Positions 1-64,000 of a stretch of 64,000 nucleotides of DNA are shown piece after piece. The position numbers were made by a program, and so were the translations under genes. The stretch is from Pseudomonas sp. B21-028 (GTDB lineage Bacteria; Pseudomonadota; Gammaproteobacteria; Pseudomonadales; Pseudomonadaceae). The stretch is taken from the NCBI RefSeq assembly GCF_024749045.1, contig NZ_CP087184.1, positions 2,728,001-2,792,000 on the forward strand. The letters are read 5' to 3'. Below the pieces are notes generated by a model. That model made no database searches. It had not been told where the DNA came from and saw nothing but the letters and a program-made list of their open reading frames with translations. Numbering within the stretch: the stretch's first letter is position 1; each line of letters opens with the position of its first letter.

Positions 1-3000
1 CGTCACACAAGGCGCCCAGCCAGCGGCGCAGCAGCCAATGATGACGCGGATCCACCTGCAAGGCCTGAAGAATCGTCGATGCATCGGCTTCAGCCTGATC
101 GGCGCTGAACAATCCGGCCTTGAGCATCACCTCCAGCATGGCGCTCAATGCCGCCGTGCCGAGATCGGACTGGTATTGGCGCACCTGCTCGGCCTCGAAG
201 GTGCCGGCCTGGCTGTCCGCGTAGCGGTTCACTGCCTTGAGCAAGGCTGTGTCGTCCACTGGCCGGGACTCGCCGCCTTGCGCCGCCGTGACGAAGGCTA
301 TCAGGCTACGCTCTCCCTGGGCGTCACCCGCCACCAGGCTGACAGCGCTGTCGACTCCCGGAAGGGCGAGCATTGCCGCGTCGATTTCCCCCAGCTCGAT
401 CCGATGCCCACGAATTTTCACCTGGCCGTCTTCACGACCGAGGAATTCAAGCTCGCCCCCCGGCAGGTAGCGGCCCCGATCGCCGGTGCGATACAGGCGC
501 TGACCGTCGAGTGGATGAGCGAAGAAACGCTGGTCGCTCAGGACCTGGTCGCCCAGGTAGCCGAGAGCCAGGCCCATGCCCGTGATGTACAGGTCGCCCG
601 GTACCCAGGTCGGGACATCGCGCCACTGGCTGTCGAGCACGCGGAAACCCTGGTTGGCCAGGGGCAAGCCATAGGGAATGCTGCGCCAGGCCGGATCGAT
701 GGCGCCGATAGGATGCACGTTGGACCAGATCGACGCCTCCGTGGCCCCACCCAGGCTCACCAGCGCCAGGTCGGGAAGCAACCGGCCCAGTTGTGGCGGC
801 AGGTTGAGCGGGATCCAGTCGCCGGACAGCAGGGCCAGACGCAAGCTGTCCAGTGGCCGGGGCTCGGCTTGCAGGTAGTGGGCGAGCATGTGCAGTTGCG
901 CGGGAACGGAGTTCCACAGGGTCACTTGGTGACGCTGCACCTGTTCGGCCCAGTGGGACGGGTCGGCACCGCGTGCCGGGTCGGGCAATACCAGGGTGCC
1001 GCCGACAGCCAGGGGACCGAACAGGTCATACACCGACAGGTCGAAACTCAGCTGTGCCAGGCCCAGTGCCCGGTCGCCGGCGCCGACCTGGAAGCGTCGA
1101 TTGATGTCTTGCACGGTATTGAGTGCCGCGCGGTGACTGATCATCACCCCCTTGGGGTCGCCGGTGGAACCTGAGGTGTAGATCACGTAGGCGAGGTCGT
1201 CGGGGTTGCCGGTGACCGGTTCGAAGGTGGCCGCCGCGGGTGGAAGCCGGTCCACCGAGTGCCAGCGCAGCGCTTCGGGCAACCCGGTGTGGGGCAGCGC
1301 ATGGGACAGGCCCAGCACATGACGCACCTGGGCGTTGGCCAACACCCGGTCGCGGCGGGCGGCCGGGGCGCTGCTGTCGAGTGGCAGGTAGGCGGCGCCC
1401 GCCAGCAACACACCGTAGGCCGCTACCACCTGCCCGGCGCCCTTGGGCATGAGAATCGCCACCGGTTCTTGCGAACGGCAGCCGGCTTCGCGCAGGGTGG
1501 CCGCGACGTCCAGTGCGCGGCGGGCGAGCTCGGCGTAAGTCAGGCTCCCTTCGGCATCGATCACGGCGAGTGCGTCTGGACGTTGTCGTGCCATGACCAG
1601 CAGGTTGTCGTGCAATCGACCTTCGGGAATAGGCGCGGCCGTGGCATTGGCCGCCAGGCGCTCGCGCTGTTGCCAGGCCGGCAGGGGCACCTGCACCGGA
1701 TGTATCCAGGCGGCGGGATCGCTGGCCAGGTGTTGCAGCTCTGTCGAGAACGCCAGCAGCATGTCGTCGATCAAACCGTCGGGGAACACACCCTGGCGCA
1801 CGTCCCAATGAATGTGCAGGCCGTGGCTGTCATCCATCACTTGGCAGTCCAGCGTGACTTGCGGGGTCTGGGTAATGCCATGGCCCACTTGGCGCTGGCT
1901 GGCGGCGGGCAGCTCGATGGCCAGGCCAATGGCACTGGTGAAGACCACCGGCATGGCCGCCGCTTCCCGGCCACGCCGACGGCCGATTTCGCGCATCACT
2001 TGAATCCCGGAGAACAGCCGATGTTCGAGGTCGGCGAACAGTTGGCTTCCCAACTGGCGCGCCTGCGCCGTGAAATCCAGGCCGGTCGGGTCATTGACCT
2101 GCAACAGGCTGACTGAGGTGAAATCCCCCACCAGCCGGTCGACCTGCGGGTGCAGGGGCAGGCGGTTGAGCAGGGTCAGGTTGAGGCTGAAAGCCGGTTG
2201 TTGGCTCCAGCGCTGCAGGACGCCGACGTAGGCGGCGAGTACCACGATCGAAGGCGTCAGGCCGTGGTCGCTGGCGGCACTTTTTAAAGCTGTCCATTGC
2301 TGACGGTCGAGCCGCGCCCGGTGTCGGCGGAAACACGGTGTGGTGCTGTCCTCGGTCGCCAGGGGCGCGGGCAATTGTGGCGCGGCGGGCAATTCGTCGA
2401 CCCGGTTCAGCCAATACGCACGGTCGCGCTGGTGGCGACTTCCTTCCAGCAACCGGCGCTCGGCCAGCAGGTAGTCACGAAAGCTGATGTCCAGCGGCGG
2501 CAAAGGCGTGTCGGGGTCTTGCAGCAGTTGCTCCAGTTCGTTGAACAGCAATTGCGCGCTGGCCCAGTCGGCGATCAGCGAGTCCATGGAGAAATGCAGG
2601 GTGTCACCGCTGTCGCTGCGACTCAGGCGCAGCTCGAACAGGGGCCATTGCTCGGTGGGGTAGAGCTTCTGCTCCATGGCCTGACGGATCTGCCGTACGG
2701 TCTGTTGCCGCGCATCGTCGGTGGCGGCTCGCAAATCCTGCACCGCCACCCGGTAGGGAGGAACATCGGCCAGCACCCGTTGCGAGCCTTCGCTGGCGAT
2801 CACCGCGCGGAGCATGTCGTGGCGGGCGATCAGGCGGTTCCAGGCCTGCTCCACCCGCTGCGGGTCAAGCCGCGGCCAGCTCAGTTCCAGGTAACCGTGA
2901 CAAGCGACATTGCCGTAGCCGAAAGATGATTGGCGGCCCAGCAAATAGGCATTTTGCACGTCGGTCAGAGGGAAGGGCACGTGGCGGCTGCCTGCATCGG

Positions 3001-3184
3001 CGACGACCTGGGCGCGTTCCTGGGTGTGCAGCAGCTCCAGGATCTGTTGCTTGTGGGTGCGCAATTGCTCCAGGCGGGTGGCATCGAGCAGGCCTTGGGG
3101 CGCGCGGAATTTCAATTGTCCGTCCTGGGGCCAGAGTTCGACGCCCAGGGACTTGAGTTCGCTTAACAGTTTGGCGGCGGGCAT
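1..3184 (-). CDS. NRPS, TubC docking - Cy - interrupted A domain (3' end outside window)
   Basis: The frame is open from the ATG at 3184 to the window edge, so the gene is partial. Residues ~2-52 look like a TubC-type N-terminal docking domain (short helical, GVELWPQDGQLKF, ending KQQILELL). A Cy domain follows at ~65-480 with the DxxxxDxxS motif (DSLIADWAS) that replaces HHxxxDG in heterocyclizing domains. The adenylation domain carries YTSGSTGDPKGV and RIELGEI. Its pocket residues, placed by eye, read DLYNLSLIW, the cysteine code. After the A8 motif the sequence does not run into A9/A10 but into a helical stretch ending PRHHWLLRRWLGALCD, as at the start of the methyltransferase or epimerase-like inserts in PchE/PchF. 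It starts 38 bp after the preceding NRPS gene, so the two are probably one operon. Product inferred: a module adding and cyclizing Cys in a thiazoline siderophore. Confidence 0.88.
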   Translation of the reverse strand, partial: MPAAKLLSELKSLGVELWPQDGQLKFRAPQGLLDATRLEQLRTHKQQILELLHTQERAQVVADAGSRHVPFPLTDVQNAYLLGRQSSFGYGNVACHGYLELSWPRLDPQRVEQAWNRLIARHDMLRAVIASEGSQRVLADVPPYRVAVQDLRAATDDARQQTVRQIRQAMEQKLYPTEQWPLFELRLSRSDSGDTLHFSMDSLIADWASAQLLFNELEQLLQDPDTPLPPLDISFRDYLLAERRLLEGSRHQRDRAYWLNRVDELPAAPQLPAPLATEDSTTPCFRRHRARLDRQQWTALKSAASDHGLTPSIVVLAAYVGVLQRWSQQPAFSLNLTLLNRLPLHPQVDRLVGDFTSVSLLQVNDPTGLDFTAQARQLGSQLFADLEHRLFSGIQVMREIGRRRGREAAAMPVVFTSAIGLAIELPAASQRQVGHGITQTPQVTLDCQVMDDSHGLHIHWDVRQGVFPDGLIDDMLLAFSTELQHLASDPAAWIHPVQVPLPAWQQRERLAANATAAPIPEGRLHDNLLVMARQRPDALAVIDAEGSLTYAELARRALDVAATLREAGCRSQEPVAILMPKGAGQVVAAYGVLLAGAAYLPLDSSAPAARRDRVLANAQVRHVLGLSHALPHTGLPEALRWHSVDRLPPAAATFEPVTGNPDDLAYVIYTSGSTGDPKGVMISHRAALNTVQDINRRFQVGAGDRALGLAQLSFDLSVYDLFGPLAVGGTLVLPDPARGADPSHWAEQVQRHQVTLWNSVPAQLHMLAHYLQAEPRPLDSLRLALLSGDWIPLNLPPQLGRLLPDLALVSLGGATEASIWSNVHPIGAIDPAWRSIPYGLPLANQGFRVLDSQWRDVPTWVPGDLYITGMGLALGYLGDQVLSDQRFFAHPLDGQRLYRTGDRGRYLPGGELEFLGREDGQVKIRGHRIELGEIDAAMLALPGVDSAVSLVAGDAQGERSLIAFVTAAQGGESRPVDDTALLKAVNRYADSQAGTFEAEQVRQYQSDLGTAALSAMLEVMLKAGLFSADQAEADASTILQALQVDPRHHWLLRRWLGALCD

Positions 3185-3222
3185 GGGTACGGCTCCTGGA
3201 AAATAGCGAGGTCCTGAAGGCA

Positions 3223-6200
3223 TCAGATGACGCCTTCTTCAACGGTGTCTGGGTTGGGTTGGCATTCGAGGGTTTGCGCCACTTCCAGCAATGTGGCGGC
3301 ACCGAACAACTGGCCCATGGGGATTTCCACGCCGAGGCGGGTGCGCAGCATTTCGAGGAAGCGCGTGGCCAACAGGCTGTCGCCGCCCAGACGGAAAAAG
3401 TTGTCGTGGCGCGATACGCTGGGCACGTTGAGTAGCTGTTGCCAGAGCTCGGCGATCAGCTGTTCGCCTTCGCTCAGGGGCTGCTCGTCCAGGTCCGGGG
3501 TTGGCTGGGCGATGGCCTCCAGGGCGGCCAGCAGGGCGCGGCGATCGACCTTGCCATTGCTGCTCAAGGGCAGGCGATCCAGCACCTGCAGTTGTTCCGG
3601 GCGCATGTAGGCTGGCAGGCATTGTTCGAGGTGTGCCGCCAGTGCCTGCGCGGGGACGGTGGCCGTGACGGCAGCCATCAACCGGTTCTGCCCCGTGACC
3701 AACGCCACGGCCATGCTGACGGCGGGATGGCGGACCAGGGCGGCTTCGATCTCCCCCAGCTCGATGCGGTGTCCGCGGATCTTGACCTGGCTGTCTGCGC
3801 GGCCCAGGAATTCCAGCAGGCCATCGGGGTGATAACGCCCCAGGTCGCCGGTGCGGTACCAGCCATCGACAAAGCGTTCGGCACTGAGCTGCGGCGCGTG
3901 GCGATACCCGCGTGCAACCCCTGCGCCGCCGATCCACAGCTCCCCCGTGACCCAGTCCGGGCAATCCCGGCCCAGGACATCAACCACCCGATAGGCCTGG
4001 TTGCCCAGGGGCAGGCCGTAGGGAATCGAGCGCCAGCCGGGCAAGGCCTCGCGCACTTCGAAATGGTTGGACCAGATGGCCGCCTCGGTAGCGCCGCCCA
4101 GGGCGATGAAACGGCATGCCGGCGCCTGTTGTGCCAGGCGGGCGGGGAGGTCGAGTCCGATCCAGTCCCCCGACAGCAAGGCCACCCGCAGCGCCAGCGG
4201 CCGGCGGTCATGGACGTTGGCTTCGAGCAGCATGTCGAGCAAGGCCGGCACGCTGTTCCACAGGGTTACGCCATGGTGCTGGAGCGCCTTGAGCCAGGCT
4301 CGCGCATCACGGCGTTGATGTTCGTCGATCAACACCAGGGCGGCCCCCACCGACAGCAGGCCGAACAGGTCGTATACCGAGAGATCGAAGTCCAGCGCCG
4401 ACAAGGCCAGGCCACGATCCGTTGCCTGGACGCCGTAGCGACGATTGATGTCGGCCACGGTGTTCATCGCTGCCCGGTGGGTGATTTCCACGCCCTTGGG
4501 TTGGCCGGTGGAGCCTGAGGTATAGATCACATAGGCCAGGGCGTCGGGCGCTACCGGTAGCGGGGCCGGAAGCGGTTCGGCTTCCAGCGCCCGGGCGGGC
4601 TTGAGATACCTGACCTCCGGCAGCAGCGGGTCGTGTTCGGCGATTATCAGCATCACCCCGGCCTGTTGCACGATGCGCTGGCAGCGTTGCAACGGTTGAT
4701 CGACCCCTATCGGCAAGTAGGCCGCGCCCGCCGCCAGGACGCCCAGGACACTGGCGACCTGATGCGCGCCCTTGACCAGGGACACTCCCACCAAATCTCC
4801 GGGCATGACGCCAGCGTCCACCAGACTGCGGGCAATCCGCAGGGCGCGGTCGGCCAGTTCGCCATAACTCAGCGTGCCGTCCTCGTCCCACAGCAGGGCA
4901 GTATTCCGTGGCGCCTGGCGGGCCTGCTGGAAGAAGCCCTGATGCAGGGTCGGGTCGCCAGGTACGCCGGCGCCCGGCGCGTTGATCCGCGCCCTTCGCT
5001 CAGCCTGGGCCAGCGGCAGCAGGTCCGGTGGCGCACTGTCCCATGGTTGTTCGGCCAGCCAGTTCAAGCTGTACAGGTAGGCATCGAACATGGCTTCGAC
5101 CATGCCTTCGGGAAACAGGCCAACCACCCGGTCCCAGTTCAGCGCGATGCCGCCATCGGCTTCCACCACCTGATGGTCGAGCCACACCTGCGGTGTCTGG
5201 GTCAGGCCGAACACCTGATGGGCAAAGGGGCCGTCCTGTGGCGCGGCGGTGCCGTCGGGCACGCCCAGGGCGCTGGTGAATACCACTGGCATGCTCGCTT
5301 GTTGCTCGCCGTTGCCCCGGGCCAGTTGGCGCAGCAGGCCCACGGAGCCCAGGCTGCGATGCTCCAGGGCTTCGCCCAGGGTCTGTTGGGTACGGCGCGC
5401 CCGGTCGAGCCAACGCTCGCCCGTTCGAGGGGTGTAGCCAAGCAGGGTCAGGGAGGTGAAGTCGCCCATCACCTGATCGATTTGAGGATGCAGCGGGCGG
5501 CGGTCGAACAGCGTCAGGTTCAGGCTCAGATCCGGACGGGCGCTCCAGCGACTGAGCGTTTCGGCGAAGGCGCAGAGCAGCACGGCCGAGGCTGTCAGGC
5601 CATGCTGCTGGGCCTTGGTCAGTATCGCTCCCCAAGCCTGGGCATCGATCTGTCCTTGCAGGCGTTCGAAACGGGGACGACCAAGGCTGGCTGGGTCGAC
5701 TGCGAGCGGCAGTTGCGGGTGCGGCGGCAGTTCGGGCAAGCGTTCCTGCCAGAAACGTTGTGCCGCTTCCAGTTCGGCCGGCTCCGGGGCGGATTGCAGT
5801 TGGTAGTCGCGAAACGACAGTTGCAGCGGCGCCAGTTGCAGCGTCGGGTCGCGGTACAAGGCGTCGAGTTCGGCGTAGAGACTCAGGATGCTCAGGGCAT
5901 CGAGGATCAGGTTGTCCAGGCTGATGGCCAAGCGTGTATGCCGGCCATGGACCAGGGCCTGCACGTCGAACAACGGCCACTGTGCCGGATCGAATACCCG
6001 GTGGGCACAGTGCTCGCGCAGCTCGTCAAGGCGGCTGTAGGCCTGGCCGATTGTGAACCTCGGCACTTCTTCGAGGATGCGTGCCTGGCCGTGCCGGTCG
6101 AACACGGCGCGAAGCATTTCATGGCGCTCGATCAGCCGCTCCAGTGCACATTGCAGGCGGGGCAGGTCCAGGTCCTCGACCTCATACTCGCGGTAGAAGT

Positions 6201-9200
6201 GGCAACTCACGCCTCCCAGTACCAGGCTTGGGTCGCGGCCCAACCAATAGGCCTGCTGCACTTCGGTCGTGGGGAAGGGTTCGTAGCGCTGCGACAGGTC
6301 CGCCACGATGTTGCGCCGGGTCACGGCCTCGGCATCTTGATGCAGGCTGGCGCAGAACCGGGCCAGCACCGGGTTGGCGAAGATCTCTGCCACCCGGGCG
6401 CCCCCCAGGCCTTGTTCGGCCAGCAGGCGCACCAGGCGGGTAGCGCTCAGGGAGTCGCCGCCCAGGGAAAAGAAGTTGTGTTCCCGACAGACCTCACCGC
6501 AGCCCAGCAAGGCCTGCCAAGCCCGCGCCACCTGTCGTTCAATGGGACCGCAGGGGGGCGACAGGTCACGGCGGGGACTCGGATCTTGCGCGGCCAGCCA
6601 CTCGAGCAAGGCTTTGCGGTCGACCTTGCCATTGGCCGTCAAGGGCCATTGCGCGCAACCCAGTATCCGCTCCGGAATCATATAGGCGGGCAGACGCTCG
6701 GCCAGGTGCCCCGGCAAGCCTGGCAGATCGACGGAGGCCGGCTCCGCAGGGCCGTCATGCAAGCGCACCACGGCCGCCAGGCGTTGGCCGTCGAGCATAA
6801 CCGTGGCTTGCTCGATCCCAGGCCAGGCCACCAGCGCGTTCTCGATTTCCCCGGCTTCGATGCGATAGCCTCGCAGCTTGAGCTGGAAGTCGCTGCGTCC
6901 GAGGAATTCGACGTTGCCGTCCGGATGGTAGCGTGCGCTGTCGCCGGTACGGTACCAGCGCAGGCCTTGATACTCGACGAAACGCTCGGCGGTGCGCAGC
7001 GGGTCGCCACGGTAGCCCAGGGCAACACCGGCGCCACCGATCCAGAGTTCGCCAGCGACCCAATCCGGGCAGTCGTGGCCATGACGGTCGACAATCCGCA
7101 GGCTGACGTTATCCAGGGGCTTGCCATATGGCAGGCAGTGCCAGTGCAGCGGCTGGCCGGGCACCACTTCGTAGAGCGTCGAGTGGATGGCGGTTTCGGT
7201 GGCGCCGCCCAGGGCCATGAAGCGACAGCCCGGGGCCTGGGCCCACAGCCGCGGCGCCAGGTCCGGGGCCACTTTGTCGCCACCCAATAGCACGGCGCGC
7301 AGGGGCAGGTCGGCGGCGTGGCTGGGTGCACAACTGAGCAGCATGTCCAACAGCGCCGGCACGCAATTGAGCACGCTGGCGCGGTGCTGCAACGCCAGTT
7401 CGCGCCAGCGTTCGGCATCGCGCTGGGCCTGGGATTCGACGCAGATCACCGCGGCGCCCGTGGAGAGGGCCGCAAACAGGTCGAATACTGACAAGTCGAA
7501 CTCCAGCGCCGACAGCGCGAGGATCCGATCATGGGGGTTCAGGTCCAAGCGTCGCTGCAGGTCTTGCAGGGTATTGGCCGCCGCGAGATGGCTGATTTCC
7601 ACGCCTTTTGGCTCCCCCGTGGAGCCGGAGGTGTAGAGGATGTAGGCCAGGTCACTGATTTTACCGGGGCGCGGTGCGCGCAGGGCTTCGCCATCATCGG
7701 GCAATGCGCTGAGCAGCAACCGGGCGTCGGACGAGTCGACGATCTTCTGCCGACGGGCCGGGGGTTGATCGAAGCCGATGGGCAGGTACGTGGCGCTGCA
7801 CGCCAGGACGCCCAATACCGCGATGACCTGTTCCGGTCCTTTGGGCAGCTGGATGGCGACGACGTCCCCCCGCTTGACCCCCTGGCGCTCGAGATAGCCC
7901 GCCAGTTGCAGGGCACGCTCGGCCAGGGTGCCGTAGCTCATGGCCTGGTTGCCATAAAGCAAGGCGGGCGCCTCGGGAGCCGTTTGGGCCAGTTGGAAAA
8001 AGTCATCGTGCAGGCGTTTCACCGGCAGGGGCGCGGGCCGGCCTTGTGACTGTTGTCGCACGGCGAGATGGCTGGGCGGCGTCAGCGCCGGGGGCAACTG
8101 CTGCCAGGCCGAAGGCTCAACGCAAAGACGTTGCAGCAGCCCGGTGTAGGCGTCGAACAAACCATCCAGTACACCATCGGCGAATAGCCCTTCCCGGGCG
8201 TCGAGGTTGACCAGTATGCCGCCGTCCAGCTCGGTGACCTGCGCGTCGAGCCACACTTGCGGGCCCTGGGAGATGATCCAGGCCGGTCGGCCGAAACTGT
8301 CCTGCACGCCTTCGGCGAACAGTTCCCCCAGGCCCAGGGCACTGGTGTACACCACGGGCGCCAGGACGGGTTCGCCCTGTTGTCGGGACAGCTCGCGCAG
8401 CACTTCCAGGCCGGAAAACGCGCTGTGGGCGGCATCTTCATGAAAGCGCTGTTGCAGGGCCCGGGCCCGCACGGCAAAAGTACCGGCTTGCGTACCATCC
8501 CAGGCCAGCAGGATCGATGAAGTGAAGTCGCCCACCAGACGGTCGACATCGGCATGCAGGGGGGCACGGTTGAACAGCGGCAGGTTCAGCAACAGTTCGG
8601 GCGTTTCGCACCAGGCGCCCAGGGCTTCGCAGAATACGGCTGCCAGGGCCATGGCGGGGGTCAGGGTATTTTCCCGGGCATGACGTTCGAAGGCCTGGCG
8701 CTGCGAAGGCGACAGCCAATGGTGACGACGCCTTACCTGGCAATCGTCGCTGCAGTGAGCCTTGATCGGCAGGCGCGGGGCGCCGGGAAGCTGTTCCAGG
8801 CGTTGCAGCCAGTAGTCGCGGTCCTGTTGATGGCGCGCTCGCTGCTCAGGCTGTGCATGTTCCTGGCGACGCTGGGCCAGGTAGCGAGCAAAGCTGTAGT
8901 CGAGCGGTGGCAAGGGTTGCTGGCGATACAAAAGCACCAGGTCGCCCAGCAAGGTGCGCAGGCTCAGGGCGTCGGCGGCGAGCATGTCGAGGTTCAGGTG
9001 CAAGCGGGTACCAGCTGGGCGCAGGGCATCGGGCAGCAGCGACAATTGGATGTCCAGCACCTCGCCCTGCTCGACGGCCAACCGGCGGTGGGACAGTTCC
9101 GCGCGCAAGGCCAGCAGCCGTTGTTGCGCCTGTTCGACATCGGTCTGGCGCAGGTCATGGACCTTGAGGCCTGGCCAGGGGCTCTGCGCGAGGATCTGCT

Positions 9201-9678
9201 GGCGGCCATCTTCGCCGAACTGGGCACGCAGCATGGCGTGACGTTCAAACAGTGCGCGAACGGCGGCTTGCAACCGGACCGGATCGACGTCGTTGCCATC
9301 GAATTCGTTATAGAAGTGCGCGGCCACGTCGCCCAACTGTTGACCGGGAGCGCGACCGATCCAATAAGCGTGCTGCATCGGTGCCAGTTCGAAGGGCAGG
9401 TGTTCGTCCACGCCGGGCGGAGTGTCGTCGATGGATTCCGGCTGGGCGGTGTCGAGCCTGGCCAACCATGCGGACAGCCGGGGATCGGCGACCAGGTCGG
9501 CGAAACGCGCCGGCAGGCCCTGGCGTTGCCATTGACCGGCCAGGCGGATCAGCGTGACCGAATCCAGCCCCCATTCGATCAGGTTGGCTTCGAGCGGGAT
9601 CTGTTCAGCGGGCAGGCCCAGGGCCTGGGACAGGGACTGACGTAGCAGTGTTGCGGTTGAGGTGCTGGGAGTGGCCAT
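3223..9678 (-). CDS. NRPS, ArCP-Cy-A-T-Cy-A-T (thiazoline siderophore type)
   Basis: 2151 aa. Residues ~10-75 form a carrier domain with GLDS (Ser40) resembling aryl carrier proteins of EntB/PchE/HMWP2 type. Cy1 spans ~95-520 (DMLAADALS, D231/D236). A1 spans ~560-1020 (YTSGSTGEPKGV, RWYRTGD, NGKVDR). Carrier 1 has LGGDS (S1076). Cy2 spans ~1135-1580 (DNLILDALS, D1255/D1260). A2 spans ~1610-2040, and carrier 2 has LGGDS near 2101. By eye A2 reads DLYNLSLIW (Cys). A1 reads DLFNLGLIH, which is divergent and may still be Cys. No thioesterase, so the chain must pass on, presumably to the docking-domain NRPS 38 bp downstream. Salicylate or other starter genes are not in the window. A Fur-like box lies 78 bp upstream. 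Long plus-strand ORFs opposite this gene are codon-bias shadows. Confidence 0.93.
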   Translation of the reverse strand: MATPSTSTATLLRQSLSQALGLPAEQIPLEANLIEWGLDSVTLIRLAGQWQRQGLPARFADLVADPRLSAWLARLDTAQPESIDDTPPGVDEHLPFELAPMQHAYWIGRAPGQQLGDVAAHFYNEFDGNDVDPVRLQAAVRALFERHAMLRAQFGEDGRQQILAQSPWPGLKVHDLRQTDVEQAQQRLLALRAELSHRRLAVEQGEVLDIQLSLLPDALRPAGTRLHLNLDMLAADALSLRTLLGDLVLLYRQQPLPPLDYSFARYLAQRRQEHAQPEQRARHQQDRDYWLQRLEQLPGAPRLPIKAHCSDDCQVRRRHHWLSPSQRQAFERHARENTLTPAMALAAVFCEALGAWCETPELLLNLPLFNRAPLHADVDRLVGDFTSSILLAWDGTQAGTFAVRARALQQRFHEDAAHSAFSGLEVLRELSRQQGEPVLAPVVYTSALGLGELFAEGVQDSFGRPAWIISQGPQVWLDAQVTELDGGILVNLDAREGLFADGVLDGLFDAYTGLLQRLCVEPSAWQQLPPALTPPSHLAVRQQSQGRPAPLPVKRLHDDFFQLAQTAPEAPALLYGNQAMSYGTLAERALQLAGYLERQGVKRGDVVAIQLPKGPEQVIAVLGVLACSATYLPIGFDQPPARRQKIVDSSDARLLLSALPDDGEALRAPRPGKISDLAYILYTSGSTGEPKGVEISHLAAANTLQDLQRRLDLNPHDRILALSALEFDLSVFDLFAALSTGAAVICVESQAQRDAERWRELALQHRASVLNCVPALLDMLLSCAPSHAADLPLRAVLLGGDKVAPDLAPRLWAQAPGCRFMALGGATETAIHSTLYEVVPGQPLHWHCLPYGKPLDNVSLRIVDRHGHDCPDWVAGELWIGGAGVALGYRGDPLRTAERFVEYQGLRWYRTGDSARYHPDGNVEFLGRSDFQLKLRGYRIEAGEIENALVAWPGIEQATVMLDGQRLAAVVRLHDGPAEPASVDLPGLPGHLAERLPAYMIPERILGCAQWPLTANGKVDRKALLEWLAAQDPSPRRDLSPPCGPIERQVARAWQALLGCGEVCREHNFFSLGGDSLSATRLVRLLAEQGLGGARVAEIFANPVLARFCASLHQDAEAVTRRNIVADLSQRYEPFPTTEVQQAYWLGRDPSLVLGGVSCHFYREYEVEDLDLPRLQCALERLIERHEMLRAVFDRHGQARILEEVPRFTIGQAYSRLDELREHCAHRVFDPAQWPLFDVQALVHGRHTRLAISLDNLILDALSILSLYAELDALYRDPTLQLAPLQLSFRDYQLQSAPEPAELEAAQRFWQERLPELPPHPQLPLAVDPASLGRPRFERLQGQIDAQAWGAILTKAQQHGLTASAVLLCAFAETLSRWSARPDLSLNLTLFDRRPLHPQIDQVMGDFTSLTLLGYTPRTGERWLDRARRTQQTLGEALEHRSLGSVGLLRQLARGNGEQQASMPVVFTSALGVPDGTAAPQDGPFAHQVFGLTQTPQVWLDHQVVEADGGIALNWDRVVGLFPEGMVEAMFDAYLYSLNWLAEQPWDSAPPDLLPLAQAERRARINAPGAGVPGDPTLHQGFFQQARQAPRNTALLWDEDGTLSYGELADRALRIARSLVDAGVMPGDLVGVSLVKGAHQVASVLGVLAAGAAYLPIGVDQPLQRCQRIVQQAGVMLIIAEHDPLLPEVRYLKPARALEAEPLPAPLPVAPDALAYVIYTSGSTGQPKGVEITHRAAMNTVADINRRYGVQATDRGLALSALDFDLSVYDLFGLLSVGAALVLIDEHQRRDARAWLKALQHHGVTLWNSVPALLDMLLEANVHDRRPLALRVALLSGDWIGLDLPARLAQQAPACRFIALGGATEAAIWSNHFEVREALPGWRSIPYGLPLGNQAYRVVDVLGRDCPDWVTGELWIGGAGVARGYRHAPQLSAERFVDGWYRTGDLGRYHPDGLLEFLGRADSQVKIRGHRIELGEIEAALVRHPAVSMAVALVTGQNRLMAAVTATVPAQALAAHLEQCLPAYMRPEQLQVLDRLPLSSNGKVDRRALLAALEAIAQPTPDLDEQPLSEGEQLIAELWQQLLNVPSVSRHDNFFRLGGDSLLATRFLEMLRTRLGVEIPMGQLFGAATLLEVAQTLECQPNPDTVEEGVI

Positions 9679-9755
9679 GGCTCAACGTCTTCTCATAGCT
9701 ATTGTCCGGGCCGGGGTTGGCCCAGGCGTGGGGGCAGCAAGTGCATGGCCGAGAT

Positions 9756-9774
9756 GCTAGTCATTCTCATTTTC
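9756..9774. promoter_or_regulatory. Fur-box-like site between NRPS operon and ABC/TonB operon
   Basis: On the minus strand this 19-mer matches the Fur consensus GATAATGATAATCATTATC at 14 of 19 positions (counted by eye). It lies 78 bp upstream of the NRPS start and 266 bp upstream of the ABC ATPase start, in the 361-bp divergent intergenic region 9679-10039. No other gene was seen in that region. Confidence 0.6.
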
Positions 9775-10039
9775 GCGACTACCCGGATCGAATCGTTTTA
9801 GCCCCGGATCCATTTACCCCCTGCATGCTTGAACAATGCCGGCGCGGGGGCGGGCGGCAGAGAGCGGCGCGATACGGTTGGAAAATGACTTGAATCGGGT
9901 AGAGCCCGATCGACGGCCTGACTACCGTCGCTCGCTGCGCTTTCCAGGGCGCAGGTTTCCCCTCCCACATAAGCGTCGTCCGGTCAGACTCGGCTCACCC
10001 CGCGATCCCGGTACTGGCGCGCCGTCCACGGAGTTGCAG

Positions 10040-10924
10040 ATGCCAGTCGATTCGGGTTTACAAGTGCGCGGGTTACGCAAGCGCTACAGCAATGGTGTCC
10101 AGGCGCTGGACGGTGTGGACCTGAGGGTCGGTCCCGGGATGTATGGGTTGCTGGGCCCCAACGGGGCCGGCAAGAGCAGCCTGATGCGCACACTGGCGAC
10201 CCTGCAGCAGCCGGACGCCGGCAGTATTCACCTGGATGGCGTGGACGTGCTGACCGACTCCAATCATCTGCGTCGACGCCTGGGCTATCTGCCGCAGCAG
10301 TTGGGCGCGTATCCGGGCGTCAGCGCGCGGGATCTGCTGGATCGTTTTGCCTGGCTGAAGGGCCGTACCCAGGCACGCCAGCGTCGGGAGGAAGTCGAGG
10401 CTCTGCTGGACAAGGTCAACCTGCAAGAAGCAGCGCACCGAGCCGTGGCCACGTATTCAGGCGGCATGTTGCGCCGGTTCGGAATCGCCATGGCCCTGGT
10501 GGGTTCGCCGCGGCTATTGATTGTCGACGAACCCACGGCGGGATTGGACCCGGCGGAGCGCAATCGCTTTCATCGGGTGCTGGCGGATGTCGCCGCCCAG
10601 TCCATTGTCTTGCTGTCGACCCATATCGTCGAGGACGTCGAGAACCTGTGCAGCCGCTTGGCGGTACTGGCCGGCGGGCGGATCATTGTCGAAGGCCGTC
10701 CGGCGGATCTGCTCGCGGCCGAGCAGGGTCGGCTGTGGGAGGCTTCGTTTGGCCGAGGCGAAACCTTGCCCGAGGCGCTGCATGTGGCGGCCAGCCCTGA
10801 CGGCAGTCGTGTCATCGTGCATGGCGAACGCCCTGTCGACCCGCGTTTCACGCCCCGGGCGCCGCGCCTGGAAGACATCTATTACCTGGCCCTGGCCCAG
10901 GCCGGTGAGGCGCTCGACGCATGA
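10040..10924 (+). CDS. ABC transporter ATP-binding protein
   Basis: 294 aa. Walker A GPNGAGKSS, signature YSGGMLRR and Walker B RLLIVDEPTAGLD are all present, followed by a switch histidine in LLSTHIVEDV, as in ABC-2 (CcmA/DrrA-like) ATPases. An upstream in-frame ATG at 9836 would add 68 residues of Arg/Pro-rich sequence with no family match. ATG 10040 has GGAG 7 nt upstream and begins directly at the ABC fold, so it is preferred. The stop overlaps the permease start by 4 bp (ATGA), indicating translational coupling. Together with the permease it probably exports or moves the siderophore or a precursor; the substrate is inferred from context only. Confidence 0.9.
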   Translation: MPVDSGLQVRGLRKRYSNGVQALDGVDLRVGPGMYGLLGPNGAGKSSLMRTLATLQQPDAGSIHLDGVDVLTDSNHLRRRLGYLPQQLGAYPGVSARDLLDRFAWLKGRTQARQRREEVEALLDKVNLQEAAHRAVATYSGGMLRRFGIAMALVGSPRLLIVDEPTAGLDPAERNRFHRVLADVAAQSIVLLSTHIVEDVENLCSRLAVLAGGRIIVEGRPADLLAAEQGRLWEASFGRGETLPEALHVAASPDGSRVIVHGERPVDPRFTPRAPRLEDIYYLALAQAGEALDA

Positions 10925-13900
10925 GTACGTTCGCTCTGCTGATGCGCGAGGCCTGGGTGGAAGTGCGCGCCGGGCTGCGCAGCGGCATCCCTTTGCTGGT
11001 GTTTCTCGGTCTGACCGGCTATCTGCTGATGTCGCTGACCAACGCGGATTACGTACAGAAAATGGGCGCCAGCGACATCGCCCGCAATGCGCCGAGCCTG
11101 ATCTACCTGATGTCGTGCGGGTGCATGTTCTTCCTGTTTTTTGCCTGGGCCTGGGTCTTTGCCCAGCCGGCGCTCAGGGATCGCAAGGCGCAACTGGAGG
11201 AGGTCCTGCTGGCCTTGCCGCTGTCATTACCGACCCTGTTATGGGGCCGGTTCATCGGCGCTGCCGTGGTCGGCGGGTTGCTTGCCAGTTCGTTGATTGT
11301 CGGGTTTCTGGTCAGCCCTGTACTGGGCTGGCTGGGTTGGGTGCCGATGGCGAGCATCGGGGCGCCGGCGTGGCCGGCCCTGGGTTTTGCCTGGGTGGCC
11401 TTGCTGTTGCCGGTGAGCACCGGTATCGGTGCCCTGTATTACCTGCTGGCCTTGCGCAGTCGAGGCCTGGCCGCGCCCTTTGGCCTGGCCACGGTATTGA
11501 TGCTGTTGTGGATGTTCGCCGTGGTGGTGCTCAAGGGTGGGCATATCAACCCGCTGTTGGCCGCGAGCCTCGATCCGTCGTTGTTCACCTTTGCCCAGGC
11601 CCAGGTGGAAACCTGGACCGCTGCTCAAAAATCCCAGTCCTTACTGGCATTGACACCGGGATTCTGGCTCAACAGGGGCCTGTGGTGCGCAGTGCCGTTG
11701 CTGCTGCTCGCCGGGGTGCTGGCCCGAATCAGTCGTCAGGGTCTGATGGGGCGTCGCGGCGGTGCGTTGCTGGCGGAACCGCCAATGCGTCTGGCCCCCA
11801 CCGTTCGTTTGCCGGGGGCGTTAGCAGCCTCTCATTGGTCGGTGGCTTTGTGGCGTGAGACCCGCTGGCAATTGCGGCAGATAGCCGCCCGCAAGATCTG
11901 GTGGGTGGCGCTTGGCTTGTTGCTGGTAATGGGGATGCTCAGTGGCTTTGTTCACGTGGTCTGGCATGCCCGGGGAGCGATGGTGCCCCGTGCGGATCTG
12001 ATCCTGCCGCTGCTGTCCAGTGCCTTGTTCCTGGTGATTGCGTTCATCATCGCGGCGCTGGTGGGGCTGGTGAGCCGGCGTGATGACGTGGAAGGGCTGG
12101 ATGCGATGTTGCAGGCGACCCCCGCACCGGTGTGGTTGCGCCTGCTGGGGCGTGCGGCCTGCGTAACAATCACCACGTTGATGCTGGCCCTGGTGCCCGG
12201 CCTGGCCAGCCTGCTGATCAGCGCCATCACCGCGCCTGGCAGCATGGCGCCGGGTTTTGTGCTGATCTATCAGGGGTTGGTCTTCGCGCCGCCCCTCTTG
12301 GAGTTGGCGATGTTGACGGTGCTGGTTCATGCACTGATTCGTCGCGCCGGCCTGGCGTACGCCACTTCGATGCTGCTGACGTTTTTCCTGGTGCTCAACC
12401 ACGAGCTCGGCCTGGTCAGCTATCCGCCGTATGAAATGGCGATCCCCGGCCATGTGGCCCTGTCTGGCCTCACGGGCTGGGCGCCCTGGTTGCCCTTTCT
12501 CACGACCTTGGCGAGCTGGAAACTGGCCGGATGCCTGGTGATGGTGGCGATCGCTGCATTGTTCTTGCCTCGCGGGCCGCAACGGCGGCGTTTGATGGAT
12601 ATGCGTCAACACCTGATGGGGGTGCCCGGAGTCCTGCTGGCGTTGGGGGCCACAGGCATGCTCGGCAGCGGCGTGATGTTGCACCGTCAGTTGGTGGAGC
12701 GTGGCGATTACCAGTCCGCCGTGCAGGCGCGTGCCGAGCGCGCGGCCTGGGAACAGCGCTGGCTGGCCGGCGCCGGAGCCTGGCAGGTAGCGGGCGGCCG
12801 TCTGCGATTGAGGGTCGATCGTTCGAACCGACGGATCGAGGGGCATTGGGCCCTGGACGGGGTGACCGCTGCCAAGGGGCATCTGGATGCAGAATTGCCT
12901 CCCGGCACACAGGTCACCACCGTCAGTGTCATGGGCCGTCCGGTGACCTTTGAACAGGCAACGGATCACCTGCGAGTGCCGTTGAACGAGTGTGCGGTGG
13001 CTGGCTGCAGCGTGGAGCTGAACTGGACCCTGGACGCCATCGGATGGCCTGGCGAAGGCGAAGGCTTCTGGCTAGGCCCCCACGGTGTCTGGCTGGAGGC
13101 ACGCCGAGTCATGCCACGCCTGGGCGTCGACAGTGAACGCGGGTTGCGGGCACCGGTACAACGCAGCGAAGCCGGGTTATCGTCCGAGGCGCCGATGCTG
13201 CCAGCCGGTTCGGCCGTTGCGGCGTACGCCATGGCTCCTGCGGGCACCTGGCACTGGCTGATCGAGACCGACACTCAGTCCATCAGTGCCAGCAGCCAGG
13301 GTCCCCTGGACTTTGCCTATACGTGGACAACGAAAGCGTCCGTGCAAGCCCTTCGGGGCATGCAGGTGCTGACAGATGCTGGCCGTTTGCACACCGCTGG
13401 CGAGGTGCGCGAAGACCTGGATGCCATGGCCGCTTGTGTGGCAAGGCGCCTGGGCAGCTGCCCCAAGGTCGACCAGGTGAGTCAGTGGCCGACCGGCATG
13501 GGCCCGAGTCGCTTGAGCAATGGTCATCTGCTGCTGGGGCAGACGCCCGATTGGGATGTGGCAGAGACGGGCGTCGGACGTTGGACGCGGCGCAGCCATA
13601 TCGCCGAGCTGCTGGCGCGCCAAGTGTTGATCGATGCAAGTGACCTGCGCCAGGCGCCGGGCTACCTGTTGCTCAGCCAGGGCATCGCCGGAGCCATCGG
13701 CTTGCTATGCGTGGGTGACGTCGATGGTCCGCAAGCCCGGTCGACGCTGGTCAAGCTCAAGGCCGAAGACTTGACCCGGGCATTGGGTGGCGACGGTGAG
13801 CCCATCGGCACCCTGGCCGAGGCCCGTGAACAGAGCTGGGCGGCGTCTTATGCGCCCTTGGTCAGCCTGGAATGGGTGGCCGGCCAGAGCCCCGAACAGC

Positions 13901-14025
13901 TGACGGCGTTGACCGCCGGGATCCGAGCCGGCCAGGGATGGCCCTCTGCGATACGCGGCCTGCTGGGCCCGCCTTCCGATCAAGCGGTCACCGGAGCGCT
14001 CGAGCGCTGGGGGAAGCCGCAATGA
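10921..14025 (+). CDS. ABC-2 permease fused to degenerate M1-peptidase-like domain
   Basis: 1034 aa. Residues ~15-580 contain two sets of hydrophobic segments (e.g. LIYLMSCGCMFFLFFAWAW), as in ABC-2 permeases. Residues ~610-1034 are soluble and resemble the M1 aminopeptidase-like half of ABC/M1 fusion proteins: WLGPHGVWLEARRVMPRLG followed by DSERGLR matches their N-domain signature, and PGYLLLSQGIAGA matches the helix that normally carries the third zinc ligand. The zinc motif HExxH is absent and the third-ligand Glu position is Gln (LLSQ), so peptidase activity is unlikely. The gene is coupled to the ATPase gene upstream and 33 bp before a TonB receptor, giving an exporter/receptor operon. 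The domain boundary is approximate. Confidence 0.82.
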   Translation: MSTFALLMREAWVEVRAGLRSGIPLLVFLGLTGYLLMSLTNADYVQKMGASDIARNAPSLIYLMSCGCMFFLFFAWAWVFAQPALRDRKAQLEEVLLALPLSLPTLLWGRFIGAAVVGGLLASSLIVGFLVSPVLGWLGWVPMASIGAPAWPALGFAWVALLLPVSTGIGALYYLLALRSRGLAAPFGLATVLMLLWMFAVVVLKGGHINPLLAASLDPSLFTFAQAQVETWTAAQKSQSLLALTPGFWLNRGLWCAVPLLLLAGVLARISRQGLMGRRGGALLAEPPMRLAPTVRLPGALAASHWSVALWRETRWQLRQIAARKIWWVALGLLLVMGMLSGFVHVVWHARGAMVPRADLILPLLSSALFLVIAFIIAALVGLVSRRDDVEGLDAMLQATPAPVWLRLLGRAACVTITTLMLALVPGLASLLISAITAPGSMAPGFVLIYQGLVFAPPLLELAMLTVLVHALIRRAGLAYATSMLLTFFLVLNHELGLVSYPPYEMAIPGHVALSGLTGWAPWLPFLTTLASWKLAGCLVMVAIAALFLPRGPQRRRLMDMRQHLMGVPGVLLALGATGMLGSGVMLHRQLVERGDYQSAVQARAERAAWEQRWLAGAGAWQVAGGRLRLRVDRSNRRIEGHWALDGVTAAKGHLDAELPPGTQVTTVSVMGRPVTFEQATDHLRVPLNECAVAGCSVELNWTLDAIGWPGEGEGFWLGPHGVWLEARRVMPRLGVDSERGLRAPVQRSEAGLSSEAPMLPAGSAVAAYAMAPAGTWHWLIETDTQSISASSQGPLDFAYTWTTKASVQALRGMQVLTDAGRLHTAGEVREDLDAMAACVARRLGSCPKVDQVSQWPTGMGPSRLSNGHLLLGQTPDWDVAETGVGRWTRRSHIAELLARQVLIDASDLRQAPGYLLLSQGIAGAIGLLCVGDVDGPQARSTLVKLKAEDLTRALGGDGEPIGTLAEAREQSWAASYAPLVSLEWVAGQSPEQLTALTAGIRAGQGWPSAIRGLLGPPSDQAVTGALERWGKPQ

Positions 14026-14058
14026 ATTCTATCCATCCCTTATTCCTGGAACTGTCTC

Positions 14059-16209
14059 ATGCCGCCTGAATCTTCTCTCAAGCCGTTACGTCGTCCCGTC
14101 GGCTGGCAGGTCAATGTACTGACTCAAACCATGGCTCTGACCCTGTCCAGCCAAATGTGCACCGCTTATGCCACAGACTACCAGCCGGCCACTGTAGCGC
14201 CGCAAACCATCGAGTTGGCGCCGCTGACCGTCAGCGCCCGGCTCACTCAGGAAAGTGCCTTGGACATTCCCTTTGGCCTTTCGGTGATCGATGGGCAAGC
14301 ACTGGAAACGCGTCGGCTGCGATCCCTTGAAGACGCGCTGCGTGCCACGCCAGGGGTGGATGTCAACTCCTGGGGCGGCGCCAACGATGCCAACGTGCGT
14401 ATCCGTGGTGTCGGTTCTCTCAACCAGATGAGCATGGACGACGGTTCCGTGGTGCTGAATGTCGACGGTGTGCCGATGTCGGTGCGCAATGCCGCGATGG
14501 CGACCCTGGACGTACAGCAAGTCGAAGTCCTCAAGGGACCCCAAGGCACGTTGTTCGGACGTAACAGCGAGGCGGGGGCGATCAACGTCACCACCCGCAA
14601 ACCCACTCGCGAGGTGGAAGGTTACGTACGCGGCGAAGTCGGCAATCAGGGCCAGTTCATGACCGAGGGCGCGGTGGGAGGTCCATTGACAGCCACTCTG
14701 GCCGGGCGCATCGCGGTGAGGCGCAGCGGTTTTGACAATTGGGTCGATGATCAACAGGACGGCGACCCGATGACCAGGCCTCGGGACCTTGCCTGGCGGG
14801 GCAGCCTGCTTTGGGACAACGACCAGGACACCACCGGGCTGCTGACCGCCGAACGCCAACGTGCCGACCAATACGCTGGCCTGGAGATGCTCCGGCCCTT
14901 TGGCGATCGCCCGACCCTGGATTACACCCCTGGGGTGTTCGATGACAACCGCAAGACCAACGAGCGCTATTCCCTTGAACTCAACCACGACCTGGCGCAG
15001 GCGCGGATCACCTCCATCAGTGCGTATACCAGCACCGACTTCAACGCGGTCAAGGGCTACGATCGCAACATTACCCGCGAGCTGTACGGCACCCCGTTCG
15101 AATACCTGATCGAAGACTCGGCCCGCGAGCAGGTGTGGAGCCAGGACCTGCGCCTGGGCTCGCTGGCAGATGACGAGGTGTTCTGGGTGACCGGCGTCAA
15201 CCTATCGCGGTCCGAACGCAGTTTCGATTCCGACAACTTTACCAACGGCGCACAGCAGCGGCGCGACTTCAGCACCAACAGTTATGCCGGCTATGGAGAG
15301 ATCACTTTTCCGATTGCCGAAGATTGGAAACTCACCACCGGCCTGCGCCACACTTGGGATCGCAAGACCTATGGCGCGAATTATTCCAGCGCGGGTAGCC
15401 AGGTCGGCGACAACCGCAGCCTGCGGGACAACTACAGCACCGGACGGGTGGCGCTGTCCTATGCGCTGACGCCGCAGACCAACCTGTACGCGGTTCTGTC
15501 GCGGGGCTATAAATCCGCCGGTTTCAACGATTACGCCACGTCAGTCAAAGACAGTGAAGCGTACAAGGCGGCCAAGGTGAACGCCGCCGAGGTGGGCTTC
15601 AAGCATGAAAGTGACGAGGGGGGCTTCAACCTGGAAGGGGCGTTGTTCATCACCCGCGTCCAGGATGACCATTTGCTGGGGTACGACTTCAACACCCTGG
15701 CCGTCAGCGCGGTGAATGCCGACACGCGCAGCAAGGGCGCCGAGTTGTCGAGCACCTGGCACGTGACCGACGAGCTGACCCTGGGCAGCGCGGTGAGCTA
15801 CACCAATGCGGTGGTGACGTCCGATGCGCCGGGTGTGTCCGGTGGTGATGTGGCCGCCGGCAGTCGGGTACCGGATGTCCCATTATGGAGTGGGAATTTC
15901 AGCGTTGCCTGGCAGAAGGAGATAGGTGAGTTCCTGGGGTTGCCGGCGCCGCGGCTCAATACGTTGCTCAACTATAGGGTGCAGAAAAATCGCCCGGCTG
16001 ACGCCCAGAACCACTATGACCTCAAAGGCTACGCCAAGCTTGATCTGCATCTGGGTCTGCAGAGCGGTGATTCTGAGGTGTACCTGTGGGGCGATAACTT
16101 GCTGGATGCGCGCTATGACCTGTATGGCTCGTATTCCACTGATCAGGTGCTGACCGGGATGCCCGGCAGAGGCCGGTCGGCGGGAGTGGGGTACAGCTAT
16201 TCATTCTGA
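14059..16209 (+). CDS. TonB-dependent outer-membrane siderophore receptor (FyuA-like), copy 1
   Basis: 716 aa. After an atypical long leader (residues ~1-40) comes a plug domain (IPFGLSVIDGQALETRRL, VEVLKGPQGTLFGRNS, GAINVTTRKPTR), then a 22-strand-type barrel ending in aromatic FGYSYSF-like residues (GVGYSYSF). A TonB-box-like stretch IELAPLTVSA precedes the plug. Motifs RGYKSAGFNDY and NLLDARYDLYGSY resemble the yersiniabactin/pesticin receptor FyuA, which fits the Cy-type NRPS nearby. It is the third gene after the ABC ATPase and permease (33-bp gap) and is probably iron regulated through the Fur site at 9756. Uptake of the cluster's own ferri-siderophore is inferred. Confidence 0.9.
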   Translation: MPPESSLKPLRRPVGWQVNVLTQTMALTLSSQMCTAYATDYQPATVAPQTIELAPLTVSARLTQESALDIPFGLSVIDGQALETRRLRSLEDALRATPGVDVNSWGGANDANVRIRGVGSLNQMSMDDGSVVLNVDGVPMSVRNAAMATLDVQQVEVLKGPQGTLFGRNSEAGAINVTTRKPTREVEGYVRGEVGNQGQFMTEGAVGGPLTATLAGRIAVRRSGFDNWVDDQQDGDPMTRPRDLAWRGSLLWDNDQDTTGLLTAERQRADQYAGLEMLRPFGDRPTLDYTPGVFDDNRKTNERYSLELNHDLAQARITSISAYTSTDFNAVKGYDRNITRELYGTPFEYLIEDSAREQVWSQDLRLGSLADDEVFWVTGVNLSRSERSFDSDNFTNGAQQRRDFSTNSYAGYGEITFPIAEDWKLTTGLRHTWDRKTYGANYSSAGSQVGDNRSLRDNYSTGRVALSYALTPQTNLYAVLSRGYKSAGFNDYATSVKDSEAYKAAKVNAAEVGFKHESDEGGFNLEGALFITRVQDDHLLGYDFNTLAVSAVNADTRSKGAELSSTWHVTDELTLGSAVSYTNAVVTSDAPGVSGGDVAAGSRVPDVPLWSGNFSVAWQKEIGEFLGLPAPRLNTLLNYRVQKNRPADAQNHYDLKGYAKLDLHLGLQSGDSEVYLWGDNLLDARYDLYGSYSTDQVLTGMPGRGRSAGVGYSYSF

Positions 16210-16222
16210 AGACGCTAGGAGA

Positions 16223-16241
16223 GGGCAGGGTCAAGCTGCCC
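16223..16241. terminator. Possible bidirectional hairpin between convergent receptors
   Basis: A 6-bp stem GGGCAG/CTGCCC with a 7-nt loop sits in the 42-bp gap between two convergent receptor genes. There is no clear T-run on either side, so a terminator role is inferred only from position. Confidence 0.35.
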
Positions 16242-16251
16242 CCTGCGAAGC

Positions 16252-18372
16252 TCAGAATTGATAGGTGTAGCCGACGCCCAGGGTGCGGCGTCGTGCCGGT
16301 GCACCGTAGGCAACTGGGGCACTGTAGAAACCGTAGGTGTCGTAGGTCTGGTTCAGCAGGTTGTCGGCAAAGGCGTAGATTTCGCCGAACTTGCCTTCCA
16401 GGCCCGTGCGCAGGTCGAGCTTCTCGTAGTTGTCCAGGTTGAAATGGTTCTGCGGGTCGGCGGCCCGTTCCCCCACCAGACGGTAATTGAGGCTGGTGTT
16501 GAGGGTGGTATCCCCCAGGCTGGCGACGCTGCCCAACGGGTGTTTCCAGGTGGCGCTGAAGTTGCCGCTCCAGCGCGGTACATCCGGGGTGCTGTTACCG
16601 GCTGCGACATCGCCTGCCTGAATGCCACTGACCGAGCTGGTGATCTTCGCATCCAGGTAGGTGACGCTGGCGGACAACGTCAGCGTCTCGTCGAAGTGCC
16701 AGGTGCCTTCCAGTTCGGCGCCACGGGTACGGGTGTCGGCGTTGAAGGCATTGGTGGCGAAGGTCGCGGCGTTGTAGCCCAACAAGTGATCATCGTGGAC
16801 GCGGGTATAGAACAATGCGCCGTTGAGACTGCGACTGCGGTCATCGGCTTCGCTTTTGAAGCCCAGTTCGACGGTTCTGCTGGACGCGGCCTTGTAGGGC
16901 ACGCTGTCAGTGGTTTGCGCGGCATAGTCGTTGAAACCACCGGACTTGTAGCCTCGGGCCAGTTGCACGTAGAGATTGGTTTGCGAGGTCACGGCGTAAC
17001 TCAGGGCCACGCGGCCGGTGCCGTAATTGTCCGTCAGCTTGCGCGAATCCTCGATGGCACTGGCCCCGGTAAAGTATTGGCCATTGTAGGTCTTGCGGTC
17101 CCAGGAATGGCGGTAGCCGGTGGTCAATTTCAAACGTTCAGTCAGCGGGAAGGTAATCTCGCCGTAACCGGCGTAGGTGTTGGTCGTGAAGTCCCGCAGC
17201 TTGGCGCTGGAAGTGCCGTAGGTATCGCGTGGGGTGTCGTAGCTGCGCTCGTTGCGGCTGGCAGTCAGGCCCGTGACCCAGAATACATCGGCGTCGGGCA
17301 ATGAACCCAGGTGCAAGTCCTGGCTCCAGCTGCGTTCGAAAGATTTATCCACCGCCCAGTATTCGCTCGGGGTGCCATAGAGCGCGCCCATCAGCTTGCT
17401 GTCGTAGGCAACCAGGCCTTCGAAGTCGACGATGGAGGTGGCCGTGGTGGAGGTCAGTCGGCTGTTTGCGAAGTCATGATCGACCTTGATCGCGTAGCGC
17501 TCGGTGGTCTTGTAGTTGTCATCAAACAAACCGGAGGTCAAGTCCAGCTCGGGGTCGCTGCCGTATGGACGCAACATCAGAACGTTGGCGGCACGTTCGG
17601 TTTGTTGCCGCTCGGCACTGAACAGCGCCTGGGTGTCATCGTTGAGGTCCCAGAGCACGCTGGCCCGGTAGGCTTCGTTGCGCGGCCTGGTGATGGGGCG
17701 GTTGGTCTGCTCATTGTCGATCCAGCTGTCGTAGCCGGCGCGGCGTACCGCCAGGCGGCCGCTGAGCTGTTCACTGATGGGACCGCCCACCGCACCTTCA
17801 GTGAGGAACTGGCCTTGTTGACCGACTTCAGCGCGCACATAGCCTGCCAATTCTCGCGTCGGTTGGCGGGTGGTGATGTTGACCGCGCCGGCCTGGCCAA
17901 TGGCACCGGACAGCGTGCCTTGCGGTCCCTTGAGCACTTCGATGCGGTCGATGTCTAGGGTTTCGAAACCCAGGCTGCGGGATGAAACCGGCGCACCGTC
18001 GACGTTGAAGGCCACCGAACTGTCGTCCATCGACATCTGGTACAGCGACCCGACGCCCCGGATCATCACATTGAAATCATTCGGGCCGCCGGATGAATTG
18101 ACACTGACGCCGGACGTATTGCGCAGCGCGCTTTCCAGCGTGTCGAGACGCTGGGTCCGCAGTTGTTCGCCCTCGATGACATTCAGGCTGATGGGCACTT
18201 CCTTGGGATCTTCCTGCTCCATCCGGGCAGTCACCATCGAGGCCGGCAGCTGCATGGGCTCACTGGTGGCGGCGAACACCGGATTGGCCAATGTCCAACC
18301 GATCATTGTTGTTATAGTATAACGCTTGTTGGAGGTTCGACGGATCGCCGTCGGATGATGCCGAGTGGACAT
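16252..18372 (-). CDS. TonB-dependent outer-membrane siderophore receptor (FyuA-like), copy 2
   Basis: 706 aa from ATG 18372. A further upstream in-frame ATG at 18474 would add 34 residues and run into the Fur-like box, so it is rejected. Signal peptide with TMIGWTLANPVFAA, then plug motifs VPISLNVIEGEQL and IEVLKGPQGTLSG, and barrel motifs ARGYKSGGFNDY and NLLNQTYDTYGFY. It is clearly paralogous to the receptor at 14059-16209 along its whole length, but the plug has GTLSGAIGQAG where copy 1 has GTLFGRNSEAG. It is convergent with copy 1 and divergent from the AraC gene, with a Fur-like box 88 bp upstream. It may take up a related or rival ferri-siderophore. Confidence 0.9.
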   Translation of the reverse strand: MSTRHHPTAIRRTSNKRYTITTMIGWTLANPVFAATSEPMQLPASMVTARMEQEDPKEVPISLNVIEGEQLRTQRLDTLESALRNTSGVSVNSSGGPNDFNVMIRGVGSLYQMSMDDSSVAFNVDGAPVSSRSLGFETLDIDRIEVLKGPQGTLSGAIGQAGAVNITTRQPTRELAGYVRAEVGQQGQFLTEGAVGGPISEQLSGRLAVRRAGYDSWIDNEQTNRPITRPRNEAYRASVLWDLNDDTQALFSAERQQTERAANVLMLRPYGSDPELDLTSGLFDDNYKTTERYAIKVDHDFANSRLTSTTATSIVDFEGLVAYDSKLMGALYGTPSEYWAVDKSFERSWSQDLHLGSLPDADVFWVTGLTASRNERSYDTPRDTYGTSSAKLRDFTTNTYAGYGEITFPLTERLKLTTGYRHSWDRKTYNGQYFTGASAIEDSRKLTDNYGTGRVALSYAVTSQTNLYVQLARGYKSGGFNDYAAQTTDSVPYKAASSRTVELGFKSEADDRSRSLNGALFYTRVHDDHLLGYNAATFATNAFNADTRTRGAELEGTWHFDETLTLSASVTYLDAKITSSVSGIQAGDVAAGNSTPDVPRWSGNFSATWKHPLGSVASLGDTTLNTSLNYRLVGERAADPQNHFNLDNYEKLDLRTGLEGKFGEIYAFADNLLNQTYDTYGFYSAPVAYGAPARRRTLGVGYTYQF

Positions 18373-18459
18373 GATGGAACCTTGACTGAGGAATTCTCGT
18401 TTATCGCGCGTTGCGGGGTGGCAACGGCCGTCTGGCGGAGCAACTGCATCCGAACAAAT

Positions 18460-18478
18460 GATAGTGATTATCAATTGC
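18460..18478. promoter_or_regulatory. Fur-box-like site between receptor copy 2 and AraC regulator
   Basis: Read on the minus strand, the 19-mer matches the Fur consensus at 15 of 19 positions (by eye), including an uninterrupted TGATAATCA core. It is placed to control both divergent genes (88 bp before the receptor, 60 bp before the regulator). Confidence 0.7.
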
Positions 18479-18537
18479 GTGTAACCACCCCAATGTGATC
18501 TGATTCGAACCGGATCCGGTCATCAAGGAGATTCAAG

Positions 18538-19527
18538 ATGTCAGCCGTTTATGAGGGGGCAAGGGACTCAATGCCGATCTCGCGCATTACCGCAAATGGG
18601 TTCGGGGACGAGTTCGGTCCGGGCACTCAATGCCGCGTGATCCGAGTGATGTTGCAGGAGGGGCTGGACGTCGTGCGCTGGCAAAGCACGTTCGAACAGC
18701 CGATGGAAATGCCTCTGCACGATGATAGCGAGCGCATTCATTTCAGCTTTACCAACGTGCTCAAGGGCAAGGCGACCTGTAGTTTTCATGACGGACGCCG
18801 CCAGCGGCGCTACGCCATCGACGAAGGCTCGGGCAATATCAGTTTCGGTCGCTGCCATCACGGCTTTTATCACCAGCACGGTGAGATCGATAACGTCACT
18901 GTCATGATTCGTCCCGAGCTGTTGTCGCAGTGGGAGCTGGAGATCGATCCGACGTTGCACAAGGCGCTGAACTGCGACCACTGTTTTCTCGAAGGTCATC
19001 GCAGCGTCGAAATGAGTGCGACGGCGCATATGCTTGGCAGCGCGATGGAGCAGGGCTCCAATGCGTCCGCTTTGCCAGCTCGCAGCAGCCTTTGGCTGTA
19101 CGGGCAGAGCGTGACCTTGGTCAGCCTGTTTCTGGAGGCGCGCAGGGATGTGGGCTGTACCTGTCGCATCAGCCACACCGACCGTCGACGTCTGGTACGG
19201 GCGCGAGACCGCTTGCTCGAAGACTTGGGCAAAGCCCCCAGCCTGTCGGAGCTGGCCCGGGAAGCGGGGATGAGTCAACCCAAACTGACCCGGGGGTTCC
19301 GTCAATTGTTCTTGAACAGTGTCTATGGCGTGTTCCAGCAGGCGCGCATGACCCAGGCCCGCAACCGGTTATTGACCGGTAATGAGTCAGTGATGCGTAT
19401 CGCCTCGGACTTGGGTTATGCCAATGCCAGTCATTTCGCCACGGCGTTTCGTAAGCAATTCGGGATCAACCCGTCGATTCTCAAGAATGGCGGGCGAAGC
19501 CGATCATTCGGTACCGGTGCGTCCTGA
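18538..19527 (+). CDS. AraC-family transcriptional regulator, PchR-like
   Basis: 329 aa, start supported by AAGGAG 8 nt upstream. The N-terminal ~220 residues form an effector-binding half (VVRWQSTFEQPMEMP, NISFGRCHHGFYHQHG). The C-terminal ~100 residues carry the two helix-turn-helix units of AraC proteins (SLSELAREAGMSQPKLTRGF and VMRIASDLGYANASHFATAF). This layout and the setting beside TonB receptors and Cy-type NRPS genes resemble PchR, which senses a ferri-siderophore and activates its synthesis and uptake genes. The Fur-like box 60 bp upstream suggests expression under iron limitation. Effector identity is inference. Confidence 0.88.
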   Translation: MSAVYEGARDSMPISRITANGFGDEFGPGTQCRVIRVMLQEGLDVVRWQSTFEQPMEMPLHDDSERIHFSFTNVLKGKATCSFHDGRRQRRYAIDEGSGNISFGRCHHGFYHQHGEIDNVTVMIRPELLSQWELEIDPTLHKALNCDHCFLEGHRSVEMSATAHMLGSAMEQGSNASALPARSSLWLYGQSVTLVSLFLEARRDVGCTCRISHTDRRRLVRARDRLLEDLGKAPSLSELAREAGMSQPKLTRGFRQLFLNSVYGVFQQARMTQARNRLLTGNESVMRIASDLGYANASHFATAFRKQFGINPSILKNGGRSRSFGTGAS

Positions 19528-19581
19528 ATTTATGCGGAGCGCAGACAACTGCCGTTCCCACCGTGTTCTGGCCAACCGCTC

Positions 19582-19680
19582 ATTTCCCTCAGCCACGTCG
19601 AGGAATGTACCGGTAACAAAGGAGGCCTCCGCGCTGGCCAGCCATAGAATGGCCTGAGCACGCCTGGGGGGTTCCTTCAA
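19582..19680 (-). pseudogene. C-terminal remnant of a short-chain dehydrogenase
   Basis: A minus-strand reading contains AQAILWLASAEASFVTGTFL followed by DVAEGN, which is the conserved C-terminal end of classical SDR enzymes (AILWLASDEASFVTG...DGG). The rest of the enzyme is missing and flanking residues do not match. It lies in the 253-bp gap between the AraC gene and the first TetR gene and is a decayed fragment. Confidence 0.65.
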
Positions 19681-19718
19681 TCCGGGGTCATGAGAACCGT
19701 ATATGAAGGCGCAGTTTT

Positions 19719-19742
19719 GTGACTGAATTGTATTTTGGTCAT
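19719..19742. promoter_or_regulatory. TetR-type operator O1 (GTGACTG-N10-TGGTCAT)
   Basis: A 24-bp site of the same architecture as three others in this locus, 38 bp before the first TetR gene. The arms are imperfect (5 of 7 pairs complementary). Probably autoregulatory. Confidence 0.6.
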
Positions 19743-19780
19743 TGCTTGTCACCCCATGGGGGGACAGGTAAGCTGGCGCC

Positions 19781-20401
19781 ATGAATCAATCATCTTTCCC
19801 TTCGCGCAATGTCCGTGGTCCTGTCGACCATGAAATCCGAGCCCAGATTGTCGCAGCGGCGAATGAGCATTTCAGTCGCTATGGCTATGGCAAAACCACG
19901 GTCTCGGATCTGGCCAAGGCCATTGGTTTTTCCAAGGCCTACATCTACAAGTTCTTCGATTCGAAACAGGCGATCGGCGAAGCCATTTGCAGCAATTGCC
20001 TGGAGACGATCGTCGCGGCGGTGGATGAAGCTGTCAGCGTAGAGTCCATCACCCCTACCGAGCGCTTTCGCCGCTTGGTGAAGACCGCGGTCGTCACCGG
20101 TGTCAGCCTGTTCTTCAACGACCGAAAGCTCTATGACCTTGCGGCATCCGCGGCGTCAGAGAGCTGGCCTTGCGCCCAGTTCTACGAAGCCAGCATTCAG
20201 GCATTCGTGCGGCAGATCGTTTCTGATGGGCGTGAGCTGGGTGAGTTCGAACGCAAGACCCCCCTGGATGAAACGGTCAATGCAATCTATCTGGCGTTGC
20301 GCCCGTACATCAACCCGCTGCTGTTGCAATACAGCCTCGATGGCGTCGAAGACGCGTCCACGAGCATCGCCAATCTGATCCTGCGTAGCCTCATGCCTTG
20401 A
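19781..20401 (+). CDS. TetR-family transcriptional regulator (first)
   Basis: 206 aa. The N-terminal HTH (residues ~20-65) reads RYGYGKTTVSDLAKAIGFSK, then AYIYKFFDSKQAIGEAI. The C-terminal ligand-binding half contains FFNDRKLYDLAA and GEFERKTPLDETVNAIYLAL. It is strongly similar to the second TetR at 23071-23694 throughout, including the recognition helix region, so both probably bind the same operator. Operator O1 lies 38 bp upstream and O2 lies between it and the SDR gene. Ligand unknown. Confidence 0.9.
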   Translation: MNQSSFPSRNVRGPVDHEIRAQIVAAANEHFSRYGYGKTTVSDLAKAIGFSKAYIYKFFDSKQAIGEAICSNCLETIVAAVDEAVSVESITPTERFRRLVKTAVVTGVSLFFNDRKLYDLAASAASESWPCAQFYEASIQAFVRQIVSDGRELGEFERKTPLDETVNAIYLALRPYINPLLLQYSLDGVEDASTSIANLILRSLMP

Positions 20402-20512
20402 GTAGCGGCCAGTGACTCTTGCTGCCGCGTCCCATCACGACATATTTCGCGTCCATTTGATAAAAGCAGGATAAACGCCGTGTTCCCCTGCGAGGAATCG
20501 TCATCATGGATT

Positions 20513-20536
20513 GTGACCATTGACTAAATTGGTTAC
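20513..20536. promoter_or_regulatory. TetR-type operator O2 (GTGACCA-N10-TGGTTAC)
   Basis: A 24-bp inverted repeat (6 of 7 arm pairs) 46 bp upstream of the SDR start. Same arm sequence and 10-bp spacing as the other three sites. Confidence 0.7.
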
Positions 20537-20582
20537 TCGGTAGAGAGTGTGTCTCTCGATAATCCCTACCAGAGGAACCGCT

Positions 20583-21389
20583 ATGTCGAACGCTAAAGTT
20601 GTCCTTGTCACCGGTGTGTCATCGGGCATTGGACGCGCCACTGCGCAATTGTTTGTCAGGCAAGGTTGCCAGGTGTTTGGCAGCGTACGCAGCATTACCC
20701 AATCGGCCCCGTTGCCAGGTGTCGAACTTGTCGAGATGGACGTTCGCGACGACGCTTCTGTTCAGCGCGCAATCGAGACGGTGATCGTTCAGGCCAAGCG
20801 CATTGATGTGCTGATCAATAACGCGGGCGGATCGTTGGTAGGCTCGGTAGAAGAAACCTCGATCGCCGAAGCCCAATCGTTGTTCGATACCAACGTGTGG
20901 GGTGCCCTGCGTACGGCACAAGCGGTACTGCCGCATATGCGTGAGCAGCGTTCGGGAAGAATCGTCAACGTCAGCTCGGTACTGGGTTTTCTTCCTGCGC
21001 CGTACATGGGCCTCTACTCGGCATCCAAGCACGCTATAGAGGGGATGTCCGAGACGCTGGATCATGAGGTGCGCAAGTTTGGCGTCCGCGTGGTGTTGGT
21101 CGAGCCGTCATTCACCAGGACCAACCTGGATCTCAATGCGCCGCAAACGACTGGCAGAATTCCGGCCTATGAAAAAGACCGCGATACAGTGACTCGCGCG
21201 ATCATTAAAAGTGTCCAGGGCGCACCAGGCCCCGATGGTGTGGCGGCGACGATTGTCGAGGCTGCCTTGGGCGCGTGGAAAATGCGCCGCACGCCTAAAG
21301 GCGAGGCCTCTCTTCTGCGCAAACTGCGCCGTTTCATGCCGGCGGGCCCTGTCGACTCCAGCTTGAGAAAAACATTTGGCCTGAGTTGA
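20583..21389 (+). CDS. Short-chain dehydrogenase/reductase (classical SDR)
   Basis: 268 aa. The start at 20583 has AGAGGAA upstream and places the Rossmann motif TGVSSGIG at residues ~9-16; an earlier in-frame ATG at 20547 would lie only 10 bp downstream of operator O2. NNAGG (~80) and the catalytic YSASK (~146) are intact, so it should be an active NAD(P)-dependent oxidoreductase. C-terminal residues are basic. It is controlled by operator O2 and convergent with the outer-membrane-factor gene. Substrate unknown. Membership of the efflux/ketoacyl-synthase regulon suggests a lipid-like or xenobiotic carbonyl compound, which is inference. Confidence 0.88.
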
Positions 21390-21518
21390 ACGCATGCCTG
21401 CGAGCAGTGACGACCGTAGGGAAGGATTGGTTGGTGAAAACCCAGGCGTAGCCAGGTTCTGGTTGTGCCGCTTGAGACCGTGCTTAGCCATGACGGTCTC
21501 ATTTGCAGGGACATGCAA

Positions 21519-22979
21519 TCAGCGTGTAGCCACGGGTTGGGTTTCAACAGGCTGCCAACCGCCACCGAGCGCCCGGAACGCCGCGACTGCTGCGCGTGCC
21601 GACTCTGTCTGGGCCTGAGCCCTGGCGTCGGAGGCCTGCAACATTGTTTCATCGGCGTGCAGCACATCGATCAGGCTGGCCGAGCCTTTCTGGTAGGCGA
21701 TGAAGGACGACTGCCGGGCACTGGTCAAGGCGATTTCACCTCCGGTCAACGCCGATGCCTGTGCCTCGCGATTGACCAGCGCGGAAAATGCGTTCTCGAC
21801 GTCTTCGGTGGCTCTCAGCACTGACTGGCGATAGGCAGCCAGCGCTTCGGCTTCCTGTCCTTTCGCCTGGTCGATCTGCGCGTTGATACGGCCGAAATCG
21901 AAAAGCCTCCAGCGCAACCCCAGGATCCCCGAGGCCTGGCTGGCCCCACTGGAGAACAGGTTGCCGCTGGAAACGGCTGTCGCGCTGCCAATCAAGGCGC
22001 TGAGTGAAAACTTTGGATAGTACTCGCTGATCGCCACCCCGATGCGTGCATTGGATGCCGCCAGTCTACGCTCGGCCACGATGAGGTCCGGCCGGCGGCG
22101 CAGCAGATCGGCCGGCGTTCCAGCCGAGGTAATCTGTGGCGCCTGAGGAATCGCCCCCGACGCGGTCAATTGAGCTCGGTGGGTGCCGGGCGGGGTGCCG
22201 AGGATGACGTCCAGTGCGTTCATTGCCGCATCCAGACCGGTGTTGAGGACCGGCACTGTCGCTTGAACCTGGGCAAGCGCCCCCTCGGTCTGGCGAACCT
22301 GAAATTCGGCGGCAAGTCCTTTGCTGTGGAGCAGCTGTACTTTCTCCAGCAAGTCCTGTTGCGTTTTGACCTGTCGATTGGCAATGACCAGTCGGGCCTG
22401 TAAGCCGCGCAGGGTGATATAGATATCCGCTGTCTGCGCGGCGACGGCCAGGCGCGTTGCGGTGAAACCTGCTTCGGACGCCTGGTATTCAGCCAGCTCC
22501 GCCTCGCGGCCTCGACGCAGGCCGCCGAACACATCCACCTCCCAGCTTGCGCCGAGGTTCAGTTCATAGAGATTGCCATGGCGATCATAGCCAGGCGTCG
22601 AGTTGAGCACTTGGCCCAGTGGCGTTTCGACTGACTGATAAGCGCGTGCGGCTTGTCCGCTGACGTTGCCCGACGGCAACAGGGCTGCGGTCGCCGCGCC
22701 AAGTCCCGCACGTGCCTGGGTGACCCGTGCGGACGCTTGGGCCAGGTCGAGATTCTGCGCAAGCGCCTTGGCGATGAAGTCACTCAGCAAAGGATCACCG
22801 AAGCCTTCCCACCAGCCGGCAAAGTTCGCCGGGCGGGCTGCCGTTCTTTGTTGAACGGCGGATTGAGCCTGATAACGGTCCGCCAGCGGAGCGTCCGGAC
22901 GCTGATAGTCAGGGCCCACCGCGCATCCCGCCATCAGGCCGGAGTTCACAAGCAGAGCAAGCGTACGGAGGGAAGGCAT
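21519..22979 (-). CDS. RND efflux outer-membrane factor, NodT family lipoprotein
   Basis: 486 aa from ATG 22979, which has AGGAG 8 nt upstream. An upstream ATG at 23042 is rejected because it overlaps the operator and precedes the signal peptide. Lipoprotein signal LALLVNSGLMAGC with GC lipobox, then VGPDYQRPD typical of OprM/NodT factors. Repeated helical segments (ASARVTQARAGLGAATAAL, RRPDLIVAERRLAASNARIG) form the periplasmic barrel. It is divergent from the second TetR gene, with operator O3 between them. It probably forms the tripartite pump with the adaptor and permease at 23768-27957, although it is on the opposite strand. Confidence 0.93.
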   Translation of the reverse strand: MPSLRTLALLVNSGLMAGCAVGPDYQRPDAPLADRYQAQSAVQQRTAARPANFAGWWEGFGDPLLSDFIAKALAQNLDLAQASARVTQARAGLGAATAALLPSGNVSGQAARAYQSVETPLGQVLNSTPGYDRHGNLYELNLGASWEVDVFGGLRRGREAELAEYQASEAGFTATRLAVAAQTADIYITLRGLQARLVIANRQVKTQQDLLEKVQLLHSKGLAAEFQVRQTEGALAQVQATVPVLNTGLDAAMNALDVILGTPPGTHRAQLTASGAIPQAPQITSAGTPADLLRRRPDLIVAERRLAASNARIGVAISEYYPKFSLSALIGSATAVSSGNLFSSGASQASGILGLRWRLFDFGRINAQIDQAKGQEAEALAAYRQSVLRATEDVENAFSALVNREAQASALTGGEIALTSARQSSFIAYQKGSASLIDVLHADETMLQASDARAQAQTESARAAVAAFRALGGGWQPVETQPVATR

Positions 22980-23008
22980 GGCGACTCCTGATTTAGCCAA
23001 TACAATGC

Positions 23009-23032
23009 GTGACCATATTACCAATTGGTCAC
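23009..23032. promoter_or_regulatory. TetR-type operator O3 (GTGACCA-N10-TGGTCAC)
   Basis: A perfect 7-bp inverted repeat with a 10-bp spacer in the 91-bp gap between the divergent outer-membrane-factor and second TetR genes. It is the best conserved of the four sites. Confidence 0.78.
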
Positions 23033-23070
23033 TCGTTGTCAATCCAGGTTCCGGGGGCTAAGCTGGAAAA

Positions 23071-23694
23071 ATGACCAGACACATACATGCACCCCAGATA
23101 CGTGGGCCGTCAGACCATAGTGTCCGTGATCAAGTCGTGGAGGCCGCCACCCTGCACTTTGGCCACTATGGATATGAAAAGACGACCGTGTCTGACATCG
23201 CCAAGGCCATTGGCTTCTCCAAGGCCTATATCTATAAATTTTTCGATTCCAAGCAGGCAATCGGAGAGGTGATCTGTACGAATCGTCTCGTCATGCTCAT
23301 GGGGATTATGGATTCAGCGATCGCGGATGCGCCGACGGCTTCTGAGAAGCTGGAGCGTCTGTTCCGGGCGTTGGCGGAGGCGGGCAGCGACTTGTTCTTT
23401 CATGATCGCAAGCTCTACGACATTGCCGCCACTGCCGCTCGCGAGCAGTGGCTTCCCGCGCAGGCGCATGACGAACGCTTGCGCCAGCTGATCCAACAAA
23501 TCCTCCTGGAGGGGCGTGAGTCGGGGGAATTCGAGAGAAAAACCCCATTGGATGAAGCCGTCCAGGCGATCTATCTGGTCATGAGGCCTTATGCCAATCC
23601 CGTGCAATTGCAATACAACCTCGACACGGCGTCATCGGCCGCAGCGCTTCTGTCGACGCTGTTGTTGCGGAGTTTATCAACCCATTCATCCTGA
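23071..23694 (+). CDS. TetR-family transcriptional regulator (second)
   Basis: 207 aa. The HTH region HYGYEKTTVSDIAKAIGFSK, then AYIYKFFDSKQAIGEVI, is nearly identical to the first TetR. The C-terminal half keeps FFHDRKLYDIAA and GEFERKTPLDEAVQAIYLV. The two are tandem paralogues separated by the SDR and outer-membrane-factor genes. Divergent from the latter across operator O3 and followed by operator O4 and the pump genes, it most likely represses the pump. Both regulators may recognise one operator but different ligands. Confidence 0.91.
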   Translation: MTRHIHAPQIRGPSDHSVRDQVVEAATLHFGHYGYEKTTVSDIAKAIGFSKAYIYKFFDSKQAIGEVICTNRLVMLMGIMDSAIADAPTASEKLERLFRALAEAGSDLFFHDRKLYDIAATAAREQWLPAQAHDERLRQLIQQILLEGRESGEFERKTPLDEAVQAIYLVMRPYANPVQLQYNLDTASSAAALLSTLLLRSLSTHSS

Positions 23695-23699
23695 TATTT

Positions 23700-23723
23700 G
23701 TGACTATTGACATTATTGGTCAC
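23700..23723. promoter_or_regulatory. TetR-type operator O4 (GTGACTA-N10-TGGTCAC)
   Basis: A 24-bp inverted repeat (6 of 7 arm pairs) 44 bp before the adaptor gene of the RND pump. Confidence 0.72.
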
Positions 23724-23767
23724 TAGACCGAAGATGCGTTCCTGTTCTGTAAATTGAGTAGAGAATC

Positions 23768-24871
23768 ATGCTTCGGCTAAAACCTGTTGCCGTCTGCTTA
23801 ATGCCTCTCGTCCTGGCGGCGTGCGGTAATTCATCGACCGCCGTCGACGCACGCACCCAGCCCCCTCTGGTAAGGGTCGCTGGCGTCGAGGACTCGGTCG
23901 ACATCGCCCGTTCGTTCACTGGCGTTGTGGTCGCTCGGGTCCAGAGCGATCTCGGCTTTCGAGTGTCGGGGAAAGTACAGGAGCGTCTGGTGGATGCCGG
24001 CCAGACGGTCAAGCGTGGTCAGCCACTCATGCGCCTGGACCCGGTCGACCTTGGCCTGCAGGCGCGTGCGCAGCAACAGGCCGTGGCCGCTGCCCGGGCG
24101 CAAGCCAAGCAGACGGCGGATGACGAGGCTCGTAATCGGGAACTGGTGACGGCGGGGGCGATCTCGGCCTCTGCATACGACCAGGCAAAGGCCGCGGCTG
24201 ACACGGCAAAGGCACAGCTCAGCGCTGCGCAGGCGCAGGCCGATGTGGCCAGCAATGCCATGGGCTATGCGACCCTGCTGGCCGACGCCGATGGCGTCGT
24301 GATGGACACCCTGGCCGAACCTGGCCAGGTCGTCAGTGCGGGACAGCTGGTGGTCAAGCTGGCACGCGCCGGTCAACGCGAAGCCAGCGTGAATCTGCCC
24401 GAAACGCTGCGCCCGGTCGTGGGCTCAGTGGCCCAGGCGACGTTGTACGGCAACGACAAGGCAACCACTGTTGCGAAGCTGCGGCTGCTTTCCGATGCCG
24501 CCGATCCGGTAACGCGCACCTTCGAGGCCAGGTACGTGCTGGGAGGCGCGCTGGCCAACGCGCCGCTCGGTTCCACCGTCACACTCAATATCGCCCAGGA
24601 CAAGTTGCCGGGGCAGGCGCTGCGAGTGCCTGTCGCGGCTGTTTTCGACGCGGGTAAAGGCCCGGGTGTATGGGCGATTTCCGGCGAGCCGGCGAAAGTC
24701 TCGTGGCGTCCGGTTCAGGTCCTCGGTCTGGGCGATGACACGGCCACGGTCGTTGGCAACCTCAAGCAGGGCGAACAGATCGTGGCATTGGGCGCGCATT
24801 TGCTACACGACGGCGATGAGGTTCGGGTGGCGCAACAGGAACAGGTTGTCGCCAAGGGGAACCAGCCATGA
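23768..24871 (+). CDS. RND efflux periplasmic adaptor (membrane fusion protein), lipoprotein
   Basis: 367 aa. Signal peptide MPLVLAACG with lipobox LAAC. The first beta-barrel/lipoyl half is FRVSGKVQERLVDAGQTVKRG and the second lipoyl half is ADGVVMDTLAEPGQVVSAGQ. Between them is a helical hairpin (residues ~95-160). This is the standard MFP order. The stop overlaps the permease start by 4 bp, so the two are co-translated. The adaptor joins the inner-membrane pump to the outer-membrane factor. Confidence 0.93.
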   Translation: MLRLKPVAVCLMPLVLAACGNSSTAVDARTQPPLVRVAGVEDSVDIARSFTGVVVARVQSDLGFRVSGKVQERLVDAGQTVKRGQPLMRLDPVDLGLQARAQQQAVAAARAQAKQTADDEARNRELVTAGAISASAYDQAKAAADTAKAQLSAAQAQADVASNAMGYATLLADADGVVMDTLAEPGQVVSAGQLVVKLARAGQREASVNLPETLRPVVGSVAQATLYGNDKATTVAKLRLLSDAADPVTRTFEARYVLGGALANAPLGSTVTLNIAQDKLPGQALRVPVAAVFDAGKGPGVWAISGEPAKVSWRPVQVLGLGDDTATVVGNLKQGEQIVALGAHLLHDGDEVRVAQQEQVVAKGNQP

Positions 24872-27800
24872 GCGAGGGGCGTTTCAATCTCTCGGCGCTT
24901 GCGGTTCATGAGCGATCGATCACACTTTTCCTGATCGTTCTGATTACGGTTGCCGGTGTCCTGGCGTTCTTCGGTTTGGGGCGTGCGGAGGATCCTCCCT
25001 TCACCGTCAAGCAGATGACGATCATCTCTGCCTGGCCGGGGGCTACCGCGCAGGAGATGCAGGACCAGGTCGCCGAGCCGCTGGAAAAGCGCTTGCAGGA
25101 ATTGAAGTGGTACGACCGCACTGAAACCTACACGCGGCCTGGGTTGGCGTTCACCATGGTGTCGCTGCTGGACACCACGCCGCCTGCAGAAGTACAGGAA
25201 GAGTTCTACCAGGCCCGCAAGAAAATCGCGGATGAAGCGAAGACCCTGCCGGCCGGTGTCATCGGACCGATGGTCAACGATGAGTTCTCGGACGTGACCT
25301 TTGCGCTGTTTGCATTGAAGGCCGAGGGCGAGCCGCAGCGCTTGCTCGCACGCGATGCCGAGTCGTTGCGCCAGCGCCTCCTGCATGTGCCGGGCGTGAA
25401 AAAGGTCAACATCATCGGCGAGCAGTCCGAGCGCATCTTCGTGTCGTTCTCCCATGATCGGCTGGCGACCCTTGGGCTTTCCCCCCAGGATATTTTTGCC
25501 GCGCTGAACAGTCAGAACGTGCTGACGCCCGCCGGCTCGATCGACACCAAGGGACCGCAGGTATTCGTGCGCCTGGATGGCGCGTTCGACAAGCTCGAGA
25601 AAATTCGCGATACGCCGATTGTGGTGCAGGGGCGGGCGCTGAAGCTCTCGGATGTTGCAACGGTGGAACGTGGCTACGAAGACCCGGCGACTTTCCTGGT
25701 CCGCAACAAAGGCGAGCCTGCCCTGTTGCTGGGTGTCGTGATGCGAGAAGGCTGGAACGGCCTGGATCTGGGCAAGGCGCTGGATGCCGAGACGGCCAGT
25801 ATCAACGAAGGCATGCCGCTGGGCATGACGTTCACCAAGGTCACCGATCAGTCGGTGAATATCAGTTCGGCCGTCGACGAGTTCATGATCAAGTTCTTCG
25901 TCGCGCTGCTGGTGGTGATGCTGGTCTGCTTCCTCAGCATGGGCTGGCATGTGGGTGTAGTGGTGGCCGCGGCTGTGCCGTTGACCCTCGCTGTGGTGTT
26001 CATGGTGATGGCCGCCACCGGCAAGAACTTCGACCGCATCACCCTTGGGTCACTGATCCTGGCGTTGGGCCTGCTGGTGGACGACGCCATCATCGCCATC
26101 GAAATGATGATGGTCAAAATGGAGGAGGGTTACGACCGGATCAAGGCCTCGGCCTATGCCTGGAGCCATACCGCCGCCCCCATGCTCGCCGGTACGCTGG
26201 TGACGGCCGTCGGCTTCATGCCCAACGGCTTCGCGCATTCAACCGCGGGCGAGTACACCAGCAATATGTTCTGGATCGTCGGCATTGCCCTGATCGCCTC
26301 CTGGGTGGTCGCGGTGGTGTTCACGCCTTATCTGGGTGTGAAGCTGTTGCCGCACGTCAAGAAAGTCGAGGGTGGCCACGCGGCCATCTATGACACACCT
26401 CACTACAATCGTTTTCGCCGGTTGCTGACACGGGTCATCGCTCGCAAATGGCTGGTGGCCGGAGCGGTGATTGGCTTTTTTGTCATAGCCATCCTCGGCA
26501 TGGGCCTGGTCAAGAAGCAGTTTTTCCCCGCCTCTGATCGTCCCGAAGTACTGATCGAAGTGCAGATGCCTTACGGCACCTCTATCGAACAGACCAGCGC
26601 GACGACGGCCAGCATTGAAGCCTGGCTGCAAAAGCAGGACGAAGCGAAAATCGTCACCTCCTATATCGGACAGGGTTCACCGCGTTTCTACCTGGCGATG
26701 GCGCCGGAGCTACCCGATCCGTCGTTCGCCAAGATGGTAGTGCTGACAGGCAGCCAGGAGGAGCGCGAAACCCTCAAGCACCGTCTTCGCCAGGCGGTGG
26801 CTGATGGACTTGCGCCTGAAGCCCGTGTGCGGGTTACCCAACTGGTGTTCGGTCCGTATTCACCCTTTCCTGTCGCTTACCGGGTGATGGGCCCGGATCC
26901 CGCCAGGTTGCGTGAGATTGCCGGCCGGGTCGAGGCTGTCATGCGCGCAAGTCCCCTGATGAGGACCGTCAACACCGACTGGGACACACGCATACCGACA
27001 CTGCATTTCTCATTGGACCAGAACCGCTTGCAGGCGGTTGGGCTGACGTCCAGTGCGGTCGGCCAGCAATTGCAGTTCCTGCTGTCGGGGATCCCGATCA
27101 CGTTTGTGCGTGAAGACATTCGTTCCGTGCAAGTGGTGGGGCGCGCAGCGGGGGATATCCGCCTCGATCCGGCAAAAATCCAGGGCTTCACGCTGGTGGG
27201 CGCGGCCGGACAACGTGTTCCGCTGTCGCAGATTGGCAGCGTCGAGGTGCGCATGGAAGATCCGATTCTGCGCCGTCGTGACCGTACACCCACCATCACG
27301 GTACGCGGAGACATTGCCGAGGATCTGCAGCCGCCGGATGTTTCCACGAAAATCCTGGACGAGCTGCAGCCGATCATCAGCACGCTGCCGGCCGGATACC
27401 GCATCGAACAGGCCGGTTCGATCGAAGAGTCGGGAAAAGCCTCAAGGGCGATGTTGCCACTGTTCCCGATCATGATCGCCCTGACGCTGCTGATCATCAT
27501 TCTGCAGGTCCGCTCAATGTCGGCGATGGTGATGGTGTTCCTCACCGCGCCGCTGGGATTGATTGGTGTGGTACCGACCCTGCTGATCTTCCATCAGCCG
27601 TTTGGCATCAACGCCCTGGTGGGCCTGATCGCGCTGTCGGGCATCCTGATGCGCAACACGCTGATCCTGATCGGGCAAATCGACCACAACCAGAAAGAAG
27701 GACTCGATCCATTCCATGCGGTTGTAGAGGCGACGGTGCAACGCGCCAGGCCAGTACTGCTCACGGCAATGGCCGCCATCCTGGCCTTTATCCCGCTGAC

Positions 27801-27957
27801 TCATTCGGTGTTCTGGGGAACCCTGGCTTACACACTGATCGGCGGGACGTTCGGTGGAACGGTCATGACGCTGGTGTTCCTGCCGGCAATGTATGCCATC
27901 TGGTTCAAGATCCGTCCCGAAAAAGCAGCAAGAACCGAAGCATTGGCAGCCAACTGA
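24868..27957 (+). CDS. RND-family efflux permease
   Basis: 1029 aa, about the full length of HAE-1 type pumps. TM1 follows RFNLSALAVHERSITLFL, then the porter domain opening GRAEDPPFTVKQMTIISAWP followed by GATAQEM. The TM4 proton-relay acid pair is in LGLLVDDAIIAIEMM, and the second repeat begins near residue 520 (ARKWLVAGAVIGFFV). The N-terminal motif EDPPFT resembles the TriC-like branch of RND pumps. A proton-driven exporter coupled to the adaptor upstream, with a ketoacyl synthase 27 bp downstream. Substrate unknown. Confidence 0.93.
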   Translation: MSEGRFNLSALAVHERSITLFLIVLITVAGVLAFFGLGRAEDPPFTVKQMTIISAWPGATAQEMQDQVAEPLEKRLQELKWYDRTETYTRPGLAFTMVSLLDTTPPAEVQEEFYQARKKIADEAKTLPAGVIGPMVNDEFSDVTFALFALKAEGEPQRLLARDAESLRQRLLHVPGVKKVNIIGEQSERIFVSFSHDRLATLGLSPQDIFAALNSQNVLTPAGSIDTKGPQVFVRLDGAFDKLEKIRDTPIVVQGRALKLSDVATVERGYEDPATFLVRNKGEPALLLGVVMREGWNGLDLGKALDAETASINEGMPLGMTFTKVTDQSVNISSAVDEFMIKFFVALLVVMLVCFLSMGWHVGVVVAAAVPLTLAVVFMVMAATGKNFDRITLGSLILALGLLVDDAIIAIEMMMVKMEEGYDRIKASAYAWSHTAAPMLAGTLVTAVGFMPNGFAHSTAGEYTSNMFWIVGIALIASWVVAVVFTPYLGVKLLPHVKKVEGGHAAIYDTPHYNRFRRLLTRVIARKWLVAGAVIGFFVIAILGMGLVKKQFFPASDRPEVLIEVQMPYGTSIEQTSATTASIEAWLQKQDEAKIVTSYIGQGSPRFYLAMAPELPDPSFAKMVVLTGSQEERETLKHRLRQAVADGLAPEARVRVTQLVFGPYSPFPVAYRVMGPDPARLREIAGRVEAVMRASPLMRTVNTDWDTRIPTLHFSLDQNRLQAVGLTSSAVGQQLQFLLSGIPITFVREDIRSVQVVGRAAGDIRLDPAKIQGFTLVGAAGQRVPLSQIGSVEVRMEDPILRRRDRTPTITVRGDIAEDLQPPDVSTKILDELQPIISTLPAGYRIEQAGSIEESGKASRAMLPLFPIMIALTLLIIILQVRSMSAMVMVFLTAPLGLIGVVPTLLIFHQPFGINALVGLIALSGILMRNTLILIGQIDHNQKEGLDPFHAVVEATVQRARPVLLTAMAAILAFIPLTHSVFWGTLAYTLIGGTFGGTVMTLVFLPAMYAIWFKIRPEKAARTEALAAN

Positions 27958-27984
27958 ACGTCGACTCAGAATCAAGAGGGTTTC

Positions 27985-29277
27985 ATGATGAATTCCAATG
28001 ATCAAACGCGAATCGTAGTCACAGGCGGCGGTATTGTCGGCCCCCTGGGATGCGGCATGGAAGAGGTCTGGCGCAGGTTGCTGGAAGGCCATTCGGGTAT
28101 CCGCAGACTGCCAGATGAAATCGGTGAGGGCACGGGCGTCGCAGTGGCGGGGCAAGTGCCGACCCTGGAAGAAGATCCCGTCGCCGGTTATGCGCCCGAG
28201 CGAATCATTGCGCCCAAAGAGCGCAAGAAGATGGACCGCTTCATCGAATTCGCGCTCATGGCCGCCCATGAAGCGCTGGAACAGGCAGGCTGGCATCCCA
28301 CGGATGAAGCGCAACAACAGCGGACCGCGACCATCATCGCTTCCGGGGTCGGCGGTTTCGGTGCGATTGCCGAAGCCGTACGGACCACGGATGCCCGTGG
28401 GCCACGCAGGTTATCGCCGTTCACCGCGCCGGCATTTCTCGCCAACATGGCCGCGGGTCATGTCTCTATCCTGAACGGTTTCAAGGGCCCGCTCGGCGCA
28501 CCGGTGACGGCCTGTGCCGCCGGCGTACAAGCGATTGGCGATGCGGCGCGACTGATCAGGAGCGGTGAGGCCGATATCGCCATTTGCGGCGGCACCGAAG
28601 CGGCGATCGATCGGGTGACGCTCGGTTGCTTCGCTGCCGCCCGCGCGCTGTCCACCGGGTTCGCTGACCGACCGCAGGAGGCATCGCGTCCGTTCGATCG
28701 CGAGCGCGACGGGTTTGTCATGGCCGAAGGTGCAGGTTTGCTGGTGATCGAGTCGCTGGAGCACGCACTCGCCCGTGGCGCGACGCCGCTGGCGGAGCTG
28801 GTGGGCTACGGCACCAGCGCGGATGCCTATCACCTGACCGCAGGGCCGGAAGATGGGAGTGGGGCCCGGCGCGCCATGGAGCAAGCGTTGCGCCAGGCGG
28901 GTGTCAGTGCTGGCGAGGTACAGCACATCAACGCCCATGCGACTTCGACGCAGGTCGGCGACAAGGGCGAACTGGCGGCAATCAGGTCCGTGTTCGGCGG
29001 CCACTCAGGCGTGGCGATCAGCTCGACCAAGTCGGCCACGGGGCATTTGCTGGGAGCGGCGGGGGGCATTGAAGCGCTCTTCACGGTGCTGGCTTTGCGG
29101 GACCAGATCATTCCCCCGACGTTGAATCTCCTCAATCCCGACGAGGCCGCTGACGGTCTCGACCTGGTGGGCCTGGCGGCACGCAAGGCAACGATCACCT
29201 ATGCGCTCTCGAATGGATTTGGCTTCGGCGGCGTCAATGCCAGCGTCCTGTTCCGTCGCTGGGAGTCGGCGTCGTGA
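27985..29277 (+). CDS. Beta-ketoacyl-ACP synthase II-like (FabF family)
   Basis: 430 aa. All three catalytic residues are in place: Cys177 in TACAAGVQ, His in NAHATST and His in KSATGHLLGAAGG, with the C-terminal NGFGFGGVN loop. It therefore should condense malonyl-ACP with an acyl-ACP. Two adjacent ATGs (27985, 27988) are possible starts; GAGGG is 4 or 7 nt away, so the second is as likely. It is not beside other fab genes but follows the RND pump by 27 bp, so it is probably in the pump operon. It may be an accessory or inhibitor-tolerant KAS, or make an acyl chain that the pump exports. Confidence 0.9.
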   Translation: MMNSNDQTRIVVTGGGIVGPLGCGMEEVWRRLLEGHSGIRRLPDEIGEGTGVAVAGQVPTLEEDPVAGYAPERIIAPKERKKMDRFIEFALMAAHEALEQAGWHPTDEAQQQRTATIIASGVGGFGAIAEAVRTTDARGPRRLSPFTAPAFLANMAAGHVSILNGFKGPLGAPVTACAAGVQAIGDAARLIRSGEADIAICGGTEAAIDRVTLGCFAAARALSTGFADRPQEASRPFDRERDGFVMAEGAGLLVIESLEHALARGATPLAELVGYGTSADAYHLTAGPEDGSGARRAMEQALRQAGVSAGEVQHINAHATSTQVGDKGELAAIRSVFGGHSGVAISSTKSATGHLLGAAGGIEALFTVLALRDQIIPPTLNLLNPDEAADGLDLVGLAARKATITYALSNGFGFGGVNASVLFRRWESAS

Positions 29278-29460
29278 TCGCGAGGGGAATGTCTGCGTAG
29301 GTTTTCGTCGTGAGTATCGATTCCCATCGACCCGCAACCCGCCGTGGTCTGCGCGTGCTTTGGGCGCGCCAGACCGTGGCGATTTTTGCTTGAGGCCAAA
29401 AGAGCCGAGGCCCCTGTTTTCCCTGCAACACCTATCTGCGACCACCCTAGAGATCCAATA

Positions 29461-30735
29461 ATGAAAAAAATGATCTTCAAGACTCCGCTTGGCCTTGCTG
29501 TCGCTCTGGCCTCTTCGCAACTGTTCGCCAGCGGCTTTGCGCTCAATGAACAAAGCATCAGTGGGATGGGCACCGGTTTTGCCGGTCGTTCCTCTTCCGC
29601 CGATGACGCGAGCACCGTTTTCGGTAACCCGGCGGGCATGTCTCGTTTGAAGAGAGAACAAGTCAGCGTGGGTGCTGCAACGCTGTTCGCCAAATCAGAC
29701 ATCAGCCAGACGCGCAGCACGTTCGGCGGCCAGCAAGACGGCGACATGGTGCCCGTGGTTACGGTGCCCATGGGTTATTACGTCAATCCCATCGATGAGC
29801 ATTGGGCGTTCGGTGTCGGCTTCTATGCGCCGTTCGGCCTGATAACGGACTATGGCAGTGGGTTCGCCGGTCGTTACTTCACGAACAAAAGCGAGGTCAA
29901 GACGCTGACCTTCCAACCGACGGTCAGCTACGCCTTCAATGACAAGGTTTCGATCGGTTTTGGTCCGACGATCAACCGCATCAGCGGTGAGTTGTCGGCA
30001 ATGGTCCTGAACCCCTTCAGTCCCGGTACCAATGACGGCAAACTCACCAGCAAGGGCGACGATACCGCCCTGGGTTTCAACGCCGGTATTCTGGTGCAGG
30101 CCACGGACAGCACCCGGGTGGGCGTCACCTACCATTCCAAGGTCAGTTATCACCTGGATAATGCCAAGACCAAAGTCACCGGAGGTGTCTTTTCCCTGCT
30201 GGGAGTCAGCGGCGAAAGTTACGATGCTTCGCTAGACGTGGACACGCCCGAGTCCGTGGACTTCTCAGTGACCCATCAACTCAATGACGATTGGACCCTG
30301 TACCTGGGCAGCACCTGGACACGTTGGAGCCGCTTCAAAGACATCACCATTGAGAACAGCGGATTGCCTCCGGCGCTGAGCGGCACGTTGAGCAGTGTCA
30401 CTGAAGAAGAGAACTGGCACGACACCTGGGCGCACGCGATTGGCGCTTCGTACCAGCTCAATAAGCAATGGGTGCTGCGCACTGGTTTTTCGGTGGATCA
30501 GTCCCCCACCAACAACACCAACCGTTCGCCACGTATTCCAACAGGTGACCGCACAGTGGTCAGCTTGGGTGCCGGGTGGACGCCCGTGGACAATGTCACC
30601 GTCGACCTCGCTTACTCCTACCTGTGGGAAGAGAGTGTGAAGGTCAACGACGCTTCAGCCAGCCGGGGCGCCTACAGCTCCAAGTACAAGAACAGCGCCA
30701 GTGGTTTCGGTACTTCCATTACTTATAAGTTCTGA
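29461..30735 (+). CDS. FadL/OmpP1-family outer-membrane hydrophobic-compound channel
   Basis: 424 aa. The start at 29461 gives the typical signal peptide MKKMIFKTPLGLAVALASSQ followed by SGFALNEQSISGMGTG, the N-terminal hatch signature of FadL proteins. An earlier in-frame ATG (29344) precedes this and is rejected. The C-terminus ends in a beta-signal (GFGTSITYKF). Family role: diffusion of long-chain fatty acids or aromatic hydrocarbons across the outer membrane. It is 183 bp after the ketoacyl synthase on the same strand, which keeps the lipid theme of this locus, but it may have its own promoter. Confidence 0.92.
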   Translation: MKKMIFKTPLGLAVALASSQLFASGFALNEQSISGMGTGFAGRSSSADDASTVFGNPAGMSRLKREQVSVGAATLFAKSDISQTRSTFGGQQDGDMVPVVTVPMGYYVNPIDEHWAFGVGFYAPFGLITDYGSGFAGRYFTNKSEVKTLTFQPTVSYAFNDKVSIGFGPTINRISGELSAMVLNPFSPGTNDGKLTSKGDDTALGFNAGILVQATDSTRVGVTYHSKVSYHLDNAKTKVTGGVFSLLGVSGESYDASLDVDTPESVDFSVTHQLNDDWTLYLGSTWTRWSRFKDITIENSGLPPALSGTLSSVTEEENWHDTWAHAIGASYQLNKQWVLRTGFSVDQSPTNNTNRSPRIPTGDRTVVSLGAGWTPVDNVTVDLAYSYLWEESVKVNDASASRGAYSSKYKNSASGFGTSITYKF

Positions 30736-30822
30736 ATCGCGAAGGGTGGAGCGCCTCTGCGAATGGAGCAGGGTTTCGAAGGTGCGGCGTTTACGTTTGC
30801 AGCCTTCGAGCCGCGCCGGGTC

Positions 30823-30867
30823 GTCGTTGAGTTCGACGACCCGCACACCGTGAAGATAATCGGCCAT
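30823..30867 (-). pseudogene. Tail-sheath gene start, 15 codons (copy 1)
   Basis: Reads MADYLHGVRVVELND, matching the N-terminus of myovirus/R-tailocin tail-sheath proteins (HGVRVxExNxGTR type). After codon 15 the reading changes to unrelated sequence exactly where the direct repeat ends. Only the start of the gene is carried. Confidence 0.6.
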
Positions 30868-30985
30868 GGGTTGCCTGCGCTGTGTTTGAAGAACATGCAC
30901 AGGCCACCTCGTTCGTGCTGAATCGGCGGCTCTGTAGGCAGAAGGGTTACAAGGTCCGACTCGGCCTCACGTTACAGGCTGGGTG

Positions 30986-31339
30986 CTAGCGCGGATCGAC
31001 GTTATCCAACGCCCGATTTGCCAATAGCTCGCTCAACTCGATGACTTGCTGAATACCCAGCGCAACATGCCGCCGCGACCCCTCAAGGTCGAACGCCAGG
31101 TCGTTGATCATGGCGTTGGCCGAGGCCAGGCTTTCGCTGAGGTTGGCGAGCAGACTTTCAGTGTCGATGCCGTCGATGACGGTGAAGAGCTGACCCGGTG
31201 GTGGGGCGGTTTTGGCATCGGTGTCTTTCGGGTTCAGATAGAAATCCAGCGCCCGATCGGTGGCCTCTTGGACTTTCTTTGGATCGAGGCCGTTGGTGCT
31301 GGGGTCTGTTTGCGGAGGGTTGGGAGTTACTTTGAACAT
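30986..31339 (-). CDS. DUF6124 family protein, copy 1
   Basis: 117 aa, starting MFKVTPNPPQTDP (ATG 31339; the ATG at 31372 would add 11 residues with no match in copy 2). Conserved blocks are LDPKKVQEATDRALDFYL, LFTVIDGIDTESLLANLSE and ALGIQQVIELSELLANRAL, mostly helical. This matches the small DUF6124 proteins that occur in many copies in Pseudomonas and have no established function. It differs from copy 2 at only a handful of residues. A long structured leader lies upstream. Confidence 0.82.
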   Translation of the reverse strand: MFKVTPNPPQTDPSTNGLDPKKVQEATDRALDFYLNPKDTDAKTAPPPGQLFTVIDGIDTESLLANLSESLASANAMINDLAFDLEGSRRHVALGIQQVIELSELLANRALDNVDPR

Positions 31340-31395
31340 GATGACGCTCCTATGGGGAATGGGAGCCGCCAAGACCTGTCGCTAAACAGAATGGT

Positions 31396-31468
31396 GGCGA
31401 CTGCACGCAGGTTAGCGAACCGGACATAGGCACCCGGTAGACCCGAAGGTCTCCTACATACAGCCGCC
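31396..31468 (-). ncRNA. Structured RNA element, three-way junction (copy 1)
   Basis: On the minus strand a 16-bp closing helix (31453-31468 with 31396-31411) encloses a hairpin AGACC-UUCG-GGUCU (31439-31452) and a CCGG/CCGG hairpin. The C(UUCG)G tetraloop favours this strand. Relative to copy 2 the closing helix changes at 8 of its 16 positions and every change keeps pairing. It starts about 57 nt upstream of the DUF6124 start, so it is either a cis-acting leader or a small RNA. Confidence 0.68.
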
Positions 31469-31543
31469 ATAACGTAATTGCAGTTAGATCCCGCAACGAA
31501 GCATGGACGCTTATGTGCCTACGGTTCGGGTCGCTAAACCCGA

Positions 31544-31560
31544 TCACTGATGAGCAGTGA
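31544..31560 (-). ncRNA. Second covarying hairpin of the DUF6124 leader (copy 1)
   Basis: Stem TCACTG/CAGTGA with a 5-nt loop. In copy 2 (33912-33928) the stem is TCGCTGA/TCAGCGA, so one pair has changed from A-T to G-C on both sides. It is probably part of the same ~180-nt RNA as the three-way junction. Confidence 0.5.
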
Positions 31561-31864
31561 CGGAAACCAAGCTACCGGTACGGCCCGGGGCACACAATCG
31601 GGCGGATTCTGGCTTAGTTGTAGGCAAAGGCGCAAGGCGACGTAGCCTCGGGACTAGGGCTCGGTGTTACGGAAGTGTATGGCTAGAGGACTCGACCCGC
31701 CGGATAAAATGGATGTCCTTTTCCGGGGTTGTAGGCAAGCTCCGATAGTTGCGTAGGAGGAGCCCTTTACGGTGTTTTTTAATCGTAACTGCCTTGATGG
31801 CCAGTTCTTCACCGGGATATTTTCCTCAGGTGGCTGAAAATTCAGCGACCGGGATTGGTACCCG

Positions 31865-32020
31865 ATGAGTCTGCCGAAGACGCAGCGTTCATACGTGATA
31901 CCGACCGGCACACGTCTGGGCTGCGCATCATTTCACGGTGATGGGCAAGGCGGCATCAAGGGCGTGGTGATGAGCGTTACGCCCAAATCCGGGCTGGCCC
32001 TGTACGGGGCGAAACCATGA
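31865..32020 (+). CDS. Small ORF upstream of the Abi_2 gene, 51 aa
   Basis: Reads MSLPKTQRSYVIPTGTRL followed by GCASFHGDGQGGIKG and ends SGLALYGAKP. There is only a weak ribosome-binding site. I do not recognise the family. It lies on the same strand as the Abi_2 gene, upstream of the terminator-like hairpin, and could be a small partner protein or just part of a noncoding transcript. Confidence 0.3.
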   Translation: MSLPKTQRSYVIPTGTRLGCASFHGDGQGGIKGVVMSVTPKSGLALYGAKP

Positions 32021-32085
32021 CGGTCCAGAGGAGCACACGCCGCATTGACGCCGCGGTGATGGGCGCAGATACTTAACCCAATAGC

Positions 32086-32142
32086 GCCCGAACCTCTGGT
32101 GCTGGCTCAGTCCAGCACTATGTTCGGGCCTTCTTTTTTCTG
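32086..32142 (+). ncRNA. Hairpin and T-run before Abi_2: candidate abiF-type RNA / attenuator
   Basis: Outer stem GCCCGAAC (32086-32093) pairs with GTTCGGGC (32122-32129) and contains an inner stem TGCTGG/CCAGCA with loop CTCAGT, followed by a T-rich tract. It ends about 10-20 nt before the Abi_2 start. Conserved RNAs (abiF RNA motif) are known upstream of Abi_2-family genes. This hairpin is in the right place and strand, but its identity with that motif is inferred. It could also be an ordinary terminator of an upstream transcript. Confidence 0.6.
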
Positions 32143-32150
32143 GACAAAGG

Positions 32151-33149
32151 ATGTCGCAGCCATTAGCTCCGCCAAAGCCGTTTCGATCCTATAGCGATCT
32201 GTGCACTCTGCTCACCAGTCGTGGTATGCAGATCCTCGATGTGCCCCGCGCCAAACGTAAACTCAGTCAGATTGGCTACTACCGCTTGAGCGGATTCTGG
32301 TATCCGTGCCGTGAATTCCTTCGTAATGCCAGGGGGGACGTGGTGCTGTGCGCCGCTGGTAAAAAACCACGACGTCAAAACGCGTTTACCCCAGGCACCC
32401 ATTTCGATTCCGTTATTGAACTCTATCTGTTCGACAAAAAATTGCGCCAACTGATGCTGGATGCCATTGAGCGCGTTGAGGTGCACCTACGCTCGGCAAT
32501 CGCTCACGAGGTGGGTTTTCACGACCCGCTGGCCTATCAAGACATCCGCTATATCAATCCTTCGCAAACCAGGAACTTCACAACCAAACAGGGTAAGCCG
32601 CGCAACATTTGGAACGACTGGTCAAAGCGTCAAGAAGAGCAAATTGCTCGTAGCCGCGAGGACAGTATCGAGTGGCATCGACAGCAGCGTAAAGCAATGC
32701 CCTTTTGGGTGATCGTCGAAGCATGGGACTTTGGAATAGCATCCAAGTACTACGAGATACTCAAAGATGGCCATCGGAACAGAATCTGCAAACGGTTTGG
32801 CCTCACTCACGCAAGAATTCTTAAAGAATGGCTTCAGGAGATCAGCATCCTACGCAACCGGTGTGCGCACCATAGCCGCATCTGGAACCAGGTTTCAGCC
32901 AATCCTGTACCCACTGTGCCAAACGATCCCTACTTCCAGGGGCTCGGCCTCGACTCGAATGCGACGAGCCGTCTTTATGGTCTGATCGCGGTACTCTGGT
33001 ATCTGGTCAAAAACATCGGCGTCAACTCGAAATGGATCCATCAGGTGGCGGATGTCATCGACGTTAAACCCACGTTGCCTGGCTGCTCGTTTGCGGCGCT
33101 GGGTTTTACTGATGAAACCGGATTCCCTCGGGGTCTGTTCGGGATATGA
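32151..33149 (+). CDS. Abi_2 family abortive-infection protein (AbiD/AbiF type, HEPN)
   Basis: 332 aa. The N-terminus (RAKRKLSQIGYYRLSGFWYP) and LFDKKLRQLMLDAIERVEV are characteristic of Abi_2 proteins. The HEPN ribonuclease motif RNxxxHH is seen as RNRCAHHSRIWN (R235, H240, H241). These proteins are abortive-infection effectors, and the family is considered related to the ancestor of Cas13 HEPN nucleases. ATG 32151 has AAAGG just upstream. The gene runs opposite to the two DUF6124 genes and sits exactly between the two direct-repeat blocks, with a hairpin RNA in front. Defence role inferred from family and setting. Confidence 0.88.
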   Translation: MSQPLAPPKPFRSYSDLCTLLTSRGMQILDVPRAKRKLSQIGYYRLSGFWYPCREFLRNARGDVVLCAAGKKPRRQNAFTPGTHFDSVIELYLFDKKLRQLMLDAIERVEVHLRSAIAHEVGFHDPLAYQDIRYINPSQTRNFTTKQGKPRNIWNDWSKRQEEQIARSREDSIEWHRQQRKAMPFWVIVEAWDFGIASKYYEILKDGHRNRICKRFGLTHARILKEWLQEISILRNRCAHHSRIWNQVSANPVPTVPNDPYFQGLGLDSNATSRLYGLIAVLWYLVKNIGVNSKWIHQVADVIDVKPTLPGCSFAALGFTDETGFPRGLFGI

Positions 33150-33175
33150 CTGTGCTTATGCCATGGATAGGTATT

Positions 33176-33220
33176 GTCGTTGAGTTCGATGACCCGCACA
33201 CCATGAAGATAGTCGGCCAT
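33176..33220 (-). pseudogene. Tail-sheath gene start, 15 codons (copy 2)
   Basis: Reads MADYLHGVRVIELND, then unrelated NTYPWHKHSHIP. One residue differs from copy 1 (I for V). The sheath homology ends at the repeat boundary, next to the 3' end of the Abi_2 gene. Confidence 0.62.
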
Positions 33221-33348
33221 AGGTTGCCTGTGCAGTGTTTGAAAGGACTCTGCACAGGCTGCTTCGCCCGTGCCGGTTGGGCGAGTCGGCGGCTCTGTAG
33301 GCTGGGGGGCTACAAGATCCGACTCGGGCTTACATTACAGGCTGGGTG

Positions 33349-33702
33349 CTAGCGCGGATCGACGTTATCCAACGCCCGATTTGCCAACAGCTCGCTCAAC
33401 TCGATGACTTGCTGAATACCCAGCGCAACATGCCGCCGCGACCCCTCAAGGTCGAACGCCAGGTCGTTGATCATGGCGTTGGCCGAGGCCAGGCTCTCGC
33501 TGAGGTTGGCGAGCAGACTTTCGGTGTCGATGCCGTCGATGACGGTGAAGAGCTGACCCGGTGGTGGGTCGGTTTTGGCGTCGGTTTCTTTCGGGTTCAG
33601 ATAGAAATCCAGCGCCCGATCGGTCGCCTCTTGGACTTTCTTTGGATCGAGGCCGTTGGCGCTGGGGTCTGCTTGCGGAGGCTTGGGAGTTACTTTGAAC
33701 AT
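33349..33702 (-). CDS. DUF6124 family protein, copy 2
   Basis: 117 aa, MFKVTPKPPQADPSANG, then the same helical blocks as copy 1 (LDPKKVQEATDRALDFYL, SLLANLSESLASANAMI, GIQQVIELSELLANRAL). The near-identity of the proteins despite a much more divergent leader shows that both copies have been held under protein-level constraint or gene conversion. Function unknown. Confidence 0.82.
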   Translation of the reverse strand: MFKVTPKPPQADPSANGLDPKKVQEATDRALDFYLNPKETDAKTDPPPGQLFTVIDGIDTESLLANLSESLASANAMINDLAFDLEGSRRHVALGIQQVIELSELLANRALDNVDPR

Positions 33703-33760
33703 AGTTGTGACTCTAAGAGGTAGTGGAGCCGCCTTGTCTCGCTGCTAAACGAAAAAGGGT

Positions 33761-33832
33761 GGCGGCTGTACGCGGGTTAGCAGACCGGACCTCTTAACCG
33801 GCAGACCCGAAGGTCTCCCGCGCACAACCACC
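33761..33832 (-). ncRNA. Structured RNA element, three-way junction (copy 2)
   Basis: The same fold as 31396-31468. The 16-bp helix (33817-33832 with 33761-33776) pairs fully, the UUCG hairpin is at 33803-33816, and a CCGG/CCGG hairpin follows. It begins ~58 nt upstream of the DUF6124 start. A second hairpin at 33912-33928 corresponds to 31544-31560. Confidence 0.68.
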
Positions 33833-34137
33833 ATTACATAATGAGCGGGCACTGAGCCTGCCGGCATATGTGTGGCACTGTGCGTCAAAGGTTCTGGGCT
33901 GCTAAACCCGATCGCTGATTTTCAGCGACTCGGAGACAATAGAACCCGGGCCCATGGCGCACAAGCGGGCGGATTCTGGCTTAGTTGTAGGCAAAGGCGC
34001 AAGGCGACGTAGCCTCGGGACTAGGGCTCGGTGTTACGGGGTGTGTATGTTGTAGGACGCGATGCCTACCGTCATTAGAACCAGGGACACCCCCTTGTTG
34101 ATTGAGTCTTGCCAGCCACCCGTCACGGTGGCACAGG

Positions 34138-34345
34138 TCGATGGTCGTGGAATGGGGGAAATCGGGCGCAACCGGCCGAGCACGAATGGCCTGAACGTAA
34201 TCCAGCAGCTCTCCTGATCGTTCGGTCGTGAGGTCGTTGGTCGTGCTGAGACCACCTCGTCTCGATGACGCTCGCGTAACCAGCTCAGGCGGTGGATCTG
34301 AGCTTCCTGCCAAAGTTGCTTGATGGTCGCCAGTGGTCCTTCAAA
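34138..34345 (-). pseudogene. Phage tail-fibre assembly protein remnant, frameshifted
   Basis: From 34345 one frame reads EGPLATIKQLWQEAQIHRL then SWLRERHRDEV. Near 34240 the matching reading shifts to another frame: TTNDLTTERSGELLDYVQAI then RARPVAPDFP. Joined, these resemble the C-terminal half of Pseudomonas tail-fibre assembly (P2 G / Tfa-like) proteins, with the pattern RHRDE...TT...ELL.Y.QA.R..P...FP. The N-terminal half is missing, cut off near the IS end at 34442. The remaining part of 34060-34600 shows no intact gene. Confidence 0.5.
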
Positions 34346-34601
34346 AAACGTGGCTGGTCGACGTCGAAGACTGAAAAGTCGATGCCTTACCGCGACCGCG
34401 TGCTCTCTTGTCAGCTTTGGGCCATGCGATTGGCAGCAATCGGCCCAGAGTGTGTCAAAACCGCTTGTTAGCGGCTTCTACTCTAGTGTTTTTTCCTACT
34501 CAGCCCAGGTCAGACATCAGTTGCTCAGATTCAGTATAAGATTTCGGAAATCAGCAGGTACGCCGACAACGTGGGCTAGATGCTAGAAATCTGGGGGTTG
34601 G

Positions 34602-34874
34602 ATGATTGCAAGCAACGTTTCATATCTTTGTCCGGTTTGTGGATACCCCGGGCTTGAAGAGCCTCCATACGATGAGGTTGGCTGCTCTTCTTTTGGCATG
34701 TGCCCGTCCTGCGGTACGCAGTTTGGCTATGATGACGCAACATCTGCTCATGCTGATTTGCGGAAATTATGGATCTCTAAAGGAATGCTTTGGTGGAGCA
34801 AAGCTCAAGCGTCGCCGAGTGGTTGGGACCCGGTAAGGCAACTACAGGCGGTTGAAAAACGCATCAATATCTGA
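34602..34874 (+). CDS. Small CPxC zinc-ribbon protein inside the IS element
   Basis: 90 aa. Two cysteine knuckles, CPVCGYPGLEEPPYDE and CPSCGTQFGYDDAT, followed by DLRKLWISKGMLWWSKAQ, the layout of small cysteine-rich CPCC/CPxC proteins found across bacteria. The four cysteines probably bind zinc. It lies between the left inverted repeat and the transposase, in the same direction, so it appears to be a passenger. Its base composition is more AT-rich than the surrounding chromosome. No specific role can be assigned. Confidence 0.65.
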   Translation: MIASNVSYLCPVCGYPGLEEPPYDEVGCSSFGMCPSCGTQFGYDDATSAHADLRKLWISKGMLWWSKAQASPSGWDPVRQLQAVEKRINI

Positions 34875-34932
34875 ACAGAACACCGCTCTAGCCCTGCTAT
34901 GATTTCTGAGGGTTTCATCGCAGGGATCGCCC

Positions 34933-36363
34933 ATGAAGCGCTTTATCCAAGGTGAACATCGAGGCCAAGAAACCTTCCTTCCCGCGAGCCTCGACGATTA
35001 CGTCACGGATGCCAATCCGGTGCGCGTAGTCGACGCCTTTGTCGACGAACTCGACCTGGTCAAACTGGGTTTCGAAGGCGCCATACCGGCTGATACTGGC
35101 CGGCCGGCTTACCATCCCGCGATCCTGCTGAAAATCTACATCTACGGCTATCTGAACCGCATTCCATCGAGTCGGCGTCTTGAACGAGAAGCCCAACGCA
35201 ACGTCGAGCTGATGTGGCTGACTGGACGTTTGATGCCCGATTTCAAGACCATCGCCAACTTCCGAAAAGACAACAGCAAGGCCATCCGAGGTGTCTGCCG
35301 CCAGTTCGTGGTGCTGTGCCAGCAGCTAGGACTGTTCGAAGAAAATCTGGTCGCCATCGACGGCAGTAAATTCAAGGCCGTCAATAACCGCGACCGCAAT
35401 TTCACCAGCGCCAAGCTGAAACGGCGGATGGAAGAAATTGAATCAAGTATCAATCGGTACCTGACTGCGCTCGACGAAACCGATCGGCAAGAACCCTCGG
35501 TCGCTCAGCCCAAGGCTGCTCGTCTGCAAGAGAAAATCGACAAACTCAAAGCTCAGATGAAAGAGTTGCAGGTCATTGAAACTCAGCTCAACGAATCACC
35601 GGATAAACAGGTCTCACTGACCGATCCAGACGCCCGTTCCATGATGACGCGCGGCACTGGAATCGTCGGTTACAACGTGCAGACAGCGGTCGATACCCAG
35701 CACCATTTGATCGTTGCGCATGAGGTAACCAACGTCGGTTCCGACCGCGATCTACTCAGCTCGATGGCCAAGCAGGCCCGCGAGGCGATGGCGTCAGATA
35801 CGTTGTCGGTAGTGGCTGACCGAGGTTACTTCAAAAGCGAACAAATCCTGGCTTGTCACGATGCAGGCATCACCGCCTATGTGCCCAAGCCGATGACCTC
35901 TGGAGCCAAGGCTGACGGGCGTTTCAATAACGATGCCTTCATCTATGACGCGGCAAAAAGCGAATACATTTGTCCCGCTGGAGAGGCGTTGATCTGGCGC
36001 TTTTCCAGCGTTGAAAAAGGCCTGACGCTGCACCGTTACTGGAGTTCTAATTGCCAGGGATGCGTGCTGAAATCGAAGTGCACACCGAGCAAGCAATGGC
36101 GAGTTCGGCGATGGGAGCATGAAGCCGTATTGGAGGAAATGCAGAACAGGCTGAGCAACGCGCCGGACATGATGCGAGTCCGCAAGCGTACGGTCGAGCA
36201 TCCCTTCGGGACACTCAAACAATGGATGGGCGCCACACATTTCCTGACACGAAAGCTGAACGGAGTAAGTGCGGAGATGAGCTTGAATGTCCTCGCCTAC
36301 AACTTGAAACGAGCAATGAAAATTCTCGGTACCAGCAGTTTAATGAAGGCGCTGTCGGCCTGA
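34933..36363 (+). CDS. IS1182-family transposase
   Basis: 476 aa. N-terminal DUF772-type region (ADTGRPAYHPAILLKIYIYG, NVELMWLTGRLMPDFKTIA). Catalytic core with the first Asp in VAIDGSKFKAVNNRD, the second in VVADRGYFKSEQI, and the C-terminal signature EHPFGTLKQWMG with Glu. A coiled segment (KRRMEEIESSINRYL, KIDKLKAQMKELQ) lies between. The gene is complete and without a frameshift, so it could be active. Confidence 0.92.
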   Translation: MKRFIQGEHRGQETFLPASLDDYVTDANPVRVVDAFVDELDLVKLGFEGAIPADTGRPAYHPAILLKIYIYGYLNRIPSSRRLEREAQRNVELMWLTGRLMPDFKTIANFRKDNSKAIRGVCRQFVVLCQQLGLFEENLVAIDGSKFKAVNNRDRNFTSAKLKRRMEEIESSINRYLTALDETDRQEPSVAQPKAARLQEKIDKLKAQMKELQVIETQLNESPDKQVSLTDPDARSMMTRGTGIVGYNVQTAVDTQHHLIVAHEVTNVGSDRDLLSSMAKQAREAMASDTLSVVADRGYFKSEQILACHDAGITAYVPKPMTSGAKADGRFNNDAFIYDAAKSEYICPAGEALIWRFSSVEKGLTLHRYWSSNCQGCVLKSKCTPSKQWRVRRWEHEAVLEEMQNRLSNAPDMMRVRKRTVEHPFGTLKQWMGATHFLTRKLNGVSAEMSLNVLAYNLKRAMKILGTSSLMKALSA

Positions 36364-36570
36364 AGAGGTCTGTATTTTGGCCACCCAGCAAGGTAGAAGC
36401 GGCGCGAGGGGCTCCCAGACCCTCGTGATGATCCGCAGGACTTGTTGTGAGCAATTACTCAGCTAACAACCGTCAGCGCTGCGCGCCGACAGTGCATCAG
36501 TGCGTTTTTACACACTCTGGGCCACAAGCAGACGTTCAAATAGTGTACGACTCACTCCAAGAGTGTATTG

Positions 36571-37245
36571 ATGTCGGAAGAAAACACAAAAAACAGGGGG
36601 AAACTCATGGACAAGAACGATTCACCACGTGGTGCAGAACTCGCGAAAGTAATACGCTCCGGCTCCATAGGAGACGCAGCCAAGGAATATGTCGAGCTCG
36701 GGATAGATGCCTTGCTCGCCTCTGATGCTGCCAAATCAATCCCGGTCGTCAGCAGCATAGCGGGTATCTTCAGCGCGACATTGTCTATCAGGGATCACGT
36801 TTTTGGCGGCAAGCTTCTCCGTTTTCTTAGCCAGCTTTCCGAAATTTCAGAAAGCAAGCGAAACGAGATGCTGCGCAAGCTTGGAGAAAACGACAAATTC
36901 GCTGGGAGAGTAGGTGAGACGATAATCGAAATCCTGGAAAGGATGGAGAGCGTGAAAAAGCCGGAGCTGGCAGCAAAATGTTTTGCGGCTTATGCCAGTG
37001 AAGACATTTCGTTTGAAGAGCTTAGCCGCATCTTATTTGCTCTTGAGCGCATTCCGTCCTTTGACATCGACAAAATAGGCAAATTTTCCAGGGCGAAAAT
37101 CGAAGATGCGGTCGAAATGGATGAGTCTGTTCTGCTTGTATTTGTGAACGCCGGTCTAGGAATGAACAATGGCGGCTTTGATGGTGGTGCCATTCTCCCG
37201 ACCAAACTCTGCCAGCTTTTTCTGAAGGCCGGCTTGGTAGCATAG
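36571..37245 (+). CDS. Hypothetical protein, 224 aa, in the accessory island
   Basis: Starts MSEENTKNRGKLMDKNDSP. A hydrophobic segment (IPVVSSIAGIFSATLSIRDH) around residues 58-80 is followed by helical, charged sequence (SQLSEISESKRNEMLRKLGE, RVGETIIEILERMESVKKP). The reading is clean with AT-richer codons than the chromosome, suggesting transfer. I do not recognise the family. It lies just downstream of the IS right end (36523) and may be an island defence or immunity gene, but nothing in the sequence proves this. Confidence 0.6.
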   Translation: MSEENTKNRGKLMDKNDSPRGAELAKVIRSGSIGDAAKEYVELGIDALLASDAAKSIPVVSSIAGIFSATLSIRDHVFGGKLLRFLSQLSEISESKRNEMLRKLGENDKFAGRVGETIIEILERMESVKKPELAAKCFAAYASEDISFEELSRILFALERIPSFDIDKIGKFSRAKIEDAVEMDESVLLVFVNAGLGMNNGGFDGGAILPTKLCQLFLKAGLVA

Positions 37246-37389
37246 TCACGTGGCCGAAATCAGTCGCTTATGAATTACCACTTTCGACCAAAAGCAGTCA
37301 TCGAGTGACTACGAAATTAGGCGAGGTAAAGAGGACGAATTTATTTACCGAGGCAGCGGAAACTATGAATCTGTCCCCTGTTTTGCTTC

Positions 37390-37674
37390 TCAGGTTTCGG
37401 AGTTGTGAAGAAGAAAAACGAGGCTGCCCAAAGGTATATCTGTCTTCTGAATGTCATCCGCTACGGTAAACGGATCGTGCAGACGTTGCCTGCCTCCACG
37501 AATACACATCAGATTTTGTAAGGTGGTTTCGATTCTGCCCCCCGTCGGTGTTTCAATAACGAGTGCCACGCTCGAACGTACCGGGTGCGGAAAGTCATGA
37601 GGGATGCCAGGGCAAATCACGCAACCGACACCATTGACTTCAAAAATTTCTTCAACTTCGCAGATCAAATGCAT
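37390..37674 (-). CDS. Hypothetical protein, 94 aa, beta-rich
   Basis: Reads MHLICEVEEIFEVNGVGCVI then CPGIP, VALVIETPTGGRIETTLQ and IPLGSLVFLL. The pattern (EEIF.V.G.G.V..PG) recalls the beta-barrel domain 2/3 fold of translational GTPases seen in some small orphan proteins, but the match is weak. The ribosome-binding site is poor. It lies between the unknown gene and the truncated glcB. Function unknown. Confidence 0.5.
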   Translation of the reverse strand: MHLICEVEEIFEVNGVGCVICPGIPHDFPHPVRSSVALVIETPTGGRIETTLQNLMCIRGGRQRLHDPFTVADDIQKTDIPLGSLVFLLHNSET

Positions 37675-37795
37675 GCAATGGAGACCTAAGCGAGGGGTAC
37701 GTTTATCTAATCTATCCTTCGATTGGCCGATTCAGGGCTTTTAGATCTTCAGCCTTCGGCCTAAGCTGCCCTTCGCGCGTGTCGGCGGGCGGCGC

Positions 37796-38036
37796 CTATT
37801 GGGCACGCACTTTAATATAACAAGGCAACCAAGGCTCCTGCTCGATTGCTGCAACGTCTCCCTCGGCCAATAGCCAGTAGTGCGCGGTTGATCGGTGCCA
37901 GTTCATGCACCAGTGCGGCGAAGCCGGTCCAGAACGCTTGCGGGGCCAGGCCGGTTCCGGGCAGCACGTCGTAATCAACGAAGCGTTGCAGAACGGGGCC
38001 CACCTTCAGGCCTTGGCAGTTGACGAAATCAGTCAC
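37796..38036 (-). pseudogene. glcB: Malate synthase G, N-terminal fragment only
   Basis: Reads MTDFVNCQGLKVGPVLQRFV then DYDVLPGTGLAPQAFW and ALVHELAPINRALLA, the unmistakable start of malate synthase G. After about 57 codons the expected reading moves to another frame (AEGDVAAIEQEPW) and then ends at ~37796. More than 600 codons are gone. It sits immediately after glcG, the normal glcB place in the glc operon, so the island to its left probably replaced the rest of the gene. Confidence 0.8.
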
Positions 38037-38084
38037 TGGGATCTCTCCATCACTCGGGTTTCCAACGAGCGCAGACCGCCCACT

Positions 38085-38486
38085 TCAGTTCAGGCAATGC
38101 GCGCCGGCTCTGGCGACTTGCGCGTCCTGCTCGGCCTTGACCCCGGACACGCCCACGGCGCCAATCACCTGGCCGTCGACAATGATCGGCACGCCACCCT
38201 CCAGGGACGTCAGCAGCGGCGCGGACAGGAAGGCCTGGCGTCCACCGTTGACCATCTCTTCATAACCTTTTGAATCGCGCCGGCCGAGGGCCGATGTGCG
38301 GGCTTTTTCAGTGGCGATGTAGGCCCCGATGGGCGCGCAGCCATCGAGGCGTTCCAGGGCCAGTGGGTGACCGCCATCATCGACCACCACGATGGCGACG
38401 GCCCACTGGTTGCTGATCGCTTCATCGCGGGCGGCCGAGAGGATCTGGCTGACTTCGTTCTGGCCGAGTACGGCTTTGCTTCTCAT
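38085..38486 (-). CDS. glcG: GlcG/HbpS family protein
   Basis: 133 aa from ATG 38486; the longer reading from 38603 would run back into glcF and is rejected. Family motifs: AIVVVDDGGHPLALERLDG, EKARTSALGR, VPIIVDGQVIGAVGVSG and AEQDAQVARAG. GlcG proteins accompany glycolate oxidase genes; their biochemical role is not firmly known (haem or small-molecule binding in related HbpS). It follows glcF by 19 bp and precedes the broken glcB. Confidence 0.9.
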   Translation of the reverse strand: MRSKAVLGQNEVSQILSAARDEAISNQWAVAIVVVDDGGHPLALERLDGCAPIGAYIATEKARTSALGRRDSKGYEEMVNGGRQAFLSAPLLTSLEGGVPIIVDGQVIGAVGVSGVKAEQDAQVARAGAHCLN

Positions 38487-38505
38487 GGGCGACTCCAGGG
38501 GACGG

Positions 38506-39723
38506 TTAAGGCAATGCGGCTTCGACCCACTCGATCCAGTGCCGGACCGGGGTCCGGCCCGCACCGTCGAGATGGGACTGGCAGCCGATATTGGCGGTGA
38601 CAATCACGTCGGGACGCCCGCTTTCCAGGGCGTTGAGTCTGTTGTCGCGCAGTTGTCGGGACAGTTCGGGTTGGGTGATCGAATAGGTGCCCGCCGAGCC
38701 GCAGCACAGGTGGCCGTCGGGTACCGGCGTGAGGTTGAAGCCCAGTTTCGTCAGCACCGCCTCAACGGCACCGCCCAATTTCTGCGCGTGCTGCAAGGTG
38801 CAGGGGCAGTGGAAGGCCAGGCGCTGGTCGCTATGGATGCTCAGTTTTTCCAGCGGTTCTTCGCGCAGCACTTCAACCAGGTCCTTGGCCAGGGCGCTGA
38901 CCTTTTTTGCCTTCTCGGCGTAGGCCGGGTCGCTGCCCAGCAAGTGCCCGTAGTCCTTGATGAACGCGCCGCAACCGCTGGCGGTCTGCACGATGGCTTC
39001 GGCACCGCTTTCGATGCCCGGCCACCACGCATCAATGTTGCGACGCGCACGTTCCAGGCCCACCGCCTGGGCGTCCAGGTGATAGTCCACGGCGCCGCAG
39101 CAGCCGGCTTCGACAACGGGCGTCACGCTGATCCCCAATCGATCCAGGACCCGGGCGGCGGCCGCGTTGGTATTGGGCGACAGGCTCGGTTGCACGCAAC
39201 CTTCGAGCATGAGCACCTGTCGGGCATGGCGGGTCACCGGTCGCGGTTTGGCGGCAGGCACCTGGCGAGGCACCTTGCCGCGCAGGGTGTCGGGCAACCA
39301 CGGGCGAAACATCCGGCCGCCGCGGAGCAGTCCCTTGAACACGCCCGGGTTGGGCACGACCGCCCGCAACCCTTCGCGCAACAGGCGCTGGCCGAGAGGC
39401 CGTTCGACCGTCGCATCGACCACGGCGCGGCCAATGTCCAGCAAGTTGTGGTAGTCAACCCCCGAAGGGCAGGTGGTTTCGCAATTGCGGCACGACAGGC
39501 ATCGATCCAGATGCTGCTGGGTCTTCGCCGTGGCCGGGTTGCCTTCAAGTACTTGCTTGATCAGGTAGATGCGCCCCCGCGGGCCATCCAGTTCGTCGCC
39601 GAGCAATTGGTAGGTCGGGCAGGTGGCGTTGCAGAAGCCACAGTGCACGCAGGTGCGCAGGATGCTTTCGGCTTCTTCGGCGCGGGGCAGTTGGCGGGCC
39701 TCTTCACTCAAGGTGGTCTGCAT
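38506..39723 (-). CDS. glcF: Glycolate oxidase iron-sulfur subunit
   Basis: 405 aa. Two ferredoxin motifs, CVHCGFCNATCP and CLSCRNCETTCP, bind [4Fe-4S] clusters. Two CCG-type domains follow (GCCGAVDYH, CCGSAGTYS). GlcF carries electrons from the FAD subunits to the membrane quinone pool. The gene starts 3 bp after the glcE stop, in a tight glcDEFG operon. A 758-aa plus-strand ORF opposite glcE/glcF is a shadow. Confidence 0.95.
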   Translation of the reverse strand: MQTTLSEEARQLPRAEEAESILRTCVHCGFCNATCPTYQLLGDELDGPRGRIYLIKQVLEGNPATAKTQQHLDRCLSCRNCETTCPSGVDYHNLLDIGRAVVDATVERPLGQRLLREGLRAVVPNPGVFKGLLRGGRMFRPWLPDTLRGKVPRQVPAAKPRPVTRHARQVLMLEGCVQPSLSPNTNAAAARVLDRLGISVTPVVEAGCCGAVDYHLDAQAVGLERARRNIDAWWPGIESGAEAIVQTASGCGAFIKDYGHLLGSDPAYAEKAKKVSALAKDLVEVLREEPLEKLSIHSDQRLAFHCPCTLQHAQKLGGAVEAVLTKLGFNLTPVPDGHLCCGSAGTYSITQPELSRQLRDNRLNALESGRPDVIVTANIGCQSHLDGAGRTPVRHWIEWVEAALP

Positions 39724-39726
39724 GGT

Positions 39727-40788
39727 TCAAAGCTCCGCGTAGAGGCGACCGGGGTTGAAGATGCCCTGTGGGTCGAGTCGTTGCTTCAGGTTCCGGTGGT
39801 AACGCATCAGTGCGTCGGGCAGCGGTTGGAACGGGCTGTCGATCAGACCATGGCTGTAACAGGTCACATGGCCGCCGACGCCTGCGACGATCCGGCGAAT
39901 GAACGCGGCTTCGGCGCCGGACTTGAGCCAGCGCTGGGCCCCGCCCCAGTCGATCAGTTGCCTGCCGGGCAAGGGCAGCCACGGTGTGTTGTGCGGCACG
40001 GACAGGCGCCACAGCGGCAGGTTCTCGTCGAAGAAACTCAAGCGATGTTCGTTGAGATCCTCCCAATACGAAGCGTCCAGCATTTCACCGCCCAGTCGAT
40101 CGTGGGCCGCCGCCACCGAACCTTCGCCACCTTCGAGCCGCAGATGCAGGCGTTGACCATCGTGGCAGGCAGCACTGATCGGCAGCGGCTGTTGGCCCCA
40201 TTCCGCCAGGCGCAGCAAGGCGCGATCGCTGTCCATTTCCAGGCTGATGCTCAAGGCTTGCCGAGGTTTGGGCAGGACTTTGAGCGACACGTCGGTGATC
40301 AGCCCAAGGGTGCCGAAGCTACCGGCCATCAGGCGCGACAGGTCGTAACCGGCAACATTCTTCATGACTTCGCCACCGAAGCGCAGGCGCTTGCCCTGGC
40401 CGGTGATGACCCGCGCACCGAGGACGAAGTCCCGTACGGAACCTACCCACGGGCGGCGCGGGCCGGAGAGTCCGCTGGCAATCATGCCGCCCACCGTCGC
40501 GTCGCCGAAGGAGGGCGGTTCGCAAGGCAGCATCTGCTGCGAGGCGCTCAGCACATCGGACAGTTCCTGCAGGGGCGTACCGCAACGCACGGTCACCACC
40601 AGTTCCGTCGGGTCGTAGCTGACGATGCCCCGGTGGGCGCGGGTGTCGAGGCGCTCGCCGGTGACTGAACGACCCAGGAAGGCTTTGCTGTTACCACCGT
40701 GGATCCACAGCGGCGTGGCGTTCTTCAGGGCCTGGTTGACCTGTTCGAGCAATGCGTCGCCAGCGTCCCTATCGAGTGCGCTGTTCAT
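39727..40788 (-). CDS. glcE: Glycolate oxidase FAD-binding subunit
   Basis: 353 aa. FAD_binding_4-type fold: TPLWIHGGNSKAFLGR, GTPLQELSDVLSASQQMLPC, GDATVGGMIASGLSGPRRP and VMKNVAGYDLSRLMAGSFGT. It is the shorter flavin-binding partner of GlcD in the three-subunit glycolate dehydrogenase. Its ATG overlaps the glcD stop by one base (TGATG), indicating coupling. Confidence 0.95.
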   Translation of the reverse strand: MNSALDRDAGDALLEQVNQALKNATPLWIHGGNSKAFLGRSVTGERLDTRAHRGIVSYDPTELVVTVRCGTPLQELSDVLSASQQMLPCEPPSFGDATVGGMIASGLSGPRRPWVGSVRDFVLGARVITGQGKRLRFGGEVMKNVAGYDLSRLMAGSFGTLGLITDVSLKVLPKPRQALSISLEMDSDRALLRLAEWGQQPLPISAACHDGQRLHLRLEGGEGSVAAAHDRLGGEMLDASYWEDLNEHRLSFFDENLPLWRLSVPHNTPWLPLPGRQLIDWGGAQRWLKSGAEAAFIRRIVAGVGGHVTCYSHGLIDSPFQPLPDALMRYHRNLKQRLDPQGIFNPGRLYAEL

Positions 40789-42287
40789 CAGAAGCGCTCC
40801 AGTTCAGGGAAGGGCAACTGCCCCAGGTGCACGTGCATGGCGCCAAACTCGGCGCAGCGGTGCAGCGTCGGAATGTTCTTGCCGGGGTTGAGCAGGCCGC
40901 TCGGATCGAAGGCGGCTTTGACGGCATGGAACACGGTCAATTCGTCGCTGTTGAATTGCGCGCACATCTGATTGATTTTCTCGCGGCCCACCCCGTGTTC
41001 ACCGGTGATGCTGCCGCCGACTTTCACGCACAGCTCGAGGATCTTGCCCCCCAGGGCTTCGGCGCGATCGAGTTCGCCCGGTTGGTTGGCATCGAACAGG
41101 ATCAGCGGGTGCATGTTGCCGTCGCCGGCATGGAATACGTTGGCGACCCGCAGGCCGTACTCGGCCGACAAGGCGGCGATGGCCTGCAACACGCCGGGCA
41201 ACTCCCGGCGCGGGATGGTCCCGTCCATGCAGTAATAGTCCGGCGAGAGGCGGCCCACCGCAGGAAACGCATTCTTGCGCCCGGCCCAGAACCGCACGCG
41301 TTCGGCCTCGTCACGGGCCTGGCGCACTTCGGTGGCGCCGGCCTGCTCCAGCACCTGGCGCACCCGGTCGCAGTCATCATGGACGTCGGCTTCCACACCA
41401 TCGAGCTCACACAACAGAATGGCCTCGGCCTCCACCGGGTAACCGGCGTGGATGAAGTCTTCGGCGGCGCGGATGGCCAGGTTGTCCATCATCTCCAAAC
41501 CGCCGGGAATGATGCCCGCCGCGATGATGTCACCCACCGCGCGGCCGGCCTTTTCGACCGAGTCGAACGCCGCCAGCAACACCTTCGCGGTCTGGGGTTT
41601 GGGAAGCAGCTTGACCGTGACTTCGGTAATCACCCCGAGCATACCCTCGGAGCCGGTGAACAATGCCAGCAGGTCCAGGCCCGGTGAATCGAGCGCATTG
41701 CTGCCCAGGGTCAGGTGCTCGCCTTCGACGGTGAGGATGTCGACCTTGAGCAGGTTGTGCACGGTCAGACCATATTTGAGGCAATGCACGCCGCCGGCAT
41801 TTTCCGCAACGTTGCCGCCGATGGAGCAGGCGATTTGCGAGGACGGATCCGGCGCGTAGTACAAGCCAAACGGCGCGGCCGCCTGGGAGATCGCCAGGTT
41901 GCGCACCCCGGGCTGGACCCGTGCGGTGCGGGCGGCCGGGTCGATCTGCAAAATGTTGTTGAAGCGCGCCATCACCAGCAGCACACCCTTCTCCAGCGGC
42001 AGCGCACCGCCGGACAAACCAGTCCCGGCCCCCCGGGCGACAACAGGCACTTGCAGTTCGTGACACAGCGCCAGCACGCCCTGGACCTCGTCGAGATGAC
42101 GGGGCAGCACCACCAGCAGGGGGGTGGTTCGATAGGCGGAAAGCCCATCGCACTCGTAGGGCATGAGTTCTTCGCGCTGGTGCAGGATCTCGAGCTCCGG
42201 TAATCGCGCCTGCAAGGCTTGCAGCAGCGTGGCTTTATCCACGGCAGGCAGGACACCATCAACGCGTTCATCGTAGAGAATGTTCAT
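40788..42287 (-). CDS. glcD: Glycolate oxidase, FAD catalytic subunit
   Basis: 499 aa. FAD-binding motifs PVVARGAGTGLSGGALP and IGGNVAENAGGVHCLKYGLT, and the C-terminal HAGDGNMHPLILFD and GEHGVGREKINQM of the FAD-oxidase C domain with its metal/substrate histidines. It oxidises glycolate (and D-lactate) to glyoxylate (pyruvate). First gene of the operon; divergent from glcC across a 235-bp control region with two GntR-like palindromes. Confidence 0.95.
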   Translation of the reverse strand: MNILYDERVDGVLPAVDKATLLQALQARLPELEILHQREELMPYECDGLSAYRTTPLLVVLPRHLDEVQGVLALCHELQVPVVARGAGTGLSGGALPLEKGVLLVMARFNNILQIDPAARTARVQPGVRNLAISQAAAPFGLYYAPDPSSQIACSIGGNVAENAGGVHCLKYGLTVHNLLKVDILTVEGEHLTLGSNALDSPGLDLLALFTGSEGMLGVITEVTVKLLPKPQTAKVLLAAFDSVEKAGRAVGDIIAAGIIPGGLEMMDNLAIRAAEDFIHAGYPVEAEAILLCELDGVEADVHDDCDRVRQVLEQAGATEVRQARDEAERVRFWAGRKNAFPAVGRLSPDYYCMDGTIPRRELPGVLQAIAALSAEYGLRVANVFHAGDGNMHPLILFDANQPGELDRAEALGGKILELCVKVGGSITGEHGVGREKINQMCAQFNSDELTVFHAVKAAFDPSGLLNPGKNIPTLHRCAEFGAMHVHLGQLPFPELERF

Positions 42288-42391
42288 AGTTGGCCGGCGA
42301 CACTCGGTTGTTTTTATTTGAGGTCAGGTTTCCCATGCAGCTGACTTGCATCATTGGTCCGAGGCGATCTACTGTCTACGCATTGTTGAGG

Positions 42392-42402
42392 TGGTCGAAC
42401 CA
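42392..42402. promoter_or_regulatory. GlcC-like operator 1 (TGGTCGAACCA)
   Basis: An 11-bp palindrome of the FadR-subfamily form TGGT-N3-ACCA, 105 bp upstream of glcD in the glcD/glcC intergenic region. Confidence 0.55.
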
Positions 42403-42498
42403 GTTTGTAACGGGCTGTTTTTCTGAAGCTCTTAATAATCCTTCTAAAAACAATGAATTGGGATGATCGGTAAGCATGCTTGAGGCGCATGGCTTGGC

Positions 42499-42509
42499 TG
42501 GTCATACCA
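42499..42509. promoter_or_regulatory. GlcC-like operator 2 (TGGTCATACCA)
   Basis: A second TGGT-N3-ACCA palindrome, ending 13 bp before the glcC start and just ahead of its GGAGG. Well placed for autoregulation. Confidence 0.55.
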
Positions 42510-42522
42510 GTTGGAGGTTTCA

Positions 42523-43290
42523 ATGGCCGACACCCAGAACCGTCGCAACCTGCAAGTGGCCGATGTGGTGTGCGAGCGCATCGAGCGCCTGATCGTGGAC
42601 GGTGTACTCAAAACCGGGCAGTTGTTGCCGTCGGAGCGTCGGCTGACGGAAAAACTCGGTGTTTCACGCACGGCGCTGCGCGAGGGGCTGAAGCTGCTGC
42701 ACGCCCGCGGGATCATCAAGACCGAGCAGGGCAAGGGCTCGTTTGTCGCCGACCTGTCGGGCAATGGCGCCGCCTCACCGTTGATGCACCTGTTCAGCTC
42801 ACAACCCCGCACGCTTTACGATCTGTTCGAGGTCCGCAGCCTGCTCGAAGGCGAGTCCGCACGGTTGGCGGCCCTGCGCGGCACGGAGGCCGATTTTGTC
42901 TTGATCGCCCGCAGCTACGAAGCGTTGCTCGATGCCCATGCACGCTCGTTGGAGCCCAGCGAACACGCCCGGCTCGATCATGCGTTTCACCTGGCAATCT
43001 GCGAGGCATCGCATAACCCGGTACTGGTGCAGACCTTGCGCTCGCTGACGGACCTGCTGCTCACCACAGTGTTCGCCTCGGTCAACAACCTCTATCACCG
43101 TGAACCGCAGAAGCGTCAAATCGATCGCCAGCATGCACGGCTCTATAACGCCGTGACCGGACGGCTTCCCGAGCAGGCGCGCAAGGCCGCCGTTGCGCAT
43201 ATCCAGAGCATCTGCGACAACCTCAAGGAAATCGAAAGCGAAGAGCAACGCCTGGTGCGTGCTACGTTGCGACTTGAGGGATGGGCATGA
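42523..43290 (+). CDS. glcC: GntR (FadR-subfamily) regulator of glycolate use
   Basis: 255 aa from ATG 42523, with GGAGG 7 nt upstream (an ATG 12 bp earlier overlaps that site). The N-terminal winged HTH reads LLPSERRLTEKLGVSRTALR, and the C-terminal FCD domain has LDHAFHLAICEASHNPVL with metal-binding histidines. It is divergent from glcD, as in other pseudomonads and E. coli, and probably activates glcDEFG when glycolate is present. The downstream glcB target is broken here. Confidence 0.92.
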   Translation: MADTQNRRNLQVADVVCERIERLIVDGVLKTGQLLPSERRLTEKLGVSRTALREGLKLLHARGIIKTEQGKGSFVADLSGNGAASPLMHLFSSQPRTLYDLFEVRSLLEGESARLAALRGTEADFVLIARSYEALLDAHARSLEPSEHARLDHAFHLAICEASHNPVLVQTLRSLTDLLLTTVFASVNNLYHREPQKRQIDRQHARLYNAVTGRLPEQARKAAVAHIQSICDNLKEIESEEQRLVRATLRLEGWA

Positions 43291-43316
43291 TTCAGCGTCC
43301 GAAACTGCGCCAATCC

Positions 43317-43407
43317 CTTGTGGGAGCGAGCCTGCTCGCGATAGCGGTGGGTCAGCTTGAATGGAGATTGAATGTGCCGCCGCCATCGCGAGCAGGCTCG
43401 CTCCCAC
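43317..43407. repeat. REP pair (inverted, BIME/REPIN-like)
   Basis: Two inverted ~30-bp copies of the Pseudomonas REP TGGGAGCGAGCCTGCTCGCG (43317-43347 and 43377-43407), forming a long potential hairpin in the 198-bp gap after glcC. It may also protect or end the glcC transcript. Confidence 0.85.
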
Positions 43408-43488
43408 CTTGTCCGCGTTGAACACGATACCTGTGTCCGACACTCGGGTCATGGACTCCATCAACGCGAGGCCATGACCGTACCCGAA

Positions 43489-46400
43489 TCACGAACGCCG
43501 CAACGTCTCGATGGTCTCGATCAGGGCGTCATAGGACACCGGCTTGCCGAGGTGTTGATCGAACCCCGCCGCGTGGGACTTCTGAATATCGTCATGGGTG
43601 CCGTAGCCGGTGAGGGCGATGGCCGGTACGTTTTTCGCCAGCGGTAGCTGGCGCAATGCACTGATCAGTTGATGGCCGTTCATGACCGGCATGCCGAGGT
43701 CGGAAATGATCAGGTCGAAACGCTGGGATTCCGCCGCCTTCAGTGCCTCCAGCGGCTGGTCGAAGGCCAGGACCTGGGCATCTTCCATCTCCAGCAGCAT
43801 CTTCATGGTTTCCAGCACTTGCGGCGAATCATCCACCAACAGGATGTTCAAACCATCGAGTTTGCCTGATGCTGATTCAACCGCCGCTATCGGAACGGTT
43901 TTGCTCTCCGGGGCGGCCAGGGGCAGGCAGATGCTGAAGGTGCAGCCGGCGCCGAGCCCTGCGGATGTCACCTGGACGGTGCCGTGCTGCGCCTCGGTCA
44001 GCTGTCGCACCAGGGACAGCCCGATGCCCAGGCCTTCGCGCTGATGGTGGACCTGTTGCTTTTCCGCCTGGCCGAACATGTCAAAGACGTGTTCGAGGTT
44101 TTCCACGGCAATACCGGCGCCGGTGTCCTTGATATCGATCCGCGCCATCTGATCCTGGCGACGGGCGATCAGTTGAATATGTCCCGTGGGTGGGGTGAAT
44201 TTCAGCGCGTTATTGACCAGGTTCCAGATAATCTGGTCAACCCGGGTCGGGTCGGCGTGGACGATCAGCGGTGCGTCTGGCAGTTGCAGGTCGACCTGGG
44301 TCTGGTGTTGTTCGTTGACCACCACGGTGTAGATGTCCCGCAGGACCTCGACCAGGTCGATCCGGGTCGGTTGCAGCTTGAGTTTTCCGGTGCGTACACG
44401 GGCGACGTCCAGCAGGTCATCGATGATACGGGCCTGGCTGTTGACCGCATCGCGAATGGTCTCCACGGCTTTGGCCGCCGAGCTGGAGGTGCGGGTGATC
44501 GGTAAACGACGCAGCATTTCGGCGTTGAGCTGGATCAGGTTCAGCGGATGCTTGAGCTCATGGGACATGACCGCAAAGAACTCGTCCTTCAGGGAAATGG
44601 TGTTGCGCGATTGTTTCAGTTCCTGGGTCTGTTTCTCGTGTTCCTGCTGGTGCCCCGTCAAGTCGCGGGCGATTTTCACGTAGCCTTGCAGGTGGTCACC
44701 GCTGAGCAGGGTGACCTCGCCGCTGCAATAGAAAAGGCTACCGTCCTTGCGCTTGTGCCAGCGCTCATCTTCTGCGCGACCGTGGGCACGGGCGGTCCTC
44801 AACTCAGCTTCTGGCGCACCTTTGGCGCGATCGTCTTCGGAGAAAATGAACTCGTAGGAAGCGCCCTCGGCTTCCGCTTTCCTGTAGCCGAAAATCAGCT
44901 CGGCGCCTTTGTTCCAGTGGGTGATCACGCCTTCTTCGTCTAGGATGATGATCGCGTAGTCATGGGTACTTTCCGCTACCAGGCGCATGCGCTCTTCGCC
45001 CAGGCGCAGCTCCTCTTCGGCGGCGCGGCGGGTGGTGATGTCGATGAAGGTCAGTACCGTGCCGTCGATATGGTCTTCGCTGGAGCGATAGGGCAGCAAC
45101 CGGGCGATATACCAGCGCTTGTCACTGTTGCTGCTGACTTCGCGCTCGATCATGTTCAGGGTCTCGAACACTTGCGCCGCATCGTCGGCCAGGTCGGCGT
45201 AGTCCAGGCGATGGGTGATGTCGAGCAGTGACCGGCCGGTGTCCACCGGCAGCATGTTGAAGATCTCCGTGGCGCGGGGCGTGAACCAGCGGATACGCAT
45301 GCTCCGGTCGACAAACACCGTGGCGATGTCGGTCGAGGCGATCAGGTTGGTCAGGTAGTCGTTGACCTTGTCGGTTTCTTCTACTTTGGTCTTGAGCTCG
45401 AAATTGACCGTCAGCAATTCCTCATTGATCGACTGCAACTCCTCCTTGCTGGTCTCCAGCTCTTCGGTGGCCGAACGCAGTTCTTCGTTGATGGCCTGCA
45501 TTTCCTCGTTGGAGGCCTTGAGTTCTTCGTTGGAGACCTCCGACTGCTCGATCGTATCCTGCAGGTGCAGCTTGGTGCGTTGCAGTTCGCGTTCGAGATT
45601 GGATAACACCTGGCTTTCAGTCTGCACCTGGGCCATGGCCGCTTCTGCGGAGTCAATGTCACTTTCCTCGAAGATCACCAACAGGTAATCGCTCTCTGAC
45701 TGCTCGTCCTTGTAGGGCTGGACGATCATATCGATCCGTAGCAGCCGATCTTCCCGCTTGATCGACACATCCCGAGACTTGACCGCCAGGCCGCTCTGCT
45801 GCACCTGGAACAAGGTGGTCCGGATTTCCAGGCGCAGCACCGGCAGGATCAATGTCAGCAAGTTACGCGACAATTCGCCGCCGACGTGCCGCAGGAAGCG
45901 TCCGGCGCCTTCACTCATGTGCAGGATGTCGGCATTGGTGTCGACGATCATGCTCGGTGGCGCGGCGCGCTCGATGGCGCGCCGGTGGATGTCCGCGAAC
46001 GATAGCTTGGGCTGCACGTGGTTCTTCAACTCGGGAAGCGTGTTGCCGTGGCTGCTGCTGCGGATGTAGCCACCCCGGGGCATGGTGGGGATGCGCCGGC
46101 TGTTCGGGCTTCCGCTCTTGGCACGGAAAATCCGGTTGCGCTTGTCCACCGGGGTGAACAACTCGTGGCAGGCATCGGCGCTCTCGGAAGAACCGAGAAA
46201 GAGGAAGCCACCGGGGCGAAGCGCGAAGTGGAACATCTGCAGGATTTCGCGCTGCACTTCCCGATCCAGATAGATCAGCAAGTTGCGGCAGACAATCAGG
46301 TCGATCTGCGAGAACGGTGGGTCCGCCAGCAAGCTGTGCTTGGCAAACAGCACCTTCTCACGGATTTCCTTGCGAATTCGATAGTGATCGTCCTCCTTCA

Positions 46401-47604
46401 CGAAGTACTGGCGCAGGCGTGTCGGTGGCACGTCGGTGACAATGGCCTGGGAATAACGACCCGCCCGCCCCAGGCTGATTGCGCGCTCGTCGATATCGGT
46501 GGCGAACAGCTGCAACTGGGCTTTGCTGCCTTTGATCTGCAACTGATCATCGAGCAGCATCGCCAGGCTGTAGACTTCCTCTCCGGTGGAACAGCCCGCC
46601 GACCAGACGCGCAGCTCCTCATGTTCCGGGCGCGGCGTGTTCAAGGCCGCGACCAATTGCGGCAGCACGTCGCGTTCCAGCGCTTCGAAGGCCTCACGGT
46701 CGCGAAAAAAGTTGGTGACGCCAATCAGCATGTCGCCCAGCAGTGCCTTCGGCTCCTCCGGGTTGCTTTGCAGATACTGGAGGTAGGCCGCCAGGTCGGG
46801 TTGGGCGGTGACTTGCATCCGCCGTTCGATCCGACGCAGCACCGTAGCGCGCTTATAGTGCTTGAAATCATGACCGGTGCTGGTGCGCAGATGGGTCAGG
46901 ATGTCGTGCAGACGTTGCTCGGCGATGACCGCTTCCTGCTCTGTGGCGGGTGCCAGGCTCTTCAGCTCAGGATCATTGGCGATGGGGAGCGTGATCGCTT
47001 GAGAATTACGCCACAGTTCGAGGATTTTCTGTGGCATGTCCACCACCGGCAGCACCAGGTCGACCATGCGCGTATCGATGGCGGCGCGAGGCATACCGTC
47101 GAACTCGGCGTCTTCCGGCGACTGAGCCAGGGTAACGCCACCCTGTTCCTTGATCCGTGACAGCCCCACGGCGCCGTCCGAGCCGCTGCCCGACAGCACC
47201 ACACAAAAGGCTCGCTCGCGGTGAACGTCGGCGAGGTCGCGGAAGAACAGGTCAATGGCGCAGTGCCGATCGAGGGTGGAAATCGCGGGACTGATATTCA
47301 GGTAGCCGTCGTTCATCGCCAATTGCTGCGCTGGCGAAATGACATAAACGTGGTTCTTTTCAATGGGCACGGTCTGCGTGACCTGCACAACCGGCATCCT
47401 GGTCGATTGCTGGATGATTTGGTCGGCAATGCTTTGATGATCAGGCGACAGGTGCAGGACAATCACGAAGGCCATGCCGGTTTCCTGTGGCATGTTCTCG
47501 AAGAACAGCTTAATCGCCTGCAAACCGCCCGCGGACGCGCCAATCCCGACGACGCCGAACTCCAGGTGCGAGGCGGTTTTATTCAACTGTGATGGCGTTG
47601 TCAT
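43489..47604 (-). CDS. CheB-CheR-PAS hybrid histidine kinase with receiver
   Basis: 1371 aa from ATG 47604 (the ATG at 47706 only adds a low-complexity leader). Order: CheB methylesterase ~15-195 (GIGASAGGLQAIKLF, HLSPDH, SGSGSDGAVGL, the S-H-D set); CheR ~210-470 (VWSAGCSTGEEVYSLAML for SAM, NLLIYLD); coiled coil ~650-740; two PAS domains ~750-985; HisKA with MSHELKHPLNLIQLNAE; HATPase (NALKFTPPTGH, DTGAGIAVENLEHVFD); C-terminal receiver (LIISDLGMPVMNG). No receptor or che genes are nearby, so it is a stand-alone signalling protein rather than part of a chemotaxis operon. Input unknown. Confidence 0.93.
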   Translation of the reverse strand: MTTPSQLNKTASHLEFGVVGIGASAGGLQAIKLFFENMPQETGMAFVIVLHLSPDHQSIADQIIQQSTRMPVVQVTQTVPIEKNHVYVISPAQQLAMNDGYLNISPAISTLDRHCAIDLFFRDLADVHRERAFCVVLSGSGSDGAVGLSRIKEQGGVTLAQSPEDAEFDGMPRAAIDTRMVDLVLPVVDMPQKILELWRNSQAITLPIANDPELKSLAPATEQEAVIAEQRLHDILTHLRTSTGHDFKHYKRATVLRRIERRMQVTAQPDLAAYLQYLQSNPEEPKALLGDMLIGVTNFFRDREAFEALERDVLPQLVAALNTPRPEHEELRVWSAGCSTGEEVYSLAMLLDDQLQIKGSKAQLQLFATDIDERAISLGRAGRYSQAIVTDVPPTRLRQYFVKEDDHYRIRKEIREKVLFAKHSLLADPPFSQIDLIVCRNLLIYLDREVQREILQMFHFALRPGGFLFLGSSESADACHELFTPVDKRNRIFRAKSGSPNSRRIPTMPRGGYIRSSSHGNTLPELKNHVQPKLSFADIHRRAIERAAPPSMIVDTNADILHMSEGAGRFLRHVGGELSRNLLTLILPVLRLEIRTTLFQVQQSGLAVKSRDVSIKREDRLLRIDMIVQPYKDEQSESDYLLVIFEESDIDSAEAAMAQVQTESQVLSNLERELQRTKLHLQDTIEQSEVSNEELKASNEEMQAINEELRSATEELETSKEELQSINEELLTVNFELKTKVEETDKVNDYLTNLIASTDIATVFVDRSMRIRWFTPRATEIFNMLPVDTGRSLLDITHRLDYADLADDAAQVFETLNMIEREVSSNSDKRWYIARLLPYRSSEDHIDGTVLTFIDITTRRAAEEELRLGEERMRLVAESTHDYAIIILDEEGVITHWNKGAELIFGYRKAEAEGASYEFIFSEDDRAKGAPEAELRTARAHGRAEDERWHKRKDGSLFYCSGEVTLLSGDHLQGYVKIARDLTGHQQEHEKQTQELKQSRNTISLKDEFFAVMSHELKHPLNLIQLNAEMLRRLPITRTSSSAAKAVETIRDAVNSQARIIDDLLDVARVRTGKLKLQPTRIDLVEVLRDIYTVVVNEQHQTQVDLQLPDAPLIVHADPTRVDQIIWNLVNNALKFTPPTGHIQLIARRQDQMARIDIKDTGAGIAVENLEHVFDMFGQAEKQQVHHQREGLGIGLSLVRQLTEAQHGTVQVTSAGLGAGCTFSICLPLAAPESKTVPIAAVESASGKLDGLNILLVDDSPQVLETMKMLLEMEDAQVLAFDQPLEALKAAESQRFDLIISDLGMPVMNGHQLISALRQLPLAKNVPAIALTGYGTHDDIQKSHAAGFDQHLGKPVSYDALIETIETLRRS

Positions 47605-47771
47605 GGGACTTCTCTTGATAAAGCGACGACCTGACGCCGCACACATCGGATGTTCGCCTCGACCAGGCGAAGGGTGAAGCGGTGGAATGCTGCACCAAAC
47701 GATCATTGTACGCTATGTGATGGATTGGTCTCTGAAGGGGGGCTGCATCGGTGGAGAGTGTCTGTTTGACA

Positions 47772-47951
47772 CACAGCGTTGTCGGCCAAAACCTGAACAG
47801 TGGTTTCAAGAACAACCCCCACCCACTCAGTGCGGCGTGCCCGCAGCGGCTGCTTGCGTGAGGCAATACGGGCGCTCTGGCGCTGGAGCATGGGCGGCTT
47901 GGGCGTCTTGGGGAAACGCGAATAGCGAATGGGGCGAATCACTCGCATCAT
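47772..47951 (-). pseudogene. TetR-family regulator, N-terminal fragment
   Basis: Reads MMRVIRPIRYSRFPKTPKPP, then SRKQPLRARRTEWVGVVLET and TVQVLADNAV, the region just before and into the first helix of a TetR DNA-binding domain (RKQPxQARSTE...ILEAAxQVLA). The HTH and ligand domain are absent and the reading turns into unrelated sequence after ~47772. It is divergent from the O-methyltransferase gene, the normal place for its repressor. The rest of 47605-48002 holds no other gene. Confidence 0.55.
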
Positions 47952-47961
47952 TTAAATGCGA
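47943..47961. promoter_or_regulatory. Palindrome TCGCAT-N7-ATGCGA, probable former TetR operator
   Basis: A perfect 6-bp inverted repeat overlapping the start of the TetR fragment, with a further TCGCAT half-site just downstream (~47970). Located 41 bp before the O-methyltransferase start. Confidence 0.5.
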
Positions 47962-48002
47962 CGAATCAATCGCATTTTGATCCTCTACCGACGGAAACAA
48001 TC

Positions 48003-48659
48003 ATGATCACCTTGACCACAAAACCCCTGGCAACCCTGATCGAACGCCTCTACACCCAGGCCAGCGCGGCCACCAGCCCGGTGCTGGACACGGTGCCAAG
48101 CGAAGAACGCGAGCGCCTGATGCGCAGCAAGACCGAATACCTCGAACTCTACGGGATGCTCAAGGACTTGTGGCTGCCGGTCTCCCGCGACACCGGCAAG
48201 CTGCTGTACATGCTTGCACGCAGCGCAAAGGCCAGGGCCATCGTCGAATTCGGCACTTCGTTCGGCTTGTCTACCCTGCACCTGGCGGCGGCGCTGCGGG
48301 ACAATGGCGGCGGTGTGCTGATCGGCAGTGAATTCGAACCCTCGAAAGTCGCCCTGGCGCGTCGCCACTTCGTTGAAGGCGGGGTCGACGACCTGGTGGA
48401 CATCCGCGAAGGCGATGCACTGGTTACCCTGGCCACCAACCTCCCGGAGGCGGTCGACCTGCTCCTGCTCGATGGCGCCAAGGCGCTCTACGGCGACGTG
48501 TTGGGCCTGGTTGAAAAGCACCTGCGCCCAGGCGCCCTGGTGGTGGCGGACAACACCGATTACTGCCCTGGATACCTGGCTTACGTGCGTTCGCCGCAGA
48601 GTGGTTACCTCTCAGTGCCTTTTGCGGATGACATTGAAGTGTCGATGCGCCTGGGGTGA
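48003..48659 (+). CDS. Class I SAM-dependent O-methyltransferase
   Basis: 218 aa. The SAM-binding glycine motif is in IVEFGTSFGLSTLHLAAAL, the acidic residue binding the ribose is in LIGSEFEPSKVALAR, and DLLLLDGAKALYGDVL with VVADNTDYCPGY matches the metal-dependent catechol/caffeoyl-CoA O-methyltransferase fold (DG...N). Substrate unknown. It is divergent from a broken TetR gene and convergent with the LysR gene. Confidence 0.88.
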   Translation: MITLTTKPLATLIERLYTQASAATSPVLDTVPSEERERLMRSKTEYLELYGMLKDLWLPVSRDTGKLLYMLARSAKARAIVEFGTSFGLSTLHLAAALRDNGGGVLIGSEFEPSKVALARRHFVEGGVDDLVDIREGDALVTLATNLPEAVDLLLLDGAKALYGDVLGLVEKHLRPGALVVADNTDYCPGYLAYVRSPQSGYLSVPFADDIEVSMRLG

Positions 48660-48686
48660 TACAGGCCTCTTGAGAGGCTAGCGGGA

Positions 48687-48710
48687 TCGGTGGGGTTGTT
48701 CACCCACCGA
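48687..48710. terminator. Bidirectional hairpin between O-methyltransferase and LysR genes
   Basis: Stem TCGGTGGG/CCCACCGA with an 8-nt loop in the 55-bp gap between convergent genes. No long T-run, so the function is inferred from position. Confidence 0.45.
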
Positions 48711-48714
48711 CCGG

Positions 48715-49674
48715 TCAACCCTGTCTTGCTGCGGCCGCTTCATTCACCACCTCATCCCACGCCGGCGTTGCGGGAAACAGCTCAAGCAGAAAGGCAATGA
48801 AGGCTTTCACGTTAGGGCTACCGCGACGGCTTTCCGGCCACAAGGCGGTGATGGAGAAGCGTTCCGCGGTGAACTGGGGGAGGATTGGAATCAGTTCTCC
48901 GCGGCGCACATAGGGCGCAGCCACGTAGTGCGGCGTGATACCGATGCCTCCTCCGGCCGCCATGATGGCCGCGACCGCGTCGCTGACATCCACGGTGAAT
49001 GCAGCGTCGGGATTCCACTCAAGTTGTTTGTCGCCGGCCTGAAAGGGCCAGCGCAGACTTTGCCCGGTACTCTGGTAGCGAAAGTTCACGCACTCGTGTT
49101 CCGCAAGTTCTTCAGCGGTTGTCGGCATGCCTTTGCGTTGGAGGTACCGGGGCGAGGCAAACGCGCCGATTCGATGAGGTCCCAGGGGGCGCGAAACCAG
49201 GCGTGAATCGGTGAGGTTCCCCACGCGAATGGCGACGTCGATTCCTTGCTCGATGATGTCGGAATACTGATCGCCGAGCCGCAGGTCGATTGCCAGTTTG
49301 GGGTATTGCTCACGGAACCTGGGCAACGCAGGCGCCAGGATGTTCACGCCGATGGGGAGGGACGCCGTGACTTTCAAGACACCAGAAGGCTCGGCGCGGG
49401 ACGCGACGGCGGCCTGGTCGATTTCTTCGACCTCTCGCAGGATTCGCAACGCCCGTTCGTAAAGATCCCGTCCTTCCGGCGTGAGGGTCAGGGAGCGCGT
49501 CGTGCGGGTGAACAACATCAGTCCGAAGTGCTCCTCGAGCCGCTGCACGCTCTTGCTGACGGCGGAGGGGGACACCGAGAGCGCCCGCGCCGCAGCGGTA
49601 TAGCTGCCCAGGGAAGCGGCGCGCGCGAATGCGATAAGCCCGGTAAGACGGTCTAAACCAATTTGTGCCTTCAT
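48715..49674 (-). CDS. LysR-family transcriptional regulator
   Basis: 319 aa. N-terminal winged HTH: ASLGSYTAAARALSVSPSAV then SKSVQRLEEHFGLMLFTRTT. The effector domain starts LKVTASLPIGVNILAPALPRF, the CrgA-like branch of LysR proteins. Divergent from the SDR gene at 49774 with a 99-bp gap, so it most likely controls that gene and itself. Confidence 0.92.
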   Translation of the reverse strand: MKAQIGLDRLTGLIAFARAASLGSYTAAARALSVSPSAVSKSVQRLEEHFGLMLFTRTTRSLTLTPEGRDLYERALRILREVEEIDQAAVASRAEPSGVLKVTASLPIGVNILAPALPRFREQYPKLAIDLRLGDQYSDIIEQGIDVAIRVGNLTDSRLVSRPLGPHRIGAFASPRYLQRKGMPTTAEELAEHECVNFRYQSTGQSLRWPFQAGDKQLEWNPDAAFTVDVSDAVAAIMAAGGGIGITPHYVAAPYVRRGELIPILPQFTAERFSITALWPESRRGSPNVKAFIAFLLELFPATPAWDEVVNEAAAARQG

Positions 49675-49773
49675 GGCACTAGTAAAGCGACTTCCGCCCC
49701 AATTATCAATCCTCGCTCACGACCTTACGCTTGCTCCATCACACGCCATCCTGGCGCTCACTGGAGACTCGAT

Positions 49774-50514
49774 ATGACCATCACCCCTGTCCTTGCATCC
49801 AATCTCACGGGCCGTACGGTCGTCCTCTTCGGCGGTACGTCGGGCATCGGCCTGGCCGCCGCGATACAGGCGAAGGCGGCCGGCGCCAAGGTCGTGGTCA
49901 TCGGCTCGAATGCGGCCCGTGCCGAGCAGGCGGCGAAGGAACACGACCTGGATGGATGGCGCGCGGCCGACGTGACCCGCCGTGAGGCGGTCGAAGCTGC
50001 ATTGGCGGACATTCCTGTGGTCGATCACCTGGTGCTGCTCGCCGGTACGTTCGTCACCGGAACCATCCTGACCGCTGACGTCGATCATCTGCGCCGGGCG
50101 TTCGACGAGCGTATCTGGGCGTCCATCAACACGATCCGTACCCTGGGTGACAGGTTATCCAAGGCAGGATCGATCACCTTCATCTCGGGTGCGCTCGCTG
50201 ATCGACCCAATGCCCATGGCACTGCCGTCATCGGGGCGGCATCGGCCGCCATGGAGTCGCTGGCCCGTGGCCTGGCCCTGGAGTTGGCGCCGATTCGGGT
50301 GAACACCCTGTCACCCGGCCCGATCGACACCCCGATCTTCAGCAAGGCATTGGGCGAAGGCCGCGACGCCTACGTGGCCGTCCTGGAACAGGCTTTGCCG
50401 TTGCATCGCCTTGGCACACCGGAGGAAGCCGGTGCTGCAACGGTGTTCTTGATGACCAACACGTTCATGAACGGTGCCGTGCTCAACGTTGATGGCGGTG
50501 TTCGACTGGTCTGA
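49774..50514 (+). CDS. SDR-family protein lacking the YxxxK catalytic motif
   Basis: 246 aa from ATG 49774 with GGAG 8 nt upstream. The cofactor loop GGTSGIG and the fold are clear, and the C-terminal LNVDGGVRLV and RVNTLSPGPIDTPIF are typical. Where classical SDRs have YxxxK the sequence reads SGALADRPNAHGTAVIGAAS then AAME, so the catalytic Tyr and Lys are both missing. A known SDR side-branch has this change. The 3' end overlaps the convergent MFS gene by 32 bp. Beside the LysR gene, it is its likely target. Confidence 0.87.
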   Translation: MTITPVLASNLTGRTVVLFGGTSGIGLAAAIQAKAAGAKVVVIGSNAARAEQAAKEHDLDGWRAADVTRREAVEAALADIPVVDHLVLLAGTFVTGTILTADVDHLRRAFDERIWASINTIRTLGDRLSKAGSITFISGALADRPNAHGTAVIGAASAAMESLARGLALELAPIRVNTLSPGPIDTPIFSKALGEGRDAYVAVLEQALPLHRLGTPEEAGAATVFLMTNTFMNGAVLNVDGGVRLV

Positions 50515-51751
50515 CCCTGATGGGGCGAGCGGATGCGCCTCGGTAGAACGACAGGATGGCGAGCGCCTGCACGGCGACGACGGCGGTCACGACGGCGGCG
50601 ATGGCTTGATTCGGATGGCTGAAGGCAGCGCGCACGAGGCCGAAGAACGCAGGGGCGAAGGCGTAGGAGCCCTGGCTGATCGCGACCATCAGCGCGATGA
50701 CCCTGGCGGTGTGTTCACGGCTGAACTCGGTCTGTGCGATCAGCGGCGGCAAGGAAGTAGCGTTGCCGATGCCCGAGCCGATCAGCACCATCGCCGTCCA
50801 GGCCACGGACGGGTGCCGGTCCAGGCCGAGGAGCATCAGAGTCCCAACCATCTGGATGGCATAACCGAGGCAGGCCAGCAGCCTGCGGTTGATGCCTTGG
50901 GTCATCAGGCGCGCGGCGATGTAGCGTCCACCCATGGCACTGGCGGTGGCCAGGCCCATGGCAAGCGAGGCGTCGTGGGCTCCCATGCGTCCCGCCAGGA
51001 TCGAGTATAGGTGCGCAATCAGGCCGATCTGGGCGAACAGTCCCAGGGACATGCCAGTTGCCAGTGTGCGGAAATTTGCCACCTTGAGCGTCTGCATGGC
51101 GGTCCACGGCGCGGCGCCGGTGGCAGGTATCACGGGGTCGGGTTGGTCGGCATCGTCAGGATGCTGTCCCAGGCTTCGCGGGCTCTTGTTGAACACCAGA
51201 AAGGCGAAGGTCCCGATGATCAGCACGGCCGCGAGGCTGATCAGCAGCGCCGCCGTGGCGAAGCCAAAACCCTCGATCAGCCATACCCACAGCGGCGAAA
51301 AGACCACGCCGCCCATGCTTGCGCCGTTGTAGGCCTTGCCCAGGGCCTTGGGTCTTTCCTTGACGTACCACGGCGCGATGAGGGTATTGACGGCTGCCGC
51401 CCCCAAGGTCACCCAGCCGACACCCGAGCACACGGCACCGGCATACAGCACCCATAGCTGGCTGGCCTGGGCCCAGATATTCACGCCGATACCCAGGACA
51501 ATGCTGCCCAGCAGGATGATGGTTGGAATGCCGAAGCGGGCGTAGAACCTAGGCAAGTTGGCGATGATGATCGTGCCGCTGAGAAAGTGCAGGGTGACGG
51601 CCGTCGACACCTGGGCGATGGGCCAGCCTGTGCGCTCCATGACCGCCTGCATATAGATCGGCGGTCCATAAAAGCCGACTCCCCAACCGATCATCGCCAA
51701 GATGAACGTGCAGGCCAGTACGGTTTTTCCAAAAAAACGGGTGTGTTTCAT
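50483..51751 (-). CDS. MFS transporter
   Basis: 422 aa starting MKHTRFFGKTVLACTFILAM; ATG 51751 has GGAGGA 6 nt upstream, whereas ATG 51757 touches it. About 12 hydrophobic segments, with the central loop between halves at ~190-215 (NKSPRSLGQHPDDADQ). It resembles the oxalate/formate antiporter-like and monocarboxylate branch of MFS (GWGVGFYGPPIYMQAVMERT). Substrate unknown. Its end overlaps that of the SDR gene. Confidence 0.88.
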   Translation of the reverse strand: MKHTRFFGKTVLACTFILAMIGWGVGFYGPPIYMQAVMERTGWPIAQVSTAVTLHFLSGTIIIANLPRFYARFGIPTIILLGSIVLGIGVNIWAQASQLWVLYAGAVCSGVGWVTLGAAAVNTLIAPWYVKERPKALGKAYNGASMGGVVFSPLWVWLIEGFGFATAALLISLAAVLIIGTFAFLVFNKSPRSLGQHPDDADQPDPVIPATGAAPWTAMQTLKVANFRTLATGMSLGLFAQIGLIAHLYSILAGRMGAHDASLAMGLATASAMGGRYIAARLMTQGINRRLLACLGYAIQMVGTLMLLGLDRHPSVAWTAMVLIGSGIGNATSLPPLIAQTEFSREHTARVIALMVAISQGSYAFAPAFFGLVRAAFSHPNQAIAAVVTAVVAVQALAILSFYRGASARPIRVRPVEHRHQR

Positions 51752-51929
51752 CGCCATTCCTCCGTGTTGGCCCTCGAGATTATGTTCTCGACAGGGCTGT
51801 CACTTCGAGGCGCGTCGAATTATGGATGCTGGACAGGCCGAGCGGTGACGGGAGGGATATCGTTTGTGCCAGCGTCGGCTCCAGGGACATGCGGCTACAT
51901 TCCCATGACTGTTCCAAACAGGACAGCCG

Positions 51930-54809
51930 TTACAGAATCTCCGAGGCCGTTCTAAAGGGAATGTTCACACGTACACATACCCCCTGTCCGGGCGCACTGT
52001 CGATAGTGAGCGTTCCACCGAGCATGTGTCCTCGCTCGCGCATGCCCAGTATTCCAAGCGTGCGCTTGGACAGTCGATCCGGATCGAAGCCCATGCCGTT
52101 GTCTCTCACCTCGATCAGGAGGCATTCGACGTTGTTTTGCAGGTGGAGATCCACCCGGCTCGCTTGCGCATGACGAGCGACATTGGTCAAAGACTCCTGA
52201 ATCACTCGGAAAACCGCGGTGGCGCGTTCGTCATCCAGCTCCAATCGAACATCCGAAGCACTGAGCTGACAGTGAATGCCCGTGTTGCGTGAAAACTCGG
52301 AGACGAGCCATTCGAGCGCCGAAGTCAGTCCCATGTCCAGCGCAGAAGGACGCAGGCTGGTCGCAACGTTGCGTACGACCTGAATGATGTCGTCGATTCG
52401 GTTCATTAGCGTTTGGACTCGTTCCACCAACTGCGGCTGCTCGTTGCCGAATTGCAGGCGTAGCAACGAAACACCCATGCGCAGGGCCGTGAGTTGCTGC
52501 CCAAGTTCATCGTGAATTTCCCTGGCAATGCGCTTGCGCTCCTCCTCTCGCGTGGTCTCGCGATAGCTGGACAGTTGACGCAGTTGCGCGTGGGACTGTT
52601 TGAGTCGTTCCTCTGTCGCGCGCATGGCACTGACGTCACGCCCGACAGCGAGAACAGTGACGAGTACGCCATGTTTATCACGTTCAGGCACCAGGCGAAC
52701 CTGATAGCAGGCCGTCTGGGCGCCTTGTTTGATCGGGACATCCAGCGACAGCTCTTCTTCGGTTGCTCTGTCGGCACGAATGATCGCTTCAAGCCTGTCT
52801 TGAAGATACTTCGCCGGCTCCAAACCAGACGATACTTCGCAAGGGGTCTTGCCAAGCAACACATCCAGAGAACGGCCAAGCACTGCTTGCGTCGCCGGGT
52901 TGGCATATTGGAACCGGCATTGCAGATCGAAGCGGGCAATCACATCCGGTGTGTTTTCAACCAACGCGCGAAATTCCTGCTCCCGGGCATGGATGACACG
53001 TTCCGCGTGCTTGCGCTCGGTGATGTCTCGGGCGATACCGACAACTCTCTGGAGGCGCCCACACGCGGCGCGCACAGGAATCAATGTGGTATGAAAGGTC
53101 CGACGCCCGGTGGGCAAATCAACCTCATCCTCCTCATCGAGCGGAGCGTCCTTCTCGACACAGCGTTGAAACTTTGCGATAGCGGCGGCGACTGCCTGTG
53201 GCGGCAACGTTTGCTCGACCATACTTCCGAGCAGCTCGGCCCGGCCTACCCCGACGGCGTGCTCAAAGGCAGGGTTGACCTCGATGTAACGCAAGCCTGT
53301 ATCTGTTATCTCGAGTAGAAATATCGGATCCAGGGAGTTGTCGAAAATGTCCCGGTAACGTTGCTCACTCTCCAGCAGTCGCTTTTCGGCCCGTTCGCGC
53401 GCGATGGCCAGGACAGCCAGATGACGGGCCTGGCGGGTACTGTCGCGTACCTTGAGCTGGAGGTGCTCATGGGCGTCCTGCACCCTATCGGCCATGGTGG
53501 CAAAGGCGCGGGCCAGCTCGCCTATTTCATCCGACGATTGGGCCGGTAGCTGCTCAGGGCGCAGGCGCTCCTTGCCCGTACCGAGCAGTTGAGTCGCCTG
53601 GACCAACCGGAACAGCGGAAGGGCGACCTGCTTTTGCAGTATGGAGCGCAGAATCAGTATCTCGACCAGCAGAGTCAGCAACCCAAGCACTACCACGATG
53701 ATCAGGTTATCGGTAATGGCCGGTGTCATCAGGGTCCGTGGGTAATGGACCGCGAGCGCCCAGGGGGTATCGGGAATGAGGCCCACGGCGACGATGTCAT
53801 CCGGTGTCTGGATTATCCGGGCGTGCCCGGGCACCAGCGCAGGAACGGCCTCGATCAACGGGTAATACTCAGTCATCTTGAGGGACCGGATGGAAGCATG
53901 GCCCGCGCTACGTTCAACTTGCTCCATGGTGCTTGGATGGTAGATCAGCGTGCCTTCGTCGTCGGCGATGAACAGCGTGCTGTACGCGCCCTGCATCGCA
54001 GGCTTGGCAGTGCGCACCATCAGGTCACCCAACAGTACATCGACGCAGGCCAGGATCTGGTGCTTGCCGAAGCTATCGACGACATCGGGCGTGGCGATGG
54101 TCGTCATCCAGGCCTTGTTGGAATAATCCCAGTACATCCGCGTAAACAGCGTGTCGCTTCCCGGTGAAGAAAACCCGCGCTCATAGAATTCATAGGTTTC
54201 GAGCTTGAGCGCATCCGGCCCCGCGTAGCTGAATACCTTGGCGATATCGGCGTCTTGATAGATGGGGAAACCTTTTTCAGGCACCACACCGTAAAAATTG
54301 AAAAGTCGGCCCTGACTGCTGGAGCCGTATTTGTAGGACAGAAGATAAGACAGGGCAAACCGCGCCCGGGTATCGTCGTCGGGCGTGATGTCCGGTGCGT
54401 AGGTCGCTGACATTCCGGCAAAGCGACGCCCGTCAGGCAACGGCTGGCCTTCGAACAACAGCGGACGCTGTGTATAGGAGCCGTCTTCGTGGCGATAGAA
54501 AATCTGTTGAAAGTCGTCCACCAGTTTGGATTTCATGCCGGGTAGAACCAGGGTTGCCTTGAACTCCTTCAGGAAGTTGCGTTGCAGATCCTTGATCTCC
54601 CGGAACGGCAAGGATTCGCGTTGCAAAGTCTGCTCGGTAGCCAGGAGCAATTGCTCGGTCACGTCCCGCTCGATCATCGTGGAGTTGACATAGTAGGAAA
54701 TCACCCCCGCGCTCAGCGACACCAGGCCGACACGCAATGTGGCGAGACGCAGGGCTCGCGTAGCGAGTGAGCTTCTATGAGATGCGACTCCGGGGGTGTC
54801 TTGTGTCAT
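51930..54809 (-). CDS. Membrane sensor histidine kinase, Cache-HAMP-PAS-PAS-HisKA_3 (NarL type)
   Basis: 959 aa, AAGGAAA upstream. TM1 ~22-45, a large periplasmic Cache-like domain ~46-370 (RPLLFEGQPLPDGRRFAGMS, DEGTLIYHPSTMEQV), TM2 ~372-395 (LIIVVVLGLLTLLVEILIL), HAMP to ~450, and two PAS domains (YRDIFDNSLDPIFLLEITD; FRALVENTPDVIARFDLQC). The HisKA_3 phospho-acceptor is in RIAREIHDELGQQLTALRMG, and a short HATPase follows (VRDNGMGFDPDRL, GILGMRERGHMLGG). Such kinases pair with NarL/FixJ-type regulators, none of which is in the window. Confidence 0.92.
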   Translation of the reverse strand: MTQDTPGVASHRSSLATRALRLATLRVGLVSLSAGVISYYVNSTMIERDVTEQLLLATEQTLQRESLPFREIKDLQRNFLKEFKATLVLPGMKSKLVDDFQQIFYRHEDGSYTQRPLLFEGQPLPDGRRFAGMSATYAPDITPDDDTRARFALSYLLSYKYGSSSQGRLFNFYGVVPEKGFPIYQDADIAKVFSYAGPDALKLETYEFYERGFSSPGSDTLFTRMYWDYSNKAWMTTIATPDVVDSFGKHQILACVDVLLGDLMVRTAKPAMQGAYSTLFIADDEGTLIYHPSTMEQVERSAGHASIRSLKMTEYYPLIEAVPALVPGHARIIQTPDDIVAVGLIPDTPWALAVHYPRTLMTPAITDNLIIVVVLGLLTLLVEILILRSILQKQVALPLFRLVQATQLLGTGKERLRPEQLPAQSSDEIGELARAFATMADRVQDAHEHLQLKVRDSTRQARHLAVLAIARERAEKRLLESEQRYRDIFDNSLDPIFLLEITDTGLRYIEVNPAFEHAVGVGRAELLGSMVEQTLPPQAVAAAIAKFQRCVEKDAPLDEEDEVDLPTGRRTFHTTLIPVRAACGRLQRVVGIARDITERKHAERVIHAREQEFRALVENTPDVIARFDLQCRFQYANPATQAVLGRSLDVLLGKTPCEVSSGLEPAKYLQDRLEAIIRADRATEEELSLDVPIKQGAQTACYQVRLVPERDKHGVLVTVLAVGRDVSAMRATEERLKQSHAQLRQLSSYRETTREEERKRIAREIHDELGQQLTALRMGVSLLRLQFGNEQPQLVERVQTLMNRIDDIIQVVRNVATSLRPSALDMGLTSALEWLVSEFSRNTGIHCQLSASDVRLELDDERATAVFRVIQESLTNVARHAQASRVDLHLQNNVECLLIEVRDNGMGFDPDRLSKRTLGILGMRERGHMLGGTLTIDSAPGQGVCVRVNIPFRTASEIL

Positions 54810-55120
54810 CTACCGATTTCCTTTGCCCCGTCTCTCAGACAGCGGCATTTGACCAGATCGAGCCCGCCGCCAGGTCGTGCATGGGAGGCCGCATCGTTCA
54901 ATGGCACGTCGAACAGTGTCGTAGAGGGCACTCGTGACTGCCTGCCCCGATACGACTCGTCCAGTTCATCGAGCGCACCTGGATACTTGTCCGTTTTCTT
55001 TAGAGGGATATCGGCACCAAATTCATTTGCTGAAAGTTATCTATCATCAAGCGGTCCCCGACGTCTGGTCTGTACCTGACGGGCCTACCACTGGCCAGGC
55101 AACGTCCGCGAGCTGGAAAT
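54810..55120. other. Intergenic region with a short sigma-54-activator-like fragment
   Basis: 311 bp with no gene. At 55083-55118 the plus strand reads AYHWPGNVRELE, the universal signature (WPGNVREL) of sigma-54-dependent activators, directly after a stop codon and running into the repeat array. It looks like a scrap of a lost activator gene. Confidence 0.35.
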
Positions 55121-56460
55121 CCATTGTGGCGAGGGGATTCATCCCCGCTGGGCTGCGCAGCAGCCCCAAAGCCCCGCGACTCGGTATACCAGGCGGATTG
55201 AGTTGCCTGTGTTGGGGCTGCTTTGCAGCCCAGCGGGGATGAATCCCCTCGCCACGGGTTCATCTACTTGCTTAAGTGAGCAGCATCATGGTCAGGGGCG
55301 AGCGTTCAGCGGGATATGGATGCGATGCCGCGCCGGATTGAAGGCTTGTGAGAACGTTTCCCGGAGTGGGTTGTAATCATTCACTTAAAACTTACCCGGT
55401 CCACTGTGGCGAGGGGATTCATCCCCGCTGGGCTGCACAGCAGCCCCAAAGCCCCGCGACTCGGTATATCAGGCGGATTGAGTTGCCTGTGTTGGGGCTG
55501 CTACGCAGCCCAGCGGGGATGAATCCCCTCGCCACAGGTTCATCTACTTGCTTAAGTGAGCAGCATTATGATCAGGGATGAGTGTTCAACGGGATAGGGA
55601 TGCGATGCCGCGTCGGATTGAAGGCTTGTGCGAACGTTTCCCGGAGTGGGTTGTAATCATTCACTTAAAACTTGCCCGGTCCACTGTGGCGAGGGGATTC
55701 ATCCCCGCTGGGCTGCGAAGCAGCCCCAAAGCCCCGCGACTCGGTATATCAGGCGGATTGAGTTGCCTGTGTTGGGGCTGCTTTGCAGCCCAGCGGGGAT
55801 GAATCCCCTCGCCACAGGTTCATCTACTTGCTTAAGTGAGCAGCATCATGGTCAGGGACGAGCGTTCAACGGGATAGGGATGCGATGCCGCGCCGGATTG
55901 AAGGCTTGTGCGAACGTTTCCCGGAGTGTGTTGTAATCATTCACTTAAAACTTGCCCGGTCCACTGTGGCGAGGGGATTCATCCCCGCTGGGCTGCGCAG
56001 CAGCCCCAAAGCCCCGCGACTCGGTATATCAGGCGGATTGAGTCGCCTGTGTTGGGGCTGCTTTGCAGCCCAGCGGGGATGAATCCCCTCGCCACGGGTT
56101 CATCTACTTGCTTAAGTGAGCAGCATCATGGTCAGGGGCGAGCGTTCAACGGGATAGGGATGCGATGCCGCGCCGGATTGAAGGCTTGTGAGAACGTTTC
56201 CCGGAGTGGGTTGTAATCATTCACTTAAAACTTGCCCGGTCCACTGTGGCGAGGGGATTCATCCCCGCTGGGCTGCGCAGCAGCCCCAAAGCCCCGCGAC
56301 TCGGTATATCAGGCGGATTGAGTTGCCTGTGTTGGGGCTGCTTTGCAGCCCAGCGGGGATGAATCCCCTCGCCACGGGTTCATCTACTTGCTTAAGTGAG
56401 CGGCATCATGGTCAGGGATGAGCGTTCAACGGGATAGGATGCAATGCCGCGCCGGAGCGA
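55121..56460. repeat. Tandem array of five 280-bp units, each with an inverted REP pair
   Basis: Units start at 55121, 55401, 55681, 55961 and 56241, spaced exactly 280 bp. The first differs at its left edge and the last is cut at ~56460. Each unit has two inverted copies of the REP starting TGTGGCGAGGGGATTCATCC, ending TTGGGGCTGC, with a ~37-bp loop, then a ~150-bp unique spacer ending TTCACTTAAAACTTGCCCGG. The units differ by only a few bases. Short ORFs of ~75-100 codons inside are repeat artefacts. Confidence 0.93.
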
Positions 56461-56492
56461 AGGCTGGCGCGGTCTGCAGTTTTTCCCGTGGA

Positions 56493-59400
56493 TTATTTAC
56501 ATTTCAAGGCCTGGGAAATCGCCTCGCCCAACTCGCTGACGTAGGGTGCTCTCATCATCGTGTGGTGTTCTCCGGGTACCAGGGTGACGTGTAAGTGCTC
56601 ACCATGGAAGGCGCGCCAGCCCAGGGTGGTGTCGGGGCGCGGTTCGTCCTGGGCGATGAACAGCGAGACTTTGACCGCCGTGCTCGGGCTGACATGGGTA
56701 TCCATGGCTTGATAGATCGAGTAGGCCACCGCCAGGTGAGTTCGCAGCAGCGCGGTGTCGATATCCTTTCCCAACTCCGGCAGCAGGTTATTGCTCAAGA
56801 CCGATATCAGCATGGGTTCGATTTCGTGGGTGGCGGCCAGTTCTTGAAGGGACGCTTCCAGGGCGGGTTCCATCCGTCCTTTCACCAACACCAGCAAGAA
56901 TTGTGCTTCGCTGATGGGCCTATTGGGCGCTGTCTCTTGTATGTTGGAGTCGATGATGCCAAGGAACTCTATCGTTTCTCCGAGGGCGATGGCCTGATGA
57001 GCCATTTCGTGGGCAATCAAACCGCCTGCCGACCAACCGGCGATTCGATAAGGTCCTTGCGGTTGCACTTCGCGGATAGCCGTCAGGTAGTTGGCCGCAA
57101 TGTCCGGTATGGTGTTCAGCGTTTTCTCTCCAGCGAAGAAACCATTGGCCGCAATACCGTAGACCGGTATCTCGGCATTCAGCCAGGGCGCCAAGTCCCT
57201 TGCATATTGCACTTCACCACCTGCCGGATGCACCAGGAACAAGGGGCGCTGGCTACCGTTGCGGCGGATCGGTACCACGTTACTTCGGGTAGCCGTGCGC
57301 GATTGCGGCGCCAGTGCTTGCGCAAATCCAGCAACGGTAGGTTCCACGAACAAATCTCGCAGGGCGATGGTCTTGTCCAGTACCTTTTGCAGCCTCGATA
57401 TCATCTGCACCGCCAACAGCGAGTGCCCTCCAAGCTCGAAAAAGTGGTCATGACGACCCACCAGCTCAACACCCAGCAGTTCCTGCCAGATCTCGGCGAT
57501 GGCCTGTTCGGTGCCATTTAGGGGCGCTTGGTATTCGCGACTGATCAGGGCCGACTGGTCGGGAGCCGGCAACGCTTTGCGGTCCAGTTTGCCGTTGGAG
57601 GTCAGCGGTAGAGACGCGAGACGGACGTAAGCGGCGGGCACCATGTAACTGGGCATCCGGGCCAGCAAATGCTCGCGCAGCTCGTCGAGGCTGACTTCGG
57701 CATCTGCGGTGAAATAGGCCACCAGACGCTTGTCGCCCGGTACGTCTTCCCGGGGCATCACTGCCGCTTCTTCTACTGCCTCGTGTCGGGCGAGTTCGGC
57801 TTCGATCTCCCCCAGCTCGATGCGGAAGCCCCGGATCTTCACCTGATCGTCATTACGCCCCCGGTATTCGAGGCTACCGTCGACAGACCAGCGCACCAAG
57901 TCGCCGGTACGGTACAGGCGGGCACCCTGATTCGGGCTGAACGGGTCGGCAATGAAGCGTTCTTCATTCAGCTCGGGGCGATTCAAATACCCCCGCGCCA
58001 CGCCCGCACCCCCGACATACAACTCACCGACCACGCCCATGGGCACAGGCTGGCGCCGGGCGTCCAGCACATAGGTCTGCAAATCCGGAATGCGTACGCC
58101 GATGGGGCTGACACCCGTCTGCTGCGCATCCTCGACCTGCAAGGGATAATAGGTCACGTGCACCGTGGTTTCGGTGATGCCATACATGTTGACCAGTTGC
58201 GTGCCGGCGTTGGCCGGTTTTGCGTACCACGGCTTGAGCATCCCTGGGTCCAGGGCTTCGCCGCCGAAAATCACCTGGCGCAGGGAGTGCGTCTGCTGGC
58301 TTTCGTCTTGCGCGGCGATCAGTTGGCGGAAGGCGCTAGGGGTCTGGTTGAGCACCGTAACACCGGCATCGCAGATCAGGGCGTAGCAGGCCTGTGGTGA
58401 ACGGGTGACTGTCTGCGGCACGATCAACAGCTGTCCGCCATGGACCAGAGCGCCCCAGATTTCCCAGACCGAGAAGTCGAAGGCGAAGGAATGGAACAAT
58501 GCCCAGACATCGGTCGGGTTGAAATCGAACCACGCCTGGGTGGCCGAAAACAGGCGTGCCACGTTGCGGTGTTCGACTTGCACGCCCTTGGGCAGGCCGG
58601 TGGAGCCGGAGGTGTAGATCACGTAGGCCAGGTGGGCTGGGGTCAGCTCCGGTACCTGGGGATTGAAGACGGAATGCTGCTGCGGCATCGTGTCGTCGAG
58701 GTTGATGATTGGTACCGACGCGTCCGCCAACCGCTCACGGGTGGCTTCTTGAACCAACACGGCCACCGGTTCGCTGTCTTCCAACAGAAGCGCCAGGCGC
58801 TCGGCGGGGTAGGCCGGATCAAGCGGCACGTAGCCGGCACCCGCCTTCAAAATGGCGAGCAGACCGATGATCATTTCGGGCCCGCGTTCGACGCAGATCG
58901 CCACGCGGGAGTCCGGTTTGACCCCGCTGTCACGCAAGTGATGCGCCAGCTGGTTAGCGCGCTGGTTCAGCTCACGGTAGCTCAGGCGGACGTCGCCATG
59001 CAGCACTGCCATCGCTTCCGGCGTGCGCTGCACCTGTTCCTCGAACAACCCGTGAATGGTCTGCTCCAGCGGATACCCGGCGTCGGTGGCGTTGAACGCC
59101 ACCAGCAGTTGCTCGCGCTCCGCCGCCGGCAGGATCGGCAAGGCGTTGAGCGCGGATGACGGTGCGTCTTCCAGGGCCGTGACCAGGCTTTCCAGCGCAG
59201 TCTGCACGTAGCCGGCGATCCGTTCCGCCCCGGTATTGGCCGGGCAGGTGAGGGTGAAGGTAAAGCCCTGGCCCTCATCGTCCACGTTCAACGCCAGCGG
59301 ATAATTGGTCCGTTCCGTGGCTTTGAACCGCTCGATATCGATCCAGGCACCGAGCCCCTCGGCGGTACCCGATGCGTCGGTGTGGCGGTAATTGAGCAAG

Positions 59401-62400
59401 GCGCTGAACAGCGGTGCCGGTGCCGCGACGCCGCTGCAACGCTGAGCCAGTACCAGGGACGCATGTTCATGCCCGAGCAGCGCGGTCAGGCGAGCGTGGG
59501 TTGTCTGCACGCCGTTGCGGACATCCTGGCTGCCCAGGTCGACCCGCATTGGCAAGGTATTGATGAACATGCCCAAGGCACGGTCGGCACCGTCACCGCC
59601 TTGCATGCGCCCCATCAATACGGTGCCGAAGACAACGGTATCCTGGCCGGTGACCTTGCCCAGCACCTGGGCCCAGGCCAGATGCACCAGGCTGGCCGCA
59701 CTGACGCCGGACTGTCGGGCCTGGACGCGCAAGCGGCGGCTCAAGGCGCTGTCAACGCGTTGATGGGCTTCCTCGATCTCACCGCCATCGCCCTGCACAT
59801 CATGCAGGTCGAAGGGCAGGGTGGGTTCGTTGATGTCGCCGAGCATGTCGCGGAAGAAGGCTTCATGGTCTTCGCGGCTGACGCCCAGGCGGGCCTGGGC
59901 CACATAGTTGCGGTACGGCACCGAGGCTGGCAGGCAATGTTCCTGGCCGAGCATGCAGGCGTCGATCTCGTGGGCAAGCACAGGCAACGAAGTGGCATCG
60001 TGGATCAGGTGATGGAACACCAGCAGCGCTACCCAGCGGTCAGCGAGTGGATCATGGGCATAGGCGATATGCAGCATTGGCGCCTGGCGAATGTCCACCC
60101 GATCATGACTATGCAGCTGCGCGATGATATCGGGGGTGGCGGGGTCGAGACGGAACTCCTCCACAATCAGCCCGGCCTGGCGCCAGACCACCTGGACAGG
60201 TTGGTCCAGGCCTTCCCAGAAGAGGCTGGTGCGCAAGATGTCGTGGCGAGCAATCACCGCCTGCAAGGCCTCGGCAAAATGTTGCACGCGTTCCCGGCTG
60301 TCAAAGCTGAACAGCACATTTCGCCGGTATGGGTCATCCTCGGGGGCCATGAGATGGTGATAGAGGATGCCTTCCTGCAGCGGCGCCAGGGCGTAGATGT
60401 CCTGCACATTGGCCACGCCGCCCGGGACGCTGGAGACGATACGGTCGATGGCGTTCTGGTCCAGGTCCGCCAGTGGCAGCATGTCCGGGGTGATGCGTGC
60501 GCAGTGCTCGGGGATCAAGTTGGCTGGCACCAGGACTTCCGTGCCGCCACCGACGGCAGCGGCCAGGGCCGCGAGGGTTGGCTGGCTGAACAGTACGCGT
60601 ACGTCGGCACTCAGGCCGATCTGGCGCATATGCTCAATCAACTTCACGGCCAACAGCGAGTGACCGCCCAGTTCGAAGAAGTGGTCGTGACGACCCACCT
60701 GATCGACCTTGAGTACCTCGGCCCACAAGCGGGCCAGGGTTTCTTCGGTCTCGCCGATTGGCGCAACGTATTCGCAGCGACTGAACGCGCGGTGATCCGG
60801 TGCGGGCAGCGCACGACGGTCCAACTTGCCGTTGGCGGTCAATGGCAGCCTGTCGAGTTGCACGTAGGCCGCAGGAACCATGTAGTCCGGTAGTTGCGCC
60901 GACAAGTGGGCGCGCAAGCTCTGGGTATCCACCGTCTGGTCTGCTTGCAGGGTGTAATAGCCCACCAGTTGCGGGTTACCGGTGTCGTCTTTGACCACCA
61001 ACACCGCTGCTTCACGCACGCTGTCATGCCCCCCCAGACGCGTTTCGATTTCCCCCGGTTCGACACGGAAACCTCGGATCTTGACTTGATCGTCGTTTCG
61101 GCCCAGGAATTCGATCGTGCCCTGCGACGACCAGCGCACCAGGTCGCCGGTGCGGTACAGACGTGCATCCTGGTTGTCGCTGAACGGGTCGGCGATGAAT
61201 TTTTCAGCCGTCAGTTCAGGCTGGTTCAGGTAACCCTTGGCCACGCCATCGCCACCGATGTACAGCTCACCCGCCACACCGACCGCTACTGGTTGCTGAT
61301 GACGGTCCAGCACATAGACGCGAGTGTTGCCGACAGGTCGACCAATCGGGACGCTGCCCTCGTTCACAGAAGTGATTTCATATGTCGTGGTGAAGGTCGT
61401 GGCTTCGGTTGGGCCGTAGCCATTGAGCAAATGCCGGGGTGCACCGCTTTTCAGCACGCGCCTGATCACGGCCGGGTCCAGTACATCGCCACCCACGATC
61501 AGGTAACGCAACTGCTGGAATACTTCAGTCAAACCATCGGCGTATTGATGGAACAACCCCGCTGTCATCCACAGCATGCTGACCGCTTGTTCGCGCAGCA
61601 GGTTGCAGAATCGCTCTTGCGACAGCAGCACATCCTGCTCGACCACCACCACGCACCCGCCGTTGAGCAACGGAGCCCAGACCTCCAGGGTGCTGGCGTC
61701 GAACGCAGGGTTGGACGCAAACGCCACGCGATCCAGGGCGTTGAAGTCGGCGTAACCGTTGTTGATCACCAGGCGGGTGATCGCCCGGTGTGGCACCAGC
61801 ACACCTTTCGGCGTACCGGTGGAGCCCGAGGTGTACATGATGTAAGCGATGGCTTCGCCAGATAGCGGCAGGTGCGGCTCGCTGTTCGATCCATCAAGGG
61901 CCAGGATGTCAAGATCGACACGCCGGGCTCCGGATATGTCCATTGCAGTGCTGTGGGTCAGGACGATAGCCGCCTGGCTGTCCTGAACCATGAAATGCAG
62001 GCGTTCGGCGGGCGCGTTGACGTCCAGCGGTACATAGATCGCCGCGCACTTGAGTATCGCCAATTGGCTGATCACCAGCCCCAGGGAGCGCTCCAGCAGG
62101 ATCGCCACCCGATCGCCCGGCTGTACGCCCAGGCCAATCAGATGATGGGCGAGACGATTGGCGCGTTGATTCAGCTCGCGATAAGTCACGGCCTGGTCAT
62201 CGTCAATTGCGGCCACGGCGTCTGGCTGAGCCTCGGCTTGCGTTTCGAACAGGCCATGGACGGTCTTGTCGTGGGGGTAACGACGTTGTGTGACGTTGAA
62301 GTTCACCAGCAGTTGTTGACGCTCGATATGAGGCAGAATCTCCAGCGCGTCGAGGGCAGTCTGTGGGGCCTGTTCCAGCGCGTCGGCCAGGCTGCTCAAT

Positions 62401-64000
62401 GCTGTCTGCGTGTAGCCGCACACACGTTGAGCGCCAATGTGCTCTGCCACCAGAACACTCAGAGTAAAGCCGTCGCCCTGGTCGTTGATGTTCAGGGTCA
62501 GCGGGTAGTTGGTGCGCTGGTCGCCATTGAGGGTTTCGATGCCGCGCCACGCCTGGAGGGCTTCGTTGGTTGCTACGCTGGCCCAACTGTGCCGGTAGTT
62601 GAGCAAGGCACTGAACAACGGCGCAGGCGCAGCGACCCCGCTGCAGCGTTGGGCCAGGGCCAGTGAGGCATGTTCGTGACCCAGCAATGCCGTCAGTTGC
62701 CTGTGCGTGGCCTGGACCCCAGCGCGAACGCCTTGGGTCGCCAGGTTGACGCGTAAGGGCAGGGTATTGATGAACATGCCGACGGCACGGTCGGCGCCTT
62801 TGCCGCCCTGCATCCGCCCCATCAGTACCGTGCCAAACACGACGTCGTCCTTGCCGGTGACCTTGCTCAGCACCTGCGCCCAGGCCAAATGAAAGAGGCT
62901 GGCGGTACTGACACCCAGTTCACGCGCCAACCTGCGCAAACGCTGGCTCAAACCCGGGTCCAGCGCCAGCATGGCTTCTTCGATACCTTGCCCGTCGCCC
63001 CGCACATCGTGCAGACCGAACGGCAGCGTCGGTTCATCGATGTCGGCCAGCATCTCGCTGAAAAAGGCAGCGTGCGCTTCAGCGCGCATCCCCAGACGTG
63101 CCTGCGCCACATAGTCGCGATACGGTACCGCCTCGCGCAGTTGCTGCGTGTTGCCCAGCAAGTAGGCCTGCATTTCGTGCTGTACCACCTCCAACGCCGT
63201 ATGGTCGAGGGCAATGTGGTGAAACAGCAGGATCGCCACCCAACGCTGATTGGCCACATCTTGCATAAATGCCAGGCGCATCAGCGGTGCCTGGGTGATG
63301 TCCAGGCGATAATGACGAGTATCGAAACGGGCGCGCAGCTGCTCGGCAATATCGTCCTGCGACGCCAGGGCAACCTCTTCCAGCACAAGCTGCGCTTCAC
63401 GCCAGACCACTTGTACCGGCCCATCCAGACCTTCCCAGAGAACAGCCGTGCGCAAAATGTCATGCCGGCCGATCACGCCTTGCAGAGCCTGCGCGAAGGC
63501 GTCGAGTCGCTGGCGGTCCTCGAAGGCGAACAGGGCCTGTTGCACATAGGGATCACGCTGCTGTGCAGCAAGATAGTGGTACAGAATGCCCTCCTGCAAC
63601 GGGGCCAGGGCGTAGATGTCCTGCACATTGCCGACACCGCCCGGCACGCTGGACACGATACGGTCGATGGCGTCCTGGTCCAGGTCCGCCAGTGGCAGCA
63701 TGTCCGGAGTGATGCGTTCGCAGTTCAGGGTAATCAGGTTGGCTGGTACCACGATTTCCGTGCCACTGCCCACGGCTCCGGCCAGGGCGGCCAGGGTTGG
63801 CTGGCTGAACAGTACACGCACGTCGGCACTCAGGCCGATCTGGCGCATACGCTCGATCAATTTCACGGCCAGCAGCGAATGCCCACCCAGTTCGAAGAAA
63901 TGGTCATGACGACCTACTGAGTCGATACCCAATAAATCTTCCCAGATCCGAGCCAGGGCGATCTCGACGTCATGCTGCGGTGCTTCGTAAACGCGGCTGA
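56493..64000 (-). CDS. NRPS, T-C-A-T-C-A-T-TE (5' end outside window)
   Basis: The frame continues past 64000, so the start is unseen. Numbered from 63932: carrier (FFELGGHSLLAV), C domain ~60-500 (LAPLQEGILYHYL, HHIALDH), A ~540-1030, carrier, C ~1130-1570, A ~1610-2080, carrier (~2130) and thioesterase ~2205-2479 (GWSAGG nucleophile, GIIDSN, GEHHTMM). By eye the first A code reads DALWIGGTF (Val-like) and the second DFWNIGMVH (the classic Thr code). The peptide thus probably ends in an aliphatic residue and Thr, then is released by a single thioesterase. The C domains have the Pseudomonas lipopeptide style. It is unrelated to the Cy-type NRPS at the other end. Confidence 0.92.
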   Translation of the reverse strand, partial: SRVYEAPQHDVEIALARIWEDLLGIDSVGRHDHFFELGGHSLLAVKLIERMRQIGLSADVRVLFSQPTLAALAGAVGSGTEIVVPANLITLNCERITPDMLPLADLDQDAIDRIVSSVPGGVGNVQDIYALAPLQEGILYHYLAAQQRDPYVQQALFAFEDRQRLDAFAQALQGVIGRHDILRTAVLWEGLDGPVQVVWREAQLVLEEVALASQDDIAEQLRARFDTRHYRLDITQAPLMRLAFMQDVANQRWVAILLFHHIALDHTALEVVQHEMQAYLLGNTQQLREAVPYRDYVAQARLGMRAEAHAAFFSEMLADIDEPTLPFGLHDVRGDGQGIEEAMLALDPGLSQRLRRLARELGVSTASLFHLAWAQVLSKVTGKDDVVFGTVLMGRMQGGKGADRAVGMFINTLPLRVNLATQGVRAGVQATHRQLTALLGHEHASLALAQRCSGVAAPAPLFSALLNYRHSWASVATNEALQAWRGIETLNGDQRTNYPLTLNINDQGDGFTLSVLVAEHIGAQRVCGYTQTALSSLADALEQAPQTALDALEILPHIERQQLLVNFNVTQRRYPHDKTVHGLFETQAEAQPDAVAAIDDDQAVTYRELNQRANRLAHHLIGLGVQPGDRVAILLERSLGLVISQLAILKCAAIYVPLDVNAPAERLHFMVQDSQAAIVLTHSTAMDISGARRVDLDILALDGSNSEPHLPLSGEAIAYIMYTSGSTGTPKGVLVPHRAITRLVINNGYADFNALDRVAFASNPAFDASTLEVWAPLLNGGCVVVVEQDVLLSQERFCNLLREQAVSMLWMTAGLFHQYADGLTEVFQQLRYLIVGGDVLDPAVIRRVLKSGAPRHLLNGYGPTEATTFTTTYEITSVNEGSVPIGRPVGNTRVYVLDRHQQPVAVGVAGELYIGGDGVAKGYLNQPELTAEKFIADPFSDNQDARLYRTGDLVRWSSQGTIEFLGRNDDQVKIRGFRVEPGEIETRLGGHDSVREAAVLVVKDDTGNPQLVGYYTLQADQTVDTQSLRAHLSAQLPDYMVPAAYVQLDRLPLTANGKLDRRALPAPDHRAFSRCEYVAPIGETEETLARLWAEVLKVDQVGRHDHFFELGGHSLLAVKLIEHMRQIGLSADVRVLFSQPTLAALAAAVGGGTEVLVPANLIPEHCARITPDMLPLADLDQNAIDRIVSSVPGGVANVQDIYALAPLQEGILYHHLMAPEDDPYRRNVLFSFDSRERVQHFAEALQAVIARHDILRTSLFWEGLDQPVQVVWRQAGLIVEEFRLDPATPDIIAQLHSHDRVDIRQAPMLHIAYAHDPLADRWVALLVFHHLIHDATSLPVLAHEIDACMLGQEHCLPASVPYRNYVAQARLGVSREDHEAFFRDMLGDINEPTLPFDLHDVQGDGGEIEEAHQRVDSALSRRLRVQARQSGVSAASLVHLAWAQVLGKVTGQDTVVFGTVLMGRMQGGDGADRALGMFINTLPMRVDLGSQDVRNGVQTTHARLTALLGHEHASLVLAQRCSGVAAPAPLFSALLNYRHTDASGTAEGLGAWIDIERFKATERTNYPLALNVDDEGQGFTFTLTCPANTGAERIAGYVQTALESLVTALEDAPSSALNALPILPAAEREQLLVAFNATDAGYPLEQTIHGLFEEQVQRTPEAMAVLHGDVRLSYRELNQRANQLAHHLRDSGVKPDSRVAICVERGPEMIIGLLAILKAGAGYVPLDPAYPAERLALLLEDSEPVAVLVQEATRERLADASVPIINLDDTMPQQHSVFNPQVPELTPAHLAYVIYTSGSTGLPKGVQVEHRNVARLFSATQAWFDFNPTDVWALFHSFAFDFSVWEIWGALVHGGQLLIVPQTVTRSPQACYALICDAGVTVLNQTPSAFRQLIAAQDESQQTHSLRQVIFGGEALDPGMLKPWYAKPANAGTQLVNMYGITETTVHVTYYPLQVEDAQQTGVSPIGVRIPDLQTYVLDARRQPVPMGVVGELYVGGAGVARGYLNRPELNEERFIADPFSPNQGARLYRTGDLVRWSVDGSLEYRGRNDDQVKIRGFRIELGEIEAELARHEAVEEAAVMPREDVPGDKRLVAYFTADAEVSLDELREHLLARMPSYMVPAAYVRLASLPLTSNGKLDRKALPAPDQSALISREYQAPLNGTEQAIAEIWQELLGVELVGRHDHFFELGGHSLLAVQMISRLQKVLDKTIALRDLFVEPTVAGFAQALAPQSRTATRSNVVPIRRNGSQRPLFLVHPAGGEVQYARDLAPWLNAEIPVYGIAANGFFAGEKTLNTIPDIAANYLTAIREVQPQGPYRIAGWSAGGLIAHEMAHQAIALGETIEFLGIIDSNIQETAPNRPISEAQFLLVLVKGRMEPALEASLQELAATHEIEPMLISVLSNNLLPELGKDIDTALLRTHLAVAYSIYQAMDTHVSPSTAVKVSLFIAQDEPRPDTTLGWRAFHGEHLHVTLVPGEHHTMMRAPYVSELGEAISQALKCK

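Follow-up and report, generated by a model that had tools for sequence, protein, structure and literature searches.

C4 antisense RNA genes paired with DUF6124 genes in probable remnants of a P2-type prophage junction in Pseudomonas sp. B21-028

The C4 RNA of phage P1 is a single textbook antisense switch: it is excised by RNase P and blocks icd-ant. In the P1 record, C4 is followed by the box a2 (7 nt, beginning at the fourth base after C4), the box b2 (8 nt) and then icd. The CI RNA of phage P4 is also C4-like, pairs with its own leader and acts on the satellite replication genes by early termination. In phage P2, the moron site Z/fun is located between the genes G and FI. According to the accessible excerpts of PMC5320573 and PMC8198154, P1 C4 is a processed antisense RNA. 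The former excerpt further describes many C4-like Group 1 sRNAs per genome in Acinetobacter baumannii, which vary in their a′ segment and for which RNA-seq suggests processing (PMC5320573). C4-like stretches were also found in the small Pseudomonas elements phiAH14b and vB_Pae_U10 and in phage Phipami28. A search of an open-licence library returned no paper on DUF6124 and none on the P2-like hotspot.

The window, i.e. the whole stretch of 64,000 nt under analysis, contains two modules in which a C4 RNA precedes a DUF6124 gene. Both RNAs exceed the Rfam cut-off for C4 (RF01695, 45 bits), which identifies the structured RNA reported by the first-pass annotation as C4 in both copies. The order a1-b1-C4-a2-b2-gene is that of the immI region of phage P1, with DUF6124 replacing icd. 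The features are as follows.

34138..34324, minus strand: remnant of a P2-type tail fibre assembly gene, 5′-shortened and frameshifted (DNA alignment to L091/L092; L091 homologue phrog_188)
33899..33905, minus strand: a1 box TTAGCAG, copy 1, 67 nt before C4
33755..33838, minus strand: C4 antisense RNA, copy 1 (RF01695, 79.7 bits)
33742..33748, minus strand: a2 box TTAGCAG, copy 1, complementary to the C4 segment CTGCTAA
33714..33721, minus strand: b2 box ACCTCTTA, copy 1, immediately 5′ of the DUF6124 start, its complement in C4 being the hairpin-loop segment TAAGAGGT
33349..33702, minus strand: DUF6124 gene, copy 1, 117 aa, open (PF19619, E 1e-30)
33176..33220, minus strand: 5′ end of a P2-type tail sheath gene (15 codons), copy 1 (20-codon query search and prophage alignment)
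32151..33149, plus strand: Abi_2/AbiD-type gene, 332 aa, between both copies (PF07751, E 1.5e-54; PADLOC AbiD, E 4e-53)
31531..31537, minus strand: a1 box TTAGCGA, copy 2, 63 nt before C4
31515..31521, minus strand: possible b1 box TAGGCAC, copy 2, found by eye, with GTGCCTA in the loop of the C4 hairpin as its complement
31390..31474, minus strand: C4 antisense RNA, copy 2 (RF01695, 74.1 bits)
31379..31385, minus strand: a2 box TTAGCGA, copy 2, complementary over 7 nt to the C4 segment TCGCTAA
31349..31354, minus strand: b2 box CATAGG, copy 2, situated at the ribosome-binding region and complementary over 6 nt to the C4 hairpin loop
30986..31339, minus strand: DUF6124 gene, copy 2, 117 aa, open (PF19619, E 1e-30)
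30823..30867, minus strand: 5′ end of a P2-type tail sheath gene (15 codons), copy 2 (prophage comparison and alignment)

Both copies thus have an a1 and an a2 of 7 nt, and b2 extends over 8 nt in copy 1 and 6 nt in copy 2. No clear b1 was seen in copy 1, and neither copy reached the cut-off of the c4-a1b1 family (RF03163). The two blocks are joined by direct repeats of 300 nt (95%), 91 nt (96%) and 68 nt (91%).

The genome of Pseudomonas sp. B21-028 contains 35 C4 RNAs above the cut-off and 29 DUF6124 matches, 27 of which are paired with a C4 lying adjacent and on the same strand. Among 119 Pseudomonas genomes sampled, the C4 architecture occurred in 110 and DUF6124 in 95. At 33 of the 35 loci, a C4 segment was perfectly complementary over 7–8 nt to a box just 3′ of C4; the a2 pairing measured 7 nt at 32 loci and 8, 6 and 4 nt at one locus each, and a2 began 3–9 nt after C4 at 34 of them. 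The boxes vary between loci together with their C4, 17 different a2 7-mers being present. The same box recurred upstream of C4 as a1 in 33/33 cases, as against 5.9% for non-cognate combinations. A b2 of at least 7 nt was present at 24/35 cognate loci (4.7% non-cognate) and was shorter at the other 11, and a b1 of at least 7 nt was likewise present at 24/35 (6.1% non-cognate). Boxes a and b2 occurred together at 24/35 cognate loci versus 3 of 1190 non-cognate pairs. When cognate was compared with shuffled pairing, 0 of 20,000 permutations reached the observed value in each test, although the C4 loci are paralogues and shared descent stays in this statistic. A second genome (G038, 16 C4) gave 7.00 versus 4.81 for a2 and 7.00 versus 4.46 for b2, again with 0 of 20,000 permutations, and a1 was present in 15/15. 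As a check, the box-finding script returned the annotated a1, a2 and b2 of P1.

These pairings might also form within a single molecule, with C4 serving as a cis-acting leader domain whose a′-a2 and loop-b2 contacts fold together without any action in trans, which would make the leader a folding switch for DUF6124. The 3–9 nt spacing at 34/35 loci is what such a compact fold needs, and the adjacent, same-strand C4 in 27/29 DUF6124 matches agrees with it. The spacing in P1 is identical, however, and C4 is there a processed antisense RNA according to the excerpts of PMC5320573 and PMC8198154. The upstream a1, moreover, is kept in 33/33 cases although it would be superfluous for a switch acting only downstream, and we regard the purely cis-acting leader as unlikely.

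We favour an antisense RNA directed at the neighbouring gene. Since C4 carries two segments complementary to the leader of its own gene, it likely blocks translation of this neighbour, and on the strength of these complementarities C4 probably silences its own DUF6124 as P1 C4 does icd-ant. A single transcript would comprise a1-b1-C4-a2-b2-DUF6124, and C4 would then be excised from it, as RNase P does in P1. Its a′ segment, which reads CTGCTAA in copy 1 and TCGCTAA in copy 2, would bind a2, and the segment in its hairpin loop would cover b2 across the ribosome-binding region; DUF6124 would remain off until the pairing is relieved. Of 276 gene pairs, 178 were usable, and their median omega of 0.26 was counted in favour of this C4-DUF6124 model. 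Counted against it was a scan of the upstream region for sigma-70 promoters, which yielded 4.54 mismatches versus 4.60 in shuffled sequences and none above the shuffles, although the DNA before a1 contains a conserved stretch of the TTGTGC type and a stem (GTCGCTG...TCAGCGA).

A toxin role for DUF6124, held under C4 in a type-I-like toxin-antitoxin pair and kept by addiction, would also suit the antisense pairing at the ribosome-binding region, the high copy number and the spread with prophages. However, 2 of 29 DUF6124 genes in this genome and 4 of 20 in G038 are open although no C4 was recognised with them. These intact copies speak against a lethal toxin; the toxin gene of a type I pair would be expected not to persist open without its RNA. 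The same copies count against the antisense model as well. In the AlphaFold2 model (mean pLDDT 79.5, pTM 0.52), with a confident helix pair at residues 60–84 and 88–112, DUF6124 is predicted to be a helical hairpin with a charged N-terminal part and not a small hydrophobic peptide. Searches of the defence and NCBIfam libraries returned nothing for DUF6124, and the cut-off of no toxin or defence family was reached. The toxin reading appears decidedly improbable. Structure searches with the model returned no match at E ≤0.001 in the PDB (218 at E up to 10) or in BFVD (451 at E up to 10), and the DUF6124 profile had 0 matches among PDB sequences. In PHROGs, a sub-threshold hit was obtained for copy 1 only of the two, and none for the DUF6124 of L091.

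With regard to the flanking DNA, a P2-type prophage junction has most likely left two remnants in the window, and both retain a C4-DUF6124 cargo unit. Positions 33176–34315 aligned with the intact P2-type prophage L091 at 81.0% over 1144 columns and positions 33176–34324 with L092 at 82.1% over 1163 columns, which bears out the earlier proposal of a scar of a fibre assembly-cargo-sheath hotspot. In both prophages the fibre assembly gene is open, unlike the remnant in the window, and the homologue in L091 affiliates with phrog_188 ('tail fiber assembly', E 3e-41). The prophage homologue of the sheath start is a full sheath gene (PF04984, E 4e-30; phrog_23, E 7e-137). Judged by these alignments, the fibre assembly remnant is real as DNA. 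On the opposing side, Pfam assigned no family to the open pieces of the remnant or to the sheath starts alone, the single hit being unrelated and below threshold. In translation, the remnant matched a fibre assembly protein only weakly (26.5% over 83 aa, E 2e-4). A query of 20 codons taken from the window itself retrieved 157 phage records at E up to 10, with a best E of 0.04 that is weak taken alone; a tail sheath annotation was carried by 27 of the 30 listed among these 157.

DUF6124 was found on 27 viral contigs. On 11 of them it is followed directly by a complete tail sheath gene; several of the 11 are near-identical, and they do not represent 11 independent cases. A fibre assembly match lies upstream in 10 of these 11 (one weak: L095, E 0.008), and C4 was present in all seven contigs in which it was sought. 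The C4-DUF6124 unit does therefore occur between fibre assembly and sheath in P2-type prophages, and related prophages lack it, as anticipated for a moron; junctions free of cargo have the same intergenic DNA as those bearing it. The boxes of these phage copies are not always complete: the G-FI copy of L091 is without a2 at the usual place and that of L090 without a1. Gene order in these contigs shows the P2 G-FI site to be one apparent route of DUF6124 spread. Fibre assembly was directly upstream of sheath in 11/16 and 17/30 loci (overlapping sets), and DUF6124 occupied the G-FI site in only 1 of 30 P2-type sheath loci examined, drawn from 42 matches in 38 of 298 Pseudomonas genomes. In the genome itself, the phage junction motif is kept at only 3 of the 31 loci with a downstream ORF (two of these ORFs being misplaced), namely both window copies and 4470270. 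With so few loci keeping the motif and DUF6124 rare at G-FI, the moron site explains the window and not most copies. An empty site orthologous to locus L124 of G038 was sought in the genome, where its flanks are absent. The Abi_2 gene, which had been viewed as an added defence gene, is genuine by its PF07751 and AbiD matches; no relative of it was found in the 27 viral contigs with DUF6124, so that it is at most a putative part of the cargo. By analogy with the moron site alone, one might guess at a lysogeny or superinfection trait for DUF6124. A chance resemblance to sheath and fibre assembly, with a purely chromosomal unit, could appeal to the shortness of the sheath stretches, the pieces without a Pfam family and the absence of the phage junction from most copies in the genome, but the alignments of 1.1–1.2 kb at 81–82% to intact prophages and the 11 viral contigs of the same gene order make it exceedingly improbable and refute it for the window copies.

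If C4 acts on its neighbour as favoured above, the 35 C4 genes, mostly matched to their own neighbours, would constitute a large set of separately keyed switches. Judged by predicted pairing, insulation between the loci is incomplete. The cognate leader comes out as the one best partner by duplex energy in only 11/35 rows and 19/35 columns, the two window copies ranking 14th and 20th. When the rule is relaxed to 7 nt for a and at least 6 nt for b, a single cross-recognising cluster takes in 59 of 71 loci, and the leader of copy 2 would be recognised by eight other C4 RNAs, one of them in the same genome. The boxes of copy 1 (TTAGCAG/ACCTCTTA) equal a2 and b2 of L092, L094 and L099 unit 1, and those of copy 2 (TTAGCGA/CATAGG) equal the boxes of L096 and of locus L129 in G038. 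Each copy shares its boxes with different prophages, which would place copies 1 and 2 in separate recognition groups. Pseudomonas chromosomes might further keep their dozens of C4-DUF6124 units as a heritable, sequence-keyed antisense set, with which a scar would silence the box-matched cargo of an incoming prophage in trans. We hold this to be doubtful, not least because the relaxed rule gathers most loci, 59 of 71, into a single cluster; if true, copies 1 and 2 would be two such keys.

The P1-type architecture is thus present in 35 copies on one chromosome, with a different key at most loci. These loci offer a natural data set on the joint change of an antisense RNA and its target, as well as ready-made pairs of graded cross-talk, and they give the DUF6124 family a first regulatory context together with one route of travel, the P2 G-FI moron site.

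Among the known systems, the P4 CI RNA is a C4-like RNA that pairs with its own leader, as is predicted for the present loci, and differs in its target, the satellite replication genes, and in acting by early termination. The Z/fun moron of P2 agrees in its position within the tail operon of intact prophages, whereas the cargo here is another one and comes with its own antisense RNA. The Group 1 sRNAs of A. baumannii resemble the present set in the number of C4-like RNAs in one genome and in the variable a′; their targets, in the accessible excerpt, may be incoming phage or other transcripts, while here the matching boxes lie on the adjacent downstream gene (PMC5320573). There is also a likeness in layout to C4 of phages P1 and P7 (c4-icd-ant; RF01695, RF03163), with which the C4 fold, the 7-nt a boxes on both sides, the position of b2 at the ribosome-binding region and the controlled gene directly behind it are shared. 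In contrast to P1 and P7, this gene is DUF6124 or another small protein, 35 C4 occur on one chromosome, most with their own boxes, and some units ride between the P2 genes G and FI. The modules of the window are C4-icd-like in layout, but they are not icd-ant operons.

Both DUF6124 blocks of the window are preceded by a C4 antisense RNA and followed by the first codons of a tail-sheath gene. In copy 1 the order on the minus strand is fibre-assembly remnant, a1, C4, a2, b2, DUF6124 and 15-codon sheath piece; copy 2 begins with a1 and continues in the same order.

Features of the two C4-DUF6124 units in the window
34324-34138, minus strand: copy 1 fibre-assembly remnant, upstream of the a1 box
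33838-33755, minus strand: copy 1 C4 RNA (Rfam, 79.7 bits)
33702-33349, minus strand: copy 1 DUF6124 gene (Pfam)
33220-33176, minus strand: copy 1 sheath gene, 15 codons
31474-31390, minus strand: copy 2 C4 RNA (Rfam, 74.1 bits)
31339-30986, minus strand: copy 2 DUF6124 gene (Pfam)
30867-30823, minus strand: copy 2 sheath gene, 15 codons

The two DUF6124 frames are both open and differ at 10 of 351 bases, five in synonymous and five in non-synonymous codons. The stretch next to copy 1 (34602-36363) has a DDE transposase gene (PF05598, PF01609) and a zinc-ribbon-like frame of 90 aa. The ARAGORN tRNA-Leu at 39869-39955 (minus strand) lies within a long open frame (39727-40788, minus strand) and is probably a false call.

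The first-pass annotation had proposed a scar of the P2-type junction between fibre-assembly gene G and sheath gene FI, and intact counterparts bear this out. With the DUF6124 protein as query, 27 viral loci were found in IMG/VR. In 11 of them (L091, L092, L094-L102) the DUF6124 unit is followed by a sheath gene that shares 90-94% identity with the one in locus L068; in the other 16 DUF6124 is located elsewhere. A fibre-assembly match stands upstream of DUF6124 in ten of these 11; the one in L095 is weak (E 0.008), and only L101 gave none. C4 precedes DUF6124 in all seven of these 11 loci that were searched for it. The arrangement in L091 is tail fibre (PF12571), fibre assembly (phrog_188), C4, DUF6124, sheath (PF04984, phrog_23) and tube FII (PF04985), which is the P2 order. 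The window junction (33176-34324) aligned to the intact prophage L092 with 82.1% identity over 1163 columns. The double layout has its intact counterpart in L099 (9864-12684), where two C4-DUF6124 units with different boxes (TTAGCAG/ACCTCTTA and TTAGCGA/CAGGAG) stand one after the other between G and FI; 36 codons of a sheath start lie behind the first, and the complete sheath gene lies behind the second.

Of 199 Pseudomonas genomes, 17 had a match to the 216-base junction DNA. Outside the own genome, C4 was present in two of 18 such loci (L067, L077), and fibre assembly lay directly upstream of sheath in 11 of the 16 having a sheath gene. L067, in genome G123, is the same fadL-side site as the window, and its DUF6124 shows a gap of 250 bases. 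When 298 genomes were searched for the sheath, 42 matches turned up in 38 of them; 30 of these loci were examined for junction content: fibre assembly was directly upstream in 17, 12 had no match to the fibre-assembly query used, and one held DUF6124, which is therefore only an occasional cargo there.

An Abi_2 gene lies between the copies on the plus strand. Among the fetched loci, relatives were found only in L067 (34 residues at 91%) and about 2 kb from the own-genome C4-DUF3077 locus L036 (343500-352000; 26% match); this genome thus has two places where Abi_2 lies close to a C4 unit. G123 lacks window 32252-38077 and retains the Abi_2 start, which indicates that the gene was at this site before the two lineages parted.

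In P1 naming, a' denotes the single-stranded stretch that precedes the closing stem of C4 and b' its hairpin-loop segment; the annotated P1 order is a1, b1, C4, a2 (7 nt, from the fourth base after C4), b2 (8 nt) and icd. At the 35 own-genome loci, a2/a' pairing spanned 7 nt in 32 and 8, 6 and 4 nt in one each, with 17 different 7-mers. The a1 box was that of its own locus in 33/33 (non-cognate 5.9%), b2 reached at least 7 nt in 24/35 (non-cognate 4.7%), as did b1 in 24/35 (non-cognate 6.1%). Jointly, a and b2 gave 24 cognate cases versus 3 of 1190 non-cognate pairs, and none of 20,000 permutations reached the observed values. The pattern was reproduced with the 16 C4 of G038 and with a set of 21 viral C4 together with P1, the viral C4 having a1 in 19/21 and b2 values of 7.86 versus 3.99; L091 (a2) and L090 (a1) depart from the pattern. 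Copy 1 (TTAGCAG/ACCTCTTA) shares its boxes with L092, L094 and the first L099 unit, and copy 2 (TTAGCGA/CATAGG) with L096 and L129.

Against strict keys stand the duplex energies, by which the cognate leader was the top-ranked partner in no more than 11 of 35 rows and came 14th and 20th for the window copies. When the rule was relaxed (a of 7, b of at least 6; 71 loci), the own leader was recognised in 59 loci, and 59 also formed one cross-recognising cluster. Copy 1 was joined only to its three box-mates and the copy 2 leader was seen by eight other C4 RNAs, which suggests good insulation for copy 1 and poorer insulation for copy 2.

In the own genome 35 C4 exceed the cut-off, a partial one bringing the number to 36, and there are 29 DUF6124 matches, 27 with C4 directly upstream (two units damaged, 741736 and 3097680). 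Of the remaining eight C4, one precedes a DUF3077 gene, four precede family-less 88-94 aa frames (L042, L043, L048, L039; the L043 and L048 proteins are closely related) and three have no clear gene behind. Own genome included, DUF6124 occurs in 95 and C4 in 110 of 119 Pseudomonas genomes (at most 33 C4 scored per genome); in the class sample DUF6124 was found in 1/274, the own genome itself, and C4 in 12/229, own included. Among 20 of 31 G038 matches, read by eye, 12 match the own genome only within the unit of ~660 bases and eight share flanks, which points to high turnover of the units. TwoAYGGAY RNA matches are frequent beside G038 units (e.g. L117, L125, L126, L127). In other Gammaproteobacteria (L171-L186), C4 units with boxes matching by eye precede other small genes. 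C4-like DNA in phiAH14b, Phipami28 and vB_Pae_U10 (L187, L188, L189) overlaps small early genes that neighbour AlpA, excisionase or primase genes and may be P4-type CI RNA. L065 (own genome 2181500-2190500) contains a PrrF sRNA and a divergent DUF6124 relative that lacks C4.

DUF6124 is under purifying selection (24 genes; median omega 0.26 from 178 usable pairs out of 276), and its predicted fold, a helix pair, gave no informative structural match. A lethal toxin is argued against by open genes without a recognised C4 (2/29 in the own genome, 4/20 G038 loci). The latter are L119, L125, L127 and L131; three of them (L119, L127, L131) retain the c4-a1b1 motif and may therefore be targets of C4 made elsewhere. 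By analogy, the best-supported mechanism is a P1-like control over DUF6124, in cis or in trans: C4 would hold off DUF6124 as the C4 of P1 keeps off icd and the antirepressor gene ant (PMC8198154).
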